Shown here: piece after piece, positions 1 to 64,000 of the stretch
How the letters are laid out: each line of letters opens with the position of its first letter
Numbering within the stretch: position 1 is the first letter of the stretch
Source: a virus
Length of the DNA stretch: 64,000 nt
IMG/VR virus record: IMGVR_UViG_3300046810_000322
Coordinates: 1 to 64,000 of that record
Direction: 5' to 3' (one strand)
The notes under the pieces: generated by a model
The model's database searches: none
The model's input: only the letters and a program-made list of their open reading frames with translations
What the model was told of the DNA's origin: nothing
Translations under genes and position numbers: made by a program

Positions 1-92
1 ACAGCGAGGTGATCGGAAACAATCCGGCCAACTTCGCAGGGGTCAAGTTCATGATGTACACATTGAAGGGGACCATGGAACGCTGCATGTGA
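1..92 (+). CDS. C-terminal end of an upstream gene (partial)
   Basis: Reading from base 3 gives an open frame of 29 codons ending with TGA at 90-92; the peptide contains SEVIGNNPANFAGVKF and ends in MERCM. The other frames close at once or read as unlikely Arg/His-rich sequence. The start lies outside the window. Its position just ahead of the giant tail gene, on the same strand, suggests another tail or structural gene, but nothing in 29 residues identifies it. Confidence 0.4.
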   Translation, partial: SEVIGNNPANFAGVKFMMYTLKGTMERCM

Positions 93-130
93 TTCCTCGT
101 GAGCTAAAACTATGAAGCCTCGATGAAGAG

Positions 131-150
131 GTGATATACTAATTAGGAGT
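131..150 (+). promoter_or_regulatory. possible -10 element and ribosome-binding site before the giant tail gene
   Basis: A TATACT hexamer at 135-140 is followed by TAGGAG at about 144-149, nine bases before the ATG at 159. The same GGTATACTA-type string occurs at 12935-12940 in a divergent promoter region. The ribosome-binding site is convincing. The -10 call is weak because no clear -35 box is present and the phage may use its own polymerase. Confidence 0.25.
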
Positions 151-158
151 GATACGCA

Positions 159-3100
159 ATGGCCAAGAAAGGAACAAAAGGCGCCCAGTTGTCACTTGAC
201 GATTATGATTTCGGGAGCGAATTCGATTTCGAAGAATTCGACCTGGAACCAAAACCTGTCAAGACCAAACGCGAAGCAGTTGAACGCGTTGGTGCTGGTG
301 TGCTGGAAGGTGCGAAGGGCGCTATCAAAAGCCCTACTTTCTTCCGTGAATTAGTACGGAATGCACTACCTCGCGGCTACGGTGACGCTCTTGATCTGGC
401 AGATCAAGCCCTCTCAACCACCCGTGAGCTATACAATGAAGGCGCGAAGGAAGCCAAACCAGCGCTGAAAGAAGTAGCACGTGTGGTTGACAAATTGCTG
501 CCAGCTGGCAGCAAGAACGTTCCAAAGCCAGTAGATAAATTGCTGCGCAAATTCGTCGATGCTAATAAAAGCTACAGCCCATCTGGTCTGACGAATTCAA
601 ATCCCAACGATTTGGCCGTGTCTGCTTTGCTGCAAGAGACGTTCAAATACACCTCTACCGAAGAATCCCGTCGTGAAGCCAAGAGCGATGCACGGCAGGG
701 TATTCAAGATGCGATCTCTGCAGATCGTCATTCGGATAATGTCAATCAACTCGATGGCATTCGCAACGCTGTGGTGTCAATGGCGGCGTACCAACGCCGT
801 ATTGAATTCGGTTACCAGAAGAAATCGCTGGAACTGGCAGCACGACACTACTACGTGTCCGTTGATACGCTGAACGAGCACAAGCGTCAGAACGTTCGTA
901 CCACCGAGATGCTGTCTGGTATCCTGAACAACACCGCTCTCCCTGACCTTCTGAAAATGAAGACCAGTGAGAAGTTCATCGACATGATGCGCAACAAGGC
1001 CATGGCTGGTTTGCAAGACGGCATCTTTGGTCAGCGCAATAACTTCATGCAGAACATCGGTAAAGCCTTTCGCGATCAAGCGCTGGGCAGTGTCCGCGCT
1101 TTCGCTGGCGGCGCCATTGACGGCGCGCAAGGTTTGGAGATGTCTGCTGACGTCGCCGAGCAAGCCAAAGAAATGGGTTTCGATCGCTACCGCACCATGG
1201 GTAATCTGGTCGGTGGTGAGGGTACACGCTTTGCTGCAAAGCTGGGCGCAACCCGTGTCGGTAAAGCTATCACTGGCGGTAGCGGTGGTCTTACGAAAGG
1301 TATTCGCCGCCTTGGTGGTCGTCTGCAATTCGGTGTAGAGAACGCGCCCCAGATCGCGACTGACTTTTCAAACAGTGCCGTCGATGGTGAAGAGTACGCT
1401 CAGCGTGCGCTGGATAGCATTGCAGGTGATCGCCTGTCCGATGGTAAGAAGCGTGCACTCAGCGGTATTGCTGGGTCGGTAGCGAATCCAATTCTGGATC
1501 TGCTGCGTGGTACGATTCGTCGTGCTAATGCCCAGGACACGGAAGTGCGTGAAGGCGGCATTGGTGAGTTGACTGCGCCTGCCGCATTTACTAATCAAGC
1601 GCACCGTTCGTTGATCGAAGCCATCCCTGGTTATCTGGCTCGCATCTTGCAAGAGCAACAGATCGCTCGCACTGGTGATACATCTATCGACTTGATCCAA
1701 TTCGATTACGCTAAGGGTGGATTCACCAAAACCAAAGCACTGCGTAAAGCCCTCTTCAACAAGTTGTTTGACGAAGACTCGAAGAAGGGTGTTCAGCGGG
1801 AGAAAGACCAGCTGCTGGAGATCGTTGATCCAGGCGCTACGCTTACACCAGAGCAACGCAAAGAGTTGTCGAAGATTCTGATGAATGACAACTTACGTGG
1901 TCGCGCTGGTTATGAAACCGGTCGTATCGGTAACTACACCAACGGCTACAACTTTGGTGAAAGTACCAACGGCGACCAGTTCGCTGAACTGTTTAAGAAG
2001 TTGGCTGAGAAAGACAAAGCAAACGACACAGGTCAAGTGTCGAATGACTTCGCTTCTCGTTTCCGCGGCGTAGGTCGTTCCGCTTCTGAGCGTCGTGGTA
2101 ATATCCAGCAATTGCTGGACGTGTATCCACGCGAAACACTGGAGGACATGGGGCTGCTGCAACCAGGGTCGAAGAAAATCGACATGGATCGCATCCATAG
2201 CTACTTTGGTGGAGAAGAGTACGAAGCCAAAGGCATCCGTGCCGAAGGCGGTTTACGTGTTCTGCCTGGTGGTCGTGGTCCTCGTACCCGCATCATTAAC
2301 CGCCAAGGTCCGACTCCACCACCAACGCCACAGGTCACCGGTGGCGATCCAGTCAACGAAACCAATCCGCTGCTGGAAGAACTGAAGCGTCTGATCGAGA
2401 TCACTGAGAACCAGAATGCAAAGCCTGTGCTTGCAGAGATCAAAGATATTTTGGTTGCTATGCAAACGCGTCCTGAGCCAGCTGGCCCGGCAACACCGTC
2501 CGCAGCTAACCGCGTAATCGATGGTGCGGTTGATCTTGGTCGTACTGCCGCTGGCTTGGCAGGTGAAGCTGCTCGGAACGCCATGTCAGGCGCTCGTCGT
2601 TTGCGCCGCCGCGCTACCGTTGCAGGTAATCGTTTCATCAACGAAAACCAAGATACCATTGACGCTGCTCGCAGCCAAGTGGAATCAGCGGCTCGTCGCG
2701 CATCCGTCATGGGTCGTCGGGCGCTGCGTCAACAGCGAGGTCCAGCGAACAACCTGCGTGATCGTGCTGAGGAAATGTGGAACGATCGTCCTGGTCTGGA
2801 AGAGCTGCGCGATATGCTCAGCGAACGTCTGAGTCAGGTAGGAGCTGCTGCTAGCTCTACGATGAACAATGTGCGTGAGCGAGCAGGCATTGCTGGTAGT
2901 CGACTTCGCCAACGTGCTCAGGAACGTACCACCGCAACACCTCCGTCAGCAGAAGATGCAGCTAGTGCAGAACATCGCGCTACTGTACTAGGTGAGATCA
3001 AGGACATCCTGACTAGCATCAAGGAACGCTTGGAAGACGGCATTATGACGATGGGTTACCCAGAAGACGGACAGCTGCCTCCTGGCATCCTGCGTCGTGC

Positions 3101-6100
3101 TGGAGGCGCTGCTCGTCGTGGTCTGAGCCGTTTGAACATGCGTCTCTCCGACGTGGCTAAAGGTCTCTGGAAAGGCGGCAAGAAGATTGTTGGCATGGGC
3201 GCTAGCATTGGTAACAGTATTGCTGGTAACGTGCTCGGCACTGCTTGGAAGCTGACCAAAGGTGTCTCTGGTATTGCAGGGGATATTGTTGGTGGTGCAG
3301 CCGGTGGCGCTTATCGCCGTGCTCGTGGCTTTGTTGATATCTACGTCGGTAACGAAAAGAAACCGCGGATGTATGGTCGTATGCTGCAAGAAGGCAATGT
3401 CTACTTTGACAAAGCCACCAACAAACCCATTCGTCGTCTGAAGGATATCACCGGCACTGTTGTTAAGCGCACTTCCGCTGGCGAAGAGGTGGTGCTCGAA
3501 GATACCGAGATCGAGAACGCTTGGCAGCGTGAAGGTCCTGTCAAGAAGACGCTCAAGGCCATGGGTGTGGTTGTTAAGACTGCGGCCAAGTTGGGTAACG
3601 GTTTGGTTGGAATGGTCATGGCTGGCATTCCGCCTGTGTACCGCGCTGCGCTCTTTGGTGTGAAGAAAGCTTGGGGTCTGCTGGATTTGCCTCAAGACAT
3701 CTTTGTCAAGGACCGTCTGGATAGCCCAGCGATGACAGCAGTGCTGATGCGTGCAGGGAGTTACACCTCTGCCGTGTCTGGCAAAGCTATTACCAAACCC
3801 TCAATGATTGATGGTCCGGTGTTGATTGGCGATGAAACTGTGTTGACGCACGATGACATCCGAAAAGGTTTGGTGGATAAAAACAACAAACCGATCAAGA
3901 CTGGACTGCGGAAACTGTTGAGCTTTGCATTCGGCGGTATCAAGAGTGGTTTGAAACTCGCCGCCAAGGCAGGCAAGATGGTAAACAATGCAGCAATGGG
4001 TCTGGCTAAGGGCGGGATGAAACTGGGTGGTAAATTGGTAAAGGGTGCTGTCTCTGTCGGCGGTGGTGCTTTCGATTTGCTGCGTGGTCGTAATCCATTC
4101 CGTCAAGGTCAGGCGGGTGAAGTATCCGCACAGACGGCTCAGGTTGCTGCTGAATCCGTATCGTACCTGAAAGAGATCCGCGACCTGCTGAAGGATCGCT
4201 TGCCTACTGCTCGCAAGAAGATTGCGGGTGACGTTGACGGTGATGGCGATCGTGATGGTAGCTACGAAGACCAGATGGCCAGCAAGAAGAAAGTAGAAGA
4301 CGCGAAAGCTGCTGCTACTGCTCAACCCGGTGCTGTACCAAAGCCTGGAGCTGGCGGTGTTGGTATCATGGGTGGTCTGAAAGCCATGTGGGATAAGTTC
4401 CGCGGCAAGAAGAAGAAAGGTGAGGACGAGGAAGATGATGAAGATGGCGACATCAACATCGACATGGATGGCGACGGTCGTCGTGGTCGAGGTCGTCCGC
4501 GTCCTCCTCGCGCAGCGCCTAAAGGCTTCTGGGGCAAGGCAGGTCATTACGGTAAGCAAGGTCTGAAGTTGGGTGGTAAGGCTTTGAGCTGGGGCGCTAA
4601 AGGTGCCATGGCGCTGACTGGTTTGTCTGGCTTGGGTTTGGGTGGTGCTGCGATGGGTGCCGGTAGTGCGATTGCAGGTGGTGTAGCATCTGCCGCAGGT
4701 GCGATTGCCACCGGTGCAGGTGCGCTGGCTACCGGCATTGCTGGTTTGATCTCTGCACCTGTTCTGTTAGGTGCAGCAGCAATTGCTGGTGTGGCCATCG
4801 GCGGTTACTACGCTTACAAGTACCTGACCAAGAAGAAACTCGGTTTGCTGTCTCGCATCCGTTATACCCAGTACGGTTTCTTCCCTTCTGACAATGATCA
4901 TGTCAACGCAGTATTCGGTTTGGAAGACAAGCTGAAAGAAATGATCGTCTACAGTAAGGACGGTGCCAAGTTGGACCCCAAACGTGTGGATCACAAAGAT
5001 CTCCTTAAAGACTTCGATGTTGATGAGGACGATAAAGAAGCTTTGAATAACTGGCTTCGCTGGTTCTCTGGTCGTTTCAAACCAGTGTTCCTGACACACG
5101 TGACTGCTCTGAAAGGAACTGCCGGAGATAAATGGTTGTCGGATACCGATGACCTGGAACCGGATGTCGCCTTGAAGTATCTGAACGCGACACGCTTCCC
5201 TGAAGGTCCGTACAACGACGATACGTCGCCGTTTAAGGATTTGAAATCACTGCCTGCAAGTGGCGGTGATGTCAAGGCAATCATTCAACTGGCCGAAGAA
5301 GAACTGAAGAAGAAAGTCAAGGCTGGCCCGAAAACAGGCGCTGAAGTTGCTGGCGGAGTTATTGCTGGTGCTACAGCGGCGGGAGTTGCTAATCCTGTAT
5401 CTGGACTGAATAATGGTCCTGATCAACCTGCGACGGCCGGCTCTGGTATATCTGCTTCCGGTATTAGTCAGAAGGTGTTGACTGAGGCAGCCAAGGGAGC
5501 GATTGGTGCAGGACAGCTGACCGGTGGTCAAGTTGCTGCTGCTGGTTCATCTGCAGTACTGCAAAGTCTGGGTGTGGATCGACTCGATGGTTTGGATGTG
5601 GTGCGATTGAAGTCGTACGGTTTGGTTAAGATGGAGTTGGAGAAAGTCCGCTCGATCATGGCGCTTGAGAAAGACGTCACCGAAAACCTGCGCTTTGATA
5701 AGAACGTGGCGAACTGGTCTGGTTCCTTGGAGCAAATCCTGTCCAAAAATGGTCCGGCGTTCGGCGTAGATTTGTCGAACGAGTCACGTACTGCAAACTG
5801 GCTGAACTGGTTTAACCAGCGCTTCCTGCCTGTGTACCTGAATTACGCAACATTGATTAAGGCACAGACAGGGAAGGACGTTCCTGCCGATGGTAAGATC
5901 GCATTGAAACCAAATCAGATTGTGGATGTCGCCACTGGCTTGTTTACAACCAGCGGCAATGGCGGGAGTGTCTGGAATGTCAGCGCTTCTCCATGGGACA
6001 GTTACGAGATGAATGGCGACGTGCGGTCCACGGATGGTAACATGCAAGGGTTGAAAGACTCTGCAAAGGCAGCTGTTCTGGCAGAACCAGGCGGCAAGTC

Positions 6101-7577
6101 AGCCAACCAACCATCAGCCAACAAGAGTTCTGCGAACTCCACGAGTTCAGAAGCGCCAAAGTCAATCACTCAAAAGGTTGGCGGAGCGATCTCGAGCATG
6201 TGGCAGAGTGTGAAAGACACAGTGACCGGAACTTCTACAACGAAGCCTGGTTACACAAGCGGCCCTCCAGTTGGCGGTGGTGCAGGAACAGCAGGCGGCA
6301 TTCCTTCTGACATGGGTGGCGGTCGTGAGGTCAATCATCCAGGACAAGGAACAGCAGGAGACATCAATCAGATTCCTAAACCTACGGGCAACAAGTCGTG
6401 GGCGGCACTGAAAGATACGATTCTGTCGGCAGCGAAAATGGTCGGGGTGGATGGTAAACTGATGGCTGCCATGGCGGCTATTGAATCAGGCTTTGATTAC
6501 ACCGTGAAAGCGGGTACGTCATCAGCGTCTGGTCTTTATCAGTTCATCACCGATACATGGAACATGATGGTGAAGAAGTACGGTGGCAAGTATGGCATTG
6601 GGCCAGGCACCTCACCAACTGATCCACGAGCCAATGCCCTGATGGGTGCGGAGTACATCAAAGATAACATGGCAGCATTGGAAGGCAAGTTGGGTCGCCC
6701 CATTACTGACACGGACGTCTACTTCGCGCACTTCTTGGGTTCGGGCGGTGCAAAGAAGTTCTTGACCGCTGACCCGAACGCCATTGGTGCTACGCTGTTG
6801 CCAGCTGCAGCCAATGCAAACAAAGGGATCTTCTACGCGAAAGACGGGACTCCTCTGACTGTTGGCCAGATTTATCAATTGGTCAATGATCGGGTGAAGA
6901 ACAAGGCGAAAGGTTTTGGTATTAACGATGGCGGTGAAGCGCTGGTTGACAGCTCAGCTACCGCCAAAGGTGTACCAGGAACCACCAGTGATAAAGGCGC
7001 GGCCGGCGGTAAGGCAGGCGCTGCCATTGCAGGTTCGCCATCTGACGCAAAGAAAGATGCTGGCGCCCCAACTACGCCAGCTCCAGCAACCAGTGCCGCT
7101 TCCAGCTCACCTGCTCCTGCGGCGAAGACGCCAGGTACATCGGCGTATGGTTTAGGTGCAACTGTGCAAAAGCCAACGGCCGATGCATCAGGCACGCCTG
7201 CTCCAACCTCGGCACCAGCATCAGGACCAACCAGCAATGGTATCCCGATTGGCGTCTTGGCAAGCGGCTTCACTCCAGCCCGCTCACTGAACGATCAGTT
7301 TGGTGCAGCAAAGCAGCAAAACGATGTCCGAGTCTCCAACCTCAAAGACACGAACGATATCTTGTCCAAGTCGTACGAAACATTGGGCACGATCTCGAAT
7401 ACGTTGTCTGACATCAAAGGGTTGTTGGGTGTCGGAGCCTCAGGTGCCAAGGCTGCTGAAGCCTCTGGTAACAGCAATGCAATACCAACGTCGCAAAGTG
7501 CACGCAATGCGGATAAGCGCGTAAAGGATCTTCCTAAGCCACCAATCAGTGTTGCGCGTCCAGCTGCACCGTACTAA
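159..7577 (+). CDS. giant tail protein with lytic transglycosylase domain
   Basis: A 2,472-residue virion protein that probably spans the tail and degrades peptidoglycan during DNA entry. Residues about 2081-2230 form an SLT/GH23 lytic transglycosylase domain: the catalytic Glu is probably E2109 in MAAIESGFDY, followed by SGLYQFITDTW. Residues about 1483-1557 are a long Gly/Ala-rich hydrophobic stretch ending in GGYYAYKYL, suitable for membrane insertion or helical packing. Two acidic loops at about 1358 (DVDGDGDRDG) and 1431 (DINIDMDGDG) resemble EF-hand/dockerin calcium sites. A domain of about 95 residues is present twice, near 1561-1655 and 1806-1900, each copy ending in a W-x-x-WF-x-x-RF pattern. 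The C-terminus is Ala/Pro/Ser-rich. Size and domain order resemble phiKZ gp181 (from memory). It could serve as tape measure; a conventional tape measure is not otherwise visible. Start fixed by ATG with AGGAG. Confidence 0.85.
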   Translation: MAKKGTKGAQLSLDDYDFGSEFDFEEFDLEPKPVKTKREAVERVGAGVLEGAKGAIKSPTFFRELVRNALPRGYGDALDLADQALSTTRELYNEGAKEAKPALKEVARVVDKLLPAGSKNVPKPVDKLLRKFVDANKSYSPSGLTNSNPNDLAVSALLQETFKYTSTEESRREAKSDARQGIQDAISADRHSDNVNQLDGIRNAVVSMAAYQRRIEFGYQKKSLELAARHYYVSVDTLNEHKRQNVRTTEMLSGILNNTALPDLLKMKTSEKFIDMMRNKAMAGLQDGIFGQRNNFMQNIGKAFRDQALGSVRAFAGGAIDGAQGLEMSADVAEQAKEMGFDRYRTMGNLVGGEGTRFAAKLGATRVGKAITGGSGGLTKGIRRLGGRLQFGVENAPQIATDFSNSAVDGEEYAQRALDSIAGDRLSDGKKRALSGIAGSVANPILDLLRGTIRRANAQDTEVREGGIGELTAPAAFTNQAHRSLIEAIPGYLARILQEQQIARTGDTSIDLIQFDYAKGGFTKTKALRKALFNKLFDEDSKKGVQREKDQLLEIVDPGATLTPEQRKELSKILMNDNLRGRAGYETGRIGNYTNGYNFGESTNGDQFAELFKKLAEKDKANDTGQVSNDFASRFRGVGRSASERRGNIQQLLDVYPRETLEDMGLLQPGSKKIDMDRIHSYFGGEEYEAKGIRAEGGLRVLPGGRGPRTRIINRQGPTPPPTPQVTGGDPVNETNPLLEELKRLIEITENQNAKPVLAEIKDILVAMQTRPEPAGPATPSAANRVIDGAVDLGRTAAGLAGEAARNAMSGARRLRRRATVAGNRFINENQDTIDAARSQVESAARRASVMGRRALRQQRGPANNLRDRAEEMWNDRPGLEELRDMLSERLSQVGAAASSTMNNVRERAGIAGSRLRQRAQERTTATPPSAEDAASAEHRATVLGEIKDILTSIKERLEDGIMTMGYPEDGQLPPGILRRAGGAARRGLSRLNMRLSDVAKGLWKGGKKIVGMGASIGNSIAGNVLGTAWKLTKGVSGIAGDIVGGAAGGAYRRARGFVDIYVGNEKKPRMYGRMLQEGNVYFDKATNKPIRRLKDITGTVVKRTSAGEEVVLEDTEIENAWQREGPVKKTLKAMGVVVKTAAKLGNGLVGMVMAGIPPVYRAALFGVKKAWGLLDLPQDIFVKDRLDSPAMTAVLMRAGSYTSAVSGKAITKPSMIDGPVLIGDETVLTHDDIRKGLVDKNNKPIKTGLRKLLSFAFGGIKSGLKLAAKAGKMVNNAAMGLAKGGMKLGGKLVKGAVSVGGGAFDLLRGRNPFRQGQAGEVSAQTAQVAAESVSYLKEIRDLLKDRLPTARKKIAGDVDGDGDRDGSYEDQMASKKKVEDAKAAATAQPGAVPKPGAGGVGIMGGLKAMWDKFRGKKKKGEDEEDDEDGDINIDMDGDGRRGRGRPRPPRAAPKGFWGKAGHYGKQGLKLGGKALSWGAKGAMALTGLSGLGLGGAAMGAGSAIAGGVASAAGAIATGAGALATGIAGLISAPVLLGAAAIAGVAIGGYYAYKYLTKKKLGLLSRIRYTQYGFFPSDNDHVNAVFGLEDKLKEMIVYSKDGAKLDPKRVDHKDLLKDFDVDEDDKEALNNWLRWFSGRFKPVFLTHVTALKGTAGDKWLSDTDDLEPDVALKYLNATRFPEGPYNDDTSPFKDLKSLPASGGDVKAIIQLAEEELKKKVKAGPKTGAEVAGGVIAGATAAGVANPVSGLNNGPDQPATAGSGISASGISQKVLTEAAKGAIGAGQLTGGQVAAAGSSAVLQSLGVDRLDGLDVVRLKSYGLVKMELEKVRSIMALEKDVTENLRFDKNVANWSGSLEQILSKNGPAFGVDLSNESRTANWLNWFNQRFLPVYLNYATLIKAQTGKDVPADGKIALKPNQIVDVATGLFTTSGNGGSVWNVSASPWDSYEMNGDVRSTDGNMQGLKDSAKAAVLAEPGGKSANQPSANKSSANSTSSEAPKSITQKVGGAISSMWQSVKDTVTGTSTTKPGYTSGPPVGGGAGTAGGIPSDMGGGREVNHPGQGTAGDINQIPKPTGNKSWAALKDTILSAAKMVGVDGKLMAAMAAIESGFDYTVKAGTSSASGLYQFITDTWNMMVKKYGGKYGIGPGTSPTDPRANALMGAEYIKDNMAALEGKLGRPITDTDVYFAHFLGSGGAKKFLTADPNAIGATLLPAAANANKGIFYAKDGTPLTVGQIYQLVNDRVKNKAKGFGINDGGEALVDSSATAKGVPGTTSDKGAAGGKAGAAIAGSPSDAKKDAGAPTTPAPATSAASSSPAPAAKTPGTSAYGLGATVQKPTADASGTPAPTSAPASGPTSNGIPIGVLASGFTPARSLNDQFGAAKQQNDVRVSNLKDTNDILSKSYETLGTISNTLSDIKGLLGVGASGAKAAEASGNSNAIPTSQSARNADKRVKDLPKPPISVARPAAPY

Positions 7578-7583
7578 GGTGAT

Positions 7584-7617
7584 GGGGTGGGGTAACTCCC
7601 ACCCCTTGCTTCTTTTC
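7584..7617 (+). terminator. terminator after the giant tail gene
   Basis: An 8-bp GC stem, GGGGTGGG at 7584-7591 and CCCACCCC at 7598-7605, with a six-base loop, is followed by the T-rich run TTGCTTCTTTT. It begins 6 bases after the stop codon. Unlike most hairpins in this window it lacks the TATGCCGT-like box. The next gene follows on the same strand, so termination may be partial. Confidence 0.6.
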
Positions 7618-7636
7618 AACCTAAGGATTCTTTTTC

Positions 7637-9622
7637 ATGGCAACTAAATTAGACTCCCAGTGGATTCGTCGTTCCTTCCTTGTAAAGAAGGACGAACTTG
7701 ATCCACAGTCGGATGACTTCAAGCGTCGCTTCTATAGTAGCGCTTTGATTGACTATACGGATACCCGCCCAGGCGGCAGTCTGTGTATCAATCCGCCTGC
7801 GCAGCGTACGCGGTTCGCCGACATCCGGATCAAGAACGCCCTGACAGGAAGCCTTGGCAAGGGTCGCTGGTACAAAGAGACGATCGACGATAATTCGCAG
7901 ATCATCCACATGCGGTTCGGGGTCGAGCAACATAACTCCCTGACCAGTTTCTTCACCGGATTTTACAACAGTGCCGCGAGTCAGATTGCGCGCACTGGTC
8001 GCGCTAGCAATAAATTCTTCTACGCACTCGGTAAGGTGGCCGGCTTCGTGGTTCAGCTGGCTTCATGGAAGTTGTTGGCTATCCATTTCTTGGGTGCAGC
8101 AATTAACTTCCTGACCAAGGAACCCCACTCCAAGTTTTACTATTCCAAGCCAGCCATGCCGCTGTATTGGAATGCAGTCACCACCATGGTCAATCACATG
8201 GCAGTGAACCGCGGCGTCGTGCCTCGTGTCTTTGGTGGCGCCTCAGCAGTTCTGGAACCAGGTTACACTGGCGCCGAAGCTGGTGCTACCATGAACAAGA
8301 TCATGCCGACGATCTTTACACCGAAAGGTAGTATCGACGTCTATGCGCTCGCCAACCGAGCCAAGCGTCTGGAACGTCAACGCATGAAGCTGCTGGAAGA
8401 TCGTCTTGACAAAGCGCAAGAAATGGGTATCACGGATCTCCAGAAGGTTATTCGCGATGTCATGAACACTAAGCTACCGACTGCTACGAGTGCAGAGCCG
8501 TCGTTGGAAGGTTACCTTGCTCGCTGGTTTACAGTGGCAGAACCAAAGACAGGAGATGCAGAGAAGACCAGTGCCAATGAAACCGTGGAAGACACGTATA
8601 AAACAGGCACCGATGGAAAGAAAGGGTATCTCAGTTCGGTACTTGACTTTACCAAGGCAGAGATGGATGATGGCGGCGCTTTTGCTTCCTTCCGAGTTAA
8701 CGCCACGGGTCCTGTGAATAACTCCTTCACGAACTCGGTGGGTGAATCGAACCTGTCGTCCAAGATCAACGGTATGTCTGCTGATGCACGCAGTAAGAAG
8801 TTTGACTTCGCTGGCGGTAATCTGGTGGGCGGTGCTGTTGGTGCAGCATTCGGTGCTGTAACCGATGCGGTGATGTCGTTCGGTCAAGGTGTGTTGGACT
8901 CGGTTCAGATGTCTGGTTTGGCTACACTGGCAGGTTCTGCCTTCGTGGACATTCCTAAGTACTGGCAAGGTTCGACTGCTAACTTGCCGACATCCACTTA
9001 CACCATCAACTTGGTGTCGCCATACCACAATCCGATCTCGCAGATCCTGAACATTGACATCCCTCTGGCGATGTTACTGGCAGGTGTCTTACCCAAGTCA
9101 ACTGGTGCACAATCGTACACTGGTCCATTCTTGGTCGAGCTGTATGACCGCGGTCGTTGTCAAACCCGCCTCGGCATGATTGACTCGTTGTCCATCACAC
9201 GGGGCACCGGTAACGTCGGCTTCAATCAAGACGGTAAGGCGCTGGGCGTTGATGTGTCCTTCACAATCGTGGATATGTCGTCTGTGCTGCACATGCCCAT
9301 TACCGAGAACTTCAGTTTCATTGAAGGTGCTGCTCAGGCAGTGGGTAGTGCTGTGGGTGGTGATGTAGGTCAGATCGCTGCAATCACATTGACTGGCGGT
9401 GCTTTCACGGAAGACACCGTGTTCTCCGACTATCTGGCGGTATTGTCAGGGATGGCGCTGAATGATCAGATCTACGGTTTCCAGAACCTGAAACTGAACT
9501 TGACCCGCAAGATGGCTGCGTTCGAGACTTGGAAGAGTCCTGCACACATGGCCAGCTTCTTGGGTGACACCTTCCCGATCCGTGCTCTGAGTATGTTCTA
9601 TCGTGGTACGGACAAACAGTAA
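7637..9622 (+). CDS. tail or baseplate structural protein (661 aa)
   Basis: Not matched to a named family with certainty. It directly follows the giant tail protein on the same strand, so it is probably a tail or baseplate component. The N-terminal 170 residues include an aliphatic/aromatic stretch near 130-155. The middle, about 240-350, is charged and helix-rich. Residues about 390-440 are a Gly/Ala-rich segment. The C-terminal 230 residues look like a beta-rich module, with strand-like segments such as TSTYTINLVSPYHNP and GPFLVELYDRGR, reminiscent of tail-hub or tube-initiator proteins. ATG start with an upstream AAGGA. The downstream boundary is a bidirectional hairpin shared with the convergent gene. 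Confidence 0.6.
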   Translation: MATKLDSQWIRRSFLVKKDELDPQSDDFKRRFYSSALIDYTDTRPGGSLCINPPAQRTRFADIRIKNALTGSLGKGRWYKETIDDNSQIIHMRFGVEQHNSLTSFFTGFYNSAASQIARTGRASNKFFYALGKVAGFVVQLASWKLLAIHFLGAAINFLTKEPHSKFYYSKPAMPLYWNAVTTMVNHMAVNRGVVPRVFGGASAVLEPGYTGAEAGATMNKIMPTIFTPKGSIDVYALANRAKRLERQRMKLLEDRLDKAQEMGITDLQKVIRDVMNTKLPTATSAEPSLEGYLARWFTVAEPKTGDAEKTSANETVEDTYKTGTDGKKGYLSSVLDFTKAEMDDGGAFASFRVNATGPVNNSFTNSVGESNLSSKINGMSADARSKKFDFAGGNLVGGAVGAAFGAVTDAVMSFGQGVLDSVQMSGLATLAGSAFVDIPKYWQGSTANLPTSTYTINLVSPYHNPISQILNIDIPLAMLLAGVLPKSTGAQSYTGPFLVELYDRGRCQTRLGMIDSLSITRGTGNVGFNQDGKALGVDVSFTIVDMSSVLHMPITENFSFIEGAAQAVGSAVGGDVGQIAAITLTGGAFTEDTVFSDYLAVLSGMALNDQIYGFQNLKLNLTRKMAAFETWKSPAHMASFLGDTFPIRALSMFYRGTDKQ

Positions 9623-9633
9623 CAAAAAAGAAA

Positions 9634-9682
9634 GACGGCATACACTCCCTCTACCCAAAAGGGTAGAGGGAGCTATGTCGAC
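9634..9682. terminator. bidirectional hairpin with TATGCCGT-type flanks
   Basis: A perfect 12-bp stem, CTCCCTCTACCC at 9645-9656 and its complement at 9661-9672, has an AAAA loop and lies between convergent genes. On the plus strand the stem is followed by CTATGTCGAC; on the minus strand it is followed by TATGCCGTC (plus-strand GACGGCATA at 9634-9642). There is no U-tract. It is one of at least ten similar elements in the window. Confidence 0.7.
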
Positions 9683-11127
9683 TATTCGCCGCTATAACCA
9701 TTACCGCCGTTGATTTCATTGAACGGTTTACCATTGACCATGATGTTCTTTTCACGTGCCCAGATCAAATACTTCTGGTGGTCTTCTTCTTTCTTCGCTG
9801 CCTTGGCCGCATCAATCTCATCTTGCGACGGACCGACAGGCGCTGGCTCTGGCAACGTTGTCACGTTTGGCATGGTGTCCGTTGTGATGCTGGTGTAGGT
9901 CATTGGGAAGTTCTTCTTCAGTTCATCCTCAGGGGAGGATGGCGGAAACATCGTAGCCATGGAGAAGTACTTCAGATCCGAATTCCCTTCACTGCCAACC
10001 GCACCTTGTTGCATCATGCTACAGAAGTTGGAATTCCCTTCACGTGCCAATGAGATGTCCACCACTGGATAGTCCACCACCTGCGCGCCCGAATCCGGGT
10101 CAGTCTTGTAGCGATCGTCCCGCATCCAGCCTTCATCAAGATCGCCGAATGCGCCAGTGACCTCAGTGAAATCTTGCCGGGTCTGTTGCGCAGGATTACT
10201 TGACGTCGATGGTGTAGTCTTGAAGTTAGTTGCTACAGAACTGATGGTGCTCTTGCTAACAGAGGACAGCGCTGGCTTGCCTACTACGCTAACGATGTCG
10301 CGGATACCGCCAATGTTCCCGCTCTTGGAAGCGAAACTGATCGCAGCTGTCGCAGCTGATGCGAGGATGGAACGATCGCCACCAGCTAAGGTGGATACGG
10401 ACCTAAATGAACCAGGCAATCCTGAACTCATGCCACCCATTGCTAAACCAGAGATCAGACGGGACGTGCTATCTTTATCAACGATATTGAGCGGATTCGA
10501 TCCACCAACGACATTGTTGATCAACGATGACATCTGGTACGACTGGGTAATCTGGCTTGGTAAGAGCTTGCTAGACAGGCCACCCAAACTACCGGTGTTA
10601 GCGAACGAGCCAAGGTTCGATGGAATAGGCGAACTGAAGGCGCCAGTCATGGATGCAGGTAGCTTACCGTTGCCTAGGATACTTCCCAGAGAGGTCAAAC
10701 TCCCGGAGTTCAAGCCAGGAATACCCGTCAACGAGCCACCACCAAGACGCGACATCAGACTTGGACCAGCTACCGCAGCCGCGATCTTCGTCAGACCACC
10801 AATGCCACCCACAGCACCTAATGCCGATGTGCCGAGTGCTTTGGCCTTATCCAACAGGCCACCCCCTGAGCTGGATGCTTTGTCTTTCAGTGTACTGGCA
10901 CCAGCTAGCAATCCGTTCTGATTGATTGGCAATTTAACTGACATTGCCAACCCACCGCGCAGTTCATCGCCCAGACCAGCATTTTCATCAGCGAGGTAAT
11001 CCGCGTTGATCTTGGGGAGATTATTGATGACGCTGTCATCTTTAACCTCATAGGCGTCGACTGTCGCCAAGTCCTCGTCTGGTCCACTGAGGAAAGTGGT
11101 GTTCGCCAGTGCGCGGTTATTTAACAT
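9682..11127 (-). CDS. Gly/Ser-rich protein of unknown function (481 aa)
   Basis: No family recognised. The first 70 residues are acidic and soluble. Residues about 70-300 are a low-complexity Gly/Ser/Leu/Ala region with repeated SGGGL-, GSL- and SSL-type motifs, resembling virion proteins with flexible or amphipathic filament-like regions. The C-terminal 170 residues are more ordered, with an acidic/aromatic stretch and an Ala/Lys-rich helix near the end. The frame extends upstream to a GTG, but the ATG at 11127 is preferred: it has an AAGG ribosome-binding site, and the extension would run through a rho-independent terminator. It lies convergent to the tail genes, so a structural role is plausible but unproven. 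Confidence 0.6.
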   Translation of the reverse strand: MLNNRALANTTFLSGPDEDLATVDAYEVKDDSVINNLPKINADYLADENAGLGDELRGGLAMSVKLPINQNGLLAGASTLKDKASSSGGGLLDKAKALGTSALGAVGGIGGLTKIAAAVAGPSLMSRLGGGSLTGIPGLNSGSLTSLGSILGNGKLPASMTGAFSSPIPSNLGSFANTGSLGGLSSKLLPSQITQSYQMSSLINNVVGGSNPLNIVDKDSTSRLISGLAMGGMSSGLPGSFRSVSTLAGGDRSILASAATAAISFASKSGNIGGIRDIVSVVGKPALSSVSKSTISSVATNFKTTPSTSSNPAQQTRQDFTEVTGAFGDLDEGWMRDDRYKTDPDSGAQVVDYPVVDISLAREGNSNFCSMMQQGAVGSEGNSDLKYFSMATMFPPSSPEDELKKNFPMTYTSITTDTMPNVTTLPEPAPVGPSQDEIDAAKAAKKEEDHQKYLIWAREKNIMVNGKPFNEINGGNGYSGE

Positions 11128-11144
11128 GCTGTGCCTTTTTGAAC

Positions 11145-11171
11145 AAAAAAAAGAATGCCCCCGAAGGGGCA
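11145..11171 (-). terminator. classical rho-independent terminator
   Basis: Read on the minus strand, TGCCCC-TTCG-GGGGCA is followed by TTCTTTTTTTTG. A short GC stem, UUCG tetraloop and U-run make this a textbook intrinsic terminator for the gene that stops at 11187. It differs from the hairpin-plus-TATGCCGT elements elsewhere in the window. Confidence 0.8.
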
Positions 11172-11186
11172 CTCAGCCAAAGCTGA

Positions 11187-11741
11187 TTAACGTGCGATCA
11201 GTTTAGCGTACTCCTCGTTACTTGGCAGTTCAGGAGTTTCACCTTTCTGCATCAGCGTACGGAGTTCGGTTAACGAGTTCGTCAGGATCGCGCCTTCCGG
11301 TGGCCGGATTGGCACATTGCCAGGACCGAACAAGAAGTATTCATCGAAAGGAGCTTCAGACGCCAGGAAGAGTGTTGCTATCACAGGATTGTGGTTCAAC
11401 TTCGCCAGGATAGCTGACATCATGACACGCTCTTCATTTGGGATATCGCGCTCAACCAACTTACCTGCTTCGAGTTGCTTACGGTAATGCGTCTTCGCTT
11501 GCGCGCCCGTCAGCGAACGGAAGGAGTCGTCGCAGCATCCCGTTTTCACATACAGCATGAAACCTTCGATGCACTTGAAGGGACCGAAGTAGGGGTGTTC
11601 GAAACGAGCAACGTAGTAGGTCGAGAGGATGCGGCCGAGTTTATTCCGGCTGCATTTGTAATGGACGTTGATGTGGCCAACCCCATCAGCTGCGGGATTG
11701 GGCAGGGGAGTACTTGGAGTTTCAGTTTTTGTCTTCATCAT
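11187..11741 (-). CDS. unknown protein (about 184 aa)
   Basis: Not recognised. A soluble protein with an aromatic/basic N-terminal half (HYKCSRNKLGRIL, YYVARFEHPYFGPFKC) and two adjacent cysteines (GCCDDSF). It lies just downstream of an acidic-tailed protein in a minus-strand run. The start is uncertain: two adjacent ATGs at 11741 and 11738 lack an obvious ribosome-binding site, and an in-frame TTG at 11765 overlaps the upstream stop codon, so translational coupling is possible. Confidence 0.6.
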   Translation of the reverse strand: MMKTKTETPSTPLPNPAADGVGHINVHYKCSRNKLGRILSTYYVARFEHPYFGPFKCIEGFMLYVKTGCCDDSFRSLTGAQAKTHYRKQLEAGKLVERDIPNEERVMMSAILAKLNHNPVIATLFLASEAPFDEYFLFGPGNVPIRPPEGAILTNSLTELRTLMQKGETPELPSNEEYAKLIAR

Positions 11742-11761
11742 CGTTGCCAGTGCAAAGCGGT

Positions 11762-12304
11762 TCAAGGACCTATGCCAATGTATTGTTGATTATTATCGTC
11801 ATCATCATCATCCTCGTCATCGAGGAATGGAATCTGCTCCTGGTCGTCAGGACGTTTTGGCATCGTTGCGTCGGGGTTGTCCGCCAGCTCTTCATCGAAC
11901 ATCGGGACATCCTTCAGGCCGTCATTCAAATTGACCATCACCCGGTGGGTGGTGATCGTACCGTCATGATGACGCGCCTCGAGCGTGATACGGAATTCCA
12001 GGAACTGCATGAACCTCATGCACTTGCAGAACACTTTCCAACTCATGGTGGGGTTGGAGAACTCCTTGTTCAGATTGCCGCGGTTGTTAAACCGTTCTTT
12101 TGGATTATCCGGCACATGGTTCTTTGGATCGTTCAGAAAGCGATCCATGAGCATGCTGAAGCGATAGCCAGAGACCCTGGTGTCTTTCAGGATCACACGC
12201 CACAACTTGGAGAGCAAGCCGACGCTCCCATACGTTTTGTGTATTTCTTTGTTCGGATCATCAAGCATCCGGGAGATGGGCTTGACTTTTGGTTTCTTGA
12301 CCAT
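11762..12304 (-). CDS. unknown protein with WKVFCK motif and acidic tail (180 aa)
   Basis: A small basic-to-acidic protein. The central part contains MSWKVFCKCMRFMQFLEF, and its C-terminus ends in a run of Asp (DDEDDDDDDNN) like the tails of single-stranded DNA-binding or recruitment proteins. The protein at 42051-42341 shares the MxWKVFCK motif, a preceding NLxxE segment and the LE downstream, so the two are paralogues. The ATG at 12304 is chosen because GAGGT lies 6 bases upstream; the longer frame has no such signal. A nucleic-acid-related role is only a guess from the tail. Confidence 0.65.
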   Translation of the reverse strand: MVKKPKVKPISRMLDDPNKEIHKTYGSVGLLSKLWRVILKDTRVSGYRFSMLMDRFLNDPKNHVPDNPKERFNNRGNLNKEFSNPTMSWKVFCKCMRFMQFLEFRITLEARHHDGTITTHRVMVNLNDGLKDVPMFDEELADNPDATMPKRPDDQEQIPFLDDEDDDDDDNNQQYIGIGP

Positions 12305-12368
12305 GCTGTACCTCAAAAGTAAAATAGAATGCAGCGATATCGCTATCTGCACCAAAGAGATGGAAGGG

Positions 12369-12902
12369 CTATGCGTGATTCTTAATCGCTGCACTTGTCT
12401 CTTCAAGAGAAAGACCTATTTCGATCAATACATGAAACAGGGAATTGAGCATCCGTTGGTTATACGTCTTGGTGTCGTGCTCGATGTGTTTAGCATCGTC
12501 AACCGCCTGACACAACGCAATAACTGCCGCCGAGAGTTCTTGCAGCTTCGCATGAAGCGAATCCAGATAAAAGCCATCGGCAGTAATGAAGAACCGATTG
12601 AGTGGTTTTTTGATGAGTTTGTAATCGCAACGTGCACTCAACACGTAGCCGCCATGTTCCAAACTGCTGATATGACTGGCGAGGTCATTGATACATGCTT
12701 CGATGTTTTGATGCACTGTAGGTATGGTCCGACCGTGACCGATGCTCTGCTTGTACTCAGTGAACGACTTCCAATCAATCGTTTCATACAGCAGACGACA
12801 ACGATCCATAGGGGTCAATTGTTCAGGGATACTATCTTCCAGCTCGATGCCCTGAAGTTTGGCAAACCAATCCTTAGCCCATTGCCAGAGGAAACTAGAC
12901 AT
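12369..12902 (-). CDS. unknown helical protein (177 aa)
   Basis: No family recognised. Predicted mostly alpha-helical, with Trp-rich N-terminus (FLWQWAKDWFAKLQG) and a C-terminal half of amphipathic helices. ATG start with AAGGAG 8 bases upstream. It is the first gene of the minus-strand run 9.7-12.9 kb and faces the plus-strand gene at 13013 across a divergent promoter region. Confidence 0.65.
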   Translation of the reverse strand: MSSFLWQWAKDWFAKLQGIELEDSIPEQLTPMDRCRLLYETIDWKSFTEYKQSIGHGRTIPTVHQNIEACINDLASHISSLEHGGYVLSARCDYKLIKKPLNRFFITADGFYLDSLHAKLQELSAAVIALCQAVDDAKHIEHDTKTYNQRMLNSLFHVLIEIGLSLEETSAAIKNHA

Positions 12903-13012
12903 TCAACACTCCTTTCAAAGTCATACACGGTAGGTATACTATCTTAATGATATAGTTTTGAGATTTAATAGCGTAAATCTCGAGGATTCCCCCTTTCTGT
13001 TAGGAGTAAGTC
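12903..13012. promoter_or_regulatory. divergent promoter region
   Basis: 110 bases between divergent starts, much more A+T-rich than the genes around it. TATACT at 12935-12940 and TAATGATATAG at about 12945-12955 are possible -10-like elements. TAGGAG at 13001-13006 is the ribosome-binding site of the plus-strand gene. Orientation of the promoters cannot be assigned by eye. Confidence 0.35.
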
Positions 13013-13528
13013 ATGCAGGACGAAATTGACGAAGAGTATGAAGTAGGCCCTAGCGATAACCCACCTGCTCCGGCCGCCACGGCAGCGCCTCCTGTTCCAG
13101 ACGATCTGGCGACGGATATTGATTTCCTGGACTTGGATGCAACGCTGGCGTTCACCCAGAAGAAACGCGTCAGGGTTATCAACCAGATCAACAAGAACTT
13201 GCACCAGATCGAAGATCCAGCCATGATCTCGGCCATGCTCAAGGGCTTGGGTGATATGGATAAAGCTGTGATCTCCCGCCGCCGGGTTGGTATCGAAGAA
13301 GAAGCCAGCAAGACCGCCGATCAACAAGCCCGCAACAGTGCAGAGATTCTGCGTTCTATCAACGCAAAACTCTTCCAGGTACCAGCAGAGGCCGGATCTG
13401 CACCACGTGAAACACCGAAGCTCCCAGACGACATTATTCCAGTCATGGTGCCAGGTGAAACGGATATCCAAACGCATCAGTTGTCATACGACGCCTTCGC
13501 TAAGGGCATCCAACAAGAACCTGCTTGA
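13013..13528 (+). CDS. unknown acidic protein (171 aa)
   Basis: Not recognised. The first 40 residues are acidic and Pro/Ala-rich, probably disordered. Residues about 45-125 form charged helices (QKKRVRVINQINKNL, SRRRVGIEEEASK) and could be a coiled coil. The tail is again flexible. It is a single-gene plus-strand unit flanked by a divergent promoter region and a convergent hairpin terminator. Small terminase subunits can have such organisation, but I see no diagnostic motif. Confidence 0.6.
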   Translation: MQDEIDEEYEVGPSDNPPAPAATAAPPVPDDLATDIDFLDLDATLAFTQKKRVRVINQINKNLHQIEDPAMISAMLKGLGDMDKAVISRRRVGIEEEASKTADQQARNSAEILRSINAKLFQVPAEAGSAPRETPKLPDDIIPVMVPGETDIQTHQLSYDAFAKGIQQEPA

Positions 13529-13548
13529 ATTGTATCGCCAACGAACCG

Positions 13549-13596
13549 CTGCTACCCTGCTCTTGCGAGCGGGTAGCAGTGGGCGTTTATGTCGTC
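13549..13596. terminator. hairpin terminator with TTATGTCGTC tail
   Basis: A 9-bp stem, CTGCTACCC at 13549-13557 and GGGTAGCAG at 13571-13579, lies between convergent genes. It is followed on the plus strand by TTTATGTCGTC, a variant of the TATGCCGT box seen after the other hairpins. No T-run follows. Confidence 0.55.
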
Positions 13597-13598
13597 AA

Positions 13599-14327
13599 TT
13601 AGGTTGGCTTAACAACACTAAAGAGTTCAATTGGCAGTAGCTGAAGAGAAACTCCACCTGATACAGCTTTTTCGATTGCTTCAAAAGGATTCCATTCAAA
13701 CTGTGTTTTCAGTTCATTGAGTTGTTCTTCAGTCGGCGTTTGAACATGATAGATAGCAGGGGCGTACAAAGTAACCTCGGTCATGGGTTTCTTCATGATC
13801 GCTTGCTGTTGCGTCGAAAGCCAGTTCTCGTAGTCATACATCAGCATGCCCGAGTAATTTGACTTGCAGTGATCCGGGGTTAGCTCCGCATCAGAGAGGT
13901 GAGTTGTTTCCACTTTGAATGGTATTCCTACCGTGGTGAACTCTTCCATCTTTAGAGCGATTACCTCCAACAACTGCGCCGTGTCTTCCTCAGAGAGCGA
14001 GTACGGATACGTATTGACAACAATGCGCACACCTTCGTGGAATGGCCTGGTAAGTGCTTGCTTCATCAGCGAGGTAACGATTTTACGCAGCAATAACAGG
14101 ACCTCGGTTAAGGTCGAGAGGGCGAGCGTTTCGACATCGCGATTGGCGTACAGGGCGTTATAGGCGTCCACGTCTACACCTGGGAATTTATCATCCATGC
14201 GGTGATGATAGTTGCCCGTTAAAACTTTCAGGACAAGATCGTCTCCACCCAACTTGGCAATGGTACCGATCCTGGTATCGAGAAGTACGTCTAAAGGAAC
14301 GTATATCCCGCTGAGTGCTTGACTCAT
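13599..14327 (-). CDS. unknown protein (242 aa)
   Basis: No family recognised. A soluble mixed alpha/beta protein without signal peptide or membrane segment; a cluster of aliphatic residues near 75-95 (TEVLLLLRKIVTSLM) is probably a buried helix. ATG start with only a weak GAAAG site. It lies at the 3' end of the minus-strand run that contains the RNAP beta-like fragment. Confidence 0.6.
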   Translation of the reverse strand: MSQALSGIYVPLDVLLDTRIGTIAKLGGDDLVLKVLTGNYHHRMDDKFPGVDVDAYNALYANRDVETLALSTLTEVLLLLRKIVTSLMKQALTRPFHEGVRIVVNTYPYSLSEEDTAQLLEVIALKMEEFTTVGIPFKVETTHLSDAELTPDHCKSNYSGMLMYDYENWLSTQQQAIMKKPMTEVTLYAPAIYHVQTPTEEQLNELKTQFEWNPFEAIEKAVSGGVSLQLLPIELFSVVKPT

Positions 14328-14369
14328 GGTTTATCGTCTTTCAGGGGTTTGGGAAGACTGCTACTCTTT

Positions 14370-14912
14370 TTATTTTTTCTCAACCGGTGTTTTCAAGACC
14401 GGATGGTCAAGGTCAATGAATGCAAAGATCAGCATTACAATAACCAGCCAGGTATTCGCGACGATGATAGCACGCGCCTGACTCGCGTTTGGTAATTCCT
14501 CTAAGAAATTGGGTGGCATGCAGACACTGTCGTCAGCAGCAGTTGATTCTTCTGCTGACACAAACAGTCCGGCGTCCATGTCTTCCGACATGGCGATAGC
14601 CAAGTCCAGCAAGATCGCGTTTGCGACACTCCTGCCTTGGCCTCCCGAAATGTTCATGAAGAAAACAAACCTGGTATTCATGAACCAAGAACGGAGAATT
14701 TCATCGTTGAAGATGAATTTGTCCGCCAGTTCAGTGAGCATATCCTTGGTACCCAAGAGATGCGCATTCCATTCGCCAAGCAAAACGATCAGCTTGGAGC
14801 GAACGTACACAGCATCGTCAGAGGACAAATTCCGCAAGGTCTGCTCCATGGCAGCGATAAATCGGCCCTTGACAAGATCAACGTCGTAGGCCACTGGAGT
14901 AGGTTCGTTCAT
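14370..14912 (-). CDS. unknown protein with C-terminal hydrophobic segment (180 aa)
   Basis: Not recognised. A helical soluble N-terminal part is followed by a strongly hydrophobic segment near the C-terminus (WLVIVMLIFAFI), consistent with a C-terminal membrane anchor. The ATG at 14912 has GAGAG immediately upstream and is preferred over the GTG at 14921, which overlaps the previous gene. Confidence 0.6.
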   Translation of the reverse strand: MNEPTPVAYDVDLVKGRFIAAMEQTLRNLSSDDAVYVRSKLIVLLGEWNAHLLGTKDMLTELADKFIFNDEILRSWFMNTRFVFFMNISGGQGRSVANAILLDLAIAMSEDMDAGLFVSAEESTAADDSVCMPPNFLEELPNASQARAIIVANTWLVIVMLIFAFIDLDHPVLKTPVEKK

Positions 14913-14917
14913 ATCTC

Positions 14918-15589
14918 TCACAACGTGTTACTGAGGTGCATAGCGTTGAAATACGTCGACAGCGAACGCGTCGACTCAACACCACCCGCCAAGTGTTCAA
15001 TGGATTCCATCGACACCGCGCCAGTCTTATCGATCATGTCGTTCATCGCATCAAATGCCTTCACGTCACCGCCCCTGGCTTTCAGGAACTCGGTAATCAT
15101 TTCAGGCAAATCGAGCGCTGCCAACACTTGGATCTCAGGCGACGAGAGCTTACTGCCTTTAGAGTCACCCGAAGGCTGACCAGTGAGTTCGTCTATGGAG
15201 CGGTTGTGCTTTGGAATACGTGCTTTCTTATCCACGAGCTGAGCCTGGCGACGATACGGCAGGTCCAGCACGATATACCTCTTATTCGTCAGATACGCCG
15301 GCGTCACACCGTCACGCGGATCGATCAGGATGCGACTGTAAAAGTCGTGCCCCATGTCTTTACCCATTGCCAACGCATTTTCAATGGTCAGCGGACTGTC
15401 AGACAAGTTCGGTGCGATGATCGGTAAGCGTATCTCACGATTCTTCAGCTTCAAATAGAACGCGTGGAAAGCCTGGTCGTCCATACCAGCAAACAGATCC
15501 TTGTAGATCTGCGTAGTAGGACCACCAGGAGCCATCTGTTCGATGCGCTTAAGAATAACTGCTTCAGCTGCGGCGCGGTTTCCAGCCAT
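14918..15589 (-). CDS. RNA polymerase beta-subunit C-terminal-like protein (223 aa)
   Basis: Residues about 100-180 follow the pattern of the extreme C-terminal region of bacterial RNAP beta: YIVLDLPYRRQAQLVDKK (105-122) parallels the YMLKLNHLVDDK region; LTGQPSGDSKG (135-145) parallels the TQQPLGGKAQFGG loop; then come PEIQVLAAL (151-159, parallel to EVWALEA) and EFLKARGGD (167-175, parallel to EMLTVKSDD). The catalytic-core motifs of beta upstream of this region are absent, so the protein would be a separate fragment. phiKZ-type phages split beta into several polypeptides (established). The assignment is my alignment by eye. ATG at 15589 has GAAGGA upstream and overlaps the preceding gene by 26 nt. 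Confidence 0.5.
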   Translation of the reverse strand: MAGNRAAAEAVILKRIEQMAPGGPTTQIYKDLFAGMDDQAFHAFYLKLKNREIRLPIIAPNLSDSPLTIENALAMGKDMGHDFYSRILIDPRDGVTPAYLTNKRYIVLDLPYRRQAQLVDKKARIPKHNRSIDELTGQPSGDSKGSKLSSPEIQVLAALDLPEMITEFLKARGGDVKAFDAMNDMIDKTGAVSMESIEHLAGGVESTRSLSTYFNAMHLSNTL

Positions 15590-16091
15590 GGTTGTTTTCC
15601 TTCTCATCCTTTTCAATGTGGACAAGAACAACGCGGCAAGGGATTTCAAGTTCTTGCATGCGATTGATCATGTCCCGGGTGCCAGATGACACCCCGTCAT
15701 AGAAAGTGATAAGATAGTTGCCAACCTCGGACATCTCCTCGTTGCGCCAAAAGCCTGCAAGGAGGTTGTATTGCTTACCGTCGCCACGAGTGCGAACCAC
15801 GGCACCCTCTACGTCAATTTCATCCCAACGGGGATGGAACTCGACCCAGGAGTAACCGTTCTTCTTGCACCAACGAATGATTAAGTCGTCAGCGCCACTC
15901 TTAGCAGCACCGGTGATGAACACTACTTTCTTCTTGTCTTCTTCCTTGTCCAACGACAAGTCTTTCAACAAGCTCCAGATGTGTTCATCAAAGAGGACGA
16001 CATCTTCAAAGCCGCGACTGCCGGCTACGATGATGCGCCACTCAAAGTCCTTTAGGCAATCTTTTTCAAGAGGCCCGTTTTGATCGCGCAT
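15564..16091 (-). CDS. SLOG-fold (DUF2493/cpYpsA-like) nucleotide-binding protein
   Basis: 175 residues. The core runs from EWRIIVAGSRGFED (about 17-30), a Rossmann-like strand followed by a GSRxF loop, through VVFITGAAKSGADDLIIRW with the second glycine-rich loop, a HPRWD segment, RNEEM, and a final YDGVSSGTRDMI motif. This order is typical of the DUF2493/YspA branch of the SLOG superfamily, which binds nucleotides or nucleotide-derived ligands. The function in phages is not established. The ATG at 16091 is preserved by GAGGT upstream; a longer frame would overlap the neighbouring gene extensively. Confidence 0.7.
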   Translation of the reverse strand: MRDQNGPLEKDCLKDFEWRIIVAGSRGFEDVVLFDEHIWSLLKDLSLDKEEDKKKVVFITGAAKSGADDLIIRWCKKNGYSWVEFHPRWDEIDVEGAVVRTRGDGKQYNLLAGFWRNEEMSEVGNYLITFYDGVSSGTRDMINRMQELEIPCRVVLVHIEKDEKENNHGWKPRRS

Positions 16092-16405
16092 GGGATTACC
16101 TCGGAGTCGAAGAGACGGGACCAGTCTTCCAGCGTGCACTGGCCATTCATCAGGCAGCCACGCGCGTTGCGGGTGCTCAGGATTTCGTCCGTAGTTGGCA
16201 ACGACAGGAAGATCGATGTCCAGCAACGGTTGATGTGGAAACGTTGAACGTTGACGTCGTCCGTTGCCAGGGCTTCAGGATTCAAACCCTTCAGCCATTC
16301 CTGTGGATTGATGATACCATTCTTCTCCAGCAGATAAATGACGTGATGCGCCAGAGAAAAGGGCTTTTCTGCTGGAACATCGCTTTCTACAGTATTCGTA
16401 TCCAT
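16052..16405 (-). CDS. unknown protein (117 aa)
   Basis: No family recognised. Soluble, mixed composition, with several Cys and Trp residues. It overlaps the start of the SLOG-fold gene by 40 nt in a different frame. The ATG has no ribosome-binding site: instead TATAAT lies only a few bases upstream on the minus strand, so this could be a leaderless transcript or the start may be misplaced. Confidence 0.55.
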   Translation of the reverse strand: MDTNTVESDVPAEKPFSLAHHVIYLLEKNGIINPQEWLKGLNPEALATDDVNVQRFHINRCWTSIFLSLPTTDEILSTRNARGCLMNGQCTLEDWSRLFDSEVIPCAIKTGLLKKIA

Positions 16406-16425
16406 GGTATTATATTATCTAAATG
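16406..16425 (-). promoter_or_regulatory. possible promoter immediately upstream of a start codon
   Basis: On the minus strand, TAGATAATATAATACC directly precedes the ATG at 16405. TATAAT is a perfect bacterial -10 hexamer, but at this distance the transcript would have almost no leader. No clear -35 is seen. Confidence 0.3.
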
Positions 16426-16462
16426 TTAACGTTTGGAAATGTTTGCCTATTTTCTAAGCAAC

Positions 16463-16813
16463 TTAGGACAGAGCAATGTCACGGATCTTCCGTGCTTTCA
16501 GCAACTTGCCGCTGGCGCCACGTGGGTAGAACATCACGCGGTCGCGATGATACTCATGCATACCGTAGGGACCAATGACAGTCACACAAGGTGGGTTAAC
16601 TTCCTGGAGATCGATCCGCTCAAAGCGACCGTCCTCCATTTCACTTTGCTCACGCATGGTGGTGATCGAGCCACACGTGTATTGATACGCAGGCTTCCAA
16701 CCATCTTCCACCCGATGCGTATCAGGCAGGCCAGTGATAACGTGAATGCTGCCTCGCTGCTTATGCTTCAGCGCCGTACCGATTGGGTACAGCGGTTTGT
16801 TGATATCGGCCAT
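16463..16813 (-). CDS. small SH3-like paralogue A (116 aa)
   Basis: Not a named family that I can assign. The N-terminal half contains YPIGTALKHKQRGS and WKPAYQYT, which recur in the neighbouring 71-residue protein as FHKGQTIEHKQ and NKPAYQLQ; the two are tandem paralogues. The length and turn-rich pattern suggest a small beta-barrel. ATG at 16813 has CAAGGAG upstream. Confidence 0.6.
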   Translation of the reverse strand: MADINKPLYPIGTALKHKQRGSIHVITGLPDTHRVEDGWKPAYQYTCGSITTMREQSEMEDGRFERIDLQEVNPPCVTVIGPYGMHEYHRDRVMFYPRGASGKLLKARKIRDIALS

Positions 16814-16815
16814 CG

Positions 16816-17031
16816 TTACTCCTTGGCTTTCCAATACAGCTCAACATCACCTTGGTCACGGAAGAATGGAGCCGTCTTCAGTGGCAATACTTGTTGCAGC
16901 TGGTAAGCAGGTTTGTTATTGTGAGTGCACTCGTTCGGGGTTTTCGTCACCCGATACGTGGCAGGAAACTGCTTATGTTCAATTGTTTGCCCTTTGTGGA
17001 ACAAACAATTGTTGGTGGAACGACTTAGCAT
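16816..17031 (-). CDS. small SH3-like paralogue B (71 aa)
   Basis: A shorter paralogue of the 116-residue protein just downstream, sharing the G-x-x-x-x-HKQ and KPAYQ motifs. The gap between them is 2 bases, so they are probably cotranslated. Function unknown. Confidence 0.55.
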   Translation of the reverse strand: MLSRSTNNCLFHKGQTIEHKQFPATYRVTKTPNECTHNNKPAYQLQQVLPLKTAPFFRDQGDVELYWKAKE

Positions 17032-17055
17032 TACAAATACTCCAGTTAGGTACGA

Positions 17056-17244
17056 CTAACCGGTGAACCAGGCAAACGCCGTTTTGATGATGGACATGGT
17101 TACTTCTTTGTAGAACAACCATTTAGGCCAAACAAGGGGCCAGATCAAAAAGTCGATGACTGCCCAGAACCAGCTTTTATGCATTGACATGCCAATGATG
17201 GCAGTCAACGTGCCGAAGATCAAATAGAAAGGACGGAGCAACAT
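17056..17244 (-). CDS. small membrane protein (62 aa)
   Basis: Two hydrophobic segments (FYLIFGTLTAIIGM and FWAVIDFLIWPLVW) separated by a short MHKS loop give a two-pass membrane protein. The ATG at 17244 has GAGG about 8 bases upstream; the longer TTG-started frame would run into the hairpin before it. Lysis or envelope roles are possible, but no motif shows which. Confidence 0.55.
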   Translation of the reverse strand: MLLRPFYLIFGTLTAIIGMSMHKSWFWAVIDFLIWPLVWPKWLFYKEVTMSIIKTAFAWFTG

Positions 17245-17261
17245 GTATATATCCTCATATC

Positions 17262-17287
17262 GGAGGGATTGGTCAGCCAATCCCTCC
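17262..17287 (-). terminator. hairpin after the RecA-like gene
   Basis: A perfect 11-bp stem, GGAGGGATTGG at 17262-17272 and CCAATCCCTCC at 17277-17287, with loop TCAG. It sits 7 bases beyond the stop codon of the RecA-like gene. There is no T-run and no TATGCCGT box; it may be a transcript-end or processing structure. Confidence 0.5.
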
Positions 17288-17294
17288 TTGTAAA

Positions 17295-18848
17295 TTAAGC
17301 AGCTTTAGCGAAGCCGTACAGCTCTTTGCCTTCCTTCATGTCGCTCAGCAACGGGCCGTAAGCTACGGTGTTCAGGATCTTCTCGAACGGCCCCTTGTTG
17401 ATCTTGGCTGCTGCTTCAGGACCAACCAGCTTGTCGTACCAGTACGGATGGTAACCGCCGTGGTACATACGCCACAGGTCGATGGTCGACAGTTCTGGGA
17501 TTGGACTTTCACCCAAGCACCAGTAACCGCGCGTCTGGAGCAGAACAGTCCAGTCGTAGCCGCGTGCGGTCAAACCCTTGTGCAGCTCGTCTGGTGCCAC
17601 GAACCAACCTTCTTCCGTGACCCACGACCAGTGCTCTTCCATCTGCTTCATTTCCATCGTGAAGTTCAGCGCACGGCAGAACAATGGATCTTCATCGATC
17701 TTCGCTCGTACAGTGTTGCGGGTAGCAGTCACACCTGGATACAGATGCATGGCCATGATCGAACCGCCGCCGCCGGATACTTCCATGCCCCAGCGCTTAC
17801 GGGAACGCAAGTAGTGGAACTCGCTCAGCTCCGGCAGCACACCAGTCTTTTGCGAGACGAGGATTTCGTGCAACACACCCGATGGTCCACCTTTACTGCG
17901 CAGCTGCTTCAGCTTCGTCAGCTGCAGGTCGGAGTCTTTCGGACGGGCCGTCTTCGGATCGATTGGGTATTCCGGCTTCAGGTCGTCATCCCAGTACTTG
18001 TCCGATTGTTCAATCCACCAGCAATCGTGCGTGGCGAAGGTGAACTTGGAGGTAGCGCCCTTGAGTGCTTCGCCGGACGGCAGGTTCTTCAGCTGTTGGC
18101 GCGGTGGCGCATGTGGCGAGGCGCCGATGTCGGTGTTCTTACCGATCTGGGCGACCAGTACGGTGTAGTTGTTGGCCTGGATCGTGACGCGTGGCAGTTC
18201 GGACAGGAAGTTGGTCTTCACCAAACCTGCACGCATGTTCAGGATGTTCTGCGCGCCAGTGCCCAGTTCGGTCTTATCGCGAACAGCGTCCATGTCGTCG
18301 GTGTCGAAGTCGGTCAACGAATCGACGGCGCAGAATGTTGGAACGAACATCTTGAAGTGCGTCTTGCCACCACGGTCCATGAACGGCGTGTCGAAGCTGT
18401 TCTTGCGGTCCTTACGCTTGCCGTCCAGCCAGTCCTTGATCATGTCGAAGAACTTGTTGCCGCTGTACTGAACTTTGTTGGTCAGACTGAATCGACCAGC
18501 CGAGAACAGATCACGGTTGCACAGAACCTTGACGGCCATTTGCAGCTCGGTCATGCGTGGTTCGTTCTTGTTGATTTCGGTATCGTAGAAGATACCGGCG
18601 CTTGGCGTTTCGAAGGTCCAGGACGTTACCCGCCCCATGGCGGTGTACATGAACCATTCGGCCAGCGTCGACTTGCCGACGTTGCCCTTGGCAGCGATCC
18701 CCAGAATGTAGGAGAAACCACCAGAGAGAACGTTCTGGCGATGGATGCCTTTGTAATACGTGCCATTCAGGATATCAAACCCTGCCCCCACTGGAATGGA
18801 TGGATTGATATACGCTGCTGGCTGAAGGGTACCGGGTAATAAGCTCAC
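17295..18848 (-). CDS. RecA/RadA-like recombination ATPase (517 aa)
   Basis: A P-loop ATPase, probably acting in phage recombination or repair. Walker A is at residues 50-61 (GIAAKGNVGKST). A Walker B-like strand TFCAVDSL lies near 165-175, followed by a segment that includes NNYTVLVAQIGKN, resembling the RecA core strand and sensor regions. The C-terminal 200 residues are not recognisable. Length and neighbourhood (followed by a structural protein and then RNase H) resemble phiKZ gp152-gp155 from memory. The start is GTG, supported by GGAG 7 bases upstream. A DnaB-type helicase or other RecA-fold ATPase is the alternative. Confidence 0.65.
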   Translation of the reverse strand: MSLLPGTLQPAAYINPSIPVGAGFDILNGTYYKGIHRQNVLSGGFSYILGIAAKGNVGKSTLAEWFMYTAMGRVTSWTFETPSAGIFYDTEINKNEPRMTELQMAVKVLCNRDLFSAGRFSLTNKVQYSGNKFFDMIKDWLDGKRKDRKNSFDTPFMDRGGKTHFKMFVPTFCAVDSLTDFDTDDMDAVRDKTELGTGAQNILNMRAGLVKTNFLSELPRVTIQANNYTVLVAQIGKNTDIGASPHAPPRQQLKNLPSGEALKGATSKFTFATHDCWWIEQSDKYWDDDLKPEYPIDPKTARPKDSDLQLTKLKQLRSKGGPSGVLHEILVSQKTGVLPELSEFHYLRSRKRWGMEVSGGGGSIMAMHLYPGVTATRNTVRAKIDEDPLFCRALNFTMEMKQMEEHWSWVTEEGWFVAPDELHKGLTARGYDWTVLLQTRGYWCLGESPIPELSTIDLWRMYHGGYHPYWYDKLVGPEAAAKINKGPFEKILNTVAYGPLLSDMKEGKELYGFAKAA

Positions 18849-18998
18849 TGCTTGCTCCGTGTTCTATTGAATTCAAATGTTTGTTTTACTGCTACATGGC
18901 CAGATGATTGCTGGCCTTGGTTTAATTTTATGTAGATAATTCCGTTATGGATAACGGCGACAAGCCTCCTTGCCAACTTTTGTGAGACGATCATAATC
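18849..18998. promoter_or_regulatory. divergent intergenic region with a hairpin
   Basis: 150 bases between divergent starts. A 6-bp inverted repeat, GGCCAG at 18898-18903 and CTGGCC at 18911-18916, is followed by a T-rich stretch containing TTTTATG. No gene is visible. Promoters in both directions are expected, but no clear consensus can be picked out. Confidence 0.3.
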
Positions 18999-19856
18999 AT
19001 GCATTCCAAAACCCCACTCCTGACCATTGATCCGCTCCAAGAGATCAACCACCTGCGTAACGTCATCAGCCAGGAAGCCATCTCCATGGATGGCATCGTG
19101 AACTCGTTGCAAAATCTGATTCCGAGCATCCAGAAGCACTTCCATGGTTTCATCCAAGGCTTCGCCAAGAACGAACCTGCCATCCAGCTGAAGGGCAATG
19201 AACGCGACTTCATCAAGCAGTTGGATGGTCGTGTGTACCTGAACCTGGCACCACTGCTGGCATACGTTCCAGAAGGCATGGAAGGCAGCTACATGGAGTA
19301 TCTGCTGACACTGAAGGACGCAGTACAGCATTGCCATGACCGCACGCTGAAAACGCTGAACGACTATTCCGTTTACCTGGCGCAGATCATTACCAACCGC
19401 CAGATGAAGATGACGACCATGCCGCACGAAAGCATGTACGCCAAAATGGAACAAGAGCGTACTCAGCTGACCGTTCGTCTGGCCAAGCACTTCAAAGCGG
19501 GTTCGTCGAAAGCCGAATCAACCTACGGCGAAGTCGTGGCCCGTAATGCGGAATGGGTTGATGTCTTTCAGCTGGTCAATCAAATCGACCTGATGGCCAA
19601 CAGCATCCGCCGCGACGATCTGCACAAGAAAGCAGAAGAGTGCAACGCCCAGCTCAACACCATCATCAAACAGATCCGCAACAACGAGTTCGAAGGCGCC
19701 GGTCCTGAAGTGACCAACAACCTGTCGAACGGCGCGTACCAATCTGGCGCTGAACTGGAGCTGTTTGCAACGGTTTACTTCCGTGTCATCGTGGTCAACC
19801 AAGCCATCGCCGACACGATGAAGAAAGTCACCGACATCCTGAAGCAACAAAAGTAA
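18999..19856 (+). CDS. probable virion or DNA-metabolism-associated helical protein (285 aa)
   Basis: Predicted mostly alpha-helical with long amphipathic helices and no membrane segment. No family recognised. Its position between the RecA-like gene and the RNase H gene resembles phiKZ gp153, a virion protein, but only by memory of gene order. It is a single plus-strand gene between a divergent region and a bidirectional hairpin. Confidence 0.55.
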   Translation: MHSKTPLLTIDPLQEINHLRNVISQEAISMDGIVNSLQNLIPSIQKHFHGFIQGFAKNEPAIQLKGNERDFIKQLDGRVYLNLAPLLAYVPEGMEGSYMEYLLTLKDAVQHCHDRTLKTLNDYSVYLAQIITNRQMKMTTMPHESMYAKMEQERTQLTVRLAKHFKAGSSKAESTYGEVVARNAEWVDVFQLVNQIDLMANSIRRDDLHKKAEECNAQLNTIIKQIRNNEFEGAGPEVTNNLSNGAYQSGAELELFATVYFRVIVVNQAIADTMKKVTDILKQQK

Positions 19857-19912
19857 GGGCATAACCTCCCATCTATTCCCATTGGCGGGGAATAGATGGG
19901 GATTATGACGTC
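19857..19912. terminator. bidirectional hairpin with TATGCCC/TATGACGTC flanks
   Basis: A stem of at least 13 bp, CCCATCTATTCCC at 19868-19880 and its complement at 19887-19900, lies between convergent genes. Plus-strand tail: TTATGACGTC. Minus-strand tail: TTATGCCCTTA. It has no T-run and belongs to the recurrent hairpin family of this window. Confidence 0.65.
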
Positions 19913-19922
19913 TCGACGGATG

Positions 19923-20324
19923 CTAAGCACCCAACAGCGCAATGCGGTCTTTCAGGATCACCGAGATATCCTTTTCGATCTCTTCGGTGCTTCCGTAGTG
20001 CAGCCACTTCGGCATGCTGTTCAGGATGTTGCCAACAATGTGCGTGATGCGGTCGGAAGTGAACGAACCTTCCATGACATCTTCTTGGCAGATCTCATAC
20101 GACGTCTTACCGTTCCAGATCACCTTGGACAGGATAGCTGGAACAGCCAGTGCCGACTCGCCGGATTCCGATAATGCCAGAACCCGGTTCAGCTTGCTGA
20201 AGGTCTCTTGATCATACGTCGTTGCTCCTTTGAGCAGTGCTGCAAAGGACACCAGAAAGACCTGACGCTTGGTCTTTGTGGGCAGCCGTTTGTTCAGCTG
20301 TGAACTGACAAATTGCCTGAGCAT
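19923..20324 (-). CDS. unknown protein (133 aa)
   Basis: No family recognised. A basic N-terminus (SSQLNKRLPTKTKRQ) is followed by helical sequence. ATG with CGAGGAG upstream. It lies immediately downstream of the RNase H gene on the same strand and is probably cotranscribed with it. Confidence 0.6.
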   Translation of the reverse strand: MLRQFVSSQLNKRLPTKTKRQVFLVSFAALLKGATTYDQETFSKLNRVLALSESGESALAVPAILSKVIWNGKTSYEICQEDVMEGSFTSDRITHIVGNILNSMPKWLHYGSTEEIEKDISVILKDRIALLGA

Positions 20325-20372
20325 GATAGACTCCTCGAAGACACGGCTTCGTGTCGGTTAGTGCGCTTGACC

Positions 20373-21884
20373 TTAATTCAAAATCAAACGTAAGTTGCTG
20401 TAAGTGCCCGCCCAGATCCCACTTGCGCCCTTCACTTTAATGATGGTCGCGAATCGGAAGGCTTGTGGCTCTTCCAACCAGGTCACCAAACGAACTTCCG
20501 GTTCCATTTCTTCCAGTCGACGTAATGCATTGCGATCCAACAGATCTAAACCGAGCAGTAAATCGATGGTCGCTTGACGAATCGTGCCGTCTGGGTGACG
20601 GTGATTGACAACGGCCTCCATGTTGGACACCCCGACTTTGAATTCAGGGCGCAACTTGATGAAACGTTTCTCTTCGCCTTTCTTGTTGGTTTCAACGACA
20701 GACTCATAAATTAACGGAGTCAGATCAGTTGTCACCATTTCGGAGTTACCGGCCTCGTAGTCATCGAGGATTTGCTTCAGCTGACTCAGCTCGTTCACAC
20801 AACGCTGGATCAACAGCGGTGGGTTGTGTTCGCGGGTCACCAGTTCTTCACGGTTTGTGGTCACTGCGTCGAGATGGCTGGTCGATTGCGGTGGTTTGTT
20901 CAGCGGGATGTGGCCGTACTGACTGATCATGTCATGCACGTCTTTGCGGTAGATGTAATCCAGGCGCGCAATCATCACCGTGTCATCACCGTCGGCCAAA
21001 CGACAACTGTGATTACGGACTTCTTCCAGCACCTTCTCTGGCTGTTCCAGACGGATGTAGGCGTATGCGCCGTTAGCCATGCGCTTGCCAGCCAGATCAT
21101 CTTCCTTGTCGTGCTCGCCGATGCAGTACTCGCCCGGCGTGTTGTGGTCGAGCACCGTGTTGTAGTACATACGGCGATGGCTGATGAAGGGATGCCGTTC
21201 GGTATCGTACTTCCAGTAACCTTCCGGTGGTGTCAGGTCGATGGCCTTGGCGTAGATGCCGTTGGTGGCGTGGCGCATACCAACGAAAGCCAGATCATCC
21301 ACGATGCCGTTACCGAAGTTCCCTTCGACGTGACCTTCATTCCAGTTGATCGCCATGTCGATGCCCTTGGCTTTCACTTCGTCGTACAGTTCGATGTATT
21401 CCTTCCACATCTCAACGTTAGCCGGTGGCTGACGATCTGCCTTGAGCCAACCATTCTGACGCCACTTCAGTGCATGGGAGAAGCCGCCCGTGACGTATTT
21501 ACTGTCGGTCCAGATACGGACACGCTTGATGTCGTGATCCAATGCCACACGGAGGGCTTCTATGGCCCCGCGCAGCTCACCTTGGTTGTTCGTGCTGCCA
21601 CGCACAGGGTCTGGCTTCAGACCGCCGTAGCCGTCGACGTAGAACAGCGGCGTGACGAGTGGGGTATTTGGTTGTGCGGCTTTGTCCGTCTTAGACATGT
21701 AGTCATTCGACGTCAAGACGTAGTCTGGGTTGCCGGTCCCTTTGGTTGGTGGAACATCTTCGTAGATGTAACCATGGATGCCCCAGCCAGCGAATCCTGG
21801 ATTAGGGCGAGCCGAGCCGTCGGAGTGAATCATCAAGCCGATCATTCCGCGTTCTTTTACTTCGGTCTTCTTCTTTTCAGCCAT
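20373..21884 (-). CDS. ribonuclease H with a large C-terminal extension (503 aa)
   Basis: The N-terminal 205 residues form a type 1 RNase H fold with all catalytic carboxylates visible: D22 in IHSDGSARPNPG, E103 in NNQGELRG, D127 in RIWTDSKYV, and D196/D197 in GNGIVDDLA, plus H185 in EGHVEG. It would remove RNA from RNA-DNA hybrids during phage replication. The remaining 300 residues have no recognised domain. phiKZ gp155 is a comparable RNase H protein (from memory). The ATG at 21884 has AGGT upstream; the longer frame runs back through a hairpin terminator. Confidence 0.85.
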   Translation of the reverse strand: MAEKKKTEVKERGMIGLMIHSDGSARPNPGFAGWGIHGYIYEDVPPTKGTGNPDYVLTSNDYMSKTDKAAQPNTPLVTPLFYVDGYGGLKPDPVRGSTNNQGELRGAIEALRVALDHDIKRVRIWTDSKYVTGGFSHALKWRQNGWLKADRQPPANVEMWKEYIELYDEVKAKGIDMAINWNEGHVEGNFGNGIVDDLAFVGMRHATNGIYAKAIDLTPPEGYWKYDTERHPFISHRRMYYNTVLDHNTPGEYCIGEHDKEDDLAGKRMANGAYAYIRLEQPEKVLEEVRNHSCRLADGDDTVMIARLDYIYRKDVHDMISQYGHIPLNKPPQSTSHLDAVTTNREELVTREHNPPLLIQRCVNELSQLKQILDDYEAGNSEMVTTDLTPLIYESVVETNKKGEEKRFIKLRPEFKVGVSNMEAVVNHRHPDGTIRQATIDLLLGLDLLDRNALRRLEEMEPEVRLVTWLEEPQAFRFATIIKVKGASGIWAGTYSNLRLILN

Positions 21885-21910
21885 TACTTTACCTATCAGG
21901 AAAATGTTGA

Positions 21911-21966
21911 GAGCATACTGGTCTAGAGGATGACGACGCGGGATAAAAAACCACGTTGTCATCCTC
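21911..21966 (-). terminator. hairpin terminator with TATGCTC tail
   Basis: On the minus strand a 9-bp stem, GAGGATGAC and GTCATCCTC (plus positions 21958-21966 and 21926-21934), encloses a loop with a T6 run and a possible inner stem, and is followed by CCAGTATGCTC. It separates the lipoprotein gene from the RNase H gene and shares the TATGC box with the other hairpins. Confidence 0.5.
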
Positions 21967-21969
21967 GAC

Positions 21970-22419
21970 TCATTTGCTGATCACATCGCACTTCTCGTAG
22001 AAGTTCATTTGGGTCTTGCGGTGTTGCTTGCGGATGTCACTGATGTACGCCCGCAAGTCATCAATGTGCTTACGTTCGATGGCTTCAATCTCAGCGACGC
22101 CATGTGCTGCCTGCAACGCTTTGGAGGGGATCTCCGGTGGACGAGGCATCGCGTAGTACGGCGTTACCTCGCACTTGCCTTTCGGCTTACTGGAGACGAC
22201 AGGTGTTGCTTCTGGAGGGGGAATGCTGGGGATGTTGATTTGGAGCGGCATATGCTCGTCTTCATCATCACCGTCATCCTTCTTTGGGGTAGCGTCAGGT
22301 TTTGCTTTGGTGATGGTGTACGTATTGAAGCTGTTGTTAAAGCTCCCGCAACTCGATACGCACACTGCACCAAAAAAGAGCAGGGTTATGTTGGTAAGAC
22401 CTACGACAAAGCGTTTCAT
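21970..22419 (-). CDS. lipoprotein, possible second outer-membrane spanin
   Basis: 149 residues. A basic start (MKRFVVGL) and hydrophobic stretch end in a lipobox, VSSC, followed by an Asn/Ser-rich linker; this is a signal-peptidase II lipoprotein. The mature part has a Pro-rich stretch (MPRPPEIPSKAL) and a helical C-terminal half with a terminal Cys, a layout similar to Rz1-type spanins. Its upstream neighbour is a single-pass membrane protein, again as in spanin pairs, but the genes do not overlap. The ATG at 22419 has GAGGA upstream; earlier in-frame starts lack one. A general envelope lipoprotein is the alternative. Confidence 0.6.
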   Translation of the reverse strand: MKRFVVGLTNITLLFFGAVCVSSCGSFNNSFNTYTITKAKPDATPKKDDGDDEDEHMPLQINIPSIPPPEATPVVSSKPKGKCEVTPYYAMPRPPEIPSKALQAAHGVAEIEAIERKHIDDLRAYISDIRKQHRKTQMNFYEKCDVISK

Positions 22420-22442
22420 GCTTGTTTTCCTCATTAGCAAGA

Positions 22443-22886
22443 TTAATGTTCAGCGGCTTCTCTTTGACGCATCCGTTCAAACTCAGCCTTGATTTCAGCT
22501 GCAGCATCCGGTTCCGGCTTGACCGCGGTATCACTCTTTGCTACGCGTGGCGGTTTGTTCTTCACTTCAGTAACAACTTCTGAATTGTTATTACCGAGCG
22601 GATGCTTGGCTGTGCTCTCTACGCCTTTACCAGCAAGCACGACTTGATACTTCTTTTCCAGTTCTTGCTTGGCGCGTGAGAGTTCTAAATAGTTAAACGC
22701 CATCGAGCCGACCTTGACAACCAAGATCAGGTTAGCGATGAGCGAAGCGGTCACGACAATCCCGAGGATAGTTTTGCCGCGGTTTTCCTTGAAAGCTTGC
22801 TTCCAGGACTTCTTACCAATGAGCATCTCTTTGATGAATGGCATCAGGTAAGGAATGACTTTGAATATGACAACGAAGAAAGACAT
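22443..22886 (-). CDS. single-pass membrane protein (147 aa)
   Basis: Residues about 40-62 (KTILGIVVTASLIANLILVV) are a clear transmembrane segment, preceded by a basic, partly hydrophobic N-terminus and followed by a charged helix (SRAKQELEKKYQVV) and a flexible C-terminus. Together with the lipoprotein just downstream it could be a second spanin-like pair, or the pair may serve another envelope function. Family not recognised. Confidence 0.6.
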   Translation of the reverse strand: MSFFVVIFKVIPYLMPFIKEMLIGKKSWKQAFKENRGKTILGIVVTASLIANLILVVKVGSMAFNYLELSRAKQELEKKYQVVLAGKGVESTAKHPLGNNNSEVVTEVKNKPPRVAKSDTAVKPEPDAAAEIKAEFERMRQREAAEH

Positions 22887-23000
22887 CCTTTTATCCTTTA
22901 GGTTATTTTATAGACACAGGGCCATTATTCTACCAGTGAACTGGGGGAACCTGGGCCTCTTATTACTTTTTTCACCACGCCAAGTTGGCAGGAGAATTCG

Positions 23001-24314
23001 ATGTATGCACTGAAAGGCTTTATCTCTAACACCCCCTTCTCCGACAACACCCCTGGTGCGAAGGCGAAACTGGGTGAGCTGTCGAAGCACAGCCGGACAT
23101 TCTCGCGTGAGTCGGGCGAGTACAGCGATCAGGACATTGCGCCTAATCTGACCCTCACGACGTTCATCTCCAAGAACGGCGATGTATCGGTTGAGATGCC
23201 CGCGCTGATCACCAAACAAACGTTGGAGGTGGCCAACTTCATTTATGCTCAGACGCTGGGCGGCCAACTGGATATCCTGCCAGCGGTGATGCTGGAAAAT
23301 CTGCTGACGGACTTCGTTGGCAAAGCAAGCGAGTTCGAGTGCGGTAACATGGTGTCGAATGGCGTATACACGCTGCCTGAATGGGTGTCGTGGAAATGCT
23401 TGAACGACCCGGCTCATCCAGACAATTTCCTGAAGGTCTGGTTCGTCGATAACAGCTTCCAGCAGCAGTACGACGAATACGAAATCTACGTGATCCCGCC
23501 GCTGGCGGTCTTGAATAACTTCTTCAAGCCTGGCAGCGAAGTGGAAGCCATGATTGATAACCTGACCAGTTCCGATACCATGGAACGGATTCAGGCTGCC
23601 AAGGCAGGTTATCCAGAAACGGTAGTACGGACCAATACGTACAACTATATCGACCCGCTGAATTCGGCGCACGTGGTGCCAACCGACTGGAGTGTGTTGA
23701 TCTACGGCGCCGCTGGCGACAACGTGGACGCGATCAAAGATGCACTGATGGCCTACATCCTGGCTAACAGCACGCATACCCGCAATGAATGGACGAAGAT
23801 CTTCCCGGACATTTTCAAGCGCACGGAATTCATTCTGTTGCCTTTGTGGGATCAGTACGCGATTCCTAATCGCGAGCTGGCGACTGGCATTTACTCGCCA
23901 CAGATCCAATTGGCAACAGTAGTTTCCAAAATGAAACAATTCGCCACGCAATACCCAGAGGCTCATATTGATTCGCATCTGACGATGATGGGTCATCCAT
24001 ACCGCTCTTTGGCGCTGGTTTCTATCGGCTCTCCGGACAACCGGAATACCCAGTTCAAGCTGTTGGATATCTTCCCAGATCTGATCGCAGTCTCGTCAAC
24101 TTCGGTCGATTTCAACCGCATGAGCCAGATCACTCAGGACTGGGCATCCATGTTGGCCAACATGCTGGTGACTGCAGAAAGCATGAGCGAGTTCGCCAGC
24201 ATCCCAAGCGGCATGATGAAGGTGACCCGCGACGGCATCCTGTACCTGACAAAGAGCTACCGCAACATCAACTACCTGATGGTGGCGAAATCGAACCTGA
24301 ATGAGGTTGGCTAA
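23001..24314 (+). CDS. probable virion structural protein (437 aa)
   Basis: Not a family I can name with certainty. Soluble, mixed alpha/beta, no repeats. It is the first of three plus-strand genes with TAATG-type coupling (its stop overlaps the next start by one base), a layout typical of jumbo-phage structural operons. ATG at 23001 with AGGAG upstream. No enzymatic motif is visible. Confidence 0.55.
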   Translation: MYALKGFISNTPFSDNTPGAKAKLGELSKHSRTFSRESGEYSDQDIAPNLTLTTFISKNGDVSVEMPALITKQTLEVANFIYAQTLGGQLDILPAVMLENLLTDFVGKASEFECGNMVSNGVYTLPEWVSWKCLNDPAHPDNFLKVWFVDNSFQQQYDEYEIYVIPPLAVLNNFFKPGSEVEAMIDNLTSSDTMERIQAAKAGYPETVVRTNTYNYIDPLNSAHVVPTDWSVLIYGAAGDNVDAIKDALMAYILANSTHTRNEWTKIFPDIFKRTEFILLPLWDQYAIPNRELATGIYSPQIQLATVVSKMKQFATQYPEAHIDSHLTMMGHPYRSLALVSIGSPDNRNTQFKLLDIFPDLIAVSSTSVDFNRMSQITQDWASMLANMLVTAESMSEFASIPSGMMKVTRDGILYLTKSYRNINYLMVAKSNLNEVG

Positions 24315-24943
24315 TGGCAACAGCTTACCTTCTCCCTAACATCGGGGCGACGGGGGCGATCAAACTGGCGGCGCCATTTGAAGCAATGTGCGCACCCAAC
24401 GTCCCTTACCGGGTCAGCGGGCTGCGCACATTCCAAGATGTTGTCGCCGATGGTAAAGATCCCTACCTCGTCCACTACGAACCATACGGCATTACAGATG
24501 CCAAGTACATCCAAGATGCGTCGGATGATGTCTGCATTGTTTCTCTGACGTCACCATCTGGCGACACAGTGACGGTGCCGAATAGCTATCTGCTCTCGTT
24601 GCCGGTGTCGACTGGCATACCCTACGCTACCATGATGGTCGGTATCAATCTGGGTGCCCTTCCAATGGACTTGAGTCTGTCGTACTTCATGACCACGGTG
24701 AAACAGTTGGCCCATGACTTGCTCGGCATTAACAATGCTGATGTTAAAGCCATCAAGGGTTCGTCCGAAACGTATGTATCGCTCGCTGACGCTAATTCCA
24801 TTGAAGCAGCCCGTAAGGTGATCATGGAAACTGTCGTGACGGATGCAGCTAAGCTGCGTGCCTCGGAAGAAGCACGTGCGGCACTACAGGCCATTAACAG
24901 CGACCTGGAAGCATATATCTTAACCCGCCTACCACCTCCGTAG
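24314..24943 (+). CDS. probable virion structural protein (209 aa)
   Basis: No family recognised. The N-terminal 110 residues look beta-rich and the C-terminal half helical (AARKVIMETVVTDAAKLR). Translationally coupled to the upstream structural gene by the TAATG overlap, so the two products are probably needed together. Confidence 0.55.
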   Translation: MATAYLLPNIGATGAIKLAAPFEAMCAPNVPYRVSGLRTFQDVVADGKDPYLVHYEPYGITDAKYIQDASDDVCIVSLTSPSGDTVTVPNSYLLSLPVSTGIPYATMMVGINLGALPMDLSLSYFMTTVKQLAHDLLGINNADVKAIKGSSETYVSLADANSIEAARKVIMETVVTDAAKLRASEEARAALQAINSDLEAYILTRLPPP

Positions 24944-24950
24944 AGAAACC

Positions 24951-26387
24951 ATGCAAAGACATTTTCAACCGCCCTCTAGTCCGACAGTTACTTTGTCGGT
25001 CGAAGAAGAGGCAATTGCCGCCGACGAACAAAACCAGATCGTTGCCGATCTGGCAGAAGTAACACAAGAAACTGGTCGTGTCTCCGATATGGAAGCCACG
25101 ATGGCTGATGCCCGCACAGCAGTAATGTCCACTGCCGAAGTTACCCCCGTTGAAGTTCAGCTGGTAGCAGCTGTCGCCGACATGGCTGTGGCTGGTACGG
25201 ATGCTAATCCAGATGACGTAATTGTTATCCCAGGAGAAGGTGTCACAACCGAAGGTATCATCTCGGCAGTCAGCTCACGGCTGGCTAGCTTCTGGAAAAC
25301 CATCCGTGAATTGATTAGTAAAGCGATGGATTACATCGTCTCTTTCTTCAAGAAAGTGGGTCAGCTGATCGGCATTGGCAAACAGAAAGAGAAGAAACTG
25401 GAAGAAGCTTTGCAAAAAGAAGCCATGGTGAAGAAAGCGAAGCCGGAAGAATTGGCTGAGTTCAAGAAGGTACACCATACTCCAACGCCAGTTTCATCGC
25501 ATCACGCCCCAGCTCACGTTACGGCGCCGACAGTAACGGCTGGTTCGCTTGTTTCATCCCAGCCGGGTATCGAACAAACCGCCAAACATGCTCCGGTTAC
25601 TTTCATCGATCTGCATGGCGTTGACATCTCCTATCTCCACCTGCCTGGTAAACCAATCAGCAGCGAGACGTTCGAGAAAGATTTTGGTCTGCTCGATACC
25701 TTGATTGGTGACGCCATTCATGTGGTGCTCGATAAAAGCACCACCATGGCAAGAAGGATTACCGGACAGGCGACGCACATCGCTTCGAATCATGACAATC
25801 TGCAGAACATCGCTGATGAAATAGTCAGCAGTTATGCCGAGTATGTTAATTCTATCATGTCATCTCTGGGCGTTGACTCACAGACGCAGGAGTTTCCCTT
25901 TACTCTAGGCGGTATCATGGTTGGCAGCCATCACACCAAAAAAGAGAAGATCGGCGAACACGAAGTTGGCCCTATCCAGGCTCGTCGTTATTCTCATGGC
26001 GCCGAGCCAAGTGGAGCTAACATCAAAGCACTCGACGAAGCACAGTGCAAACGCGTGCTGGCGGTCGCCCAAGACTGGACGATGTTCCTGGAAGATAAAA
26101 CAACGGAACGTCGTGTTGACAGACTCAGTGGTGTGGTCGAAGCCATGATGAAAGCAATTGATAAGATTGCTACCATGCCTACACCGGAAGGTGTGGACGC
26201 GACGGCGTTTGATGAAAACCGTCGCGCGGCAATCAAAGTTGCAAACTGGTTGAGTATGTCGGCCAGCAGCACAGTGACTAACCTGATGGTCTGGGGGTCG
26301 CGTGCGATAGCTGCCGGTGTTGGCTACGCTGTACAGTCGACCGATCTGCGTATCAACAACATCGTCGAAGAAAAACAAGTGGCATAA
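24951..26387 (+). CDS. probable internal head protein (478 aa)
   Basis: The acidic, Ala/Val-rich first 105 residues resemble a cleavable propeptide. They are followed by an aromatic amphipathic helix (SRLASFWKTIRELISKAMDY) and a Lys-rich stretch (KQKEKKLEEALQKEAMVKK), then a Pro/His-rich linker. The C-terminal 270 residues are helical. Large phages often have internal core or inner-body proteins with this plan, processed by a head protease. This is inference; no diagnostic motif is seen. The gene ends at a bidirectional hairpin. Confidence 0.5.
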   Translation: MQRHFQPPSSPTVTLSVEEEAIAADEQNQIVADLAEVTQETGRVSDMEATMADARTAVMSTAEVTPVEVQLVAAVADMAVAGTDANPDDVIVIPGEGVTTEGIISAVSSRLASFWKTIRELISKAMDYIVSFFKKVGQLIGIGKQKEKKLEEALQKEAMVKKAKPEELAEFKKVHHTPTPVSSHHAPAHVTAPTVTAGSLVSSQPGIEQTAKHAPVTFIDLHGVDISYLHLPGKPISSETFEKDFGLLDTLIGDAIHVVLDKSTTMARRITGQATHIASNHDNLQNIADEIVSSYAEYVNSIMSSLGVDSQTQEFPFTLGGIMVGSHHTKKEKIGEHEVGPIQARRYSHGAEPSGANIKALDEAQCKRVLAVAQDWTMFLEDKTTERRVDRLSGVVEAMMKAIDKIATMPTPEGVDATAFDENRRAAIKVANWLSMSASSTVTNLMVWGSRAIAAGVGYAVQSTDLRINNIVEEKQVA

Positions 26388-26390
26388 GCG

Positions 26391-26435
26391 CCATAGCTCC
26401 CGCTACCCCTTCGGGTAGCGGGAGTGTATGCCGTT
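26391..26435. terminator. bidirectional hairpin with TATGCCGTTA tail
   Basis: A perfect 12-bp stem, CTCCCGCTACCC at 26397-26408 and its complement at 26413-26424, with loop CTTC, followed by TGTATGCCGTTA. The identical 12-base stem sequence is used again at 41365-41391, 15 kb away. Located between convergent genes. Confidence 0.7.
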
Positions 26436-26775
26436 AGTCCGGCTGTGGCAGGTCGTACTTCATCCATGCGCGGAACAAGTCCTTGTTCTCCAGGTACAGG
26501 ATGTCATGGTCGACGAACAGTGTGTGAGTAGCGCGGTCGCCAACCAAGCGCATCTTGCCCAGATCCAGCTCAGGCATATGCACTTTCATCGGTTCGATCG
26601 ACATGCCTGGAATGCGGCCGAAGCGATCGCGCCAGTACTTGGCTGTCAGCTCGTCTTTGAACAGCACGACAACTTTCTCGCCTTTCGTGGCAGCAGTTGC
26701 TGCCTCCAGCATCATGCGGGTGCTGCGGCCGGTCTGACGTTTCAGGTGGTCAGGATCTTTGAATATTGCGCTCAT
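26434..26775 (-). CDS. small P-loop-like protein (113 aa)
   Basis: The TGRSTRMMLEAATAA segment near residues 15-29, the following strand GEKVVVLFKDELTAKYW and a later HTLFVDHDIL strand resemble a degenerate Walker A / Walker B arrangement seen in a common family of small phage proteins (GRTTRM type). ATPase activity is not assured. It sits 9 bases downstream of the SbcC-like gene and is likely in the same operon. ATG with AAGGAG upstream. Confidence 0.55.
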   Translation of the reverse strand: MSAIFKDPDHLKRQTGRSTRMMLEAATAATKGEKVVVLFKDELTAKYWRDRFGRIPGMSIEPMKVHMPELDLGKMRLVGDRATHTLFVDHDILYLENKDLFRAWMKYDLPQPD

Positions 26776-26784
26776 GTTTTCTCC

Positions 26785-29340
26785 TTAGTGAACAATGTGG
26801 ACGTGCTTGTTGTATTCACGACCTGATGGAATAACGATGTTACGATCGTCAATCACGCAGATCTCTGAATTAGTAAATGCCGAGTAACTGGCAGCGTAAT
26901 GTGAAACCATGAACAACTGTGGATGATTACCATTTTCCATCATCCAACGAATTTCTTCCGTGGCAGAGAAACGGTGCGCATCATCAAAACTCTTACCGAA
27001 CTCATCTAAGAACAATGGCGTGTCAGCCAAACCCAACTGACGGATAGCAACCATCTTAAATGCCAAGTCGATCATTTCGACAATGCCTTCGCTGCCCAAG
27101 GAAACGTCTGGCACGATATTCGTTTCCCGTTCCACGATCATCTTGAACTTGTAGTCCAACTCAGCAGACTGTTCGCCATTCTCCATGTCATAGCCGGTTG
27201 GGATAACTTGCAATGGATAAGCCCAGACGCGAGCAATGAAGGTATTCATCTGGCCGACAAAGTTACGAATGAAACCCAGCAGACCTTCTGCAATCAAACC
27301 GTGGGTTGGCGACAAAGCCTTTACCATGGTCTTCGCTGCAATTTCTTGGATCTCGTTCTTAGCTACCTGTTCTTGTAACTTCCCAACCAACGCTTTCTGC
27401 ATCTTAACTGAGCGCAGCGATTCTTGTTTCAACGCCAGTGCTTGTTCAACCTGACGGATACAGTGGTGGATACTCTCACGACGCAGCGCTTCAACATGTT
27501 CCCACTGCTGATTCTCAACCATGACAAACAGACGCTTGACTTCCTCACCCAGTTGAATGCCTGTGTTCAGTTGACGACGGTAGTCGCTGTAGTCAGAGAT
27601 CGCGCGACTAACTCCGGCCAATGTTGAAGTCAACTGGCCCAGCTTTGTCGTCAGCTCATCCATCTGCGTCCGCACTTCAACCAGATTGGCATCACCTACT
27701 TCGGCAGCTTGTACCCTGAGTTTCAACAACTCGTCGATGCGCTCTTCCATGGTTTGCACTTCCACGGAGATCATCAGGTCATTCTTTACAGAACGGACCA
27801 GGCTGGTTGCTTCCATCGGTGATTCGAATAAGAGTTGCGATTCGAGCAGGTGATCCCACAGCGACTTCAGAACAGCAACGCTCTTCGTAAAGCTCATGAC
27901 TTCACGATATTGGTCGAAGTAACCTTCTACGGCTTTGATCTTGGTCATCAAGTCCGTGTGGTTTTCCAATGCAGCTTTGTGTTCGGTTTGCGCAACTTGG
28001 ATGTCCTCCAGCAATTTCTGATACTGTTCTTCATTCACACCCAGCACCCAAGTGTGATTACACTGCGGGCAGGTATGCTTGTCGCGACCGCGATGCTGGT
28101 CAGCATGTTCACGCTGTGCAACTAGACGAGAAACCTTCAAACCAGCTTCGTTCACAGCTGCGACTAACTTCAGACCTTGTTCTTGCAGCTCTTGATGACG
28201 GGCGCGACCGTAACGACGGTCAGAGTTGACTGGCAGGTTACGGATGGCGTCAGTCAAAGGCGTATCAATGCTCTCGAGTGCCAGTTCGGCAGCCTTGGCG
28301 TCCGTAAAGACTAATCCAACCCGCATGCTGCTTACCTTAGCACTGATCGTCTTTTGCAACGTATCAATCTGCACATTCAAACTCTCTACACCTTCTGCTC
28401 CGGTTCGAATCAAGATGTCGTGTTGACGCTGCGCTTTGTTGAACTGCTCCGACACGGTAACGAGTACAGCTTCCTGACCAGTGACGATATGCTTCAGGCG
28501 ATCTAACTCTTGGTCGATCTCTTCGACGGACTGGAATGTGGTACGCTTTAGCTGTCCCCAGTCATCCCGTTCCATTCGGCCGTCAGTGTATGCCAGAGGC
28601 ACCACAATCTTGTTGCGTAACAACCTGAGAGAAGTATCGTCCAACGCCCGTAGAGCGCGTGAGCGCTCATTTAAGTGGTGTGCTGAGGATGTACCGAGTG
28701 GTGAACGTTCTGCTGTCAGCAAATTCAGCTCTCGCAGCAACTCTTCCACCTCAGTTTCCAGCTTCGCTTCTTCGGCGTCCGACATGATCTTGGTGGTTTC
28801 AGTCACCAAGTTCTTCTTGTTTTCTCTGGCCGCACCAGCCAACCAGTTTGCACGCTCTTTCAGTTTTTCGAACGCAGACATGGCGAAGGTGTAATCGGTG
28901 GTGCACATCCGAGTAAACCATTCACGCCGCTTGGCTGGCGCCATGGCATGGAATTTCTCTTTGCCACGCATCAAGTCATGTGTCTGTTGTGTTACCTTGA
29001 AATACTTCTCAACCAGTTCTCGCTGCACACGCTCTGTGCCGCCTGGGTTTTGTTCTTCTCCGTCAATCTGGAAACTGTGGTGTGCTCCGGAATCGAAGCG
29101 ACTGGTACAAACATACTGACGGCCATCCATGATGGCTTTAAATACCTTGCTACCACCTTTGACAAACGCAGCAGCTTCTGCTGGCCAAGGAGAGAGCTGG
29201 GCGATCAATGAGCTTTTGCCACAACCATTTGTTCCCAAGATCAACTGCACCGCCATGGTGGGGGTGATTGTGATTTTGCGGATGTTATTTAACAGCATCC
29301 GACGAAAACCTTCGAGGGTGCAAGATTCAATTCTGTACAT
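26785..29340 (-). CDS. SbcC/Rad50-like ATPase (gp46-like, 851 aa)
   Basis: An SMC-type ATPase. Walker A is at residues 36-44 (GTNGCGKSS). Long helical segments flank a central zinc hook CPQC at C424/C427 followed by NHTW. Near 743 a variant signature SLGSEG stands where LSGGE is usual, and Walker B is TPLFLDEFGKSFD with D779/E780. Such proteins work with an Mre11/SbcD (gp47) nuclease in double-strand-break processing and recombination. No nuclease partner is visible in this window; it may lie elsewhere. ATG start; the promoter is presumably in the 80-base divergent gap before the spike gene. Confidence 0.85.
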   Translation of the reverse strand: MYRIESCTLEGFRRMLLNNIRKITITPTMAVQLILGTNGCGKSSLIAQLSPWPAEAAAFVKGGSKVFKAIMDGRQYVCTSRFDSGAHHSFQIDGEEQNPGGTERVQRELVEKYFKVTQQTHDLMRGKEKFHAMAPAKRREWFTRMCTTDYTFAMSAFEKLKERANWLAGAARENKKNLVTETTKIMSDAEEAKLETEVEELLRELNLLTAERSPLGTSSAHHLNERSRALRALDDTSLRLLRNKIVVPLAYTDGRMERDDWGQLKRTTFQSVEEIDQELDRLKHIVTGQEAVLVTVSEQFNKAQRQHDILIRTGAEGVESLNVQIDTLQKTISAKVSSMRVGLVFTDAKAAELALESIDTPLTDAIRNLPVNSDRRYGRARHQELQEQGLKLVAAVNEAGLKVSRLVAQREHADQHRGRDKHTCPQCNHTWVLGVNEEQYQKLLEDIQVAQTEHKAALENHTDLMTKIKAVEGYFDQYREVMSFTKSVAVLKSLWDHLLESQLLFESPMEATSLVRSVKNDLMISVEVQTMEERIDELLKLRVQAAEVGDANLVEVRTQMDELTTKLGQLTSTLAGVSRAISDYSDYRRQLNTGIQLGEEVKRLFVMVENQQWEHVEALRRESIHHCIRQVEQALALKQESLRSVKMQKALVGKLQEQVAKNEIQEIAAKTMVKALSPTHGLIAEGLLGFIRNFVGQMNTFIARVWAYPLQVIPTGYDMENGEQSAELDYKFKMIVERETNIVPDVSLGSEGIVEMIDLAFKMVAIRQLGLADTPLFLDEFGKSFDDAHRFSATEEIRWMMENGNHPQLFMVSHYAASYSAFTNSEICVIDDRNIVIPSGREYNKHVHIVH

Positions 29341-29419
29341 GAGTTCTTTCTTTTATGAGCCTCTTACAGAGCATAACTAACTGCCATATTTTTCATTTTA
29401 TTCAATAGGAGTTCACTTC

Positions 29420-30250
29420 ATGGCGTTCTCTGAGTTAAAGGTATATTCCATCGGCATTGCTGCAGAGAACTTGAAACTTCTGTCAGCCGATGGGAAATCC
29501 CCGAACCGCATTCTCGAAGTCACCCCGATTGAAGACTCGCCTATGTTAGACGGCGAGATCAATTCCGATCTGGTCGATGACAAGGTCAAGTACCAAGATG
29601 CTAACGGTGGCGCATTCGAAGTCAAGGTGACCACCGCCAATAGCGTGAAAGCTGTTTGGCTGCCTTTGGGTAGTGCGAACCGCTTCACCGCCCCTAACGT
29701 CCGTCGTGGTGAGCGAGTTATGCTCTACCGATATGCAGACGAGGATAAATTCTACTGGACAACATTATTCGATGACCTGAAGCTACGTAAGCTTGAGACG
29801 GTCATTTATGCGTTTAGTGGGACTCAAGACGAATCCAACCAAACCATAACTCCAGAATCCTACTACTTCCTGGAGGTTTCTACTCACAAAGGTTTAGTCC
29901 ATTTCCATACTTCGAAGAAGAATGGCGAGTTCTGCTCCTACGATCTTCAGATCAACCCTAAGGAAGGGATGATCCGTATTCAGGATGATGTTGGAAACAT
30001 CTTCATGTTCGACTCGAAAGAGAAACAGATCTCCATGAAGAATGCAGATGACTGCTACTTCGAGATTAACAAAAAGAACATGACCTTGAGTGTGCCGGAG
30101 ACTTACACACTCAAGGCCAAGAATGTTGTTGAAGAAGTGGGTGAGAAGATCAATATCAAAGCTGGTAGCAGCATTATTGAGAAAGCCGGAGGCGCTGTTA
30201 CTATCGAAGGTGCCAACGTGAGTATCAGTAAAAATGTGGCCTTGACTTAA
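29420..30250 (+). CDS. tail spike protein (gp5/VgrG-like C-terminal beta-helix)
   Basis: The 276-residue protein ends in a series of short strands typical of a trimeric beta-helical needle (SVPETYTLKAKNVVEEVG, INIKAGSSIIEKAGG, VTIEGANVSISKNV). The N-terminal 100 residues are compatible with an OB-like domain. Next comes a PAAR-tip gene nine bases downstream, an arrangement standard for contractile tails and type VI secretion. Together they would form the membrane-piercing tip at the centre of the baseplate. ATG with AGGAG upstream. Confidence 0.8.
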   Translation: MAFSELKVYSIGIAAENLKLLSADGKSPNRILEVTPIEDSPMLDGEINSDLVDDKVKYQDANGGAFEVKVTTANSVKAVWLPLGSANRFTAPNVRRGERVMLYRYADEDKFYWTTLFDDLKLRKLETVIYAFSGTQDESNQTITPESYYFLEVSTHKGLVHFHTSKKNGEFCSYDLQINPKEGMIRIQDDVGNIFMFDSKEKQISMKNADDCYFEINKKNMTLSVPETYTLKAKNVVEEVGEKINIKAGSSIIEKAGGAVTIEGANVSISKNVALT

Positions 30251-30259
30251 GGAGGTAGT

Positions 30260-30517
30260 ATGCCAAAGATTGTACGCCTCAACGACGCCAGTAATCATGG
30301 TGGAAAAATGATTCAAGCTACGGGTAACTTCACCGTCGATGGTGTTCAAGCCTGTGTCAATGGTGACCAACATAGCTGCCCTATTCCTGGGCACGGTGTA
30401 ACGTCAGTAACGTCTAGCTCTGCTAACACTGGTTCTGGCAAACCGATTATTCGTGTTGGCGATAAAGCTGGGTGTGGCGCCGCATTAAGTGCTGGCGGTT
30501 CCGCAACAACAACATAA
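30260..30517 (+). CDS. PAAR-domain spike tip protein (85 aa)
   Basis: A PAAR-family protein: starts MPKIVRLNDASNHGGKM, contains CPIPGHGVTSV in the middle and ends with the PIIRVGDKAGCG segment. Histidine and cysteine residues at NHGG, CPIPGHG and AGCG would bind the metal ion at the tip. It caps the beta-helical spike encoded just upstream; GGAGG lies directly before the ATG. Confidence 0.9.
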   Translation: MPKIVRLNDASNHGGKMIQATGNFTVDGVQACVNGDQHSCPIPGHGVTSVTSSSANTGSGKPIIRVGDKAGCGAALSAGGSATTT

Positions 30518-30560
30518 ACATAACTCCCACTCCCAATCGCGGGAGTGGGAGTTATGCCGT
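30518..30560. terminator. bidirectional hairpin with TTATGCCGT tail
   Basis: A perfect 15-bp stem, ATAACTCCCACTCCC at 30520-30534 and its complement at 30541-30555, with a six-base loop, lies between convergent genes. Plus-strand tail: TTATGCCGTTT. Minus-strand tail: TTATGTTTATG. No T-run. Confidence 0.7.
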
Positions 30561-31796
30561 TTAAACGTCAGAACCAATCAGCAGGAAATGCGCATGCTCG
30601 TTCTCGTAACCCATCGAAGCCACATGGGAATCCGACACGGATAACTGTTTCAGCGTCGGGACAGAGTCGTAGTTGTGAACACCCTTCCACGAAGCGCTAA
30701 TGTTCACGGAGTAACGATCGTGCTCCTTACGTGGCCAGAAGACTTCATGTCGACCACGGCCAACGATCAGTGGATAGATCGGTGGTTCAGACGACGTATA
30801 GCAGCCAGGGAAAGGCGAAGCACGCAGTTCAATGGCATCAACGAAGATTTCTGGATTATCCAACACCACGAAGAAGGTCTGCGACATGGTCAGGTATTTA
30901 CGCAGCACTGCATCGCTGTACAGATTGTTGATGCTAATCTGCTCATCGTTGGTGGGGGCTGTTTCCATACCCAGTACAGACAGGTCCAGTACCTTGTAAG
31001 ATTCGTAGAAACGATCGACCAAAGGGATCTGACCGAAGTCGATACCAAAAGCCGACTTACTGATACGGAACAGCGCACGCTTATCCAGCACGTGCAGATA
31101 ACCACCCAACACCAACATGACCGTCTTGTTCGACAAGTCCACGCCAGTATCCACGTAACAGTTGTTGCGCAGCAGCTCGCCGTCCTTATGGACGTAGATC
31201 ATCTCGTCCTTGATCGGAATATAGTTCAGGTCACCCAGTTGCAGGAAGGACAGGATGCCCAACTCATTCCGACCCGCATACTCGCAAGTCTTCATGCCAT
31301 CGACCACGAACAAGCCATCTGTGCTGTAGTCTGTTTGATGGTAGAAGCCGTTGACATTAATCAGACAACGGTTATACATCAGCTGGTAGTCCATCCCATC
31401 CTTGGTCATCAGCAACCAAGGTTTGTCAGCGACCGTCAGCGAGCTGGAAGCCGAGATAGTGGGGTGGGTTGGAGTGACGCCGTAGCCAGCCCGGACAGCA
31501 TCCGAGAAGTTGGCATAACGGGTATTGATGTAAGGAACTTCGGTGGAGGTTGGCAGTGTACGATTACCGTTACTCACCAACCAGTCATTGAAGGTTTGTG
31601 TGTTACCAGCCAAACTGGAACGCATCTTCTCAATGTCAAGACTGAACTTGCCAGTGAGCGCTGGGTGCTTCAGTGTGGCAATCACCCGTTTGAAGTTATT
31701 GAACAAGTCGTTCAGTGTAACTGATCCAATCTCCATTCCACGCCACCGCCCATTGCCATCGAGCGGTTTTACAATGGCAGAATCCAGTTGATACAT
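30561..31796 (-). CDS. probable tail/baseplate structural protein (411 aa)
   Basis: No named family. Beta-rich, with many strand-turn motifs and aromatic residues, no signal peptide or membrane segment. It is a single minus-strand gene between the spike/PAAR genes and the fibre module, so a baseplate or fibre-attachment role fits. ATG with AAGGA upstream. Confidence 0.55.
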   Translation of the reverse strand: MYQLDSAIVKPLDGNGRWRGMEIGSVTLNDLFNNFKRVIATLKHPALTGKFSLDIEKMRSSLAGNTQTFNDWLVSNGNRTLPTSTEVPYINTRYANFSDAVRAGYGVTPTHPTISASSSLTVADKPWLLMTKDGMDYQLMYNRCLINVNGFYHQTDYSTDGLFVVDGMKTCEYAGRNELGILSFLQLGDLNYIPIKDEMIYVHKDGELLRNNCYVDTGVDLSNKTVMLVLGGYLHVLDKRALFRISKSAFGIDFGQIPLVDRFYESYKVLDLSVLGMETAPTNDEQISINNLYSDAVLRKYLTMSQTFFVVLDNPEIFVDAIELRASPFPGCYTSSEPPIYPLIVGRGRHEVFWPRKEHDRYSVNISASWKGVHNYDSVPTLKQLSVSDSHVASMGYENEHAHFLLIGSDV

Positions 31797-31895
31797 AGGA
31801 AAAATCCTTTAGTCTAGTGGGCGATGAGCCGAGATAATATAGTCGCTAGGACACTAACATAACATATTTCCCAGACCTTTTTAAGGGTGCTTTTC
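31797..31895. promoter_or_regulatory. divergent region before fibre module A
   Basis: 99 bases between divergent starts. GAGATAATATAG near 31833-31844 is A+T-rich and similar to TAATATAG strings in other divergent gaps (such as GATATAG near 12949). TAAGGG just before the fibre ATG is its ribosome-binding site. A promoter for the fibre operon is expected here. Confidence 0.3.
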
Positions 31896-33140
31896 ATGTC
31901 GAACGTTCTTACTAGCCCGCAATACCAGTTTGATCCGTCTGGTGTTAACCCAGCGAATCGAATCATTGGCGAACTGCAGCCTTTGACCGGTATGGGTGAT
32001 CGGGATTACTACCTCGTTGTCCCTGCAGCCACTCCGTTCTTTGCGGACTCGATCCAGCTCAGTTTCAAATCCTTGCAAGGGGACATCCGCCTCCTTGTTG
32101 AAGGAGTAGATTATTATTTATCTCACTGGTTCATGGGTGCATCCCGTGCAACAGCCCAGCCAGTATACGGTTCCATTACCCTGATGAACTCGGAGTTGCG
32201 TGGCACCTTGGTGCTTAACAATTACCAAACCATCGGCGGCGACTGGACCGTAGATACCAACACCATCGCAACGGTGCTGGCAGACCGCATTCATAACCCA
32301 CGTCGCATCGCGTGGGATCAGGTGGCCGGCTACCCCACTATCTTTCCTCCTGTACCGCACGAGTGGAACCTGGTGGACATGGTTGGTCAAAGTCAAATGC
32401 TGGCAGCCATTGATCGTATCGTTGACGCGATCCTGACGCAAGCGTCGTCGGCAATGATCGAACACATCAACGACATGTCCGGCCAGGCGCACGGCATTAC
32501 ACCAGCCAGCATCGGCGCCGTGTCCTATGCCCAATTAATTGCAGCTGTGAACGATGCGGTTGCTGATGCTGGTGGCACGACCGACGGCATCCAAGAAGGC
32601 GATAACAACAAGTTCTTTACTGAGGCGCGCGTACTCGCGACTAAGCTGGCTGGCTATGTGGTGAGCAACACGGTGGCCAACTTGGCCGATACCGACAGCA
32701 TCATGGTGGCACTCACCAAGCTGCAAGCGCAGGCTACAGCCAACGCCACTGAGATCGCCAAGAAGCTCAACACGGTTCGTCCGTATTTCACTGGTCTTGG
32801 TTCGCAGAACTTGGTGAAGCTGGTCATGACCACGTCGTTCTCCATCGACATCACCCAAGCAGAAGCTTTCCAAGTTCGGATTCAAGGTTCTGGTTCGATC
32901 GGTTTCAATACCGCGACCCTGGGCGACATGACCGACCGCGTGATTGCTTTCTCGGTGACCACGGTAAACGATGGTACAGCTAACGCCTATGCCATTGCGT
33001 GGCCGTCGAATGTGAAGTGGGTGGATGGCACGCCACCTCCACGTACCACCGCAGCCAATGCAAAAGACTACTGGTACTTCGTCTCGGAAGATGGCGGTGC
33101 CACGTACTCCGGTTCCCTGTCGAACGCAAACCCACGTTAA
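31896..33140 (+). CDS. tail fibre protein A (414 aa)
   Basis: The N-terminal half contains FFADSIQL, LLVEGVDYY and a segment with VPHEWNLVDMVGQSQMLAAI, typical of jumbo-phage fibre attachment domains. The middle has the FFTEARV motif common in fibres. The last 110 residues form a jelly-roll-like domain ending in GSLSNANPR. The protein at 37925-38998 shares N- and C-terminal domains (including VDYY, W-x-P-x-PH and GSLSN), so they are paralogues. The ATG at 31896 is preferred over an in-frame GTG nine bases earlier because TAAGGG is properly spaced. It precedes a repeat-rich partner gene by 17 bases. Confidence 0.75.
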   Translation: MSNVLTSPQYQFDPSGVNPANRIIGELQPLTGMGDRDYYLVVPAATPFFADSIQLSFKSLQGDIRLLVEGVDYYLSHWFMGASRATAQPVYGSITLMNSELRGTLVLNNYQTIGGDWTVDTNTIATVLADRIHNPRRIAWDQVAGYPTIFPPVPHEWNLVDMVGQSQMLAAIDRIVDAILTQASSAMIEHINDMSGQAHGITPASIGAVSYAQLIAAVNDAVADAGGTTDGIQEGDNNKFFTEARVLATKLAGYVVSNTVANLADTDSIMVALTKLQAQATANATEIAKKLNTVRPYFTGLGSQNLVKLVMTTSFSIDITQAEAFQVRIQGSGSIGFNTATLGDMTDRVIAFSVTTVNDGTANAYAIAWPSNVKWVDGTPPPRTTAANAKDYWYFVSEDGGATYSGSLSNANPR

Positions 33141-33157
33141 ACAGAAGGTAGGGCAGC

Positions 33158-34978
33158 ATGTCTCGTGTAACTAAACTTCAGCGCCGAGAGAGAACCAATG
33201 CCCGTGCAATCCCAGGAACGTTGACGTTTAACGCTCCCGGGGTCGCTGTGCTCAAGTATGGTAAGTCACACATACTGGTCTCTGGTACTGGCGCGCCAGG
33301 CGGCGCAGCAACGCCGGGTAATGCAATCTATAACCCGGTTGTTCCTGGCACCGTCTCCGGCACCAATCCAAACACCCCAGGCAATGTCAGTGGGTACAAC
33401 CCTGTCATCCCTGGGAACGCGAATTACAATCCCAGCAATGGCGGTAACGCGAATTACAACCCGGATTCTGGCGGCAACTATGCCGGAACAAATCCAGGGA
33501 CGGGCGGTAACGTAGCGGGTTACAACCCCATCACTCCTGGTACCCAGTACACCAACACGGGGACGTACACCCCTGGTAATTATGTCCCTGCAAAATACAC
33601 AGCAGGCACGAGTTATCAAAATCCTGCCACGTTCACTCCGGGTAACTTGGTCCCGGCGTCGTACACTGCCGGAACGAGCTACCAGAATCCGGCGACGTTT
33701 ACTCCTGGTAATCCATACACGAACCCATCGACCTATACGCCTGGCAACACCAACGCCGGCTATGACGATGAAATGCACACGGGGTATGGTACTCCGTGTC
33801 CTGGTGGCTGGAGTTTTGCTGGGTATGACATCAATGAACTTGGTAAGCCGGAGCGGATCTGTGTGATCTACTACCCAGGTAACACCAACCCTGGAACTTA
33901 CACTGCTGGTAACAACGGCACCAACCCAGGCACGACGACTCCAGGTAATGGTGGATCTAACTCTGGCACATACACTCCGGCGTATTACAATCCAGGGACC
34001 ACAACACCTGGCAATGGAGGGTCCAATTCCAGTACGTACACCCCCGCCTACAGTAACCCTGGGTCTTATTCACCAGGGTCCACTGGTTACAATCCAGCAA
34101 CTGGCGGCAACCCCACCTACAATCCACCCGTAGCTGGCAACCCGTATTACAACCCGTATGTCCCAGGAAACATCTCTGGTTACAACCCAGGTAACCCTGG
34201 CAATGTGGCTGGTTACAATCCAGATAACGGGGGTAACGCGACATACAACCCAGTAATACCAGGAACGGCGAATTATAATTTACCAACCCCGGGAAATGCT
34301 GTGTATAACCCGACAGTCCCTGGGAATATCTCCGGTTACAATCCGCCGAGTGGTGGAAATCTGATCGGATACAACCCAGACTCGCCTGGGAACTATGCTG
34401 GTGTGAACCCGCCGGGCGGTCACACGGTGGCAGGATACAACCCACCTACTGGTGGAAATGAAGCCTATGCCAATGGTAGTGCAACGATTGTGGTGACAGG
34501 TCCTCCGGGTAACGCAGCTGCGTCACCAGAGTACTATACCTACACCACCTCGTCATTGTTTGCGCCCACCACAACGTATTACGTGGACAACGCCAATGGC
34601 AACACGTACTACGCGCAGTTCAATGCCGACGGCACGAACTACAACCCATCTCAGCCTGGTAGCGCGAACTACAATCCGGTAATTCCGGGTGAAGCTTATT
34701 ACAACCCAGGTAACCCAGGGAATGCTATTTACAGTCCGGCTGTTCCAGGTACTGCGAATTACAATCCTACGGTTCCGGCAGCTGCAGCGTATAACCCGCC
34801 GACAAGCGGCGCGCCATCAGCTCCCTTCACTGTGTTGGGCGTCACGTTCCCAGGTTCGACCTCTGGTACACCTGGAAGTTATGTGGCAGATCGTCTGGTC
34901 GAAGTACCTTACTCGGCCAACGGCGTAGCAATCCCGGTAGGACCTGGAGCACAAGTTGTTGTGAAACAGCAGTTCTAA
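33158..34978 (+). CDS. YNPxxPG-repeat fibre-associated protein A (606 aa)
   Basis: An N-terminal basic segment (RRERTNAR) is followed by about 520 residues built on a repeated unit of nine to eleven residues, roughly GYNPxxPGN or NYNPxxGGN, with about 20 YNP copies and many x-Pro-Gly triplets. A second repeat type, SYQNPATFTPGN, occupies the middle, and a Cys-containing segment (CPGGWSFAGYD) interrupts it. The C-terminal 55 residues form a conserved cap shared with the paralogue at 39014-39940. The composition suggests a rigid polyproline-II or polyglycine-II like rod used as adhesin or fibre stalk. A prolyl-hydroxylase-like gene lies 29 bases downstream. ATG at 33158 with AAGGTAGGG upstream. 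Confidence 0.75.
   Translation: MSRVTKLQRRERTNARAIPGTLTFNAPGVAVLKYGKSHILVSGTGAPGGAATPGNAIYNPVVPGTVSGTNPNTPGNVSGYNPVIPGNANYNPSNGGNANYNPDSGGNYAGTNPGTGGNVAGYNPITPGTQYTNTGTYTPGNYVPAKYTAGTSYQNPATFTPGNLVPASYTAGTSYQNPATFTPGNPYTNPSTYTPGNTNAGYDDEMHTGYGTPCPGGWSFAGYDINELGKPERICVIYYPGNTNPGTYTAGNNGTNPGTTTPGNGGSNSGTYTPAYYNPGTTTPGNGGSNSSTYTPAYSNPGSYSPGSTGYNPATGGNPTYNPPVAGNPYYNPYVPGNISGYNPGNPGNVAGYNPDNGGNATYNPVIPGTANYNLPTPGNAVYNPTVPGNISGYNPPSGGNLIGYNPDSPGNYAGVNPPGGHTVAGYNPPTGGNEAYANGSATIVVTGPPGNAAASPEYYTYTTSSLFAPTTTYYVDNANGNTYYAQFNADGTNYNPSQPGSANYNPVIPGEAYYNPGNPGNAIYSPAVPGTANYNPTVPAAAAYNPPTSGAPSAPFTVLGVTFPGSTSGTPGSYVADRLVEVPYSANGVAIPVGPGAQVVVKQQF
33310..34830 (+). repeat. degenerate tandem repeats coding YNPxxPG units
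   Basis: In-frame imperfect tandem repeats of about 27-33 bases coding for YNPxxPG/YNPxxGG units. Copies differ at many third positions, so selection acts on the protein. The part near 33590-33740 includes two nearly identical longer repeats of about 66 bases coding SYQNPATFTPGN. Confidence 0.8.
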
Positions 34979-35007
34979 TAAAAACTTTTCAACCAAGGAA
35001 AACAAGC

Positions 35008-35625
35008 ATGAACCAACCTCCTCGTTATGGTATCCCCCAGCTCGGCTGGCCATTGGTGTCGCACTGTGAATTCTTCGGCTGGTTTGATGCCAATCAGTGC
35101 AAAGACCTGCTGAGTTTGGGAGAACTGCTGGCATTCAAGCCAGGCGCGGTCGGTAACAACATGGTCGAGTCCGGTGTCCGCGACTCCAACGTGGCATGGA
35201 TCGACGACAACCCGAACGGTCCGAACCACCAGCTGCGGGTCTGGTTGATCAACCACTTCGCTGCGGCAATTGGTCGTGTCAATCGTGACCGGTTCCAAGT
35301 CGACCTGGATCACTTCCATCCGCCGCAATTCACCAAGTACGATCTGAACCAGCACTACAATTGGCACACTGACGCCGAAGAAGGCAAAGAAGCCGAGACC
35401 GTGCGTAAGTTGTCGGCAGTACTGATGCTGACTGGTCCAGAAGAATACGAAGGTGGCGAGCTGGAGCTGAACATCAACGGCAATCCGGAAAAGACGCTGA
35501 AGCTGAAGCCGCCTGCAGGTACGATCGTGTTCTTCAATGCAGCGATGCCGCATCGCGTCCTGCCAGTTACTGAAGGTACGCGTGCTTCGATCGTCGTCTG
35601 GGCCGAAGGTCCGAAGAACCGTTAA
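35008..35625 (+). CDS. prolyl 4-hydroxylase-like 2-oxoglutarate/Fe(II) dioxygenase (205 aa)
   Basis: A double-stranded beta-helix dioxygenase of the P4H/PKHD type. Iron ligands are H120 and D122 in YNWHTDA and H182 in MPHRVLPV; R192 in GTRASIVV, ten residues after the distal His, would bind 2-oxoglutarate. The segment YEGGELEL between them is typical of the family. These enzymes hydroxylate prolines, often in x-Pro-Gly contexts, using oxygen and 2-oxoglutarate. The gene is immediately downstream of a protein with dozens of x-Pro-Gly triplets, which makes that protein the obvious candidate substrate (inference). ATG with CCAAGGAA upstream. Related oxygenases are known in several large phages. 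Confidence 0.85.
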   Translation: MNQPPRYGIPQLGWPLVSHCEFFGWFDANQCKDLLSLGELLAFKPGAVGNNMVESGVRDSNVAWIDDNPNGPNHQLRVWLINHFAAAIGRVNRDRFQVDLDHFHPPQFTKYDLNQHYNWHTDAEEGKEAETVRKLSAVLMLTGPEEYEGGELELNINGNPEKTLKLKPPAGTIVFFNAAMPHRVLPVTEGTRASIVVWAEGPKNR

Positions 35626-35636
35626 GGGAGCGTTTC

Positions 35637-36563
35637 ATGTTTGTGTTTGATAAATTAGCTCAATTTTTATTGACCGAAGAACGCATGGGTCGAATGGGCT
35701 TGCGGCATGAAACGCAAGAAGATCTCGATGCACTGCTGCCAGTCATCGAGTTCCTGTGCGAACCGCAGCATCGTCTGGTCATGCGTGAACCGGAACCAGC
35801 GATGAAGAACATCGCTGACTGGTGGAAGAAGATCCCAGCGAATCTGCCGAACGAACCTCGTACTCCACGCGACCACTTCGGCATGCCGGTCATGACTGCC
35901 AAGAAGTGCATCCCACTGCTAGACGGCATGGCTTTGGGTTACACCATGGTCACCGCTGTTGACATCCATGTGCGTACTGACCGTGATGGTAAGTTCATGG
36001 ACATCAAGTGCGGTCCGACCTGGAACGGGGCATCGACCCATGACATCATCCAGCTGGGTGAACGAACCTCGCCGACCTATCCGGGTCCTGCGATTAAGTT
36101 CCATAACCCGTGGGTGATCAAGACCCGACCTGGTTACTCGACGCTGTTTGTGCCGCCGCTGAACCATGTGGAAGAGAAACGCTTCCAGTGCTTGGCTGCT
36201 GTGGTCGATACCGACACTTACCCGAAGCAGGTGAACTTCCCTGCTATCTGGTTTGCTAAAGGTCACGACGGTCTGATACCGGCAGGTACTCCACTGGTCA
36301 CCGCCATTCCATTCAAACGGAGTGATGTGCCTAAGGAGCTGCTGATCCGTACCATGCATGAGCGCGAGCGTCAGCACATCGCCATGTTGGAACGTGTACA
36401 GGGAGCGCGCTCCCATGTATACACGGACGAGCTGCGGGAAGACCGTAAGAAGTTCGCAGAGGCGAAATGTCCTATGGGTCACCATGACACCACAGCGCTG
36501 CCCGCCAACGAACCCATCACCATCGGCACCTCTGGCGTCTTGGAAATCAAAGACCTCACGTAA
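35637..36563 (+). CDS. unknown beta-rich protein, paralogue 1 of the fibre cassette (308 aa)
   Basis: The pattern of the core (IKFHNPWVIKTRPGYSTLF, VVDTDTYP, VNFPAIWF, IPAGTPLVTAIPFKR) recurs in the next protein (PIPYGMYMEPGHSA, VYPGTVDYDD, ITAGTPLLQVLPFKR), so the two are divergent paralogues. The alternation of strands and turns suggests a cupin-like barrel and recalls the DUF6065 family (from memory, not verified). It has H and D residues but no proven metal motif. Position between the hydroxylase and the fibre chaperone suggests involvement in fibre synthesis or modification. Confidence 0.55.
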   Translation: MFVFDKLAQFLLTEERMGRMGLRHETQEDLDALLPVIEFLCEPQHRLVMREPEPAMKNIADWWKKIPANLPNEPRTPRDHFGMPVMTAKKCIPLLDGMALGYTMVTAVDIHVRTDRDGKFMDIKCGPTWNGASTHDIIQLGERTSPTYPGPAIKFHNPWVIKTRPGYSTLFVPPLNHVEEKRFQCLAAVVDTDTYPKQVNFPAIWFAKGHDGLIPAGTPLVTAIPFKRSDVPKELLIRTMHERERQHIAMLERVQGARSHVYTDELREDRKKFAEAKCPMGHHDTTALPANEPITIGTSGVLEIKDLT

Positions 36564-36577
36564 CAGGAAGAGAAAAG

Positions 36578-37363
36578 ATGATTTATAAGCTGATTAAATT
36601 CCTGACGTGGTTGCAGGCCCGGGTTGATCGAGTGACGTGCAACTCGATCATTCACTTCGCTTGTGTTTACGGCGGGTACTACGTTTCCAATCCAGCTGAA
36701 CCAGCTGGCAAGGTCAAGCCTGATTGGCTGCTCGACATGATCGCCAAGACCAAGGAAAAGCAAGCCCAAGGTCAGAAGAAGGCGTCAGTTCCGTTCATCG
36801 GTTGTCCAGGTATGCACGACTATGCGCAAGAAGGTTACATCATCCGTGCGCATACGGACATCCATATCAAAGCCAACCGCGCTGGCACAGTGATCTCGAT
36901 GCCGCATCTGGCTGAAGGTATGCTGCAATTCGCCCAGATGAACATGGAAGTCGTCGATGGTATGGCGCCCTTCCATCCCGATGTGGCGAAACAGGTCTTC
37001 AAGATCCCCATCCCGTACGGCATGTACATGGAGCCTGGGCATTCAGCACACCTGATGCCTGCGTTGATGCATTCGCCGTTCCTCGACAAGCTGTGGGTTT
37101 ACCCCGGCACCGTCGACTACGATGACTTCCATGTCATGAACTTCATCTTCAGCGCGATCAAGGAATGCGAGTTTACCATTACCGCCGGTACACCGCTCCT
37201 GCAAGTGCTGCCATTTAAACGTGTGGCGTATCATGCGATCTCTGGCCCAGCAACGCAGTTGCAGTCTGACCAGTCGCGCTTTGGCTTCCCATCGAGGCAG
37301 AAGGCGTACTATCGCAAGATGTTCCACAAAAAGAAACTCTACACCAGCGAGGCTGTCAAATGA
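36578..37363 (+). CDS. unknown beta-rich protein, paralogue 2 of the fibre cassette (261 aa)
   Basis: Shares the AGTPLLQVLPFKR core and an upstream TVDYDDFH region with the protein encoded just before it (VVDTDTYP, AGTPLVTAIPFKR). No signal peptide; a mildly hydrophobic N-terminus (FACVYGGYYVS). Its TGA overlaps the ATG of the next gene, so the cassette is translationally coupled. Function unknown; possibly an accessory enzyme or scaffold acting with the hydroxylase. Confidence 0.55.
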   Translation: MIYKLIKFLTWLQARVDRVTCNSIIHFACVYGGYYVSNPAEPAGKVKPDWLLDMIAKTKEKQAQGQKKASVPFIGCPGMHDYAQEGYIIRAHTDIHIKANRAGTVISMPHLAEGMLQFAQMNMEVVDGMAPFHPDVAKQVFKIPIPYGMYMEPGHSAHLMPALMHSPFLDKLWVYPGTVDYDDFHVMNFIFSAIKECEFTITAGTPLLQVLPFKRVAYHAISGPATQLQSDQSRFGFPSRQKAYYRKMFHKKKLYTSEAVK

Positions 37364-37812
37364 GTGTAAAAGGTATCGTGTATCTGGTTAACCGGGTTAC
37401 ACGTCACATCAACTTGGCCGGCGAAGTGCCGGCTGTTTACGCAAACATCACTGGTCTGGCTGACGCCGACTATTCGGTGCTGCGTGATCTGGGCGCCACC
37501 TTCGGCGAAGACTACGCCAACCTGGGCTTCTTGACCGAAGCTGATGCGCTGGAAGCCGGTGTTCCACAAGCCGACATCGACCGCATGAAGAAAGCGGCCT
37601 GCTCGATCAAGTGGAACACCCTGGAACAGGAACGCAGCGACCTGATCCAAGACCAACGCTGGCGCATCGATCGCCACAACGATCAAGTTGCCATGGGCAT
37701 TGAGCTGTCGGAAGATATCGCTCCGGTCTACAAGTACGTTCAGGACATCCGTGACCTGACGCAGACCCAGCTGGACCCGTTTAACATCGTATGGCCGGAA
37801 ATCCCAGCCTGA
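37360..37812 (+). CDS. tail-fibre assembly chaperone (150 aa)
   Basis: The C-terminal half has the pattern of phage tail-fibre assembly proteins: LIQDQRWRIDRHNDQ, then YKYVQDIRDLTQTQ and the ending PFNIVWPEIP. Such chaperones bind fibre tips and are needed for folding or trimerisation. The ATG overlaps the TGA of the previous gene. The location between two fibre modules supports the call. Confidence 0.7.
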   Translation: MSVKGIVYLVNRVTRHINLAGEVPAVYANITGLADADYSVLRDLGATFGEDYANLGFLTEADALEAGVPQADIDRMKKAACSIKWNTLEQERSDLIQDQRWRIDRHNDQVAMGIELSEDIAPVYKYVQDIRDLTQTQLDPFNIVWPEIPA

Positions 37813-37844
37813 TTCTAGGCACGTTGTAAACCAACACACCCCTA

Positions 37845-37876
37845 GGCTAGAGCGTTAACTCGCTCTAGCCTTTATG
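37845..37876 (+). terminator. hairpin terminator with TTTATGC tail
   Basis: A perfect 10-bp stem, GGCTAGAGCG at 37845-37854 and CGCTCTAGCC at 37861-37870, followed by TTTATGCAAC. It divides fibre module A and its enzymes from fibre module B on the same strand, so the two modules may be separately regulated. Confidence 0.65.
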
Positions 37877-37924
37877 CAACCTTCTGATGAATATTTTTTT
37901 ATCAGTAGCGACGGAGAACAAAAG

Positions 37925-38998
37925 ATGTCTTTAGTCCCAGTCAAGTATCCGCTCGACCTCACGGGTACGGCGGTCACCAACAAAGTTGCTGATGAAGCCC
38001 ATCAGCTGAACAATTCCATTTACCGGGTGTTCGTTCCGAAGTCCGGCGCGTTCTTCACGGATTCAGTTGCTGTGCGCGATGCCGCAACGAACCGTGTTCT
38101 GGTAAAGGGTGTGGATTACTATCCAGCTGTCCTGTACCGTCAACCGACACGTCAGACCGGCAAGGAAGTTCACCAGATCATCGTCATCGTCGATCGCACC
38201 TGCGGCGCTAACATCCTGTTCGATGCACAGATCCTCGGCGGCGAGTACAGCTACAGCTACGACGCTATCGTTCAGATGGTGCAAAACCTTGACTTGGACA
38301 ATCGTCCAGTTGAGTTCGAAGCTATCATCGGTAAACCGACCAGCTGGAATCCAACACCGCACTTGCATGACATCGGCGACGTGTACGGTTTTGAATACCA
38401 AGTCGCTGCACTGGAGCGTGTGCGTCAAGCGATCCTGCTGGGTTCTGGCGCATCCACGAAGGCGATCTACGACTACCTGAAGAATCAGATCGTCGAGATC
38501 AACAACACCATCGACGTTATCCGGAACAACCAAAGCACACCTGCGTCGGTCATCGACGCGCTGGGCTTTACGCCGGTTGATAAAGCTGGCGATACCTTCA
38601 GCGGTCCGATGACCTTTAACCAAGGCATCAGCAACCAAGGGTTCTACAAAGAAAAGATCAAGCGGATCACCGCAACGTCCACGACGACCCCGCTCGATCT
38701 GAGCCTGGCCGGCATCTTCTCTGTGACTCTGGCGTCGTCCACGACGTTCAGCTTCAGTGTCGCCAACGTGCCTGCTATCGGCGCCGATGAATCCATCAGT
38801 TTCACGCTGATCATCAAGAACGACGGGACTGCTGGCCGTGCTGTAGCGTTCGGTAACAACGTTCGTTGGGCCGACAAAGTTATTCCGCCTCGCTCCACCG
38901 GGATCAACGCGCAAGACGAGTTCTACTTCAGCTCGTTCGACGGCGGCGTGACTTGGACTGGTTCCCTGTCGAACCAAAACGTGGGTCAGGCAGCATAA
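37925..38998 (+). CDS. tail fibre protein B (357 aa), paralogue of fibre A
   Basis: N-terminal fibre-attachment region (FFTDSVAV, VLVKGVDYY, a W-x-P-x-PHLHDIGDVYG segment) and C-terminal jelly-roll-like domain ending in WTGSLSNQN match the protein at 31896-33140. The linker carries ALGFTPVDKAGDTFSGPM, a motif common in tail fibres. An upstream ATG at 37874 is in frame but has no ribosome-binding site; the ATG at 37925 has GGAG and matches the paralogue's start. It is followed 15 bases later by the second repeat protein. Confidence 0.7.
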   Translation: MSLVPVKYPLDLTGTAVTNKVADEAHQLNNSIYRVFVPKSGAFFTDSVAVRDAATNRVLVKGVDYYPAVLYRQPTRQTGKEVHQIIVIVDRTCGANILFDAQILGGEYSYSYDAIVQMVQNLDLDNRPVEFEAIIGKPTSWNPTPHLHDIGDVYGFEYQVAALERVRQAILLGSGASTKAIYDYLKNQIVEINNTIDVIRNNQSTPASVIDALGFTPVDKAGDTFSGPMTFNQGISNQGFYKEKIKRITATSTTTPLDLSLAGIFSVTLASSTTFSFSVANVPAIGADESISFTLIIKNDGTAGRAVAFGNNVRWADKVIPPRSTGINAQDEFYFSSFDGGVTWTGSLSNQNVGQAA

Positions 38999-39013
38999 AA
39001 GAAAGGTTGCATC

Positions 39014-39940
39014 ATGACGACATTAGCTGCTAAAAAGCGGCGTGAGCGAACTAATACGGGGCGGAAGACCCCGTCCCAGACCTTTAACCCGCCGGGCGGT
39101 ATCTATCGTCCGGTGTTTGGTAAAGCAATCATCTTCATCTCTGGGCACGGTCAGCCGGGTAACGCACCAGCTAACCCCAGCGTCGCATACTACAACCCCA
39201 ACACGGGTGGTAATGTCGCTGGGTACAACGCCACCATTCCGGGTAACATTAGCGGGTATAACCCACCTCAGCCAGGTAATTATGCTGGCACGTATGAACC
39301 AGGCGGCGGTAACCTAGCTGGTTACAATCCGTCCACTGGTGGCAACCTGTCAGGATACAACCCAACGGTTCCTGGTGCGGCTGCCTACAACCCACCACAG
39401 CCAGGACAAATCGTCTATACGGAATTTGGTGGTCCGAATCCGCCAGCGCCGACGACGTATGAGTCTGCCTACTTCACCATATCGCCATTCTCGTTCTACA
39501 ACAACAGTAACGGGAATTACGGGAACGTGAATGTAGATCGACCAAGTGGCTTCTATGTATCAGGGAACCGGTACTACACCCCTGGTACTGGCGGTAACGC
39601 GAATTACAACCCTGGCGTGCCTGGCAATGCCAACTACAATCCGTACAACGAAGGGTATGATTACTACAACCCGACGCAACCTGGCAGTGCGAACTACAAC
39701 CCAGGGAGCGGTGGCACGGCAAACTACAACCCGGTAGTACCTGGCAATGCGGTGTACAACAACTACATTGCCGGTGTAGCTGGTTCGCCATTCAATGCCT
39801 TGGGTGTGGCTTTCCCAGGGGGTGCGATTGGTACTCCAGCCCCAACAATTGGCCGCACCATGGTGGAAGTAGCCTATACTGCCAGCGGCGTTCCTATCAC
39901 CATGCCACCAGCTTCGGTGGTCGTAATCGAGGAAACTTAA
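39014..39940 (+). CDS. YNPxxPG-repeat fibre-associated protein B (308 aa)
   Basis: A shorter paralogue of the 606-residue repeat protein. Basic start with KKRRERTNTGRK, then ten YNP units (GYNPxxPGN, NYNPxxPGS and similar) split by a 60-residue insert rich in Tyr/Asn/Ser, and a C-terminal cap (ALGVAFPGG, MVEVAYTASGVPIT) matching the other protein. It probably forms a shorter rod. The different lengths of the two suggest repeat number evolves by unequal exchange. Confidence 0.75.
   Translation: MTTLAAKKRRERTNTGRKTPSQTFNPPGGIYRPVFGKAIIFISGHGQPGNAPANPSVAYYNPNTGGNVAGYNATIPGNISGYNPPQPGNYAGTYEPGGGNLAGYNPSTGGNLSGYNPTVPGAAAYNPPQPGQIVYTEFGGPNPPAPTTYESAYFTISPFSFYNNSNGNYGNVNVDRPSGFYVSGNRYYTPGTGGNANYNPGVPGNANYNPYNEGYDYYNPTQPGSANYNPGSGGTANYNPVVPGNAVYNNYIAGVAGSPFNALGVAFPGGAIGTPAPTIGRTMVEVAYTASGVPITMPPASVVVIEET
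39170..39760 (+). repeat. degenerate tandem repeats coding YNPxxPG units (module B)
   Basis: In-frame imperfect repeats of about 27-33 bases coding YNPxxPG/YNPxxGG units, the same family as at 33310-34830. A non-repetitive insert at about 39410-39580 divides the array. Confidence 0.75.
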
Positions 39941-40003
39941 TTCCATTGTTATGGAAGGGAATGTTTCTCTCCAGAATCTCTGTTAAAGTAAGAAAGGTTC
40001 ATT

Positions 40004-40216
40004 ATGCGCTTTGGGCGGCTTTATCGAGGTGTAGTCGTGTCGGTCACCGAGCCGTCACCAGGACGCACTATCGAACAACATGTAGGCGAAGACCAGGCGG
40101 ACAACTATGTTGCCCTGCCTGACCATGTCGGCGTCGGTTATATTCAACAGTTGGACGACACCTGGCTTTCGCCAGAACAAGCGGAGTCCCGCAAGAAAGA
40201 AGGAGTAAAAGCATGA
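40004..40216 (+). CDS. small unknown protein (70 aa)
   Basis: No family recognised. Short, soluble, mixed composition (GRLYRGVVVSVTEPSPG at the start). Its TGA overlaps the ATG of the membrane protein that follows, so it belongs to the lysis operon or couples the fibre operon to it. ATG with GAAAGG upstream. Confidence 0.5.
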   Translation: MRFGRLYRGVVVSVTEPSPGRTIEQHVGEDQADNYVALPDHVGVGYIQQLDDTWLSPEQAESRKKEGVKA

Positions 40217-40629
40217 ACGAAGCAAACCAATCCCGTCGTAAAGGCGACAACGACAACGAGCGTCTGTTCTTCATCAAACGCAGTAGCTGGCTGGTGATGA
40301 AGCGCATGGCGCTCCGTTCCGTCGTTCTGTTCCTGTTTACCCTGGTTGGTTTCTGGGTAGCGGACTCGCTGGTCGAATCAGCACGCTTCGGAACCTTGCC
40401 GATCGTCCGTCGTTTCCCTGACTTCATCGCCATGATGACGGCGGCCGCGAAGCTCACCTTCATCCTGATGAGTTTGTTCTGGGTGCGGTTCAGTACCCAG
40501 CCCAAGCACGACGTTCAAGAAACCATGTCAGCTGCAACCAAGGAACCGATGGCGGCGGCAATTGTGCACGCCACGAACACCGCACAGCACCTGGCCTACA
40601 TCGGGGTCTTCTTGTACCTGATGGGTTAG
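40213..40629 (+). CDS. membrane protein, holin candidate (138 aa)
   Basis: A charged N-terminus is followed by hydrophobic segments at about 33-51 (LRSVVLFLFTLVGFWVAD), 70-92 (FIAMMTAAAKLTFILMSLFWV) and a weaker one at the C-terminus (LAYIGVFLYLMG). It is immediately upstream of the endolysin gene (3-base gap) and translationally coupled to the gene before. Holins are diverse and cannot be identified by sequence alone; the call rests on size, topology and position. Confidence 0.55.
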   Translation: MNEANQSRRKGDNDNERLFFIKRSSWLVMKRMALRSVVLFLFTLVGFWVADSLVESARFGTLPIVRRFPDFIAMMTAAAKLTFILMSLFWVRFSTQPKHDVQETMSAATKEPMAAAIVHATNTAQHLAYIGVFLYLMG

Positions 40630-40632
40630 ACC

Positions 40633-41358
40633 ATGGGTCGCTTATCCATCCTGCAAAAGATCATGCTGAGCCTGATTCTTTTCTTCGACCTGTCTGGCGC
40701 TGTTGCACAAAAGCTGCCGGGCGATTCAGCGCAGCTGTTGCCAGTGTTGAATACGGAGATTGACAAGTTCTGGCCTGGTCTGACGCCTCGTAGCTGGTTA
40801 GCTGCGATCCCGGATCAGGAAGCGAACTGGAAGTTGAAGGCAACGCTGAAGACTTCCCGTGAACTTGGCTGTGGTCTGGGTCAGTTCACGATCGCTTACG
40901 ATGCCGCTGGCAAGGTACGGTTCGATGCGCTGGAAGAGACCAAACGTCTCGACCCGTCGCTGAAAGACTGGAACTGGAAGGACTGCTACAACGCACAGTA
41001 CCAACTGCGTGGAGTGGTTCTGAAGATGCGTACTAACGATCGCCAATGTACTCCGTTGATGGATGGCAACCGTAACGTGAAAGCGTGTGCGGGGGCTGCT
41101 TACAACGGGGGCTTTGGTAGCGTGACGAAACGTATCCGATTGTGTCGCATGAATCCTGAGTGCGATCCGGATGAGTGGTACGGGCATCTGGATCAACAAT
41201 GTGCGCAGTCGAACGTGAAAGTACAAGGCTACGGCGAATCGTTCTGCATGATCAACAGTAAGTACCCTGGGCGGGTAGAAGCACGGCAAGGTAAATTCTT
41301 GCCAAACTGGCCTGGCGAGAAACTGCTGTCGTTGGAAACAAAAAAAGAAACCCAGTAA
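40633..41358 (+). CDS. exported lytic transglycosylase endolysin (241 aa)
   Basis: A hydrophobic N-terminal segment (residues about 10-25, IMLSLILFFDLSGAVA) is a signal peptide, possibly a signal-anchor-release type. The catalytic Glu is probably E63 in IPDQEANW, followed by LGCGLGQFTIAYDA and later GAAYNGGFGS, a plan found in lysozyme-like transglycosylases such as the phiKZ gp144 group. Several Cys residues could form periplasmic disulfides. It would degrade peptidoglycan at lysis. The gene ends in a bidirectional hairpin. Confidence 0.75.
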   Translation: MGRLSILQKIMLSLILFFDLSGAVAQKLPGDSAQLLPVLNTEIDKFWPGLTPRSWLAAIPDQEANWKLKATLKTSRELGCGLGQFTIAYDAAGKVRFDALEETKRLDPSLKDWNWKDCYNAQYQLRGVVLKMRTNDRQCTPLMDGNRNVKACAGAAYNGGFGSVTKRIRLCRMNPECDPDEWYGHLDQQCAQSNVKVQGYGESFCMINSKYPGRVEARQGKFLPNWPGEKLLSLETKKETQ

Positions 41359-41402
41359 GACATGCTCCCGCTACCCAATGGGTAGCGGGAGTTATGCCGT
41401 TA
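41359..41402. terminator. bidirectional hairpin with TTATGCCGTTA tail
   Basis: A perfect 12-bp stem, CTCCCGCTACCC at 41365-41376 and its complement at 41380-41391, with an AAT loop, followed by TTATGCCGTTA. The same stem sequence occurs at 26397-26424. Located between convergent genes. Confidence 0.7.
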
Positions 41403-42038
41403 TCAATAACGTCGACTTGGTATATCCGGAAACCCGTAACCGTACCGGGGCGGCTCGAAGTGCCCAGTCAACCCTGCGCCAATCAGAACTGTTGCAATCT
41501 TATCAGCTTCTACAGGAGTCAATTCTAAGCCCTTAACCTTTACAACCATTTTAGACAAGTGACTATTGTTGGTCATGTTAGAAAAGTTTCCTTGGCCAAA
41601 CCCCATATTTCTTAATTCAATTGCAAAGGATCTGGCCTCTTCCTCGGTAAATGCGACGTTCTTGATTTTTATATCCAACGTCAATAACGGAACATCCTGA
41701 ATTAATGGCGAAAAGATTCGTTCAGTCCACCCCGCTGGAGGCAAGGGAGGTCCGCACAATTCTGGTCTGCCAGCTTTCTTTTTATCTGTTGGCATCTTTA
41801 TCCCTTTCCTTAGAGTGTATCGACACACACCTTCTTTTCCTCCGATGCGGGTGACGGTGAACCAACCTTGCTTAGTGTGGAGCGTAGAGATAACGCCAGC
41901 TATAGTCGCTTCATTAAATCCAAAGCCCTGTAAGTGCATAATGACTTCAGCCTTGGAATAAGACTTGAAGTCACTCATCGCCTTCCAAATGCACCGTCTG
42001 AGGGAGTCTGTATGTAGTAAGTTGAACTTCCCTATCAT
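41403..42038 (-). CDS. single winged-helix protein with C-terminal motif shared with the four-domain paralogue (211 aa)
   Basis: An N-terminal winged-helix-like unit (CIWKAMSDFKSYSKAEVIMH to CRYTLRKGIKMP) matches the four units of the protein at 45913-47784. The C-terminal 80 residues (VAFTEEEARSFAIELRNMGFG) match that protein's C-terminal domain (VEYSMADAKELAAELFDNGFG). So it is a one-unit paralogue. DNA binding is a reasonable guess. The gene is visibly more A+T-rich than its neighbours, which may indicate more recent acquisition. ATG at 42038 with GTGAGA upstream is preferred to a GTG start. Confidence 0.65.
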   Translation of the reverse strand: MIGKFNLLHTDSLRRCIWKAMSDFKSYSKAEVIMHLQGFGFNEATIAGVISTLHTKQGWFTVTRIGGKEGVCRYTLRKGIKMPTDKKKAGRPELCGPPLPPAGWTERIFSPLIQDVPLLTLDIKIKNVAFTEEEARSFAIELRNMGFGQGNFSNMTNNSHLSKMVVKVKGLELTPVEADKIATVLIGAGLTGHFEPPRYGYGFPDIPSRRY

Positions 42039-42050
42039 CGCAGTTCTCAC

Positions 42051-42341
42051 TTATGCGACTAAGATATCATCAACTTCCAGATTCAACACAGAGGCGCCCT
42101 TGCAGAACACCTTCCAGGTCATCTGGGTCTTCAGCAGTTCCGTGGTCAGATTGCAGGACGCCGAGATACGCTCATGCTCGGTCGAGCTGCGCAACCACAG
42201 GTTGACTTTCTTGTTGACCGCAACGCGCATCTTTGTGCGGTCAACAATTCCCTTCTTCAGTCGTGCCGCTTTAAACAACCTAGCCAACTCCGATTCGGAG
42301 TAAGGTTTAGCTGGCAGGGGCGCGGTAGCGGGAACGCTCAT
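42051..42341 (-). CDS. unknown protein with WKVFCK motif (96 aa)
   Basis: The C-terminal half contains MTWKVFCKGASVLNLE, matching MSWKVFCKCM in the protein at 11762-12304, and the ERxxxxxNLxxE segment before it also agrees. The ATG at 42341 has AAGGAG upstream and lies just after the preceding stop. Basic helix in the N-terminal half (FKAARLKKG). Function unknown. Confidence 0.6.
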   Translation of the reverse strand: MSVPATAPLPAKPYSESELARLFKAARLKKGIVDRTKMRVAVNKKVNLWLRSSTEHERISASCNLTTELLKTQMTWKVFCKGASVLNLEVDDILVA

Positions 42342-42351
42342 GGTCTTCTCC

Positions 42352-42831
42352 TTATTCTGGAATGGGTTCGCCTTCTTCGGCGTCGCGGAACGACGGCATG
42401 TTATCGCCGATGATTTTAATGATGGATTCGGCAACCTTAACGAAGTGGCCGGGTTGGAATTCCGTTACGTCGAGTTCAACATGACCGGGACTCGACCAGA
42501 AAGTTGCGTTCTTGATTAGCCGCACCACTTCGAAGGTTTCTTCGGCACGGATGTAGCGATTACCGATCTTGAGGCGGAGACCATCTTCGTACGTTTTGCC
42601 AGGTGGCATAGGACCACGGGGAACGTAGAATTCACCATCCAGCGCCTGCAGCACGCCGAAGTACACCGTACGGCCTGTCAAGTATGGACGACCGAGGTTA
42701 GGACCGTTTGATGCAATCTGCTTGGAGTACTTGACAATTGCTGCTGCCAGCAAAGCACGGATGAGGTGGATCTGATCAGGCGCCAGTGTTTGACCACACA
42801 GCTCAGCTTTGGATTTGATTCCGATACGCAT
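42352..42831 (-). CDS. unknown protein (159 aa)
   Basis: No family recognised; soluble, mixed alpha/beta. ATG with AAAGGAAAG upstream. It is part of a run of small minus-strand genes, each with its own strong ribosome-binding site. Confidence 0.6.
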   Translation of the reverse strand: MRIGIKSKAELCGQTLAPDQIHLIRALLAAAIVKYSKQIASNGPNLGRPYLTGRTVYFGVLQALDGEFYVPRGPMPPGKTYEDGLRLKIGNRYIRAEETFEVVRLIKNATFWSSPGHVELDVTEFQPGHFVKVAESIIKIIGDNMPSFRDAEEGEPIPE

Positions 42832-42843
42832 GATGCTTTCCTT

Positions 42844-43113
42844 TTATGTTGTTGATTGTTGGACCGGTGCTGCAAATACATCCTCGTTCGAAGCCGGCAC
42901 TTCCACCAAGGTTACTTCCGCCAGTTCCATCTTGAGAATGGAGACCCAGCACGATTCAATCCCGTAACGAAGTTCGTCCAGGAAGCTTTCAGTTTGTTCT
43001 ACGTTGTATTTCCACTCGACGGCCAGAGCTTTACCTACCGTGCGAAGTACAAGGTGTTTGCGCTCGGGTCCATCAAGCATTGCCAGAAGCTGAGTGTGAA
43101 GATGTAAATGCAT
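42844..43113 (-). CDS. unknown protein (89 aa)
   Basis: No family recognised. Starts MHLHLHTQLLAML and contains a basic helix and an acidic C-terminal half. ATG with AGGA upstream. One of the small accessory genes of the 41-48 kb block. Confidence 0.5.
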   Translation of the reverse strand: MHLHLHTQLLAMLDGPERKHLVLRTVGKALAVEWKYNVEQTESFLDELRYGIESCWVSILKMELAEVTLVEVPASNEDVFAAPVQQSTT

Positions 43114-43143
43114 AATGAATTCCTAAGTAGAAGAGTTTACTCA

Positions 43144-43169
43144 CTAGCTCCCCTAAGGAGAAGAGCTAG
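43144..43169 (-). terminator. weak hairpin between small genes
   Basis: CTAGCT at 43144-43149 and AGCTAG at 43164-43169 form a short stem with imperfect inner pairing. No T-run follows. It may be a weak terminator between the 99- and 89-residue genes. Confidence 0.3.
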
Positions 43170-43179
43170 GAAGCGACTC

Positions 43180-43479
43180 TTAGGCCAGAGTCAGGTAGGT
43201 GTTCGGTCGCACCATGTAACCAGCAGGGCTACGCATACGCTGCCAACCGAATGTTGGCATAGGCGGCTGCATGTGAATGCCCGAGAGATCGGCTTGACGC
43301 ATCGGGCGATACTGATACTTGGGATTGGTCAGACCCGCGTCACGCATCTGCTCAATCTCGTCTGCAGTGGCATTCGGGTACATGAAGTAAATCAGCGCCG
43401 TGTCACGGAGACTCTTCATCAGAGGCACGGTCGCCTGGTAGATTTGTCCGACCAGCTTGGCGATTTTCTTTTGTTTCAT
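43180..43479 (-). CDS. unknown protein (99 aa)
   Basis: No family recognised. Basic N-terminus (MKQKKIAKLVGQ) and a Met/Pro-rich C-terminal half (MQPPMPTFGWQRM). It follows the tandem alpha-CTD-like gene on the same strand. Confidence 0.5.
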   Translation of the reverse strand: MKQKKIAKLVGQIYQATVPLMKSLRDTALIYFMYPNATADEIEQMRDAGLTNPKYQYRPMRQADLSGIHMQPPMPTFGWQRMRSPAGYMVRPNTYLTLA

Positions 43480-43515
43480 GTTGCTATCCTTTTGTTGTTA
43501 ATTATGGGTTGTTTC

Positions 43516-44223
43516 TTAAACGCCCAGGGTGTAGCCTTTTTCAGCCATTGCGATATCCAGCTGATGGACTTCCGACAACGGCATGATGAGCTTCAACTTG
43601 GTGACGCTTTCGCCATCGATCTGAGTGATGTACATGGCACCGTTGTTTTGTAGCTTCTTGATGATTGCTGGATCGAGGTTCAGATTCTCGAGGCGGTCTT
43701 CTTCCGAGTACATACCGAAGTACAAGCCGCTGTCTTTCATGGCCTGCTCCAGATGTGCCCAGCCACCCGGACCCATGCCGATCATGCGCATGACCTTGGT
43801 TTTATCCAGCTTCACTAACTCGCCGTAATTCTCGACATCGCCAGAGTGACGCAGTACGTTAATAACACGCAGCGGCAGATCCAGACAGTCAATCCTGCGA
43901 GCAAGGAACAACTCGATAGGGCTTTGTTGAACAGGCGCCGCTTCTGGGAATACGGCGTTCAGTTCCAGTTTCACACCCAGCGCGTCGAGTGCTTCCAAGA
44001 ACAGGTTGAACGTCATAGCCGCCATCATGAACATGGCGGTAGCGGTGGCTTGGGTAGCTTCCCCAGCACTCTTCAGTTCCGGATGCTTTTGCATCAGGTA
44101 CGTGCGGATCTTTGCAACGTAGTCTTCGTCGGAGACATTCATCTCCTTACGAATGCGCTTAAGGATGCTCTCGAAGTCGAACAGGTTGTTGTCCGACGAC
44201 AGGCTGGTAAAGATTTTGTTCAT
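43516..44223 (-). CDS. protein with tandem RNAP alpha-CTD-like domains (235 aa)
   Basis: Residues about 110-171 follow the alpha-subunit C-terminal domain pattern closely: IDCLDLPLRVINVLRHSG, then YGELVKL and GLYFGM, in the order and spacing of bacterial alpha-CTD (LELTVRSANCLKAEAI, IGDLVQ, GLSLGM). Residues 179-235 look like a second, more divergent copy (LNLDPAIIKKLQNNG to KGYTLGV). The first 100 residues are helical and unrecognised. Alpha-CTDs bind DNA and transcription factors; phage examples could recruit or modify polymerase. It lies in the accessory minus-strand block. Confidence 0.65.
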   Translation of the reverse strand: MNKIFTSLSSDNNLFDFESILKRIRKEMNVSDEDYVAKIRTYLMQKHPELKSAGEATQATATAMFMMAAMTFNLFLEALDALGVKLELNAVFPEAAPVQQSPIELFLARRIDCLDLPLRVINVLRHSGDVENYGELVKLDKTKVMRMIGMGPGGWAHLEQAMKDSGLYFGMYSEEDRLENLNLDPAIIKKLQNNGAMYITQIDGESVTKLKLIMPLSEVHQLDIAMAEKGYTLGV

Positions 44224-44260
44224 GACGATTTCCTTGTTGTTGATTGTTATTTGGATTTGC

Positions 44261-44812
44261 TTAACGGCCGCTCAGGCCATCGTTGTATGCTTGACGCAGT
44301 TGGCGATCGCGATCGCGTTTACCTTGGCAGTAGACGCGAGCCAGTTCTGGGTTGAACTCGCCGCGATAGTACTCTTCATCACAGTCGCTGCGATTAGTTG
44401 CGACCGGAGTTGGGCGAACAACACGGGTCTGAACCGGCTGAACATACTGCGCTTGTTGTACTGGCTGCGCAGCAGGCTCATTGATCCAGGTCGTGCCGAT
44501 TGGCGCCGATTGTGGTTGGCGACGATAATTGTTCTGGTCGACGTTCGCCATTTGTTGCTGACGGCGCTGTGGCGGGTTAAACGTGGCGTTAGAGGCGTCG
44601 CCGACGCTGGAACCAACCCATGCGCCACCCAAGCCACCAACGGCCGTAGCGGCGTTCTTATGGCGTGTATTGCAGTTGTGGCACAGACCACGCGCAGCGG
44701 CCGCACCAGCTGCAGCGCCGATTAGGGAGTCAACCATTTGGTTGTCAGCAAAAGCAGGTACAGCCAGCGTCGACATAACGAAGGCGATGAAGATGGATTT
44801 GATCGAGGACAT
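44261..44812 (-). CDS. exported glycine-zipper protein (183 aa)
   Basis: An N-terminal signal peptide (MSSIKSIFIAFVMSTLAVPAFA, cleavage probably after AFA) is followed by a glycine/alanine-rich segment (LIGAAAGAAAARG and VGGLGGAWVGSSVG) resembling the glycine-zipper motifs of envelope proteins. Four Cys are present, two in CHNC. The C-terminal half is Gln/Arg/Pro-rich. It would act in the host periplasm or outer membrane. ATG with AAAGGAA upstream. Function unknown. Confidence 0.6.
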   Translation of the reverse strand: MSSIKSIFIAFVMSTLAVPAFADNQMVDSLIGAAAGAAAARGLCHNCNTRHKNAATAVGGLGGAWVGSSVGDASNATFNPPQRRQQQMANVDQNNYRRQPQSAPIGTTWINEPAAQPVQQAQYVQPVQTRVVRPTPVATNRSDCDEEYYRGEFNPELARVYCQGKRDRDRQLRQAYNDGLSGR

Positions 44813-44835
44813 GGTAGTTCCTTTGTAGTGTAAGT

Positions 44836-45165
44836 TTAATCGCCAGTGACGACATCACCCTTGGGCGAAGCGTAGTGGCCTTGGATGTATTGCTTGTCGT
44901 AGTAACCGTGTAAGCAGGCGTGAACATCAGTCGGGGTATCAATTACCCAGACGATCGAACCGTCCTGGAACTGATACAGCGTGAAGTCACAGACGCTGAC
45001 ATCGTAGCCGCCTGGTACTTCGACGTCTGCCAACAGAGCGTCGGTAACTTCAGACGGACCGCTGAAACTCAGCAACAACATAGCGCCGAATTTCATAGCG
45101 TCGAGTTGATTACCTTTGTGCATTCCTGGCACCATCGCCATGAAGTCTTGTGCTTGCGTAGCCAT
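44836..45165 (-). CDS. unknown protein (109 aa)
   Basis: No family recognised; small soluble protein, strand-rich in its C-terminal half (VSVCDFTLYQFQDGSIVWVI). The ATG at 45165 has AAAAGGAA upstream; an upstream in-frame start would overlap the previous gene. Confidence 0.55.
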   Translation of the reverse strand: MATQAQDFMAMVPGMHKGNQLDAMKFGAMLLLSFSGPSEVTDALLADVEVPGGYDVSVCDFTLYQFQDGSIVWVIDTPTDVHACLHGYYDKQYIQGHYASPKGDVVTGD

Positions 45166-45176
45166 GCTTATTCCTT

Positions 45177-45527
45177 TTAGAAAATGTGGTACCAACGTTT
45201 GATGGCCAGGTTAACCTGGAATTCGTCCATGTCCAGCTTCTCGGCAATTTCCCAGTCAGCCAGTTCTGGATGGCTCGAACCCATCTTAGCGCAGATCTCG
45301 CTGCGACGAAAGCGAATGCCGGCAACAACCGCATCCATCAACCAGCCACGGATCTCAGCCTTCTTGGCTTCTTCCTCGGCGTTGCGGTGTTTGACATAGG
45401 TGTCAGCCATGCCAGCAGCCAACACGCCACAGGTAGCAACACCTGCAGCCATGACAGCTAACATCAAACCAGCGCCCAGAGTTGCACCAGCATCAACTAC
45501 TTCTTCGTTATTAGTAAACTGATTCAT
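45177..45527 (-). CDS. small membrane protein (116 aa)
   Basis: Residues about 12-38 (AGATLGAGLMLAVMAAGVAT and following) are a strongly hydrophobic Gly/Ala-rich segment, probably a transmembrane helix. The C-terminal part is soluble, helical and reminiscent of a small helix-turn-helix (LADWEIAEKLDMDEFQV). The ATG at 45527 has AGAAGGAA upstream. Confidence 0.55.
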   Translation of the reverse strand: MNQFTNNEEVVDAGATLGAGLMLAVMAAGVATCGVLAAGMADTYVKHRNAEEEAKKAEIRGWLMDAVVAGIRFRRSEICAKMGSSHPELADWEIAEKLDMDEFQVNLAIKRWYHIF

Positions 45528-45560
45528 GATATTTCCTTCTCGATGAAAATAATAAATGAG

Positions 45561-45603
45561 GGCATAAAAAGACATACTGGAGAAGGCTTCTGCCCTCCCC
45601 AGT
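45561..45603 (-). terminator. hairpin with TATGTC tail
   Basis: On the minus strand an imperfect stem starting ACTGG (45603-45599) and ending CCAGT (45580-45576) is followed directly by ATGTCTTTTTATGCC. Both the TATGTC/TATGCC box and a T5 run are present. It follows the stop of the 80-residue gene. Confidence 0.5.
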
Positions 45604-45609
45604 AGGCCC

Positions 45610-45852
45610 TTAAGCCAGACTTGCGATGCGTGCCGATACGATGGCACTCATGACAACATACGCGCGGTAAGCATCGTTACGTGCTTGGTCACGCATGGCT
45701 TCTGCCACGCTGACCAGTTCGTGGGTGTCGCCCCACAGACGTTTTACATGGTTGACGTTGTCTTGCGCAAAACGTGCCTTCGTTATTAACACTTCAACGT
45801 GGCCCATCTCTGCGGTGACGGTATGGTTACTTGGTTGGCTCAGACTGCACAT
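45610..45852 (-). CDS. unknown protein (80 aa)
   Basis: No family recognised. Helical with an aliphatic C-terminal segment (AYVVMSAIVSARIASL). ATG with AAAGGAA upstream. Lies between two hairpin elements, so it may be its own transcription unit. Confidence 0.5.
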   Translation of the reverse strand: MCSLSQPSNHTVTAEMGHVEVLITKARFAQDNVNHVKRLWGDTHELVSVAEAMRDQARNDAYRAYVVMSAIVSARIASLA

Positions 45853-45872
45853 GGAACATTCCTTTAATGGTT

Positions 45873-45904
45873 ACGGCATAGGGAGCGGACCTCGGTCCGC
45901 TCCC
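45873..45904 (-). terminator. hairpin with TATGCCGTAA tail
   Basis: A 10-bp stem, GGGAGCGGAC at 45881-45890 and its complement at 45895-45904, lies just after the stop of the multi-winged-helix gene. Read on the minus strand, it is followed exactly by TATGCCGTAA. This is a same-strand boundary, showing that the box follows the stem in the direction of transcription. Confidence 0.65.
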
Positions 45905-45912
45905 AGTGTCAA

Positions 45913-47784
45913 TTATGCTGCGGTGTCAACTGGTTCTTGGTAGATACCAGCATTTTTCAAACCAACGGCGAGTTGGTTGGCTTCGTCAGCGGAGAACTGC
46001 GTGTCGCCGATCGAGAAGGCGACCTTCAGGAACTTCGACTGACGAACATTGGTCGTCGATGCCTCAGGGTGGCCGAAACCATTGTCGAACAGTTCAGCTG
46101 CCAGTTCCTTAGCGTCAGCCATGGAATACTCCACGCCCTTGATGAAGACGGGGATGTGCAGCAGCGCCACTGGTTGAGCTTTTGGAGCAGAGTCAGTTTT
46201 CTGGTTTGCCACGGGTTCATCCTTTTGTTCGAGGTCGATGGTTTGTTGCACGGGTTCTGCTGGAGCAGCTTTCTTTTGTGCAGCTTTGATGGTAGCGATT
46301 TCGTCAGACACCGCTTGGCGAGCGCGTTCGGTTGCAGCAGCGCGTTCGTCAGCCGCTGCCTTGTCAGCGTCGACCTTCTCGTTCCACTTGGCGAAGTCGG
46401 TAGCACTAGCGTCGACAGCTACTGGCATCGGAACTTCAGCCCGCAGCGTATAGACATACTCGCGGGTCTTGTTGTTCTTGTTCAGCTCGCGGTCGAACCA
46501 GGTCTTTTCGCCCATCCTGGCCAGCACCGAGATCCTGGCTTTGATGCTGCTAGGATTGAACGGGAAGTCCTGCATCAGCAGAACCACTTCGCCGGAAGTG
46601 TACTGCTGGCGATCGCTCATGATCTTCCAGATGGCGATGTCCAGCGTATCGCCAGGAACAACTGGAGGATGACCGGCTGCTACCACCACTGCTTCCGTAA
46701 CCACAACTTCTTCAGCGGCCGGCTCGTTGCCATTGGTGGGCGCCAGTTCCTGATGCAGCGCGCCATTGGGGCTTTGGGTATCGCCCCGCAGTTGACCACT
46801 TTCTTGGTAGTAGTGGTGACGCCCGTTTTTGCCACTTGGCGCCGTAGCCGTCAGCGTAACTGGTGCGCTAACTGGCCGGGTGACACGGATGCCGTCAGGG
46901 GACAGTTTGGTCTTGAGCACTTCAGGATCGGTCGGGATGACTTCCGGCATCTTGATATGCTTTTTCATCGTGTACACGCTGTCGAGAATACCGCTGCCGT
47001 GGAAGTCGAACCATTTCAGGTTAACCTTGGCACGCACGAAGCTGTCCTTGGCTACTTCACGGTTGATACCATAGGCGCCGAGGATGTCCAGGATCTGGTT
47101 CTGGGTGCGGCCTTTACGGTCGCTGACGACTTTCCACAGGCACACCATCATGCCTTGGGTTAAGTCAAGAACACCGGATGGGTCCATGCCTTGCAGGGCG
47201 GACATTGGTGCACGTGGTTTGCCAATTTGTTTTTGTTGATTAGGGGATGGCATGGTGCTACCTTTCTTGAGGGTGTAAATGTTTTCGCCGGACTTGCTGT
47301 CCGGGATGGTGGTGACGAAGCCGTTGGTCAGCATGATGCGCAGCATCTGCTCGACTTCGTCGTCTTCGATCGATGCGATGTTCTTCAGCACTTTGATTAC
47401 ATCAACCGTAGTACGGCCTTTGTAATCAGTCATGACTTTCCAAACACTTGCCAATGCGTCGTCGGCTTCCGTAATACCGAAGTTGACCTTCGGTTCTTCG
47501 ACAACGACTGGATCGTCCTGTACCGGCAATTCAGGACGCTTGACATCGCGAATCAGCGTGTAAGTCAAGTTACTGCGACGACCCGTGCGGTTGAACCACG
47601 ACTTCGCCATCAAGGTATCCAGACGCTTATCGGCAACACCGCGGTTATAACCACGGCTACCGAGAGTATCCAGAATCTCTTTGGCATCGCGTTTCTTGAA
47701 ATCGGACATCAGATCCCAGATGCCAATGTCAATCTTTTTAGGATCGATTGCATCAATGCCGGCTACACGAGTTGGACTTGCCAT
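45913..47784 (-). CDS. four-unit winged-helix protein (623 aa)
   Basis: Four copies of a unit of about 70 residues, at roughly 17-83, 108-179, 212-280 and 380-455, each beginning with IWDLMSD, VWKVMTD, LWKVVSD or IWKIMSD and ending with a YTLxxxxxMP-like strand; the spacing and the final beta-hairpin fit a winged helix-turn-helix. Units are joined by Pro/acidic linkers. An Ala/Lys-rich helix near 460-540 is followed by a C-terminal domain (VEYSMADAKELAAELFDNGFG) shared with the one-unit paralogue at 41403-42038. It probably binds DNA at several sites. The ATG at 47784 has AAGGAG upstream. Confidence 0.7.
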   Translation of the reverse strand: MASPTRVAGIDAIDPKKIDIGIWDLMSDFKKRDAKEILDTLGSRGYNRGVADKRLDTLMAKSWFNRTGRRSNLTYTLIRDVKRPELPVQDDPVVVEEPKVNFGITEADDALASVWKVMTDYKGRTTVDVIKVLKNIASIEDDEVEQMLRIMLTNGFVTTIPDSKSGENIYTLKKGSTMPSPNQQKQIGKPRAPMSALQGMDPSGVLDLTQGMMVCLWKVVSDRKGRTQNQILDILGAYGINREVAKDSFVRAKVNLKWFDFHGSGILDSVYTMKKHIKMPEVIPTDPEVLKTKLSPDGIRVTRPVSAPVTLTATAPSGKNGRHHYYQESGQLRGDTQSPNGALHQELAPTNGNEPAAEEVVVTEAVVVAAGHPPVVPGDTLDIAIWKIMSDRQQYTSGEVVLLMQDFPFNPSSIKARISVLARMGEKTWFDRELNKNNKTREYVYTLRAEVPMPVAVDASATDFAKWNEKVDADKAAADERAAATERARQAVSDEIATIKAAQKKAAPAEPVQQTIDLEQKDEPVANQKTDSAPKAQPVALLHIPVFIKGVEYSMADAKELAAELFDNGFGHPEASTTNVRQSKFLKVAFSIGDTQFSADEANQLAVGLKNAGIYQEPVDTAA

Positions 47785-47949
47785 TACACGCACTCCTTTA
47801 CTAAGTTGTACTTCATTGAACATCCTCTTATTGATTTTTGATGCTTGAGTTGTGAGACCCAAGTGATGATGAAAGTAAATAGATTTCAAATCTACTTAGA
47901 TGCAAATGCATCGATAAGGGCCGCTGAGGACCCTTGCCGCTACACTCGC

Positions 47950-48333
47950 TTACAGGTAAGTGACGTCGGTGATTGGCGTCATTTTCCAACCGTCCATCCA
48001 ATTAGCCGGATCGTTGTATGCCGCGATTGCTGCTTCCAGCGTACGGTATGTCTTCAGTTCGATTACGCCGCCAACTGAGGTACTGCACAAATGCGCAACG
48101 CCGTCTTCGTCAACGTACATGCGGTTCAGACAGAAGTAAGTCGTCTGTTCTTCGCTCAGAAGGAATACAGTGTGATTGCCGAAGCGTGCAATTGCATATG
48201 GCTTACGGAGGCGATCAACCGCTTCCTTCTGACCGGCGCGATGGTCGTCTTCTACCAGTCCGTCATTGGCTTTGATAGCAGCCAAGACAGAGTCGAAGTC
48301 AGTTGCTTTGATACCAGGGTTGCGTGTGTTCAT
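47950..48333 (-). CDS. unknown protein (127 aa)
   Basis: No family recognised. Two-part soluble protein with a strand-rich centre (RFGNHTVFLLSEEQTTYFCL) and a C-terminal helix. The ATG at 48333 has CAAGGAA upstream. It is preceded by an A+T-rich stretch with TATATAG and AATATAG strings, a possible promoter. Confidence 0.55.
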   Translation of the reverse strand: MNTRNPGIKATDFDSVLAAIKANDGLVEDDHRAGQKEAVDRLRKPYAIARFGNHTVFLLSEEQTTYFCLNRMYVDEDGVAHLCSTSVGGVIELKTYRTLEAAIAAYNDPANWMDGWKMTPITDVTYL

Positions 48334-48430
48334 GGTGGTTCCTTGTAGTTGATTATTGTAACGAAATGAAAGCATCTCCATTCCAATTCACAGCAGTTAT
48401 ATAGACCTGAGATTTTCTATTGCAATATAG

Positions 48431-48470
48431 TCGGCATATAGCCCCGCACCCCTTACGAGATGCGGGGCTA
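48431..48470 (-). terminator. hairpin with TATATGCCGAC tail
   Basis: A perfect 10-bp stem, TAGCCCCGCA at 48439-48448 and TGCGGGGCTA at 48461-48470. On the minus strand, which carries the genes here, it is followed by TATGCCGAC. It lies 5 bases after the stop codon of the SUKH gene. Confidence 0.65.
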
Positions 48471-48474
48471 TGCT

Positions 48475-49098
48475 TTAGGTCATCCAGGACAACCATGCTG
48501 GAAGACGAGACTTGGTGCCTCCCGTGGTCTTTTCTTTCTCGCGCTGTTCCTTGTGCTTCTCCGTTTGGTCGATATGGTAGTCAACCAAATTAACGAAGCA
48601 TTCTTCAAAGTCAACAGCGAAAACCTTACGACCATCGTAGTCGTGCCAGTAGTGTACGATCTGACCGATCTTACCGCCAGGGGCAGGGTCGAGGTCGATC
48701 ACCAAGTAATCGCCGCTTGGGTTAGCAAAGATAGGAATCCATTTCGGGTTCCACCATACACTCTTCACACCCTTGTCACCGACACCTTTATAACCTGGTT
48801 CGTCTTCGAGATCGCCGTTCAAAGTCTCCCAGGCGTCAATCACTTCAGTAATCGACATGGGTTCCCAAGGACCGAACTCGAAGTTGGCTACCGGTTTAAC
48901 ACGATAGCTGTCTGCACCATTGTGCATCTTCAACCACTCCACGTACGAAATGGGAAGACGGTGAGGCGAAGGTAACTTCTTCTCCAGCACTTGGATGTCC
49001 TTCATCGTGGCCGGCGGATTGAGCGCTTCCAGATCGCGCGCATTGTTTGCCTTGTAATACGCTTCAATCTTGGCAAAGGCTTCGCGGATCTTGCTCAT
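48475..49098 (-). CDS. SMI1/KNR4 (SUKH) family protein (207 aa)
   Basis: Clear SUKH-1 pattern: LNPPATMKDIQVLEKKLP, then ISYVEWLKMHNGAD, WNPKWIPIFANPSGDYLVID and LDPAPGGKIGQIVHYWHDYD. In bacteria SUKH proteins are best known as immunity proteins against contact-dependent and polymorphic toxins; in phages the role is unknown. The gene is translationally coupled (4-base ATGA overlap) to the CYTH-like gene upstream. The C-terminal 30 residues are a charged helix. Confidence 0.8.
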   Translation of the reverse strand: MSKIREAFAKIEAYYKANNARDLEALNPPATMKDIQVLEKKLPSPHRLPISYVEWLKMHNGADSYRVKPVANFEFGPWEPMSITEVIDAWETLNGDLEDEPGYKGVGDKGVKSVWWNPKWIPIFANPSGDYLVIDLDPAPGGKIGQIVHYWHDYDGRKVFAVDFEECFVNLVDYHIDQTEKHKEQREKEKTTGGTKSRLPAWLSWMT

Positions 49099-49784
49099 TT
49101 TTCCACCACGTCAGGATAAACCACTTCGATATAAGGATTGGGAAGACTCAGGAACTTCTTCATCTCCGCAATCACCGCCTGCTGTTGTTCAGATGGATTC
49201 TCGACCTTGCTGTTGAACACATCCTCGAAACCTTCCGGCATGTCAGGCAAAGACGTGTCCGCCGTCGGTACTTCCAGGTCGATCTTGGCCCAGCCATGAT
49301 ACTTGGTCGAGTACATCGACTCGCCTGGTTGCACGAACATGTCCACTTCCCACTTCAACCCGTCCGCTGTTGGGAAGGTGTAGCGGTGTTTGATCATGCC
49401 CGATTCCGCCATGATGCGGAAGGCTTTCAGTCCATCTTCCGACGACTCAATCGGGATCTCCAACGAAGAACCATCTTGGCGCTTCAGCTTGGTGGTCATC
49501 ACGTATTGCGTTTCAGTCGACGTGTTATCGAACTGCCCGCCGACAATCATCTTGCGGATAGTCTTCCTGACGCGATTAGAGCCACTACCAGCGTTTTTAT
49601 CGGTCTTGTCCTGCCACAGACCCCACTGCTCTTGGATCTCGATGCTGAGGGCCTTTAAAAGCGTTTCTGGGCCTGCTACACGAGCATAAAACATGTGCTC
49701 AATCTCGTGCGAGACTTTACCGTCGGTGGCTTCCGCTTCAGTCGCTAGACCGCCAGCGAATGCGTTGGAACGGAAATTACGCAT
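49095..49784 (-). CDS. CYTH-like triphosphate tunnel protein (229 aa)
   Basis: The protein has the EIEHMFYARV start of a CYTH domain (EIExKF), a later RYTFPTADGLKWEVDMF strand pair and YHGWAKIDLEVP followed by an acidic DMPEGFEDV segment, matching the order of CYTH/triphosphatase proteins. These form a beta-tunnel that hydrolyses or binds triphosphates with a divalent metal. Key basic and acidic residues seem partly preserved (K/R in TTKLKRQ). Phage function unknown: polyphosphate, nucleoside triphosphate or RNA 5' end are possible substrates. ATG with AGGAG upstream. Confidence 0.65.
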   Translation of the reverse strand: MRNFRSNAFAGGLATEAEATDGKVSHEIEHMFYARVAGPETLLKALSIEIQEQWGLWQDKTDKNAGSGSNRVRKTIRKMIVGGQFDNTSTETQYVMTTKLKRQDGSSLEIPIESSEDGLKAFRIMAESGMIKHRYTFPTADGLKWEVDMFVQPGESMYSTKYHGWAKIDLEVPTADTSLPDMPEGFEDVFNSKVENPSEQQQAVIAEMKKFLSLPNPYIEVVYPDVVEK

Positions 49785-49792
49785 AACAGCTC

Positions 49793-50353
49793 CTATTTAG
49801 AAGTAGGTGGGAACAAGATTTTGATCAGTTCGATGGCCGTTTCCATGAACGTCTTGATCAGAGCGTTGTCCGGCATGGAGTGGTTGTGCACCATGATTGC
49901 CACCATCGCGCCGACGAGAATGAACATGAGCGCCAGCGTGGAATAGACAACCGTCTTCAGCAACCAGAAGCGGCGCTGGCGTTCTTCCTTCGCCACTTGC
50001 GCGTCGTAAGGTGTTGGCTTTTTGTCCTTCTCTTCTTCGTCCTCATCTTCCTTGTCTTCTTCACCGTCTTCACGCTTGACATCGCCTTGCGCGGACATGG
50101 GGAAGTGGGACAGGTAATGATTGAGCAACCGCAGTTGCTCGGAAGCTGGCAGGTACGTGATGTACCGTTTGAAATCGGAACCGTAGGTCTCGCCGGTGGC
50201 CACGTAAAGATCGGTGCGTTGAATCGCGCCGTTACCCAGGGCTATTGAGTTGTACTGCTTGACCAACTCAGCGACGGCGTCGGAGTCGTTGATCTGGCCA
50301 GCCAGATGTTGGTCATCACGGATCTTACGCAACACATGTTCAACTACACGCAT
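49793..50353 (-). CDS. membrane protein with acidic linker (186 aa)
   Basis: The N-terminal half is soluble, then comes a run of Asp/Glu/Lys (DGEEDKEDEDEEEKDKK), then one transmembrane segment at about 136-159 (VVYSTLALMFILVGAMVAIM) and a short C-terminal amphipathic helix. It is immediately downstream of the spanin pair, so a lysis role (second holin, antiholin or pinholin) is possible, but no motif proves it. Confidence 0.55.
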   Translation of the reverse strand: MRVVEHVLRKIRDDQHLAGQINDSDAVAELVKQYNSIALGNGAIQRTDLYVATGETYGSDFKRYITYLPASEQLRLLNHYLSHFPMSAQGDVKREDGEEDKEDEDEEEKDKKPTPYDAQVAKEERQRRFWLLKTVVYSTLALMFILVGAMVAIMVHNHSMPDNALIKTFMETAIELIKILFPPTSK

Positions 50354-50355
50354 GA

Positions 50356-50727
50356 CTATTTACCTTTTTTCGCTTCGATGGCTTCGATCTCTTTCTTGGC
50401 CTTCGCTTTCAGGTCACGCACACCTTTCATGCGGGAACTGCAATTGGTGAGATGCCTGGTCTGGGAGGTGCCCCATGCCAGAGCTTTGCGCTCACGTTCT
50501 TCAACGGTTTGCAACGCCGCAGTTAGTTGGGCGACGTCATCCGTTCCTTTCGGTACAACACGGGACATGTAGTCCGCTTTTGCTGGCGGTGGCTCGCTGT
50601 CGCAGTTGACGATCTGGCTGTCTTCTGGTGCGACCAGCACATGCTTGGTGTCTACCACCACTGGCACCGTAGCACCACAGGCGGACAGGAAGATCGGGAA
50701 GGCGATCGACAGAATAACTTTACGCAT
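50356..50727 (-). CDS. outer-membrane spanin lipoprotein (Rz1-like, 123 aa)
   Basis: A lipoprotein signal (MRKVILSIAFPIFLSAC, lipobox LSAC) is followed by a short linker and a segment NCDSEPPPAKADYMS with a second Cys, then a helix with ERERKALAW and C near the end, typical of Rz1-type outer-membrane spanins. The start overlaps the end of the inner-membrane partner gene by 8 bases. The pair would fuse the inner and outer membranes at the last step of lysis of a Gram-negative host. Confidence 0.8.
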   Translation of the reverse strand: MRKVILSIAFPIFLSACGATVPVVVDTKHVLVAPEDSQIVNCDSEPPPAKADYMSRVVPKGTDDVAQLTAALQTVEERERKALAWGTSQTRHLTNCSSRMKGVRDLKAKAKKEIEAIEAKKGK

Positions 50728-51178
50728 GGCTGGCTCCTTTAACAGGTTCTGGTTTGCATTCGGTCGCGTCAGGATTCCCGACGCAGTAAACGTCCCAGGC
50801 CGAAGTAATGCGCGACTGACTCAGTTCTTCCGCTTTAGCAATGGTGTTATCCACCGTTGGCGGAAGAACATTGTAAACTTGTTCGATCGCCCGTTCACGT
50901 TTGTCCTGACGGGCAATGATCTGGCTTTCCTTTTTGGTCGTGACTTTAATGTCAGCCGCCACAGCAGTGCCGACATCTTCTTTCACTTTCTCCAAAGCCA
51001 CAGCAACTTGGATGGTGTCATCCTGGCGTTGTACTTGAACTTCTTTGACCACCACGTCCTTTTGCAGGCCGGTGATTTCTTTCGAGTCGCTGTTGAACTT
51101 CCAGACTGCGCCAATGGCGAGTGCCGCAAGAACAACGAACAACCAAGCCGATGGGCTGAGTGCTTTCAGGAAAGCCAT
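50720..51178 (-). CDS. inner-membrane spanin (Rz-like, 152 aa)
   Basis: A single N-terminal transmembrane anchor (LFVVLAALAIGAVWKF) followed by a long charged periplasmic coiled coil (VVVKEVQVQRQDDTIQVAVA and onward) and a C-terminal part with two Cys. The Rz1-like lipoprotein gene overlaps its 3' end. This is the classic spanin architecture. ATG start. Confidence 0.8.
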   Translation of the reverse strand: MAFLKALSPSAWLFVVLAALAIGAVWKFNSDSKEITGLQKDVVVKEVQVQRQDDTIQVAVALEKVKEDVGTAVAADIKVTTKKESQIIARQDKRERAIEQVYNVLPPTVDNTIAKAEELSQSRITSAWDVYCVGNPDATECKPEPVKGASHA

Positions 51179-51182
51179 GATG

Positions 51183-51752
51183 TTACCTCATTTGTTTTAG
51201 ACGAGCATAAGCGATTGCCAAGCCATCAATGGCATGTTCCGACAAACCGCTAAGAGGAGTGGAAGTTGGTACTTTGAATTCATCAAGCTTACTGATGGCT
51301 TCCAGCACCGAGACTTTATTACTGCCACCCTTTGCACCAACAGCGTTCTTCACGACCGAAGCCTCGATCAGTTTAAACGGCATAAAGCGATTGTACTCCA
51401 GTACCGCTTGCCGAATCGCATTAATCGACATCAGCAACGGACCGTAAGCACCAGGGCGTCCACGGTTAAAGTACGCGTCCTCGCAAGCAAATGCAGAAGG
51501 ACGCACAAGCTGTAACCGTCGAATCAGTTCTTTCTTGTGGGCTTCCGTCCGAGCAAAGGTATGCCCATGGGTATCCACCAACATATCGTCATCGTGCATC
51601 AACTTCGTCGCCACAATGGTGTACGCTTCAAAAGAGCGGATGCGATATGTCAACATATCAACATGCAGGACACCCAGACCCAGGTTGTGTGTCCCTGGGT
51701 CTGAGGCTGCGATCGTGAATGTTGGCCGGCTGTTCTCGGGAACATGCAACAT
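51183..51752 (-). CDS. RuvC-like Holliday-junction resolvase (189 aa)
   Basis: RNase H-fold nuclease with the four acidic/His positions of the RuvC family: D18 in AASDPGTHNLG, E91 in FACEDAYF, and H173/D176 in LSEHAIDGLAIAYA, plus the conserved basic VVKNAVGAKGGSNK segment. It would cleave branched DNA before packaging. The gene lies between spanin and structural genes, with 4 bases to the spanin start; packaging or late-stage expression fits. Poxvirus A22-type resolvases are the nearest relatives I can name. Confidence 0.75.
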   Translation of the reverse strand: MLHVPENSRPTFTIAASDPGTHNLGLGVLHVDMLTYRIRSFEAYTIVATKLMHDDDMLVDTHGHTFARTEAHKKELIRRLQLVRPSAFACEDAYFNRGRPGAYGPLLMSINAIRQAVLEYNRFMPFKLIEASVVKNAVGAKGGSNKVSVLEAISKLDEFKVPTSTPLSGLSEHAIDGLAIAYARLKQMR

Positions 51753-51770
51753 GATTTCGTTCTTTACAGG

Positions 51771-52655
51771 TTAAACCCCGACAAGATTGGGGGAGCCGTT
51801 AACAACCGTGACGTTTGTCTTGAACAACGGTTCGGTAGCGCCGATGTCCATGCTGAAGGTAGTGCCGTCCGAGTTAAACTGGAGTGGCGCACCGACGTTG
51901 ACCAGGTCGTTGACTTGGACAGCAATCGCTTCGAGCATGTTGAAGGCGGAACCGCCCGGGTCGGTGATCTGAACTTGCTTGTCGATGCCGGAGCACAGAG
52001 CCAGTTCGGAGATGATCGCCGCATTCGGGTTGTTGTAGATGATGTTGAACACGTTCATCAGCTCTTCAACATCGTTCGTGTCAAGGATGACATTGATCGG
52101 TGCGGAAGCGCTGACGTACGTGCCGTCGGCGGTGATGACGCCAGGGTTGCTAACAGCGGGTGGTGTAGGGTGCAGTACCGATGAGTCGGGGACGTACGGT
52201 ACGGTGTTCTTCACACCATTGACCACCGTGGTATAAAACATACCAGCCTGGATGTTGGTCTTGTCGATGCGCTTCAGGTAGTACGCGATATACGGTACGC
52301 TGTTGCGGGTTTCGATGCGACGCAACGCATACTTGGCACGATCGGCGGGAGCCAGATCATTGCCCAGCGGACGAAGGATCAGCGGGATGGGGCGGTAAGG
52401 CGCTGCCGAGGTAGCTTGGAAGATCTTTGGCGACATCACCAAAGCGCCATCGCCACTCATGTCAATGTCCAAACCGCCGTTACCCAGACTGAGGTAACCC
52501 AGCTTCGGATACACACCGGCGTCAGGGATTTGACCTGCTTGAACGCCCAGCAGCTCATTCAGCGTCGTATTCGCCGCCAGTACAAACGGAATGCCCAAAT
52601 GCGCGCATGTCTGCAAATACATTCCATACACGGTCCGGGTGGTTTTTTCAGCCAT
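51771..52655 (-). CDS. probable virion structural protein (294 aa)
   Basis: Beta-rich protein without recognised domains, located between a large structural gene and the late-gene cluster and presumably part of the tail or baseplate. It is followed by an 18-base gap to the RuvC-like gene. The ATG lies in an 8-base overlap with the end of the GIY-YIG gene, which has inserted itself between this gene and the 792-residue structural gene. Confidence 0.55.
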   Translation of the reverse strand: MAEKTTRTVYGMYLQTCAHLGIPFVLAANTTLNELLGVQAGQIPDAGVYPKLGYLSLGNGGLDIDMSGDGALVMSPKIFQATSAAPYRPIPLILRPLGNDLAPADRAKYALRRIETRNSVPYIAYYLKRIDKTNIQAGMFYTTVVNGVKNTVPYVPDSSVLHPTPPAVSNPGVITADGTYVSASAPINVILDTNDVEELMNVFNIIYNNPNAAIISELALCSGIDKQVQITDPGGSAFNMLEAIAVQVNDLVNVGAPLQFNSDGTTFSMDIGATEPLFKTNVTVVNGSPNLVGV

Positions 52656-53235
52656 TATTAGCCTCGTTAATTTCAGATTGATTGATCATGGCTGCCTTCT
52701 TAGCTGCCTTTGTCGCTTTTACCTTCGCCGCAATTTTCGCTTTAGTTTCATCGCTGTGCTTGAAATCTTTTCTAGCCTCAACAACCTTAGCGATATGCTC
52801 TGCAGACTTTGGCTTGCCTTTGAGGCTGTCGGAAATAGCCCTAGCGTGTTCTTCGGAATGAGAACGGCCTTTTCTTACATCGCTCATCTTTCTTTTGGTT
52901 TCTTCACTGAGAGGAGTGCCGGCACGAGATTTGTTGATATCTCCTACTCTCGCAATTCCCAATGCGTTTACCATTTTTGGATTATTACGATGTTGATCAA
53001 GAAGCAGTTGTTCTAAATCATAAGCCCGTTCCCGGTTACCAGAAGGAATCTTTGCAATGGAAATACCTTTATCGCAGTTGTATGCTTCCTGGAACTCTTT
53101 TGAGTGATGCAATCCAGATTTAAGGGTAGATCGATGTGCTGATTCGCGTGCCGCCAAGTCGCCACTACTGCCGACATAGAAGAGACCGGTAGCTTCATGA
53201 GTGATCACATAGGCACCGGGTAACTTTTCTGCCAC
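52648..53235 (-). CDS. GIY-YIG homing endonuclease with NUMOD3 motifs (195 aa)
   Basis: The N-terminal 90 residues have the GIY-YIG pattern (GAYVITH, LFYVGSSGDLAARESAH). The C-terminal half has two to three repeated NUMOD3-like motifs (SEETKRKMSDVRKG, SEEHARAISDSLKG) typical of DNA-binding tails of free-standing homing endonucleases. The ending is Lys/Ala-rich. It is visibly more A+T-rich than the structural genes it separates, consistent with a mobile gene. GTG start with AAGGA upstream. It overlaps the next gene by 8 bases. Confidence 0.85.
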   Translation of the reverse strand: MAEKLPGAYVITHEATGLFYVGSSGDLAARESAHRSTLKSGLHHSKEFQEAYNCDKGISIAKIPSGNRERAYDLEQLLLDQHRNNPKMVNALGIARVGDINKSRAGTPLSEETKRKMSDVRKGRSHSEEHARAISDSLKGKPKSAEHIAKVVEARKDFKHSDETKAKIAAKVKATKAAKKAAMINQSEINEANNG

Positions 53236-53298
53236 GATGTGTTTCCTTCAAATTGTTTTAGAAAAGAATAGAATGCGTGAACATCCTTCGCCAGATGA

Positions 53299-55677
53299 TT
53301 AGTTTTGCTGAGGATACGTTTTGCCCAGCAGTGTCTTACGGATGCTGGTTACCAACGGTTCAGCACGATCGCCCAAGTCAAATGGCAACAGTTCTGTAAT
53401 GATAACTACTTGATCCAGCGGGATCAAACCAGAAGGCACGGCAGGTTTCTCGCCCGTCGTATAGTAATCAACAATGCTGGCCAGTTGCTCTGGAGTCAAG
53501 TCCAGGAAGTACTCAATCCCGATGAATGGCACCCAGCCACGAGGAATCGGACGGGTTGGCTCTGGGCTAGAGATTGTCAGGCGAGAGATCTGCGAGACAA
53601 TGTTGAACGTAGTCGGATGGGTCCGCATGTCGCCGTTCAACCCGATGTTCACATCCGAGCGATGTTTGCCATACACTTTAATGTTCGGATCAATTGCCGG
53701 ACAGTTCAGTGCAATCGGAATATACTGCGCAGCTGATTGCGAGATGCGATCAACGCCAACAACAGCGTCAGGGTTCTGTGGGTTGGAGCGTAAGCTACCA
53801 TTCACATCACCTAAGCGTATCCCAGGCCAATCAGTTTTCCGGATCGACGAATCGTTGATCTCAGCAATCACCTGAATACCGTACGATGACAACTGGGTGA
53901 ACATGCTCACCATGGAACGTTGCAGTTCCTTGATCGACTGGGTTGGATTCAGCGTCGTGCCGGTGGCTTGGCCAACGATGTCGGTATACAACAGCTCAAA
54001 GTCGTTCCGGTTAAAGTTCGACAGATCAATGTTGCGCTCCGACAGCCACGAGTCGTAAATCGTTCCTTGTGGTTCCAGTTCCAGGATGTGGTCGCTGTAG
54101 ATCCGCGTCACCATGGCTTGTACCATACCGCGGCGTTCGTAGTGCTCTTGCGAGGCAATCAAACGACGTTGCATCTGGACTGCAGCATCAATCTCAGCAC
54201 CCAGTGTATAGAACGCATCAATCGACAACAAATCGTTAATCTCAGGCTGCAGAGACAAAGCAGTCGCAGCAACATCGCGGGTCAGCAAGCGATGGTCAAC
54301 GATGGAGTAGATGTCATCCACCGAAGGAGCGAACGGATCGTCCGGTGTTGGTAAGCGCTGTACTCGGCTAGCATACGCCAATGGCACCGTTTCCAACGTG
54401 AACCCAATCGACTTGGCGAAAGCATACATTGACAACACAAACGCTTCCTTAGCCGTCAGTGGAATCTTCTCCCCGGTTTGCGGGTTGTTGATATTGATGT
54501 AGGCAATGTACAGGTCGACACTACTTAAGTAGAGCCAGTGATTAAACAGGATCTCACTCAAGATCCATGGCGAACTATTACTTTCGTCCACCATGGAGGA
54601 TTCCAAGGCCTTCGTCGCTACCACGTTCGATGGCGAGTTCTCCATCAGCGTGCGGATCTCTGCGATGGTCTCGGTTAAATTCTCACCATTATTAATAGCG
54701 AGGGGTTCTTCCTTGACCAGCATCATGTCCAACGAGATGCGGTTGTCTTCTGGCAGCACAATCCCTAGGTTCAACTGCCGTTTCCGGAAGATGACTTCAG
54801 GGTACAGATTCTCCGCTTGCTTCGAGACATCGTGCTTCATGGTGTACTCCGCCAGCGGAATATACCGTTCGGTCATGATATGCTCGGTCAACGTCTCGAA
54901 CGTGCTATTACGTCCAGCATGCCGTTCGATGTAAGCAATGTTGCGGTAAAAGTACAGCGCTTGCTTCTTGGTCAGCGTGTCGATGTACGCATCCAGGTAG
55001 CCATGGCTGCCCAGATATTGGCTGATGTGGAAGCTGTGGGCTTCGTTGGTGTTACACAGTTCTGTGCGTGCCGTCAAGATAGCTTGCACCAACAACAGAT
55101 GCATCTGCCCCAGCATCGTTGCACCGTAGAGTTCGTCGGTATAATCGAAGCCAGGAATATACCAACGCGCTTTGTAGTGATCGATCCAGCTTTGCAGACG
55201 ATCGATCAGCGAGTATTCGTTCTCCTCCACCAAGCCTGGTGGGTAAGACAGAATCGCGCCATCGGGCGCTTTAATCGCTTGTTCAATGTCGACTGGATAC
55301 AGAATACCCAGGATCAGTTCTTCTTGGTCCGGATACTTTGCCACCAGCTCAGTGTACTGTCGAGTGCCGTACTGATAGGCACGGGCAGTCGCTCGGTGAA
55401 TTCGTAGGTTTTCCTTGGTAAATAAAATCTCACCCAGCGTATCCATTGAGACGACCGTCATCACTCGGTCGATTCTATGGTATTCTCCCGCAAGATTAAG
55501 ATAATATTTCCAAGTCGATGGATCGGGATCGACAGGGGCAAAATAACCACTGGCGCCAGATTCCTCCGCGATCACCCACTCGTTAAGAGCTTGCGCTGAG
55601 TAAGACGATTTGATGACGATCGTCTCAGCCAGCTGCAGGGTTTTATTGATATAAATCTGATAGTTATTTGAACTCAC
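53299..55677 (-). CDS. large virion structural protein, probable baseplate (792 aa)
   Basis: Not assigned to a named family. A large soluble protein of mixed alpha/beta type with many aromatic/acidic segments, divergent from the portal gene across a 35-base gap. In large myoviruses a baseplate wedge or tail protein is often found near the portal, so that is the favoured reading. GTG start with AGGGA upstream. Confidence 0.55.
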   Translation of the reverse strand: MSSNNYQIYINKTLQLAETIVIKSSYSAQALNEWVIAEESGASGYFAPVDPDPSTWKYYLNLAGEYHRIDRVMTVVSMDTLGEILFTKENLRIHRATARAYQYGTRQYTELVAKYPDQEELILGILYPVDIEQAIKAPDGAILSYPPGLVEENEYSLIDRLQSWIDHYKARWYIPGFDYTDELYGATMLGQMHLLLVQAILTARTELCNTNEAHSFHISQYLGSHGYLDAYIDTLTKKQALYFYRNIAYIERHAGRNSTFETLTEHIMTERYIPLAEYTMKHDVSKQAENLYPEVIFRKRQLNLGIVLPEDNRISLDMMLVKEEPLAINNGENLTETIAEIRTLMENSPSNVVATKALESSMVDESNSSPWILSEILFNHWLYLSSVDLYIAYININNPQTGEKIPLTAKEAFVLSMYAFAKSIGFTLETVPLAYASRVQRLPTPDDPFAPSVDDIYSIVDHRLLTRDVAATALSLQPEINDLLSIDAFYTLGAEIDAAVQMQRRLIASQEHYERRGMVQAMVTRIYSDHILELEPQGTIYDSWLSERNIDLSNFNRNDFELLYTDIVGQATGTTLNPTQSIKELQRSMVSMFTQLSSYGIQVIAEINDSSIRKTDWPGIRLGDVNGSLRSNPQNPDAVVGVDRISQSAAQYIPIALNCPAIDPNIKVYGKHRSDVNIGLNGDMRTHPTTFNIVSQISRLTISSPEPTRPIPRGWVPFIGIEYFLDLTPEQLASIVDYYTTGEKPAVPSGLIPLDQVVIITELLPFDLGDRAEPLVTSIRKTLLGKTYPQQN

Positions 55678-55712
55678 GACTATCCCTAATGTAGAAACTA
55701 AAAGAGGTTAGT

Positions 55713-58619
55713 ATGCCACCAAACCAACCAGACAGCGGAGTGCGTCTGATCGATTCGATCAATAGCGGTTCCCGGATTCCTGCGAGTCGTCTCGTACGAG
55801 ACAATCCGAAGGCGGCCGCTATGATGAGTAAGCTGACCGTTAATCACCGCACGCCGATCCAAGGCGACATCATGCAGCAGCAGGGTGCTGGCATCAATGC
55901 GGCTGGTTTGCGTGCGGTTGCGCACGATGGCATGCAGAACGTCAATGACGCAGAAACTGTCCGTCAACTGCTGTCCGACACCGACCTCGCGGAACAGATT
56001 CTGACTTCAGTCATTCTGTCGCCGCAAGACATGATGGGTGTGAAAACCAGCTACGTCGCTGAACTAACCCACTGGAATATTCCCCATGAAACAAAAGCGT
56101 CCCTGACCAATAGCGTCCGGGAATATTTCGAAGAAGTCTATAAAATAAAGCCACGGCTGTCGTCCATGCTCGGCGACATCCTGTTCAAACGCGGTTGCTG
56201 GCCAGCAGCAGTACTCCCAGAGAATGCTATTGATGACATGATCCATGGCAATGGTAGCATCTCCATGGAATCGTTTAAAGGCATTCTCAAGCCAAACGGT
56301 CACATGGAGTCGCTTGGTATCCTGGGACCGGTCGATGCCGAGATGCCGAAAGAGATTGTCCAAACCGGCTACCGCAGCAGCATCGGTTTGGCGCTCGAAC
56401 ACCTGATGACCCATCAGCCAAACAAGAGTTGGCGGAATGACATCGCCATCCCATATGAACACGATAAGAAAGTCGTCGAGTTCAATACGGGCATTACGGT
56501 GACAGACAATCTGGACATCTTGAAGATGCCCAACGTCCACACCAAACTGCGCGCACAAAAGACGCGTGACATCATCGGTCGTGCGTCATCACTGTCTGCT
56601 GAGTCGATCGCTGCCCGGGTTGGTACTGCTGCTCAACCTTACGTTAACATTCGTCCCCAAGCGATTGTCAGCCAGGTGTTCCACAAGGGCCGGCAACAAC
56701 AAACGCTGATCCGTGAGATCAAGACGCAAGATAAACTCAAGCGTCGTTCGATTGGCATGCCGCTGGAAATCCACTTCCCTTCGGAATCGGTGATCCCAGT
56801 CCACGTACCAAACCAACCGTCCAAACAGATCGGCTACTTCGTGTTGCTCGATCCGGAAGGCAATCCAATCAACCGCGGCCAGGGCATCAATCACTACCGT
56901 GAACTGGGCATGAGTTTGCAGAACAATAGTTTTGCTTCCTCCATGATCCAGCGCGCTGGTCTGGCCATGAGTGACAACTCGGACTACCTGACGCGCAGCA
57001 ATTCGTACGCCACCATGGGCCAGATGTACGGCCAGATGTTGGAACGTGACCTGATGCAGCGCCTGCGTAATGGTCTGGTGGGTGGCAACGTTTCGATCGC
57101 TGGCAACGACGAAGTGTACCGTCTGATGCTGTCGCGTTCGCTGGCTAACCAGCAAACCCAGATCCTGTACGTGCCGTCGGAATACATGACGTACATCGCA
57201 TTCGACTACCATACCAATGGCACTGGTAAGTCGTTGCTGGACAACACCAAGATCATCGACAGTATGCAAGCCATGCTAATGGTGGGTACGGTGATGGGTG
57301 CCCTGCGCAACTCTGTAGGTCGCACCCACGTCGATCTGCAGCTCGATCCAGATACACCGGACCCATGGAAAGCCATCGAGACCACGATGGGCGAAATCAT
57401 GCGCATCAATGGCAATGGTTTCCCGCTGGGCACGATTGATCCACTGGACATCAAGGATGGTCTGCTGCGCAGTCAATTCGAGTTCAGCTTCTCGGGTCAC
57501 CCCAAGTTGCCGGACATGAAGGTGGACTTCACCGAGAAGAACACCAACTACCAGCCGCCTGATCCGAAGCTGTCAGAAGACTTGCGCAAGCGCCGTCTGA
57601 TGGCGTTCTATCTGACCCCAGAGCAAGTCGATGCTGCCTCCGGCGCTGACTTCGCTACTTCCGTGTCGAACAATTCGACGTTGCTGTCGAAACGTGCGAT
57701 GGTGCTGCAAGTGGCATTCACGGAACAGGTCTCGCAACACTTGCGTAAGCACGCTATTAATAGTGCCGATCTGATCGACGAGTTGGTCGACATTATCAAT
57801 GGCTCCTACGAGGACATCCTCAAAGAGTTCAAAGAAGATGAAGAGATCGAGATGTTCGATGGTACCAAGGTGACGAAAGAAGAATTGAAAGACGATCCGT
57901 TGGTCAAAGGCCAGTTCATCCGTGAATTGATCGAAGACTTCATCGGCGGCTTCTCGATGACGCTGCCAGAACCTGATACCACCAAGCTGGGTAATCTGGA
58001 AGAACTGTATAAGAAACAGAGCGACCTGATTGACGAAGCGCTGAAGGCGTGGGTATCGCAAGACATGATGGACCCAGCAATTGTGGGCGAAGAACTGTCG
58101 AGCCATATCTCCGTGATCTTCCAGCAACTGAAGTCGTACATGCTGCGTAACTGGCAGATCAAACATGGTCTGCTGCCAGAACTGAACCAACTGACTTCGC
58201 GTGACGAAGATGGTGAGGTGGAACTGGACGTCTCCGAAATCATCTCGACACACAACGCATCGATGATGGAAATCTTCACCAACCTGTTGTCTGCTAACAA
58301 GAAGGTGAAAGAGAAGAGTGCAAAAGCGCTGGAGAAAGCTGGAGTGCAAGACTCTGCGGCTTCCTACGGCGGTGACGACACTGGTGGCGGTTACGGCAAC
58401 GATGGCGGTGACGGTATGGGTGGTGATTTGGATTTGGGTATGCCTAACATGGACCTGGATGACGCAGCCGCTGGCGGTGATCCAGCTAACCCTGAGGCAG
58501 AACCAGAAGCAGATCCCGAGAATCCTGACGCTGAACCAGCAGAAGGTAGTGAAACACCGGCGAACCCTGAAGAAGGTAAAGAGCCTGATGGCTCGGCACC
58601 TACGGAAGAGAACACCTAA
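55713..58619 (+). CDS. portal protein (968 aa)
   Basis: Probably the head-tail portal. The N-terminal region has DTDLAEQILTSVILSPQD, then a YFEEVYKIKPRLSSMLGDIL helix, and later SVIPVHVPNQPSKQIGYF, a long stretch typical of the giant portals of phiKZ-type phages (phiKZ gp129, about 870 residues; from memory). The C-terminal 100 residues are acidic, Gly-rich and disordered (GGDDTGGGYGNDGGDGMGG and a PEAEPEADPE run). ATG with AAGAGG upstream. It ends at a bidirectional hairpin. Confidence 0.7.
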   Translation: MPPNQPDSGVRLIDSINSGSRIPASRLVRDNPKAAAMMSKLTVNHRTPIQGDIMQQQGAGINAAGLRAVAHDGMQNVNDAETVRQLLSDTDLAEQILTSVILSPQDMMGVKTSYVAELTHWNIPHETKASLTNSVREYFEEVYKIKPRLSSMLGDILFKRGCWPAAVLPENAIDDMIHGNGSISMESFKGILKPNGHMESLGILGPVDAEMPKEIVQTGYRSSIGLALEHLMTHQPNKSWRNDIAIPYEHDKKVVEFNTGITVTDNLDILKMPNVHTKLRAQKTRDIIGRASSLSAESIAARVGTAAQPYVNIRPQAIVSQVFHKGRQQQTLIREIKTQDKLKRRSIGMPLEIHFPSESVIPVHVPNQPSKQIGYFVLLDPEGNPINRGQGINHYRELGMSLQNNSFASSMIQRAGLAMSDNSDYLTRSNSYATMGQMYGQMLERDLMQRLRNGLVGGNVSIAGNDEVYRLMLSRSLANQQTQILYVPSEYMTYIAFDYHTNGTGKSLLDNTKIIDSMQAMLMVGTVMGALRNSVGRTHVDLQLDPDTPDPWKAIETTMGEIMRINGNGFPLGTIDPLDIKDGLLRSQFEFSFSGHPKLPDMKVDFTEKNTNYQPPDPKLSEDLRKRRLMAFYLTPEQVDAASGADFATSVSNNSTLLSKRAMVLQVAFTEQVSQHLRKHAINSADLIDELVDIINGSYEDILKEFKEDEEIEMFDGTKVTKEELKDDPLVKGQFIRELIEDFIGGFSMTLPEPDTTKLGNLEELYKKQSDLIDEALKAWVSQDMMDPAIVGEELSSHISVIFQQLKSYMLRNWQIKHGLLPELNQLTSRDEDGEVELDVSEIISTHNASMMEIFTNLLSANKKVKEKSAKALEKAGVQDSAASYGGDDTGGGYGNDGGDGMGGDLDLGMPNMDLDDAAAGGDPANPEAEPEADPENPDAEPAEGSETPANPEEGKEPDGSAPTEENT

Positions 58620-58630
58620 AAAAGAAAGAC

Positions 58631-58680
58631 AGCATAGTCAGCCCTCTCCCACCAATGGTGGGAGAGGGCGTATGCCGTCA
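58631..58680. terminator. bidirectional hairpin with TATGCCGTC tail
   Basis: A perfect 13-bp stem, GCCCTCTCCCACC at 58641-58653 and its complement at 58657-58669, with an AAT loop, lies between the convergent portal gene and minus-strand genes. The plus-strand tail is TATGCCGTC; the minus-strand tail is TATGCTGTC. No T-run. Confidence 0.7.
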
Positions 58681-58935
58681 ATGGGTTGAACGGTGTCCTG
58701 CGATGTATGAATCTACAGGCGCAGCTGGGTTAGTCTTGAACAAACCAGACATGTTGTCGGTGACGTTGTAGACTTCGCCATCAACGTAATTGATGTGTTC
58801 GTTGTCAGCAATGACTACCACAGCGTGAACACCTAGACGAATAAACTCAGACGCTATGGCTTTAACGATCTTCGATTCTTCTTCAGGTGTTCGTGCCGAG
58901 ACGCGGATACGAAAGTCCAGCTTATCAGTCATCAT
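58678..58935 (-). CDS. small unknown protein (85 aa)
   Basis: No family recognised. Starts with two adjacent ATGs (58935 and 58932); the second is better spaced from TAGGAG. It overlaps the preceding gene by 8-11 bases. Mixed alpha/beta, with a strand VHAVVVIAD. Confidence 0.5.
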   Translation of the reverse strand: MMTDKLDFRIRVSARTPEEESKIVKAIASEFIRLGVHAVVVIADNEHINYVDGEVYNVTDNMSGLFKTNPAAPVDSYIAGHRSTH

Positions 58936-59263
58936 CGTCTCCTACCCAGGCTTCAATGATAACCGGTTCCACAGTACAGCCGATTTCTTCTTCTCGGTTG
59001 AACTGGGTGTGCAGAATGTTGAGCATGGCATGCGGCGATTGCACCGTAATGCTGTTGATCGAGTTGAGGATGTCTGGCGGATAATGACCACCCACAAACA
59101 TGGGTTCGCCGGTCTCTGGGTTAAATCCCGTAGCCGATCCGTACTCTTGTTGCATAACACGCTCAATCGTCAAAGCAATAAACGCAGCGCCTTGATCAAC
59201 CAGTTTCCGATTCTTGTCGGAGTCTTGCGCAATGATTACTTGGATTTTAACTTCAGCATCCAT
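58925..59263 (-). CDS. unknown protein (112 aa)
   Basis: No family recognised. Soluble, ends in a DDDD run. ATG at 59263; an earlier TTG is in frame but lacks support. Coupled with the 85-residue gene that follows. Confidence 0.5.
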   Translation of the reverse strand: MDAEVKIQVIIAQDSDKNRKLVDQGAAFIALTIERVMQQEYGSATGFNPETGEPMFVGGHYPPDILNSINSITVQSPHAMLNILHTQFNREEEIGCTVEPVIIEAWVGDDDD

Positions 59264-59379
59264 TTTGGCATCCAATCAAAAAAAGATCAGGGAGGAAACA
59301 AGCCACGCTTTCGCGCAGCCTGTTATCGCAACCCTGATTAAAGATACCACCACTAAAAACTTTTACGTCTGTTACTTAC

Positions 59380-61272
59380 TTACTTGACCAGGCTGACCAG
59401 GTAGCCACCGTCAACCAGATTGGCTTCGGTGAGTTCCAGGATGCGGCCGTCTTTGGTCACGACCAGTTGGCGAGCAACCAGTTGGCCGTTGTTGTCCGAC
59501 GAGAACACGGAGCATGCCAGTTCGTACAGTGCCGGTGTATGCGCTTTGGTCAGCATGTTGCCGACCTTGGACATACCAGCAACCTGCAGATCGTGCGACA
59601 GGATGTTCAGCATCGAGAAGCGCACGGTGGAGCCGAAGAACGTGAACTCCGGCGTATCGTCACGGCCTTCCCAGCTTTGGGTCAGCAGGTTCGATACCAT
59701 CAGGTCGTGGATGTGCTTGCCGGAGTCCTGGCTCATGTCCGGCGTGCCGAACAGCGCTTTGATGCGCGTTGCCTGGTCTTTCAGGAAAGCACGCTGCATC
59801 TTGTCGCTGTAGTTGGTTTTCAGCAGACCGAGCAGTTGGTCCAAGTCGTTGGCGAAGTCGTCCACCGTAATTTCCGATGGCAGGATCGACAGGTTCTTGT
59901 GCAGGATCGAGTTCATCAGATCCGTCAAGCGCAGGGCGATTTCCGACAGCAGTTCCGGCGACGCCGACGAGCCGTTGGCTTTCAGCTCTTCACGCAGTGC
60001 GATAAACGTGCTGGCATTAGCCAGCTTGTTCACCAGCGTGTACTCGCTCTTGGTGCCGATGATCGGCGAGTACACTTGCGCGTAGGCCTGGAAGACCATT
60101 GGCACGTTTTCCTTGTCCACGGCAGCCAGCATCTCGGTGCGCACATCCTGCACCGCGCCTTCCAAGGTGTTAGCGATCAGAACCGCAGGCAGCGCCATGT
60201 GATGTTCCAGGCGTTTGCCGTCATTGTCCACGGCGTTTTCTTCTTCCTTGGCATCGCGCACACCCTGGGTGACTTCAGCCATCAGTTCGCTGTTGTCACG
60301 GATGATGTCCATGCCGCCTTGTGGCAGGCCGAACAGGGTGGAGATGTTGTGGCGGTCGAAGTCGATCATGTTCAGGTCGGTTTTGATGGGGAATGGAATG
60401 GTCTTGCCGTCTTCAATCTTGTACGCCATCTTGATTACGACAGGATTGTAAGCCATCGGGTAGTGCATCTTTTCCGAGGGATTCCATTTAACGCTGTCGA
60501 CGTCGACGATAGCGCCGGATTGATTTACTGGCATCGCAGTTGCTCCTTTGGTTTGGGTTGGGACCGGCTGAGCCATCGGCGCCGGCTGATGATGCACCGG
60601 CGCCGCAGCGACCGCCGCTGTGTTACCGTAATCGCGACCGCCGCCAGGACGGCTACCACCAACTGGCGCACCATAGCCGCCGTTGCTTGCCGCTGCAACT
60701 GGCGCTGGTTGGTATGCGTTACCGGCTGGCGTTGGGTAACGGTTGGCCGCCATGTTCGCGCCAGGCACAACCGCTGCACGGTTGGGTTGATCGCCCCCAC
60801 GGAACTGCATGATCATGGTTACTTCGCGTTCGAACTTCTGGATGGTCTGCTCGATGCCGTAGCGATCGTTGGGATCAACGAACTGCCACAGACCCGGGAA
60901 CAACTTCAGTTCGAACATGGTACGCAGGTTCAGATATACCGGCACCAGCTGGATGAAGACCTGGTTAGGGTCGATCTGCTGCGGGTGCATATTGGACGTC
61001 TGAACTGCGATGAAGTCAGCGCAATTCGCCACCTCACGGTCGAAGTCCTGGTTACGCCAGGCGTTGTCGATCATGTGGTTGTAGAAATGCATCGAGATCG
61101 GCCCTTGTGCTTCACGGGTGATCATGTCCATCATGAGACCCGTCATGTAGCGCACGTAAGGTGCAATCCATTCAGCCATCGGACGCACATTTGGTACATG
61201 CGGCGGGTTGTTTGGATCGTAGGACTGCAGCTGGTACATTGGCTGGTCTGTCGAATATTGTTGATTATGCAT
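59380..61272 (-). CDS. probable virion structural protein (630 aa)
   Basis: An N-terminal half rich in aromatic residues with VRPMAEWIAPYVRYM, a Pro/Gly/Ala-rich linker at about 180-240 (APVAAASNGGYGAPVGG), and a C-terminal helical half. No family recognised with certainty. The genes next to it (a 40-residue gene, then the RNAP beta N-terminal-like gene) recall the phiKZ gp177-gp178 order, where gp177 is a virion protein; this is from memory. ATG start. Confidence 0.55.
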   Translation of the reverse strand: MHNQQYSTDQPMYQLQSYDPNNPPHVPNVRPMAEWIAPYVRYMTGLMMDMITREAQGPISMHFYNHMIDNAWRNQDFDREVANCADFIAVQTSNMHPQQIDPNQVFIQLVPVYLNLRTMFELKLFPGLWQFVDPNDRYGIEQTIQKFEREVTMIMQFRGGDQPNRAAVVPGANMAANRYPTPAGNAYQPAPVAAASNGGYGAPVGGSRPGGGRDYGNTAAVAAAPVHHQPAPMAQPVPTQTKGATAMPVNQSGAIVDVDSVKWNPSEKMHYPMAYNPVVIKMAYKIEDGKTIPFPIKTDLNMIDFDRHNISTLFGLPQGGMDIIRDNSELMAEVTQGVRDAKEEENAVDNDGKRLEHHMALPAVLIANTLEGAVQDVRTEMLAAVDKENVPMVFQAYAQVYSPIIGTKSEYTLVNKLANASTFIALREELKANGSSASPELLSEIALRLTDLMNSILHKNLSILPSEITVDDFANDLDQLLGLLKTNYSDKMQRAFLKDQATRIKALFGTPDMSQDSGKHIHDLMVSNLLTQSWEGRDDTPEFTFFGSTVRFSMLNILSHDLQVAGMSKVGNMLTKAHTPALYELACSVFSSDNNGQLVARQLVVTKDGRILELTEANLVDGGYLVSLVK

Positions 61273-61308
61273 AGCTACTGTTTTCCTCTTTTAGTGTTGT
61301 GGTGGTTA

Positions 61309-61431
61309 TTATTTTTTGCAGAACATGCCGCGGATACGTGCGGCGAACATCTTAGTTTGGATGATGAAGCGCTGCCAGCGAGTGCGTGTCTCGCGCACAC
61401 CGATCCTGTTGGTATGTTGTTGATTATTCAT
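61309..61431 (-). CDS. very small basic protein (40 aa)
   Basis: A 40-codon open frame between the RNAP beta-like gene and the 630-residue gene. ATG at 61431 with AAAGGAG upstream; ends TAA at 61309-61311. The protein is strongly basic (RETRTRWQRF, ARIRGMFCKK). The start region, ATGAATAATCAACAA, closely resembles that of the next gene (ATGCATAATCAACAA), suggesting duplication of a translation-initiation region. Too short to identify. Confidence 0.45.
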   Translation of the reverse strand: MNNQQHTNRIGVRETRTRWQRFIIQTKMFAARIRGMFCKK

Positions 61432-61452
61432 GGCAGTGCTCCTTTGGTTCAA

Positions 61453-63129
61453 TTACCTTTCAATGAGCGCTTGCGCATGATCAAACGTATCACTGAAATT
61501 GGGGTTACGGAGAATCACATTGTCCAGCGTCAAGCCAACAAACGGATTGATGCGGAAATGTCCCGATGGTTGAGACTTAGGAAGATTGGCATACCCGCCG
61601 ACTTCGACGACGGAGATGTGCAATTGGTTTATCGGGTCGCGCAACTGTAACCCGCCTTTCTTCCGGCTCATCTTGTTGGTGTGCTGCTGCGGCACCAACA
61701 AGGTCGTGATCTTCATCACTTTGTTGTCACCCGGGTAGCTGTTAGCCGACACAGCACCAGAGGACTTGTAGATATGGAAGATCGCCCCCGTCCGGATATG
61801 GTTACCGAATACGTGGTTGATCTTGTCTGGAGTCAACGATTGTTCCTCGCAGAGCTTGAGCATACGGAAGCCCAATTCCATGATGGCCTTGCTGATATCG
61901 AACAGAACGAAGTACAACACGTTCAGTTCTTTATCGTACATCGAGGACAGCTTCTTCCGGTTGGCCAGCAGCATTGGATCGAAATCCTCCACCATACGTG
62001 CGAACAGCTGATACACGTTGTTGACCTGGTAGCCAATGTTCTCGAGCTGCTCGCGCACGATAGGATCGATGTACTCGTCCAACGAACGCATGTGGCTTTC
62101 CATTTCCTTGAGCACCTTGCCAACACCAGAGCTTGGCGCCACCAGATGGCCGAGGATCAGAATCCACAGTCGCTTCTCATCGGTCAACTTCACTGCGTCC
62201 TGGTTGATGACGTAGTTCGACAGATGGTTCACGCGTTCCGGGAAGCGGTCAGCGATGTAGAAGAATGCACCGATCAGGTTGTGCGTCATCGCATTCATCT
62301 GATCTTTCGGCACCGCAATACGGATGTTGGTTGGCCGGTAGTTGTCGTTGTTACGACCTGCCGGTGCGCCGTTGTCCGAGTTACGGGTAGTGCGTGCGAT
62401 GAACCACTGATCAGGTGGATACTTCTCGCGGGTGATGTTCTCGGCGTCGCCGACCACCACATCGCACTTGGCAAACTCCTGGAACGTCTTGATGATGCCG
62501 TACTTGCAGAACAAGTAATGCGCCAACGTCGATTCAGCAGTGACGTTGTCCGGATCAGTCTTATCCCGGACCACTTTCTTCTGGTGGATCTTCGACCACA
62601 CGACGTGTGCAAAGGTCTCGCTATCATCCAGGATAAAGTGTTGCGAGATACGATTGATGTTGAAGCGGGTCTTGATCAATCGTACAAAGATGGTCTTGCG
62701 CATCACCGAGATCACACGGTCCGCCAACACAGGAGAGATTGTGTAGCGCGAATCGCTGATGGTGATGAAGCCACCGTCAGAGACGAACGGCAGATACAAG
62801 TACCGCGGCCGCAGTTTAACACCGTTGTATTCGAATTCATAACGCATCATGTACACGTCGGAACGTGCGATGTCGTACGAAGAACGCTGGCTGGTTTTAG
62901 TTGCTTTTTGGTTGTGCCGTTTGGTCGCTTCGATGTACTCTTCCCGTGGCGAGCAGCGGACGCCACGGATGAATTTCAGACCCGGTGGAAAGGTTTCGGT
63001 GATCGACCGGAACAACATATCCACGTAACGCTCTGCCTTCGGTATCTCAGAGACCGCGAAACCATCCGCAATCTTCTTATTGAACTTTGGCATGTCTTCT
63101 TTGATAAATGCCCGCAATGCTGGGTCCAT
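61453..63129 (-). CDS. RNA polymerase beta-subunit N-terminal-like protein (558 aa)
   Basis: Residues about 111-138 (LYLPFVSDGGFITISDSRYT followed by ISPVLAD) follow the beta-lobe pattern of bacterial RNAP beta ([20 protein letters not shown]). Near 492-533, GLQLRDPINQLHISVVEVGG and SQPSGHFRINPFVGL resemble the RDVHPTHYG / ETPEGPNIGL region. The sequence would be the N-terminal half of beta as a separate protein, as in phiKZ-type virion polymerases, whose beta N-terminal fragment is gp178 (from memory). The gene order around it supports this. It is a by-eye assignment. ATG with AAGGAG upstream. Confidence 0.5.
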   Translation of the reverse strand: MDPALRAFIKEDMPKFNKKIADGFAVSEIPKAERYVDMLFRSITETFPPGLKFIRGVRCSPREEYIEATKRHNQKATKTSQRSSYDIARSDVYMMRYEFEYNGVKLRPRYLYLPFVSDGGFITISDSRYTISPVLADRVISVMRKTIFVRLIKTRFNINRISQHFILDDSETFAHVVWSKIHQKKVVRDKTDPDNVTAESTLAHYLFCKYGIIKTFQEFAKCDVVVGDAENITREKYPPDQWFIARTTRNSDNGAPAGRNNDNYRPTNIRIAVPKDQMNAMTHNLIGAFFYIADRFPERVNHLSNYVINQDAVKLTDEKRLWILILGHLVAPSSGVGKVLKEMESHMRSLDEYIDPIVREQLENIGYQVNNVYQLFARMVEDFDPMLLANRKKLSSMYDKELNVLYFVLFDISKAIMELGFRMLKLCEEQSLTPDKINHVFGNHIRTGAIFHIYKSSGAVSANSYPGDNKVMKITTLLVPQQHTNKMSRKKGGLQLRDPINQLHISVVEVGGYANLPKSQPSGHFRINPFVGLTLDNVILRNPNFSDTFDHAQALIER

Positions 63130-63150
63130 ATTTCCCTCTCCTTTTATCTA

Positions 63151-64000
63151 CTACCGAACTCCATTTGTTCTGAACGCTTTGTACGCCATCAGAATCGTTC
63201 CGATCCCTGCGAGGATGGTAGGCAGGAACTTGATAAACTCTGACGTGTCCTTACGATCATGCGACTTTCTTTCGTATGCATCCTTCATCTTCAGCTTCTC
63301 CAATTCGAGTAAACTCTCTTGGCGTTGCTTCAATTCTTCCATCGAGCGTTGTAACAACAACCGCTCAAACTCCACTTCCTTCAGCCGACGGTTATTCTCT
63401 TCCAGTTCTGTTTCATACTTGAGTTTGTCACGCTGGAAGTTCTGGCGTTCTATCAGCATGCTGTGCTCAAGTGTTGCAATCTCACGTTTCCGTGTGGCAG
63501 CAACATCACCAAAGCTCGACGCCTGTTCGAAGGTCTGGTAGATACCCAGTTGCTTCTCTACATCCTCAAACGGGTAGAACGTTGTTGATACTTCGTCAGG
63601 ATTGATCTTTCCGTTTGTCGGCTTGCTAGATACAATATACAGACCGTCCGGTCTATTTTTATCCGTCCTTGCTACAATTTTGTAAACTTGGTTGCAGATA
63701 GGCAAGTAACGGTCGCCATACTTTCCTAGGTTGTCAATAATTTCTACCCAGAAAATGAATCCGTGCTTTGCCTTGATTGCTTCTGCTGCTTGTTCTGCTT
63801 CCAATTCCCGCCCCGCGTAGCTGTGTGGGTGGGGGATTTGGTATGGCTCATCGCCGAACTTGAACAACGTATCCAACTCGTCATGGTAGAACATACCGTT
63901 GGTTGATGCCAAGTCCCTTTCGGTGAACATATATTCAATTGTGCAGCGAATCTCTCGCTCGCGTCCAAACGTGTACACGTTATCGTACACCTTCAGATAT
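63151..64000 (-). CDS. coiled-coil membrane-anchored protein (partial at window edge)
   Basis: The frame is open to the window end, so the 5' end is missing or very near; a GTG at 63990 is a possible start. The visible 282 residues have a soluble N-terminal domain, a long coiled coil (RKREIATLEHSMLIERQNF to LLELEKLKMKD) and a C-terminal transmembrane helix (FIKFLPTILAGIGTILMAYK). Function unknown; possibly a membrane-tethered or virion-associated protein. Confidence 0.55.
   Translation of the reverse strand, partial: YLKVYDNVYTFGREREIRCTIEYMFTERDLASTNGMFYHDELDTLFKFGDEPYQIPHPHSYAGRELEAEQAAEAIKAKHGFIFWVEIIDNLGKYGDRYLPICNQVYKIVARTDKNRPDGLYIVSSKPTNGKINPDEVSTTFYPFEDVEKQLGIYQTFEQASSFGDVAATRKREIATLEHSMLIERQNFQRDKLKYETELEENNRRLKEVEFERLLLQRSMEELKQRQESLLELEKLKMKDAYERKSHDRKDTSEFIKFLPTILAGIGTILMAYKAFRTNGVR

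Follow-up and report, generated by a model that had tools for sequence, protein, structure and literature searches.

Numerous uncultivated phages, very large ones among them, have the gene for a collagen-style proline-hydroxylating enzyme in a fixed place beside the gene for a Pro-Gly repeat tail protein, an arrangement which suggests that they modify their own tail fibres as animals modify collagen. The reading we prefer, with a probability of roughly two in three, is that this cassette is a fibre-modification module and that its oxygenase hydroxylates prolines of the adjacent repeat protein. With Fe(II), 2-oxoglutarate (2OG) and O2, the enzyme would produce hydroxylated prolines in the repeat protein encoded upstream, most likely at those before glycine (-x-Pro-Gly-), and a paralogue of the repeat protein would probably be modified too. 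The repeat protein may serve a tail fibre or baseplate protein as an accessory, and hydroxyproline would stabilise or rigidify its repeat rod. In a sub-lineage with a GT60 gene, GlcNAc may be added to the hydroxyproline, as in the Skp1 pathway, and in a sister enzyme lineage the same logic would apply to a true collagen-like protein.

The repeat proteins and the oxygenase

The window, meaning the whole stretch of DNA analysed, comprises bases 1-64000 of a linear virus record of 71,267 bases. L-numbers below denote loci and G-numbers denote records, all from IMG/VR. The coordinates and strands of the repeat and enzyme reading frames, and the 29-base gap between them, are exactly those of the preliminary description. 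The features of the window are as follows.

31887..33140, + strand: tail structural protein (phrog_13857 / phrog_2163-like), directly 5′ of the repeat protein 1 gene
33158..34978, + strand: repeat protein 1, 606 aa, with N-terminal domain, 21 YNP-type units and C-terminal domain; proposed hydroxylation substrate
33158..33301, + strand: N-terminal domain conserved across the repeat family, residues ~1-48, RRERTN..TFNAPG..YGK..VSG.G.PG (HMM E 9.9e-25; boundary approximate)
34823..34975, + strand: C-terminal domain conserved across the repeat family, residues ~556-606, LGVTFPG...YSANGV.IPVGPGAQVVV (HMM E 6.1e-25; boundary approximate)
35008..35625, + strand: P4H/PHD-type 2OG-Fe(II) dioxygenase of 205 aa, the proposed hydroxylase of repeat-protein prolines
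35365..35373, + strand: iron ligands H120-x-D122, invariant in 24 paired enzymes
35551..35583, + strand: stretch from the iron ligand H182 to the 2OG-binding Arg R192, both unchanged across the 24 paired enzymes
35637..36563, + strand: DUF6065 / phrog_7084 protein A, cassette gene +1, with a weak dUTPase-like fold
36578..37363, + strand: DUF6065 / phrog_7084 protein B, cassette gene +2
37360..37812, + strand: tail fibre assembly chaperone-like protein (Phage_tail_APC, under the Pfam cut-off)
37874..38998, + strand: another tail structural protein (phrog_2163), whose gene ends 15 bases before that of repeat protein 2
39014..39940, + strand: repeat protein 2, 308 aa, repeat family (both domain models match; 10 YNP units); possible second substrate

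Both repeat genes of the window start 15-17 bases after a tail gene, as if each tail gene and repeat gene formed one unit, and from these neighbours we infer that the repeat protein is a putative tail-associated component of the virion, the adhesin of the preliminary description being a candidate role. Further upstream, at 30260-30517, a PAAR spike-tip protein is encoded behind a baseplate assembly protein gene (phrog_3216), which points to a contractile-tailed phage.

Repeat protein 1 contains 21 YNP and 11 exact YNPxxPG units, the latter against a mean of 0.03 and a maximum of 2 in 2000 shuffled versions of the protein. The "about twenty YNPxxPG units" initially reported therefore hold for a looser motif ([YF]NPxxxG, 19 units) and not for the exact one. 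The repeat unit is 10-11 residues long (YNPxxPGN); across the family Pro makes up 15% of residues and 42% of Gly is preceded by Pro. The window repeat protein is not collagen-like, being absent from the reading frames with at least 25 G-X-Y triplets. YNPVVPGNANYNP is a candidate substrate peptide of the predicted hydroxylase. Models built for the N- and C-terminal domains, which define the family irrespective of repeat type, matched both window proteins at E < 1e-20, so the second repeat protein, first proposed as a further substrate, is a true homologue. The repeat proteins make up a family that has no name, and its most conserved parts are the N- and C-terminal domains. Neither window protein had a match in Pfam, PHROGs or NCBIfam, and repeat protein 1 had none in the GenBank phage set. 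The consensus of the family ends found nothing better than E 0.2 among GenBank phages, the weak match being Podoviridae ctzlq274, with no annotated oxygenase within the stretch examined; no cultured phage carrying the repeat protein was found in that set. Several jumbo-sized phage records (G008 with L014, L019, L029 and L030; G004, G006, G011, G016) have more than one repeat-family gene and one PF13640 match each.

The window enzyme belongs to PF13640 (E 1.3e-18; 68.2 bits against a curated cut-off of 27) and matches the phrog_61 2OG-Fe(II) oxygenases at E 1.3e-37. It has the HxD...H iron triad and the basic 2OG-binding residue, and H120, D122, H182 and R192 are unchanged in all 24 enzymes paired with a repeat gene (20 clusters at 90% identity), relatives which share only 33-63% identity with it. 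The original assignment as a P4H-type dioxygenase with a complete active site is borne out. The solved structures closest to it by sequence are those of PKHD-type hydroxylases (3dkq, PiuC). An AlphaFold2 model built on A2, the alignment of paired enzymes that also served for the locus search, reached pLDDT 89. Its top Foldseek matches in the PDB were 4iw3 and 4j25 (Pseudomonas putida prolyl hydroxylase with EF-Tu), 6f0w, PHD2, 5c5t (PBCV-1 vCPH) and an algal P4H; less-characterised PiuC/YbiX-type oxygenases (3dkq, PiuC) were also among the fold matches. The modelled fold is closest mostly to peptidyl-prolyl hydroxylases. The usual reading of phage phrog_61 oxygenases is as auxiliary metabolic genes, and the family is filed as moron/AMG; the pairing described here offers one of its lineages a concrete candidate substrate. 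A structural resemblance of phrog_61 proteins to human EGLN3 has been noted (PMC12774648).

Co-occurrence of enzyme and repeat genes

The co-occurrence search proposed in the preliminary description was carried out from both sides. Starting from the repeats, PGNxxYNPxxPG was back-translated to DNA as a search pattern and matched 37 stretches in 24 IMG/VR phage records of 11.7-322.6 kb. A PF13640 gene was present in 23 of the 24 records, each time on the same strand as a repeat gene and immediately 3′ of it. The reversed pattern gave no match, and 257 Gb of cellular genomes gave 15 single matches, with no reading frame containing more than one unit. Since a baseplate gene tried as a neutral sampling marker had no relatives, 28 viral contigs drawn by random 15-mer were used instead, and PF13640 was found in 0 of 28; because this control set has fewer total bases than the test set, the claim of co-occurrence rests on adjacency rather than presence. 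The one exception, G018, is an 85-kb record in which two repeat genes occur but the enzyme and DUF6065 are both absent; it may be a fragment. Near-identical contigs were considered as the source of the association and rejected, as clustering at 90% identity leaves 20 groups among the 24 enzymes.

From the enzyme side, a search with A2 returned 80 loci. Those nearest the query (L073-L094) all have a repeat-family member as the immediate upstream gene if their sequence reaches that far. A maximum-likelihood tree of 68 distinct enzymes puts the 30 repeat-adjacent ones and that of L095 into one clade with support 98/96, and the repeat-adjacency label changes twice on the tree, compared with a mean of 22 when shuffled. 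L095, the sole clade member that lacks an adjacent repeat gene (30/31 adjacent), has an apparent repeat-protein C-terminal end ~1.4 kb upstream with two genes intervening. A sulfotransferase-like reading frame (FNPKTGGTSIYNTY) lies at ~1860-2550 of L095, between the tail region and the oxygenase. Homologous phages that regularly carry one partner alone were seen from neither direction, G018 and L095 being the exceptions.

Divergent repeats keep the enzyme as well: TFNIVPGNATG and NFNAPTNGPQ in L080/L089, NYNVAYP in L084, TNPTTYPYA in L092 and sparse repeats in L076, of which L084, L092 and L076 retain the pair despite few PG units. An association due solely to x-Pro-Gly motifs was rejected on the ground of these atypical repeats, which indicate that x-Pro-Gly is not the sole possible recognition rule. 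The enzyme-substrate pairing originally put forward is favoured by its conservation in both directions, the predicted prolyl-hydroxylase fold, the GT60 neighbour and the Y-position prolines of sister cassettes; strict x-Pro-Gly targeting, as L084 and L092 illustrate, is not general.

The cyanophage-type oxygenases of IMG/VR fall in separate clades of the enzyme tree. Nine of them (L101, L103, L104, L106, L109, L115, L133, L147, L151) lie directly downstream of fibre proteins with 32-34% Gly, possibly a second enzyme-fibre pairing, one without frequent Pro-Gly.

Cassette neighbours and sister cassettes

Clustering of neighbour genes in 23 loci showed that the genes keep one order, in which a tail structural protein is followed by the repeat protein (-1), the oxygenase (0) and the DUF6065 paralogues (+1, +2). 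A phrog_2163-like tail gene occurs in 17 of the 23 loci, usually at -2, the position taken by relatives of 31887..33140 in 16/23 cassettes. DUF6065 paralogues occupy +1 in 22/23 loci and +2 in 23/23, and a gene of 316-361 aa follows at +3 in 15/23. DUF6065 is linked to the enzyme as tightly as the repeat protein is, and could therefore be the real partner. Its predicted fold weakly matches dUTPase-like (beta-clip) proteins, a sequence search of the PDB gave no match, and no papers on DUF6065 were found in the open-access literature. Homologues are present in haloarchaeal tailed viruses, e.g. HF1 and HSTV-2, with no oxygenase annotated within 14.7-kb stretches.

The +3 gene of L092 belongs to PF11397 (CAZy GT60; E 2e-23, 83.9 bits against a cut-off of 21), and a DSH motif is invariant in 14 +3-gene sequences. 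PF11397 was found in 10 of 34 records tested, in none of 28 random contigs and in none of the named control genomes; it was not found in the window's own 71-kb record, which may be a fragment, and no GT60 was found in GenBank phages.

L092:12001-12957, and the +3 genes of L027, L039, L040, L075, L078-L084, L086-L091 and L095: GT60 (PF11397-like) genes beside the hydroxylase cassette

GT60 covers both hydroxyproline and mucin-type (Ser/Thr) transferases: it includes the UDP-GlcNAc:hydroxyproline transferase of Skp1 (PMC6939170) and a Trypanosoma cruzi polypeptide GlcNAc-transferase (PMC8724618). A GT60 neighbour in relatives strengthens the case for the predicted enzyme-substrate pairing.

The nearest enzymes outside the clade are those of L150 and L081 and the second enzyme of L084. 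Here the gene order is a protein with 31-39% Gly, a DUF6065 gene and the oxygenase, and the Gly-rich proteins of L084 and L150 start with a recognisable version of the repeat-family N-terminal domain.

L084:3982-7719, L150:4566-8063 and L289-L293: sister cassettes (G-X-Y collagen-like protein with Y-position Pro, DUF6065, P4H-type oxygenase)
L084:8486-9073: sister enzyme of L084

The sister partners (L084, L150, L289-L293) are collagen-like, with runs of up to 87 G-X-Y triplets. In collagen, Y is the position hydroxylated by P4H. A further scan with the sister enzymes yielded 11 distinct upstream collagen-like reading frames with Pro X:Y = 52:358, and 5 other collagen-like reading frames at the same loci with Pro X:Y = 136:0; Y exceeds X in 11/11 of the former and is zero in 5/5 of the latter, residue counts within a protein being non-independent and the reading frames partly related. 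Phage and bacterial collagens have been reported to show no Y-position Pro preference (PMC3368898), a rule that the sister cassettes break beside a P4H-type gene, and phage and bacterial collagen-like proteins to contain no hydroxyproline (PMC5749712). The Y-position bias is the best indirect sign of possible -x-Pro-Gly- hydroxylation in phage fibres, and it concerns the sister enzymes rather than that of the window. The collagen-like proteins of sister cassettes are candidate hydroxylated phage collagens.

Alternative readings and known systems

Even with the repeat protein as substrate, the enzyme might mainly target the Asn or Pro of YNP/FN, or a residue of an end domain, instead of the PG proline. 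Repeats without frequent PG keep the pair and share YN/FN (NYNVAYP, TNPTTYPYA, NFNAPTNGPQ), and the best-conserved parts of the protein are its two end domains. We nonetheless judge a non-PG target unlikely, given fold matches that are mostly to peptidyl-prolyl hydroxylases, the Y-position Pro bias of the sister clade, and the presence of a GT60 hydroxyproline/Thr GlcNAc-transferase in the cassette of a sub-lineage. It is rather improbable that the enzyme modifies DUF6065 or another tail protein and that the repeat gene is a mere cassette neighbour. DUF6065 paralogues do stand behind the enzyme at 22-23 of the 23 loci, and in the sister clade (L150, L081, L084) DUF6065-oxygenase pairs exist without the YNP family; but there the missing family is replaced by a collagen-like Pro-Gly protein with Y-position Pro, and the haloarchaeal viruses carry DUF6065 with no annotated oxygenase in the stretches mentioned above.

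A gene of auxiliary metabolism or host takeover that happens to lie in the tail region, acting in host EF-Tu hydroxylation or 2-oxoglutarate control, would accord with the filing of phrog_61, with an EF-Tu prolyl hydroxylase as the closest fold, and with the roles proposed for cyanophage homologues in modulating 2OG/nitrogen metabolism (PMC3037559) or, alternatively, in DNA repair (PMC2984593). However, the enzyme lies directly behind the repeat gene in 30 of 31 divergent clade members, a fixed position not expected of a free-standing AMG, and the cyanophage-type enzymes occupy a separate part of the tree; we regard this reading, too, as rather improbable. Co-inheritance of a tail cassette with no functional coupling is barely credible: although the evidence is all genomic and other tail genes persist too (the phrog_2163-like gene in 17/23 loci), enzyme-repeat adjacency is steadier than theirs, spans relatives of 33-63% identity and records of 12-322 kb, and accompanies an intact active site.

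Hydroxylation of the adjacent repeat protein is our preferred reading. A broader proposal, a fibre maturation system of tailed phages in which the cassette gives tail repeat rods hydroxyproline (GlcNAc-hydroxyproline in some lineages) and the sister lineage makes a true hydroxylated collagen, stands at about even odds. If true, O2-dependent fibre maturation would link infectivity to the oxygen, iron and 2OG state of the host, and bacterial viruses would provide compact enzymes for hydroxylated repeat or collagen materials. In line with the initial statement that no enzyme-substrate pair of this form is known to have been described, open-access sources yielded no report in which a phage oxygenase is matched with a fibre as its substrate; work in subscription journals may be missed.

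Among known systems, PiuC/YbiX (PKHD-type) and the P. putida EF-Tu prolyl hydroxylase are closest in sequence (3dkq, PiuC) and fold (4iw3, 4j25), but they are bacterial cellular enzymes with other substrates and no repeat-protein linkage. The 2OG-Fe(II) oxygenases of T4-like cyanophages and pelagiphages share phrog_61 and 30-36% identity with the window enzyme, whereas their IMG/VR relatives form separate clades, several adjoining ~33% Gly fibres and not the repeat family. Bacillus anthracis P4H, which acts on collagen-like peptides (PMC8968730), offers with BclA-type proteins a prokaryotic P4H and a collagen-like substrate; it is cellular, with no fixed adjacent pair in that report. The viral collagen prolyl hydroxylase of PBCV-1 (vCPH, 5c5t) and mimivirus provide a viral P4H fold (PBCV-1) or collagen-modifying enzymes (mimivirus) together with candidate viral repeat substrates. 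Their hosts, in contrast, are eukaryotic, a fixed enzyme-substrate gene pair was not found described for them in the open-access literature, and a review cites the finding that hydroxyproline is absent from PBCV-1 particles (PMC7019647). The Skp1 pathway of Dictyostelium and Toxoplasma (PhyA P4H and Gnt1, GT60) likewise combines a P4H-type enzyme with a GT60-family GlcNAc-transferase; its substrate is a single Pro of a ubiquitin-ligase subunit, whereas the phage transferase occurs in a sub-lineage only and has a putative acceptor. Compared with metazoan collagen P4H, the phage enzyme is small and single-domain, has neither PDI subunit nor ER, and is of predicted activity, and the window partner is a 10-11-residue YNPxxPGN repeat rather than G-X-Y. 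What the phage cassettes have in common with the metazoan enzyme and its collagen is a 2OG-Fe(II) P4H-type enzyme, -x-Pro-Gly- repeats and, in the sister partners, proline at the Y position.

Follow-up and report, generated by a model that had tools for sequence, protein, structure and literature searches.

The gene at 45913-47784 (minus strand) of the window, which is the whole 64,000-nt stretch analysed here and lies within a 71,267-base IMG/VR fragment, encodes a 623-aa protein with four serial winged-helix units and a two-copy C-terminal domain. With moderate confidence, it is taken to be an early, multivalent winged-helix DNA-binding regulator that belongs to one subgroup of phiKZ-like (chimallivirus) jumbo phages and acts on phage transcription.

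A gene for four winged-helix units

The ORF is a genuine gene, which starts with an ATG at 47784, has the Shine-Dalgarno sequence AAAGGAG 8 nt upstream and has homologues in other phages. The parts of its product and the related gene in the window are as follows.

45913-47784 (minus): multi-winged-helix protein P0003; ORF with AAAGGAG, homologues in FLC9 and IMG/VR contigs
47530-47730 (minus): unit 1, type B, an extra N-terminal unit compared with three-unit relatives (HMM, AlphaFold2, tree)
47245-47451 (minus): unit 2, type A, recognition helix of net charge -4, doubtful DNA binder (HMM, AlphaFold2, H3 charge)
46942-47148 (minus): unit 3, type B (HMM, AlphaFold2, tree)
46420-46641 (minus): unit 4, type C (HMM, AlphaFold2, tree)
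46276-46401 (minus): long helix predicted at residues 462-503, after unit 4 and before the C-terminal domain (AlphaFold2, pLDDT ~62-68)
45934-46161 (minus): C-terminal domain, two beta-beta-alpha copies (~46063-46152 and ~45934-46020)
41403-42050 (minus): one-unit paralogue, combining one type C unit with the C-terminal domain, ATG probably at 42038

Four diverged units of 65-74 aa each were located by HMM at residues 19-85, 112-180, 213-281 and 382-455. An out-of-sample HMM, built from the units of other phages only, scored window units 1-4 at 40.7, 40.4, 35.9 and 53.6 bits and the paralogue at 57.3 bits, while the best of 1000 shuffled controls reached 4.0 bits. The reading of four related units joined by linkers, made in the initial annotation, is thereby confirmed and is exact for the window (36-54 bits with this independent HMM). 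The motif given there, with (I/V/L)WK(V/I)xSD at the start of each unit and YTLxxxxxMP at the end, holds in outline, but unit 1 has IWDLMSD and ends in YTLIRDVKRPE without MP, and unit 3 has YTM. Unit 1 shares merely 17-34% pairwise identity with the other window units, so the repeat is old.

The C-terminal domain consists of two copies of ~30 aa, each predicted to form strand-strand-helix, and is indeed common to the 623-aa protein and a one-unit paralogue, the latter being 41403-42050. A second, one-unit copy is found only in the window; each relative has a single gene of this family, and in the relatives the C-terminal domain occurs once per genome and never without units. An in-frame ATG lies just before this domain at L007:9147, at equivalent positions in the related loci L008-L011 and at L004:9207, preceded by AAGGA in L007 and L009-L011, and is a possible internal start yielding the tail alone. 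Such a start is not claimed here, as the Shine-Dalgarno sequence does not stand out in strength among those of other in-frame ATGs and the window does not have it.

Structure prediction, proposed in the initial annotation as a check, returned a winged helix for all four units (AlphaFold2, VIA-align and Foldseek). In the AlphaFold2 model, made with an alignment of nine relatives, every unit folds as H-H-H-beta-wing-beta with block pLDDT of ~70-89 (for unit 1, H15-26 H34-43 H48-60 E64-67 E74-77, pLDDT 72-88), the linkers are predicted to be disordered (pLDDT <50) and the relative placement of the domains is undefined (pTM 0.23). VIA-align matched Bacillus Fur (Z 11.3, rmsd 1.5, 67 residues aligned), Hop2 (Z 10.9, rmsd 1.2, 63 residues), BlaI (Z 10.3, rmsd 2.7, 73 residues) and MecI (Z 10.2). 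Both the 623-aa protein and the paralogue have the winged-helix topology H1-(S1)-H2-H3-S2-wing-S3, with Z of 9-11 to many wHTH proteins; AlphaFold2 and VIA-align gave the same picture for the paralogue, which matched PadR/VanR, Zur and BlaI. By sequence alone, the unit profile matched the BlaI DNA-binding domain (1p6r, E 5.8e-5). The structural match lists of the full proteins are filled by the winged-helix part and not by the C-terminal domain, for which a sequence search of the PDB gave nothing significant (best E 0.077); a larger profile (A5) gave a noisy PDB list that included repeat proteins.

The winged-helix fold is widespread, and phages are known to encode regulators that have it. Winged helices are also often protein-protein modules, so the fold alone is no proof of DNA binding, and protein-binding examples (cullins (WHB), COP9, ESCRT-II and RPC62) are indeed among the structural matches. 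From the predicted fold we infer that the 623-aa protein binds DNA. The initial annotation called multi-winged-helix proteins of this size unusual in phages, which is only partly right; other phage proteins in BFVD match several units, for example one of 700 aa over 661 alignment columns.

The family is found in one subgroup of phiKZ-like phages

Among 50,697 phage records the sole relative was gp217 of Burkholderia phage FLC9, whichever member of the family was used as query, and the window protein shares its family features, namely serial A, B and C units (described below) and the two-copy C-terminal domain. IMG/VR added nine contigs with relatives when an alignment was used as query; pattern scans of IMG/VR that used a single sequence, either the window protein or its paralogue, gave no relative, and neither did bacterial and archaeal genomes, with 133 pattern matches. 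Profile searches of the whole records of LucasX, FLC6, SNUABM_54 and PA1C found neither the unit nor the C-terminal domain, and phiKZ gave one weak, partial unit match (25 positions, E 0.03) and no C-terminal domain; the family therefore cannot be a core transcription factor of chimalliviruses. Neither Pfam nor PHROG was found to have a family for this group of proteins, which have two to four units plus the tail and an early promoter and occur in one chimallivirus subgroup, and the family is undescribed in the open-access literature searched, including among the winged-helix proteins of jumbo phages.

Placement of the window near phiKZ is provided by 61453-63129 (minus), an nvRNAP beta-type subunit that matches 269 phage records, phiKZ relatives (FLC9, 41%), and tail, virion and UvsX-like proteins agree with it. 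The 71-kb fragment has no chimallin gene; the syntenic contig G009 (271 kb) has one (E 1e-13), as do FLC9 and the contigs G001 and G003, and the fragment likely belongs to a nucleus-forming phage. G001 (IMGVR_UViG_3300043754_000129) has two chimallin-like genes, at 80177-81508 (E 5e-27) and 51769-52956 (E 2.5e-13). In the syntenic locus of G009 (L015), the family gene occupies the same slot as in the window, with up to 76% identity for the flanking genes and 23% for the family protein. L015 also lacks, or conserves poorly, several further genes of the region, so the region is variable and fast change is not unique to this gene. Furthermore, the 20-44.5 kb stretch of the window has no DNA-level relative in the phage records.

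Other genes of the window were also noted. The same gene run as 45913-47784 contains a GIY-YIG/NUMOD3 homing endonuclease (52648-53235, minus) and a SUKH (SMI1/KNR4) protein (48475-49098, minus). In-frame tandem repeats of ~10-11 codons (GNxxYNPxxPG-like) occur at 33380-34767 and 39209-39732, within ORFs 33158-34978 and 39014-39940, which lie near tail-fibre-like genes.

A phiKZ-type early promoter lies upstream

The following features flank the gene.

48389-48412 (minus): phiKZ-type early promoter, TCTCAGGTCTATATAACTGCTGTG, one mismatch to consensus
47950-48381 (minus): small gene (ORF) between the early promoter and the multi-winged-helix gene, likely ATG ~48333, no clear family
47880-47894 (no strand): perfect palindrome, TAGATTTCAAATCTA, ~100 bp upstream of the start codon
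45881-45904 (minus): perfect hairpin with 11-bp arms, ~9 nt after the stop of 45913-47784, probable terminator or 3' end

Alignment of the upstream regions of FLC9 and L008-L011 uncovered an island, TCAGCCCTATATAAC..G.GTGAGA, that fits the published early-promoter consensus sequences of phiKZ-like phages, which have been given for phiKZ (TATATTAC), 201phi2-1 and N1M2 (PMC7058600). The search pattern TTTCARNNNTATATWACNNNNGTG, with up to 3 mismatches, found 28 forward and 2 reverse sites in phiKZ as a control (3 and 0 for the reversed pattern), in agreement with the 28 early promoters of phiKZ (PMC13282480), albeit by count and not site by site. In the window a single site was found, that at 48389-48412 (shuffles give 0.28 sites at <=3 mismatches), one gene upstream of 45913-47784 and with 47950-48381 intervening on the same strand. 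A perfect site (0 mismatches), TATATAAC, precedes gp217 of FLC9 by ~70 bp. Sites with 2 mismatches stand immediately upstream of the family gene in L008-L011, and in L015 a site with 1 mismatch is found ~2 kb upstream, separated from the gene by ORFs on its strand; L012 and L013 have no match. Since such sites lie upstream in FLC9, L008-L011, the window and L015, the gene is probably early and transcribed by the virion RNA polymerase. Sites of this type are strongly strand-biased in FLC9, G001, G003 and G009, with 7-14 sites per genome at <=3 mismatches in FLC9-like phages; those in LC667451.1 include 143937, 180190 and 193506.

The initial annotation had offered the repeated hairpins of the window as operators for this protein. 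Their positions do not bear this out and the idea was rejected: the perfect hairpins at 9645, 17262, 26397, 30519, 37844, 41365, 45881 and 58641 all lie near gene ends, most of them, the long intergenic ones included, just beyond stop codons, several are between convergent genes and one comes after the stop of this very gene. Those at 26397 and 41365 have the form CTCCCGCTACCC-loop-GGGTAGCGGGAG, and three share CTCCC(G/T)CTACCC. The perfect hairpins are probable terminators that lack a clear T-run, and the transcription unit may end at 45881-45904. The palindrome at 47880-47894 is a possible candidate for an autoregulatory site; it is one of 63 in the window with arms of at least 7, so it could be due to chance, and as a repeated operator it was rejected because the window has no second exact copy. 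No operator for the 623-aa protein was identified.

Unit types and recognition helices

A tree of 23 units, in which short sequences give modest support, sorts them roughly by position into three types. Type A takes in window unit 2 and the unit that comes first in three-unit phages, type B window units 1 and 3 and the second unit of those phages, and type C the last unit and the one-unit paralogue. The order is A-B-C in the three-unit relatives (FLC9 gp217 and eight IMG/VR contigs), B-A-B-C in the window and B-C in the syntenic L015, the B unit of which groups with window unit 1 (support 89/85). Alignment with homologues, proposed earlier as a way to look for variable unit number, thus recovered proteins of two, three and four units. 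A recent tandem duplication, the sense in which the architecture could first be read, was rejected on the low identities between units and the conservation of unit types across phages; judged from these sequences, the differences in number seem to reflect old unit types being gained and lost.

A conserved and basic recognition helix is confined to type B, where mean pairwise identity is 50% and R/K residues (DKRLDTL, DRRLDTL) are followed by WF(D/N)R; the identity drops to 32% once window unit 3 and L015 unit 1, two B-like units that have diverged further, are added. In types A and C mean identity of this helix is 22-23%; type A helices are neutral to acidic, and several of type C are neutral or acidic. 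Charge and conservation make nucleic-acid binding through H3 and the wing plausible for type B and doubtful for type A, and suggest that the B units read DNA while the other units mainly make other contacts. The earlier proposal of a protein reading several operator sites is weakened accordingly: type B alone keeps a basic, conserved recognition helix, and four operator readers is an overstatement, given the net charge of -4 in unit 2.

Alternative readings and a model

An early promoter and a winged-helix fold would also suit a host-directed early factor that binds or coats the host chromosome and shuts off or redirects host transcription. RAY gp094, which binds host DNA (PMC10299810), is a precedent, and a looser one is T7 Gp5.7, which is small and winged-helix-like and represses promoters of the host RNAP (PMC5569994). 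This reading is doubtful, as conservation of the type B recognition helix from phage to phage suggests a specific site.

The acidic recognition helix of unit 2 and the resemblance to RPC62, cullin WHB and ESCRT-II raise the prospect of a scaffold or inhibitor, such as a polymerase-binding or anti-defence factor, that works through protein contacts and binds little DNA or none. In keeping with this, type C units vary less in the H1 motif IWKxMSD than in H3 (68% vs 23%) and the protein is poorly conserved compared with its flanking genes in a variable region. It is nevertheless unlikely, given the basic, conserved H3 of type B and the fact that the best single-unit matches are bacterial DNA-binding repressors.

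Quite unlikely is an architectural role, raised in the initial annotation as organising DNA, in which several weak DNA-binding units would bridge or arrange the phage DNA inside the early vesicle or nucleus; the disordered linkers, the varying unit number and the basic character of most units (pI 9-10) would fit, but a basic character is absent from unit 2 and from some C units, and the family was not found in most of the chimalliviruses tested, which organise DNA too.

Improbable, finally, is an early-made specificity factor that lets a chimallivirus RNA polymerase use middle promoters, which phiKZ nvRNAP does not transcribe in vitro, an alternative form having been proposed (PMC7598289); in subgroups of the family, multi-winged-helix proteins would then serve as adaptors with a unit number that follows the layout of the promoters, perhaps in concert with an alpha-CTD-like neighbour. 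That neighbour, 43516-44223 (minus), is syntenic in G009 (L015:9819-10541) and resembles the RNA-polymerase alpha-CTD-like domain PF03118 (E 1.1e-9 in L015; 0.0011, below cut-off, in the window gene). It is of note since the polymerases of this phage group are said to have no alpha subunit (PMC7598289), and it hints that the surrounding genes are concerned with transcription, in line with the preferred reading below.

For an early regulator of phage transcription, the preferred reading, the following model is proposed. Virion RNA polymerase would transcribe the gene early from the phiKZ-type promoter, so that the protein is made before the nucleus matures. The basic, conserved type B unit or units would most likely read DNA, while types A and C and the two-copy beta-beta-alpha tail probably add contacts (protein partners, self-association or avidity), with disordered linkers as tethers. 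The protein would most likely tune phage transcription as early promoters give way to the nvRNAP programme. Further factors have been postulated for transcription in nucleus-forming phages (PMC7618050), and FLC9 gp217 provides a cultured example of a probably early-transcribed multi-winged-helix candidate for its ordering. Moreover, the series of two, three and four units offers a natural test of unit number against binding.

Comparison with known systems

FLC9 gp217 (BDD79736.1, hypothetical protein) is homologous over its length and has the same C-terminal domain, but it carries three units where the window protein has four, shares 26-28% identity with it and has no common neighbour genes within 8 kb. 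The DNA-binding domain of BlaI/MecI (Penicillinase_R, PF03965) has a winged-helix fold like the window units; BlaI has one winged helix with a dimerisation/cleavage domain, whereas the window protein has several units and another C-terminal domain. PF03965 gave no match above its gathering score for the window protein, and 17.7 bits, below the cut-off of 22.6 and over profile positions 8-62 of 115 only, for FLC9 gp217. PHROG 2030, a 'transcriptional regulator' by annotation, weakly matches one unit (E 3e-4 for the window, 1e-4 for FLC9), with the match covering only positions 14-88 of 202.

Serial winged helices like those of the 623-aa protein are found in RPC39 and RPC62 of RNA polymerase III and in TFIIIC, winged-helix transcription-initiation proteins that were the top multi-domain Foldseek matches (RPC39, E 6e-5). 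They are eukaryotic and superpose per domain only (overall rmsd >16 A), and the likeness is one of fold, not kinship. Among phage proteins, T7 Gp5.7 is likened by description, as a winged-helix-like protein acting on transcription (PMC5569994); it differs in being a 7 kDa single domain that acts on host RNA polymerase.
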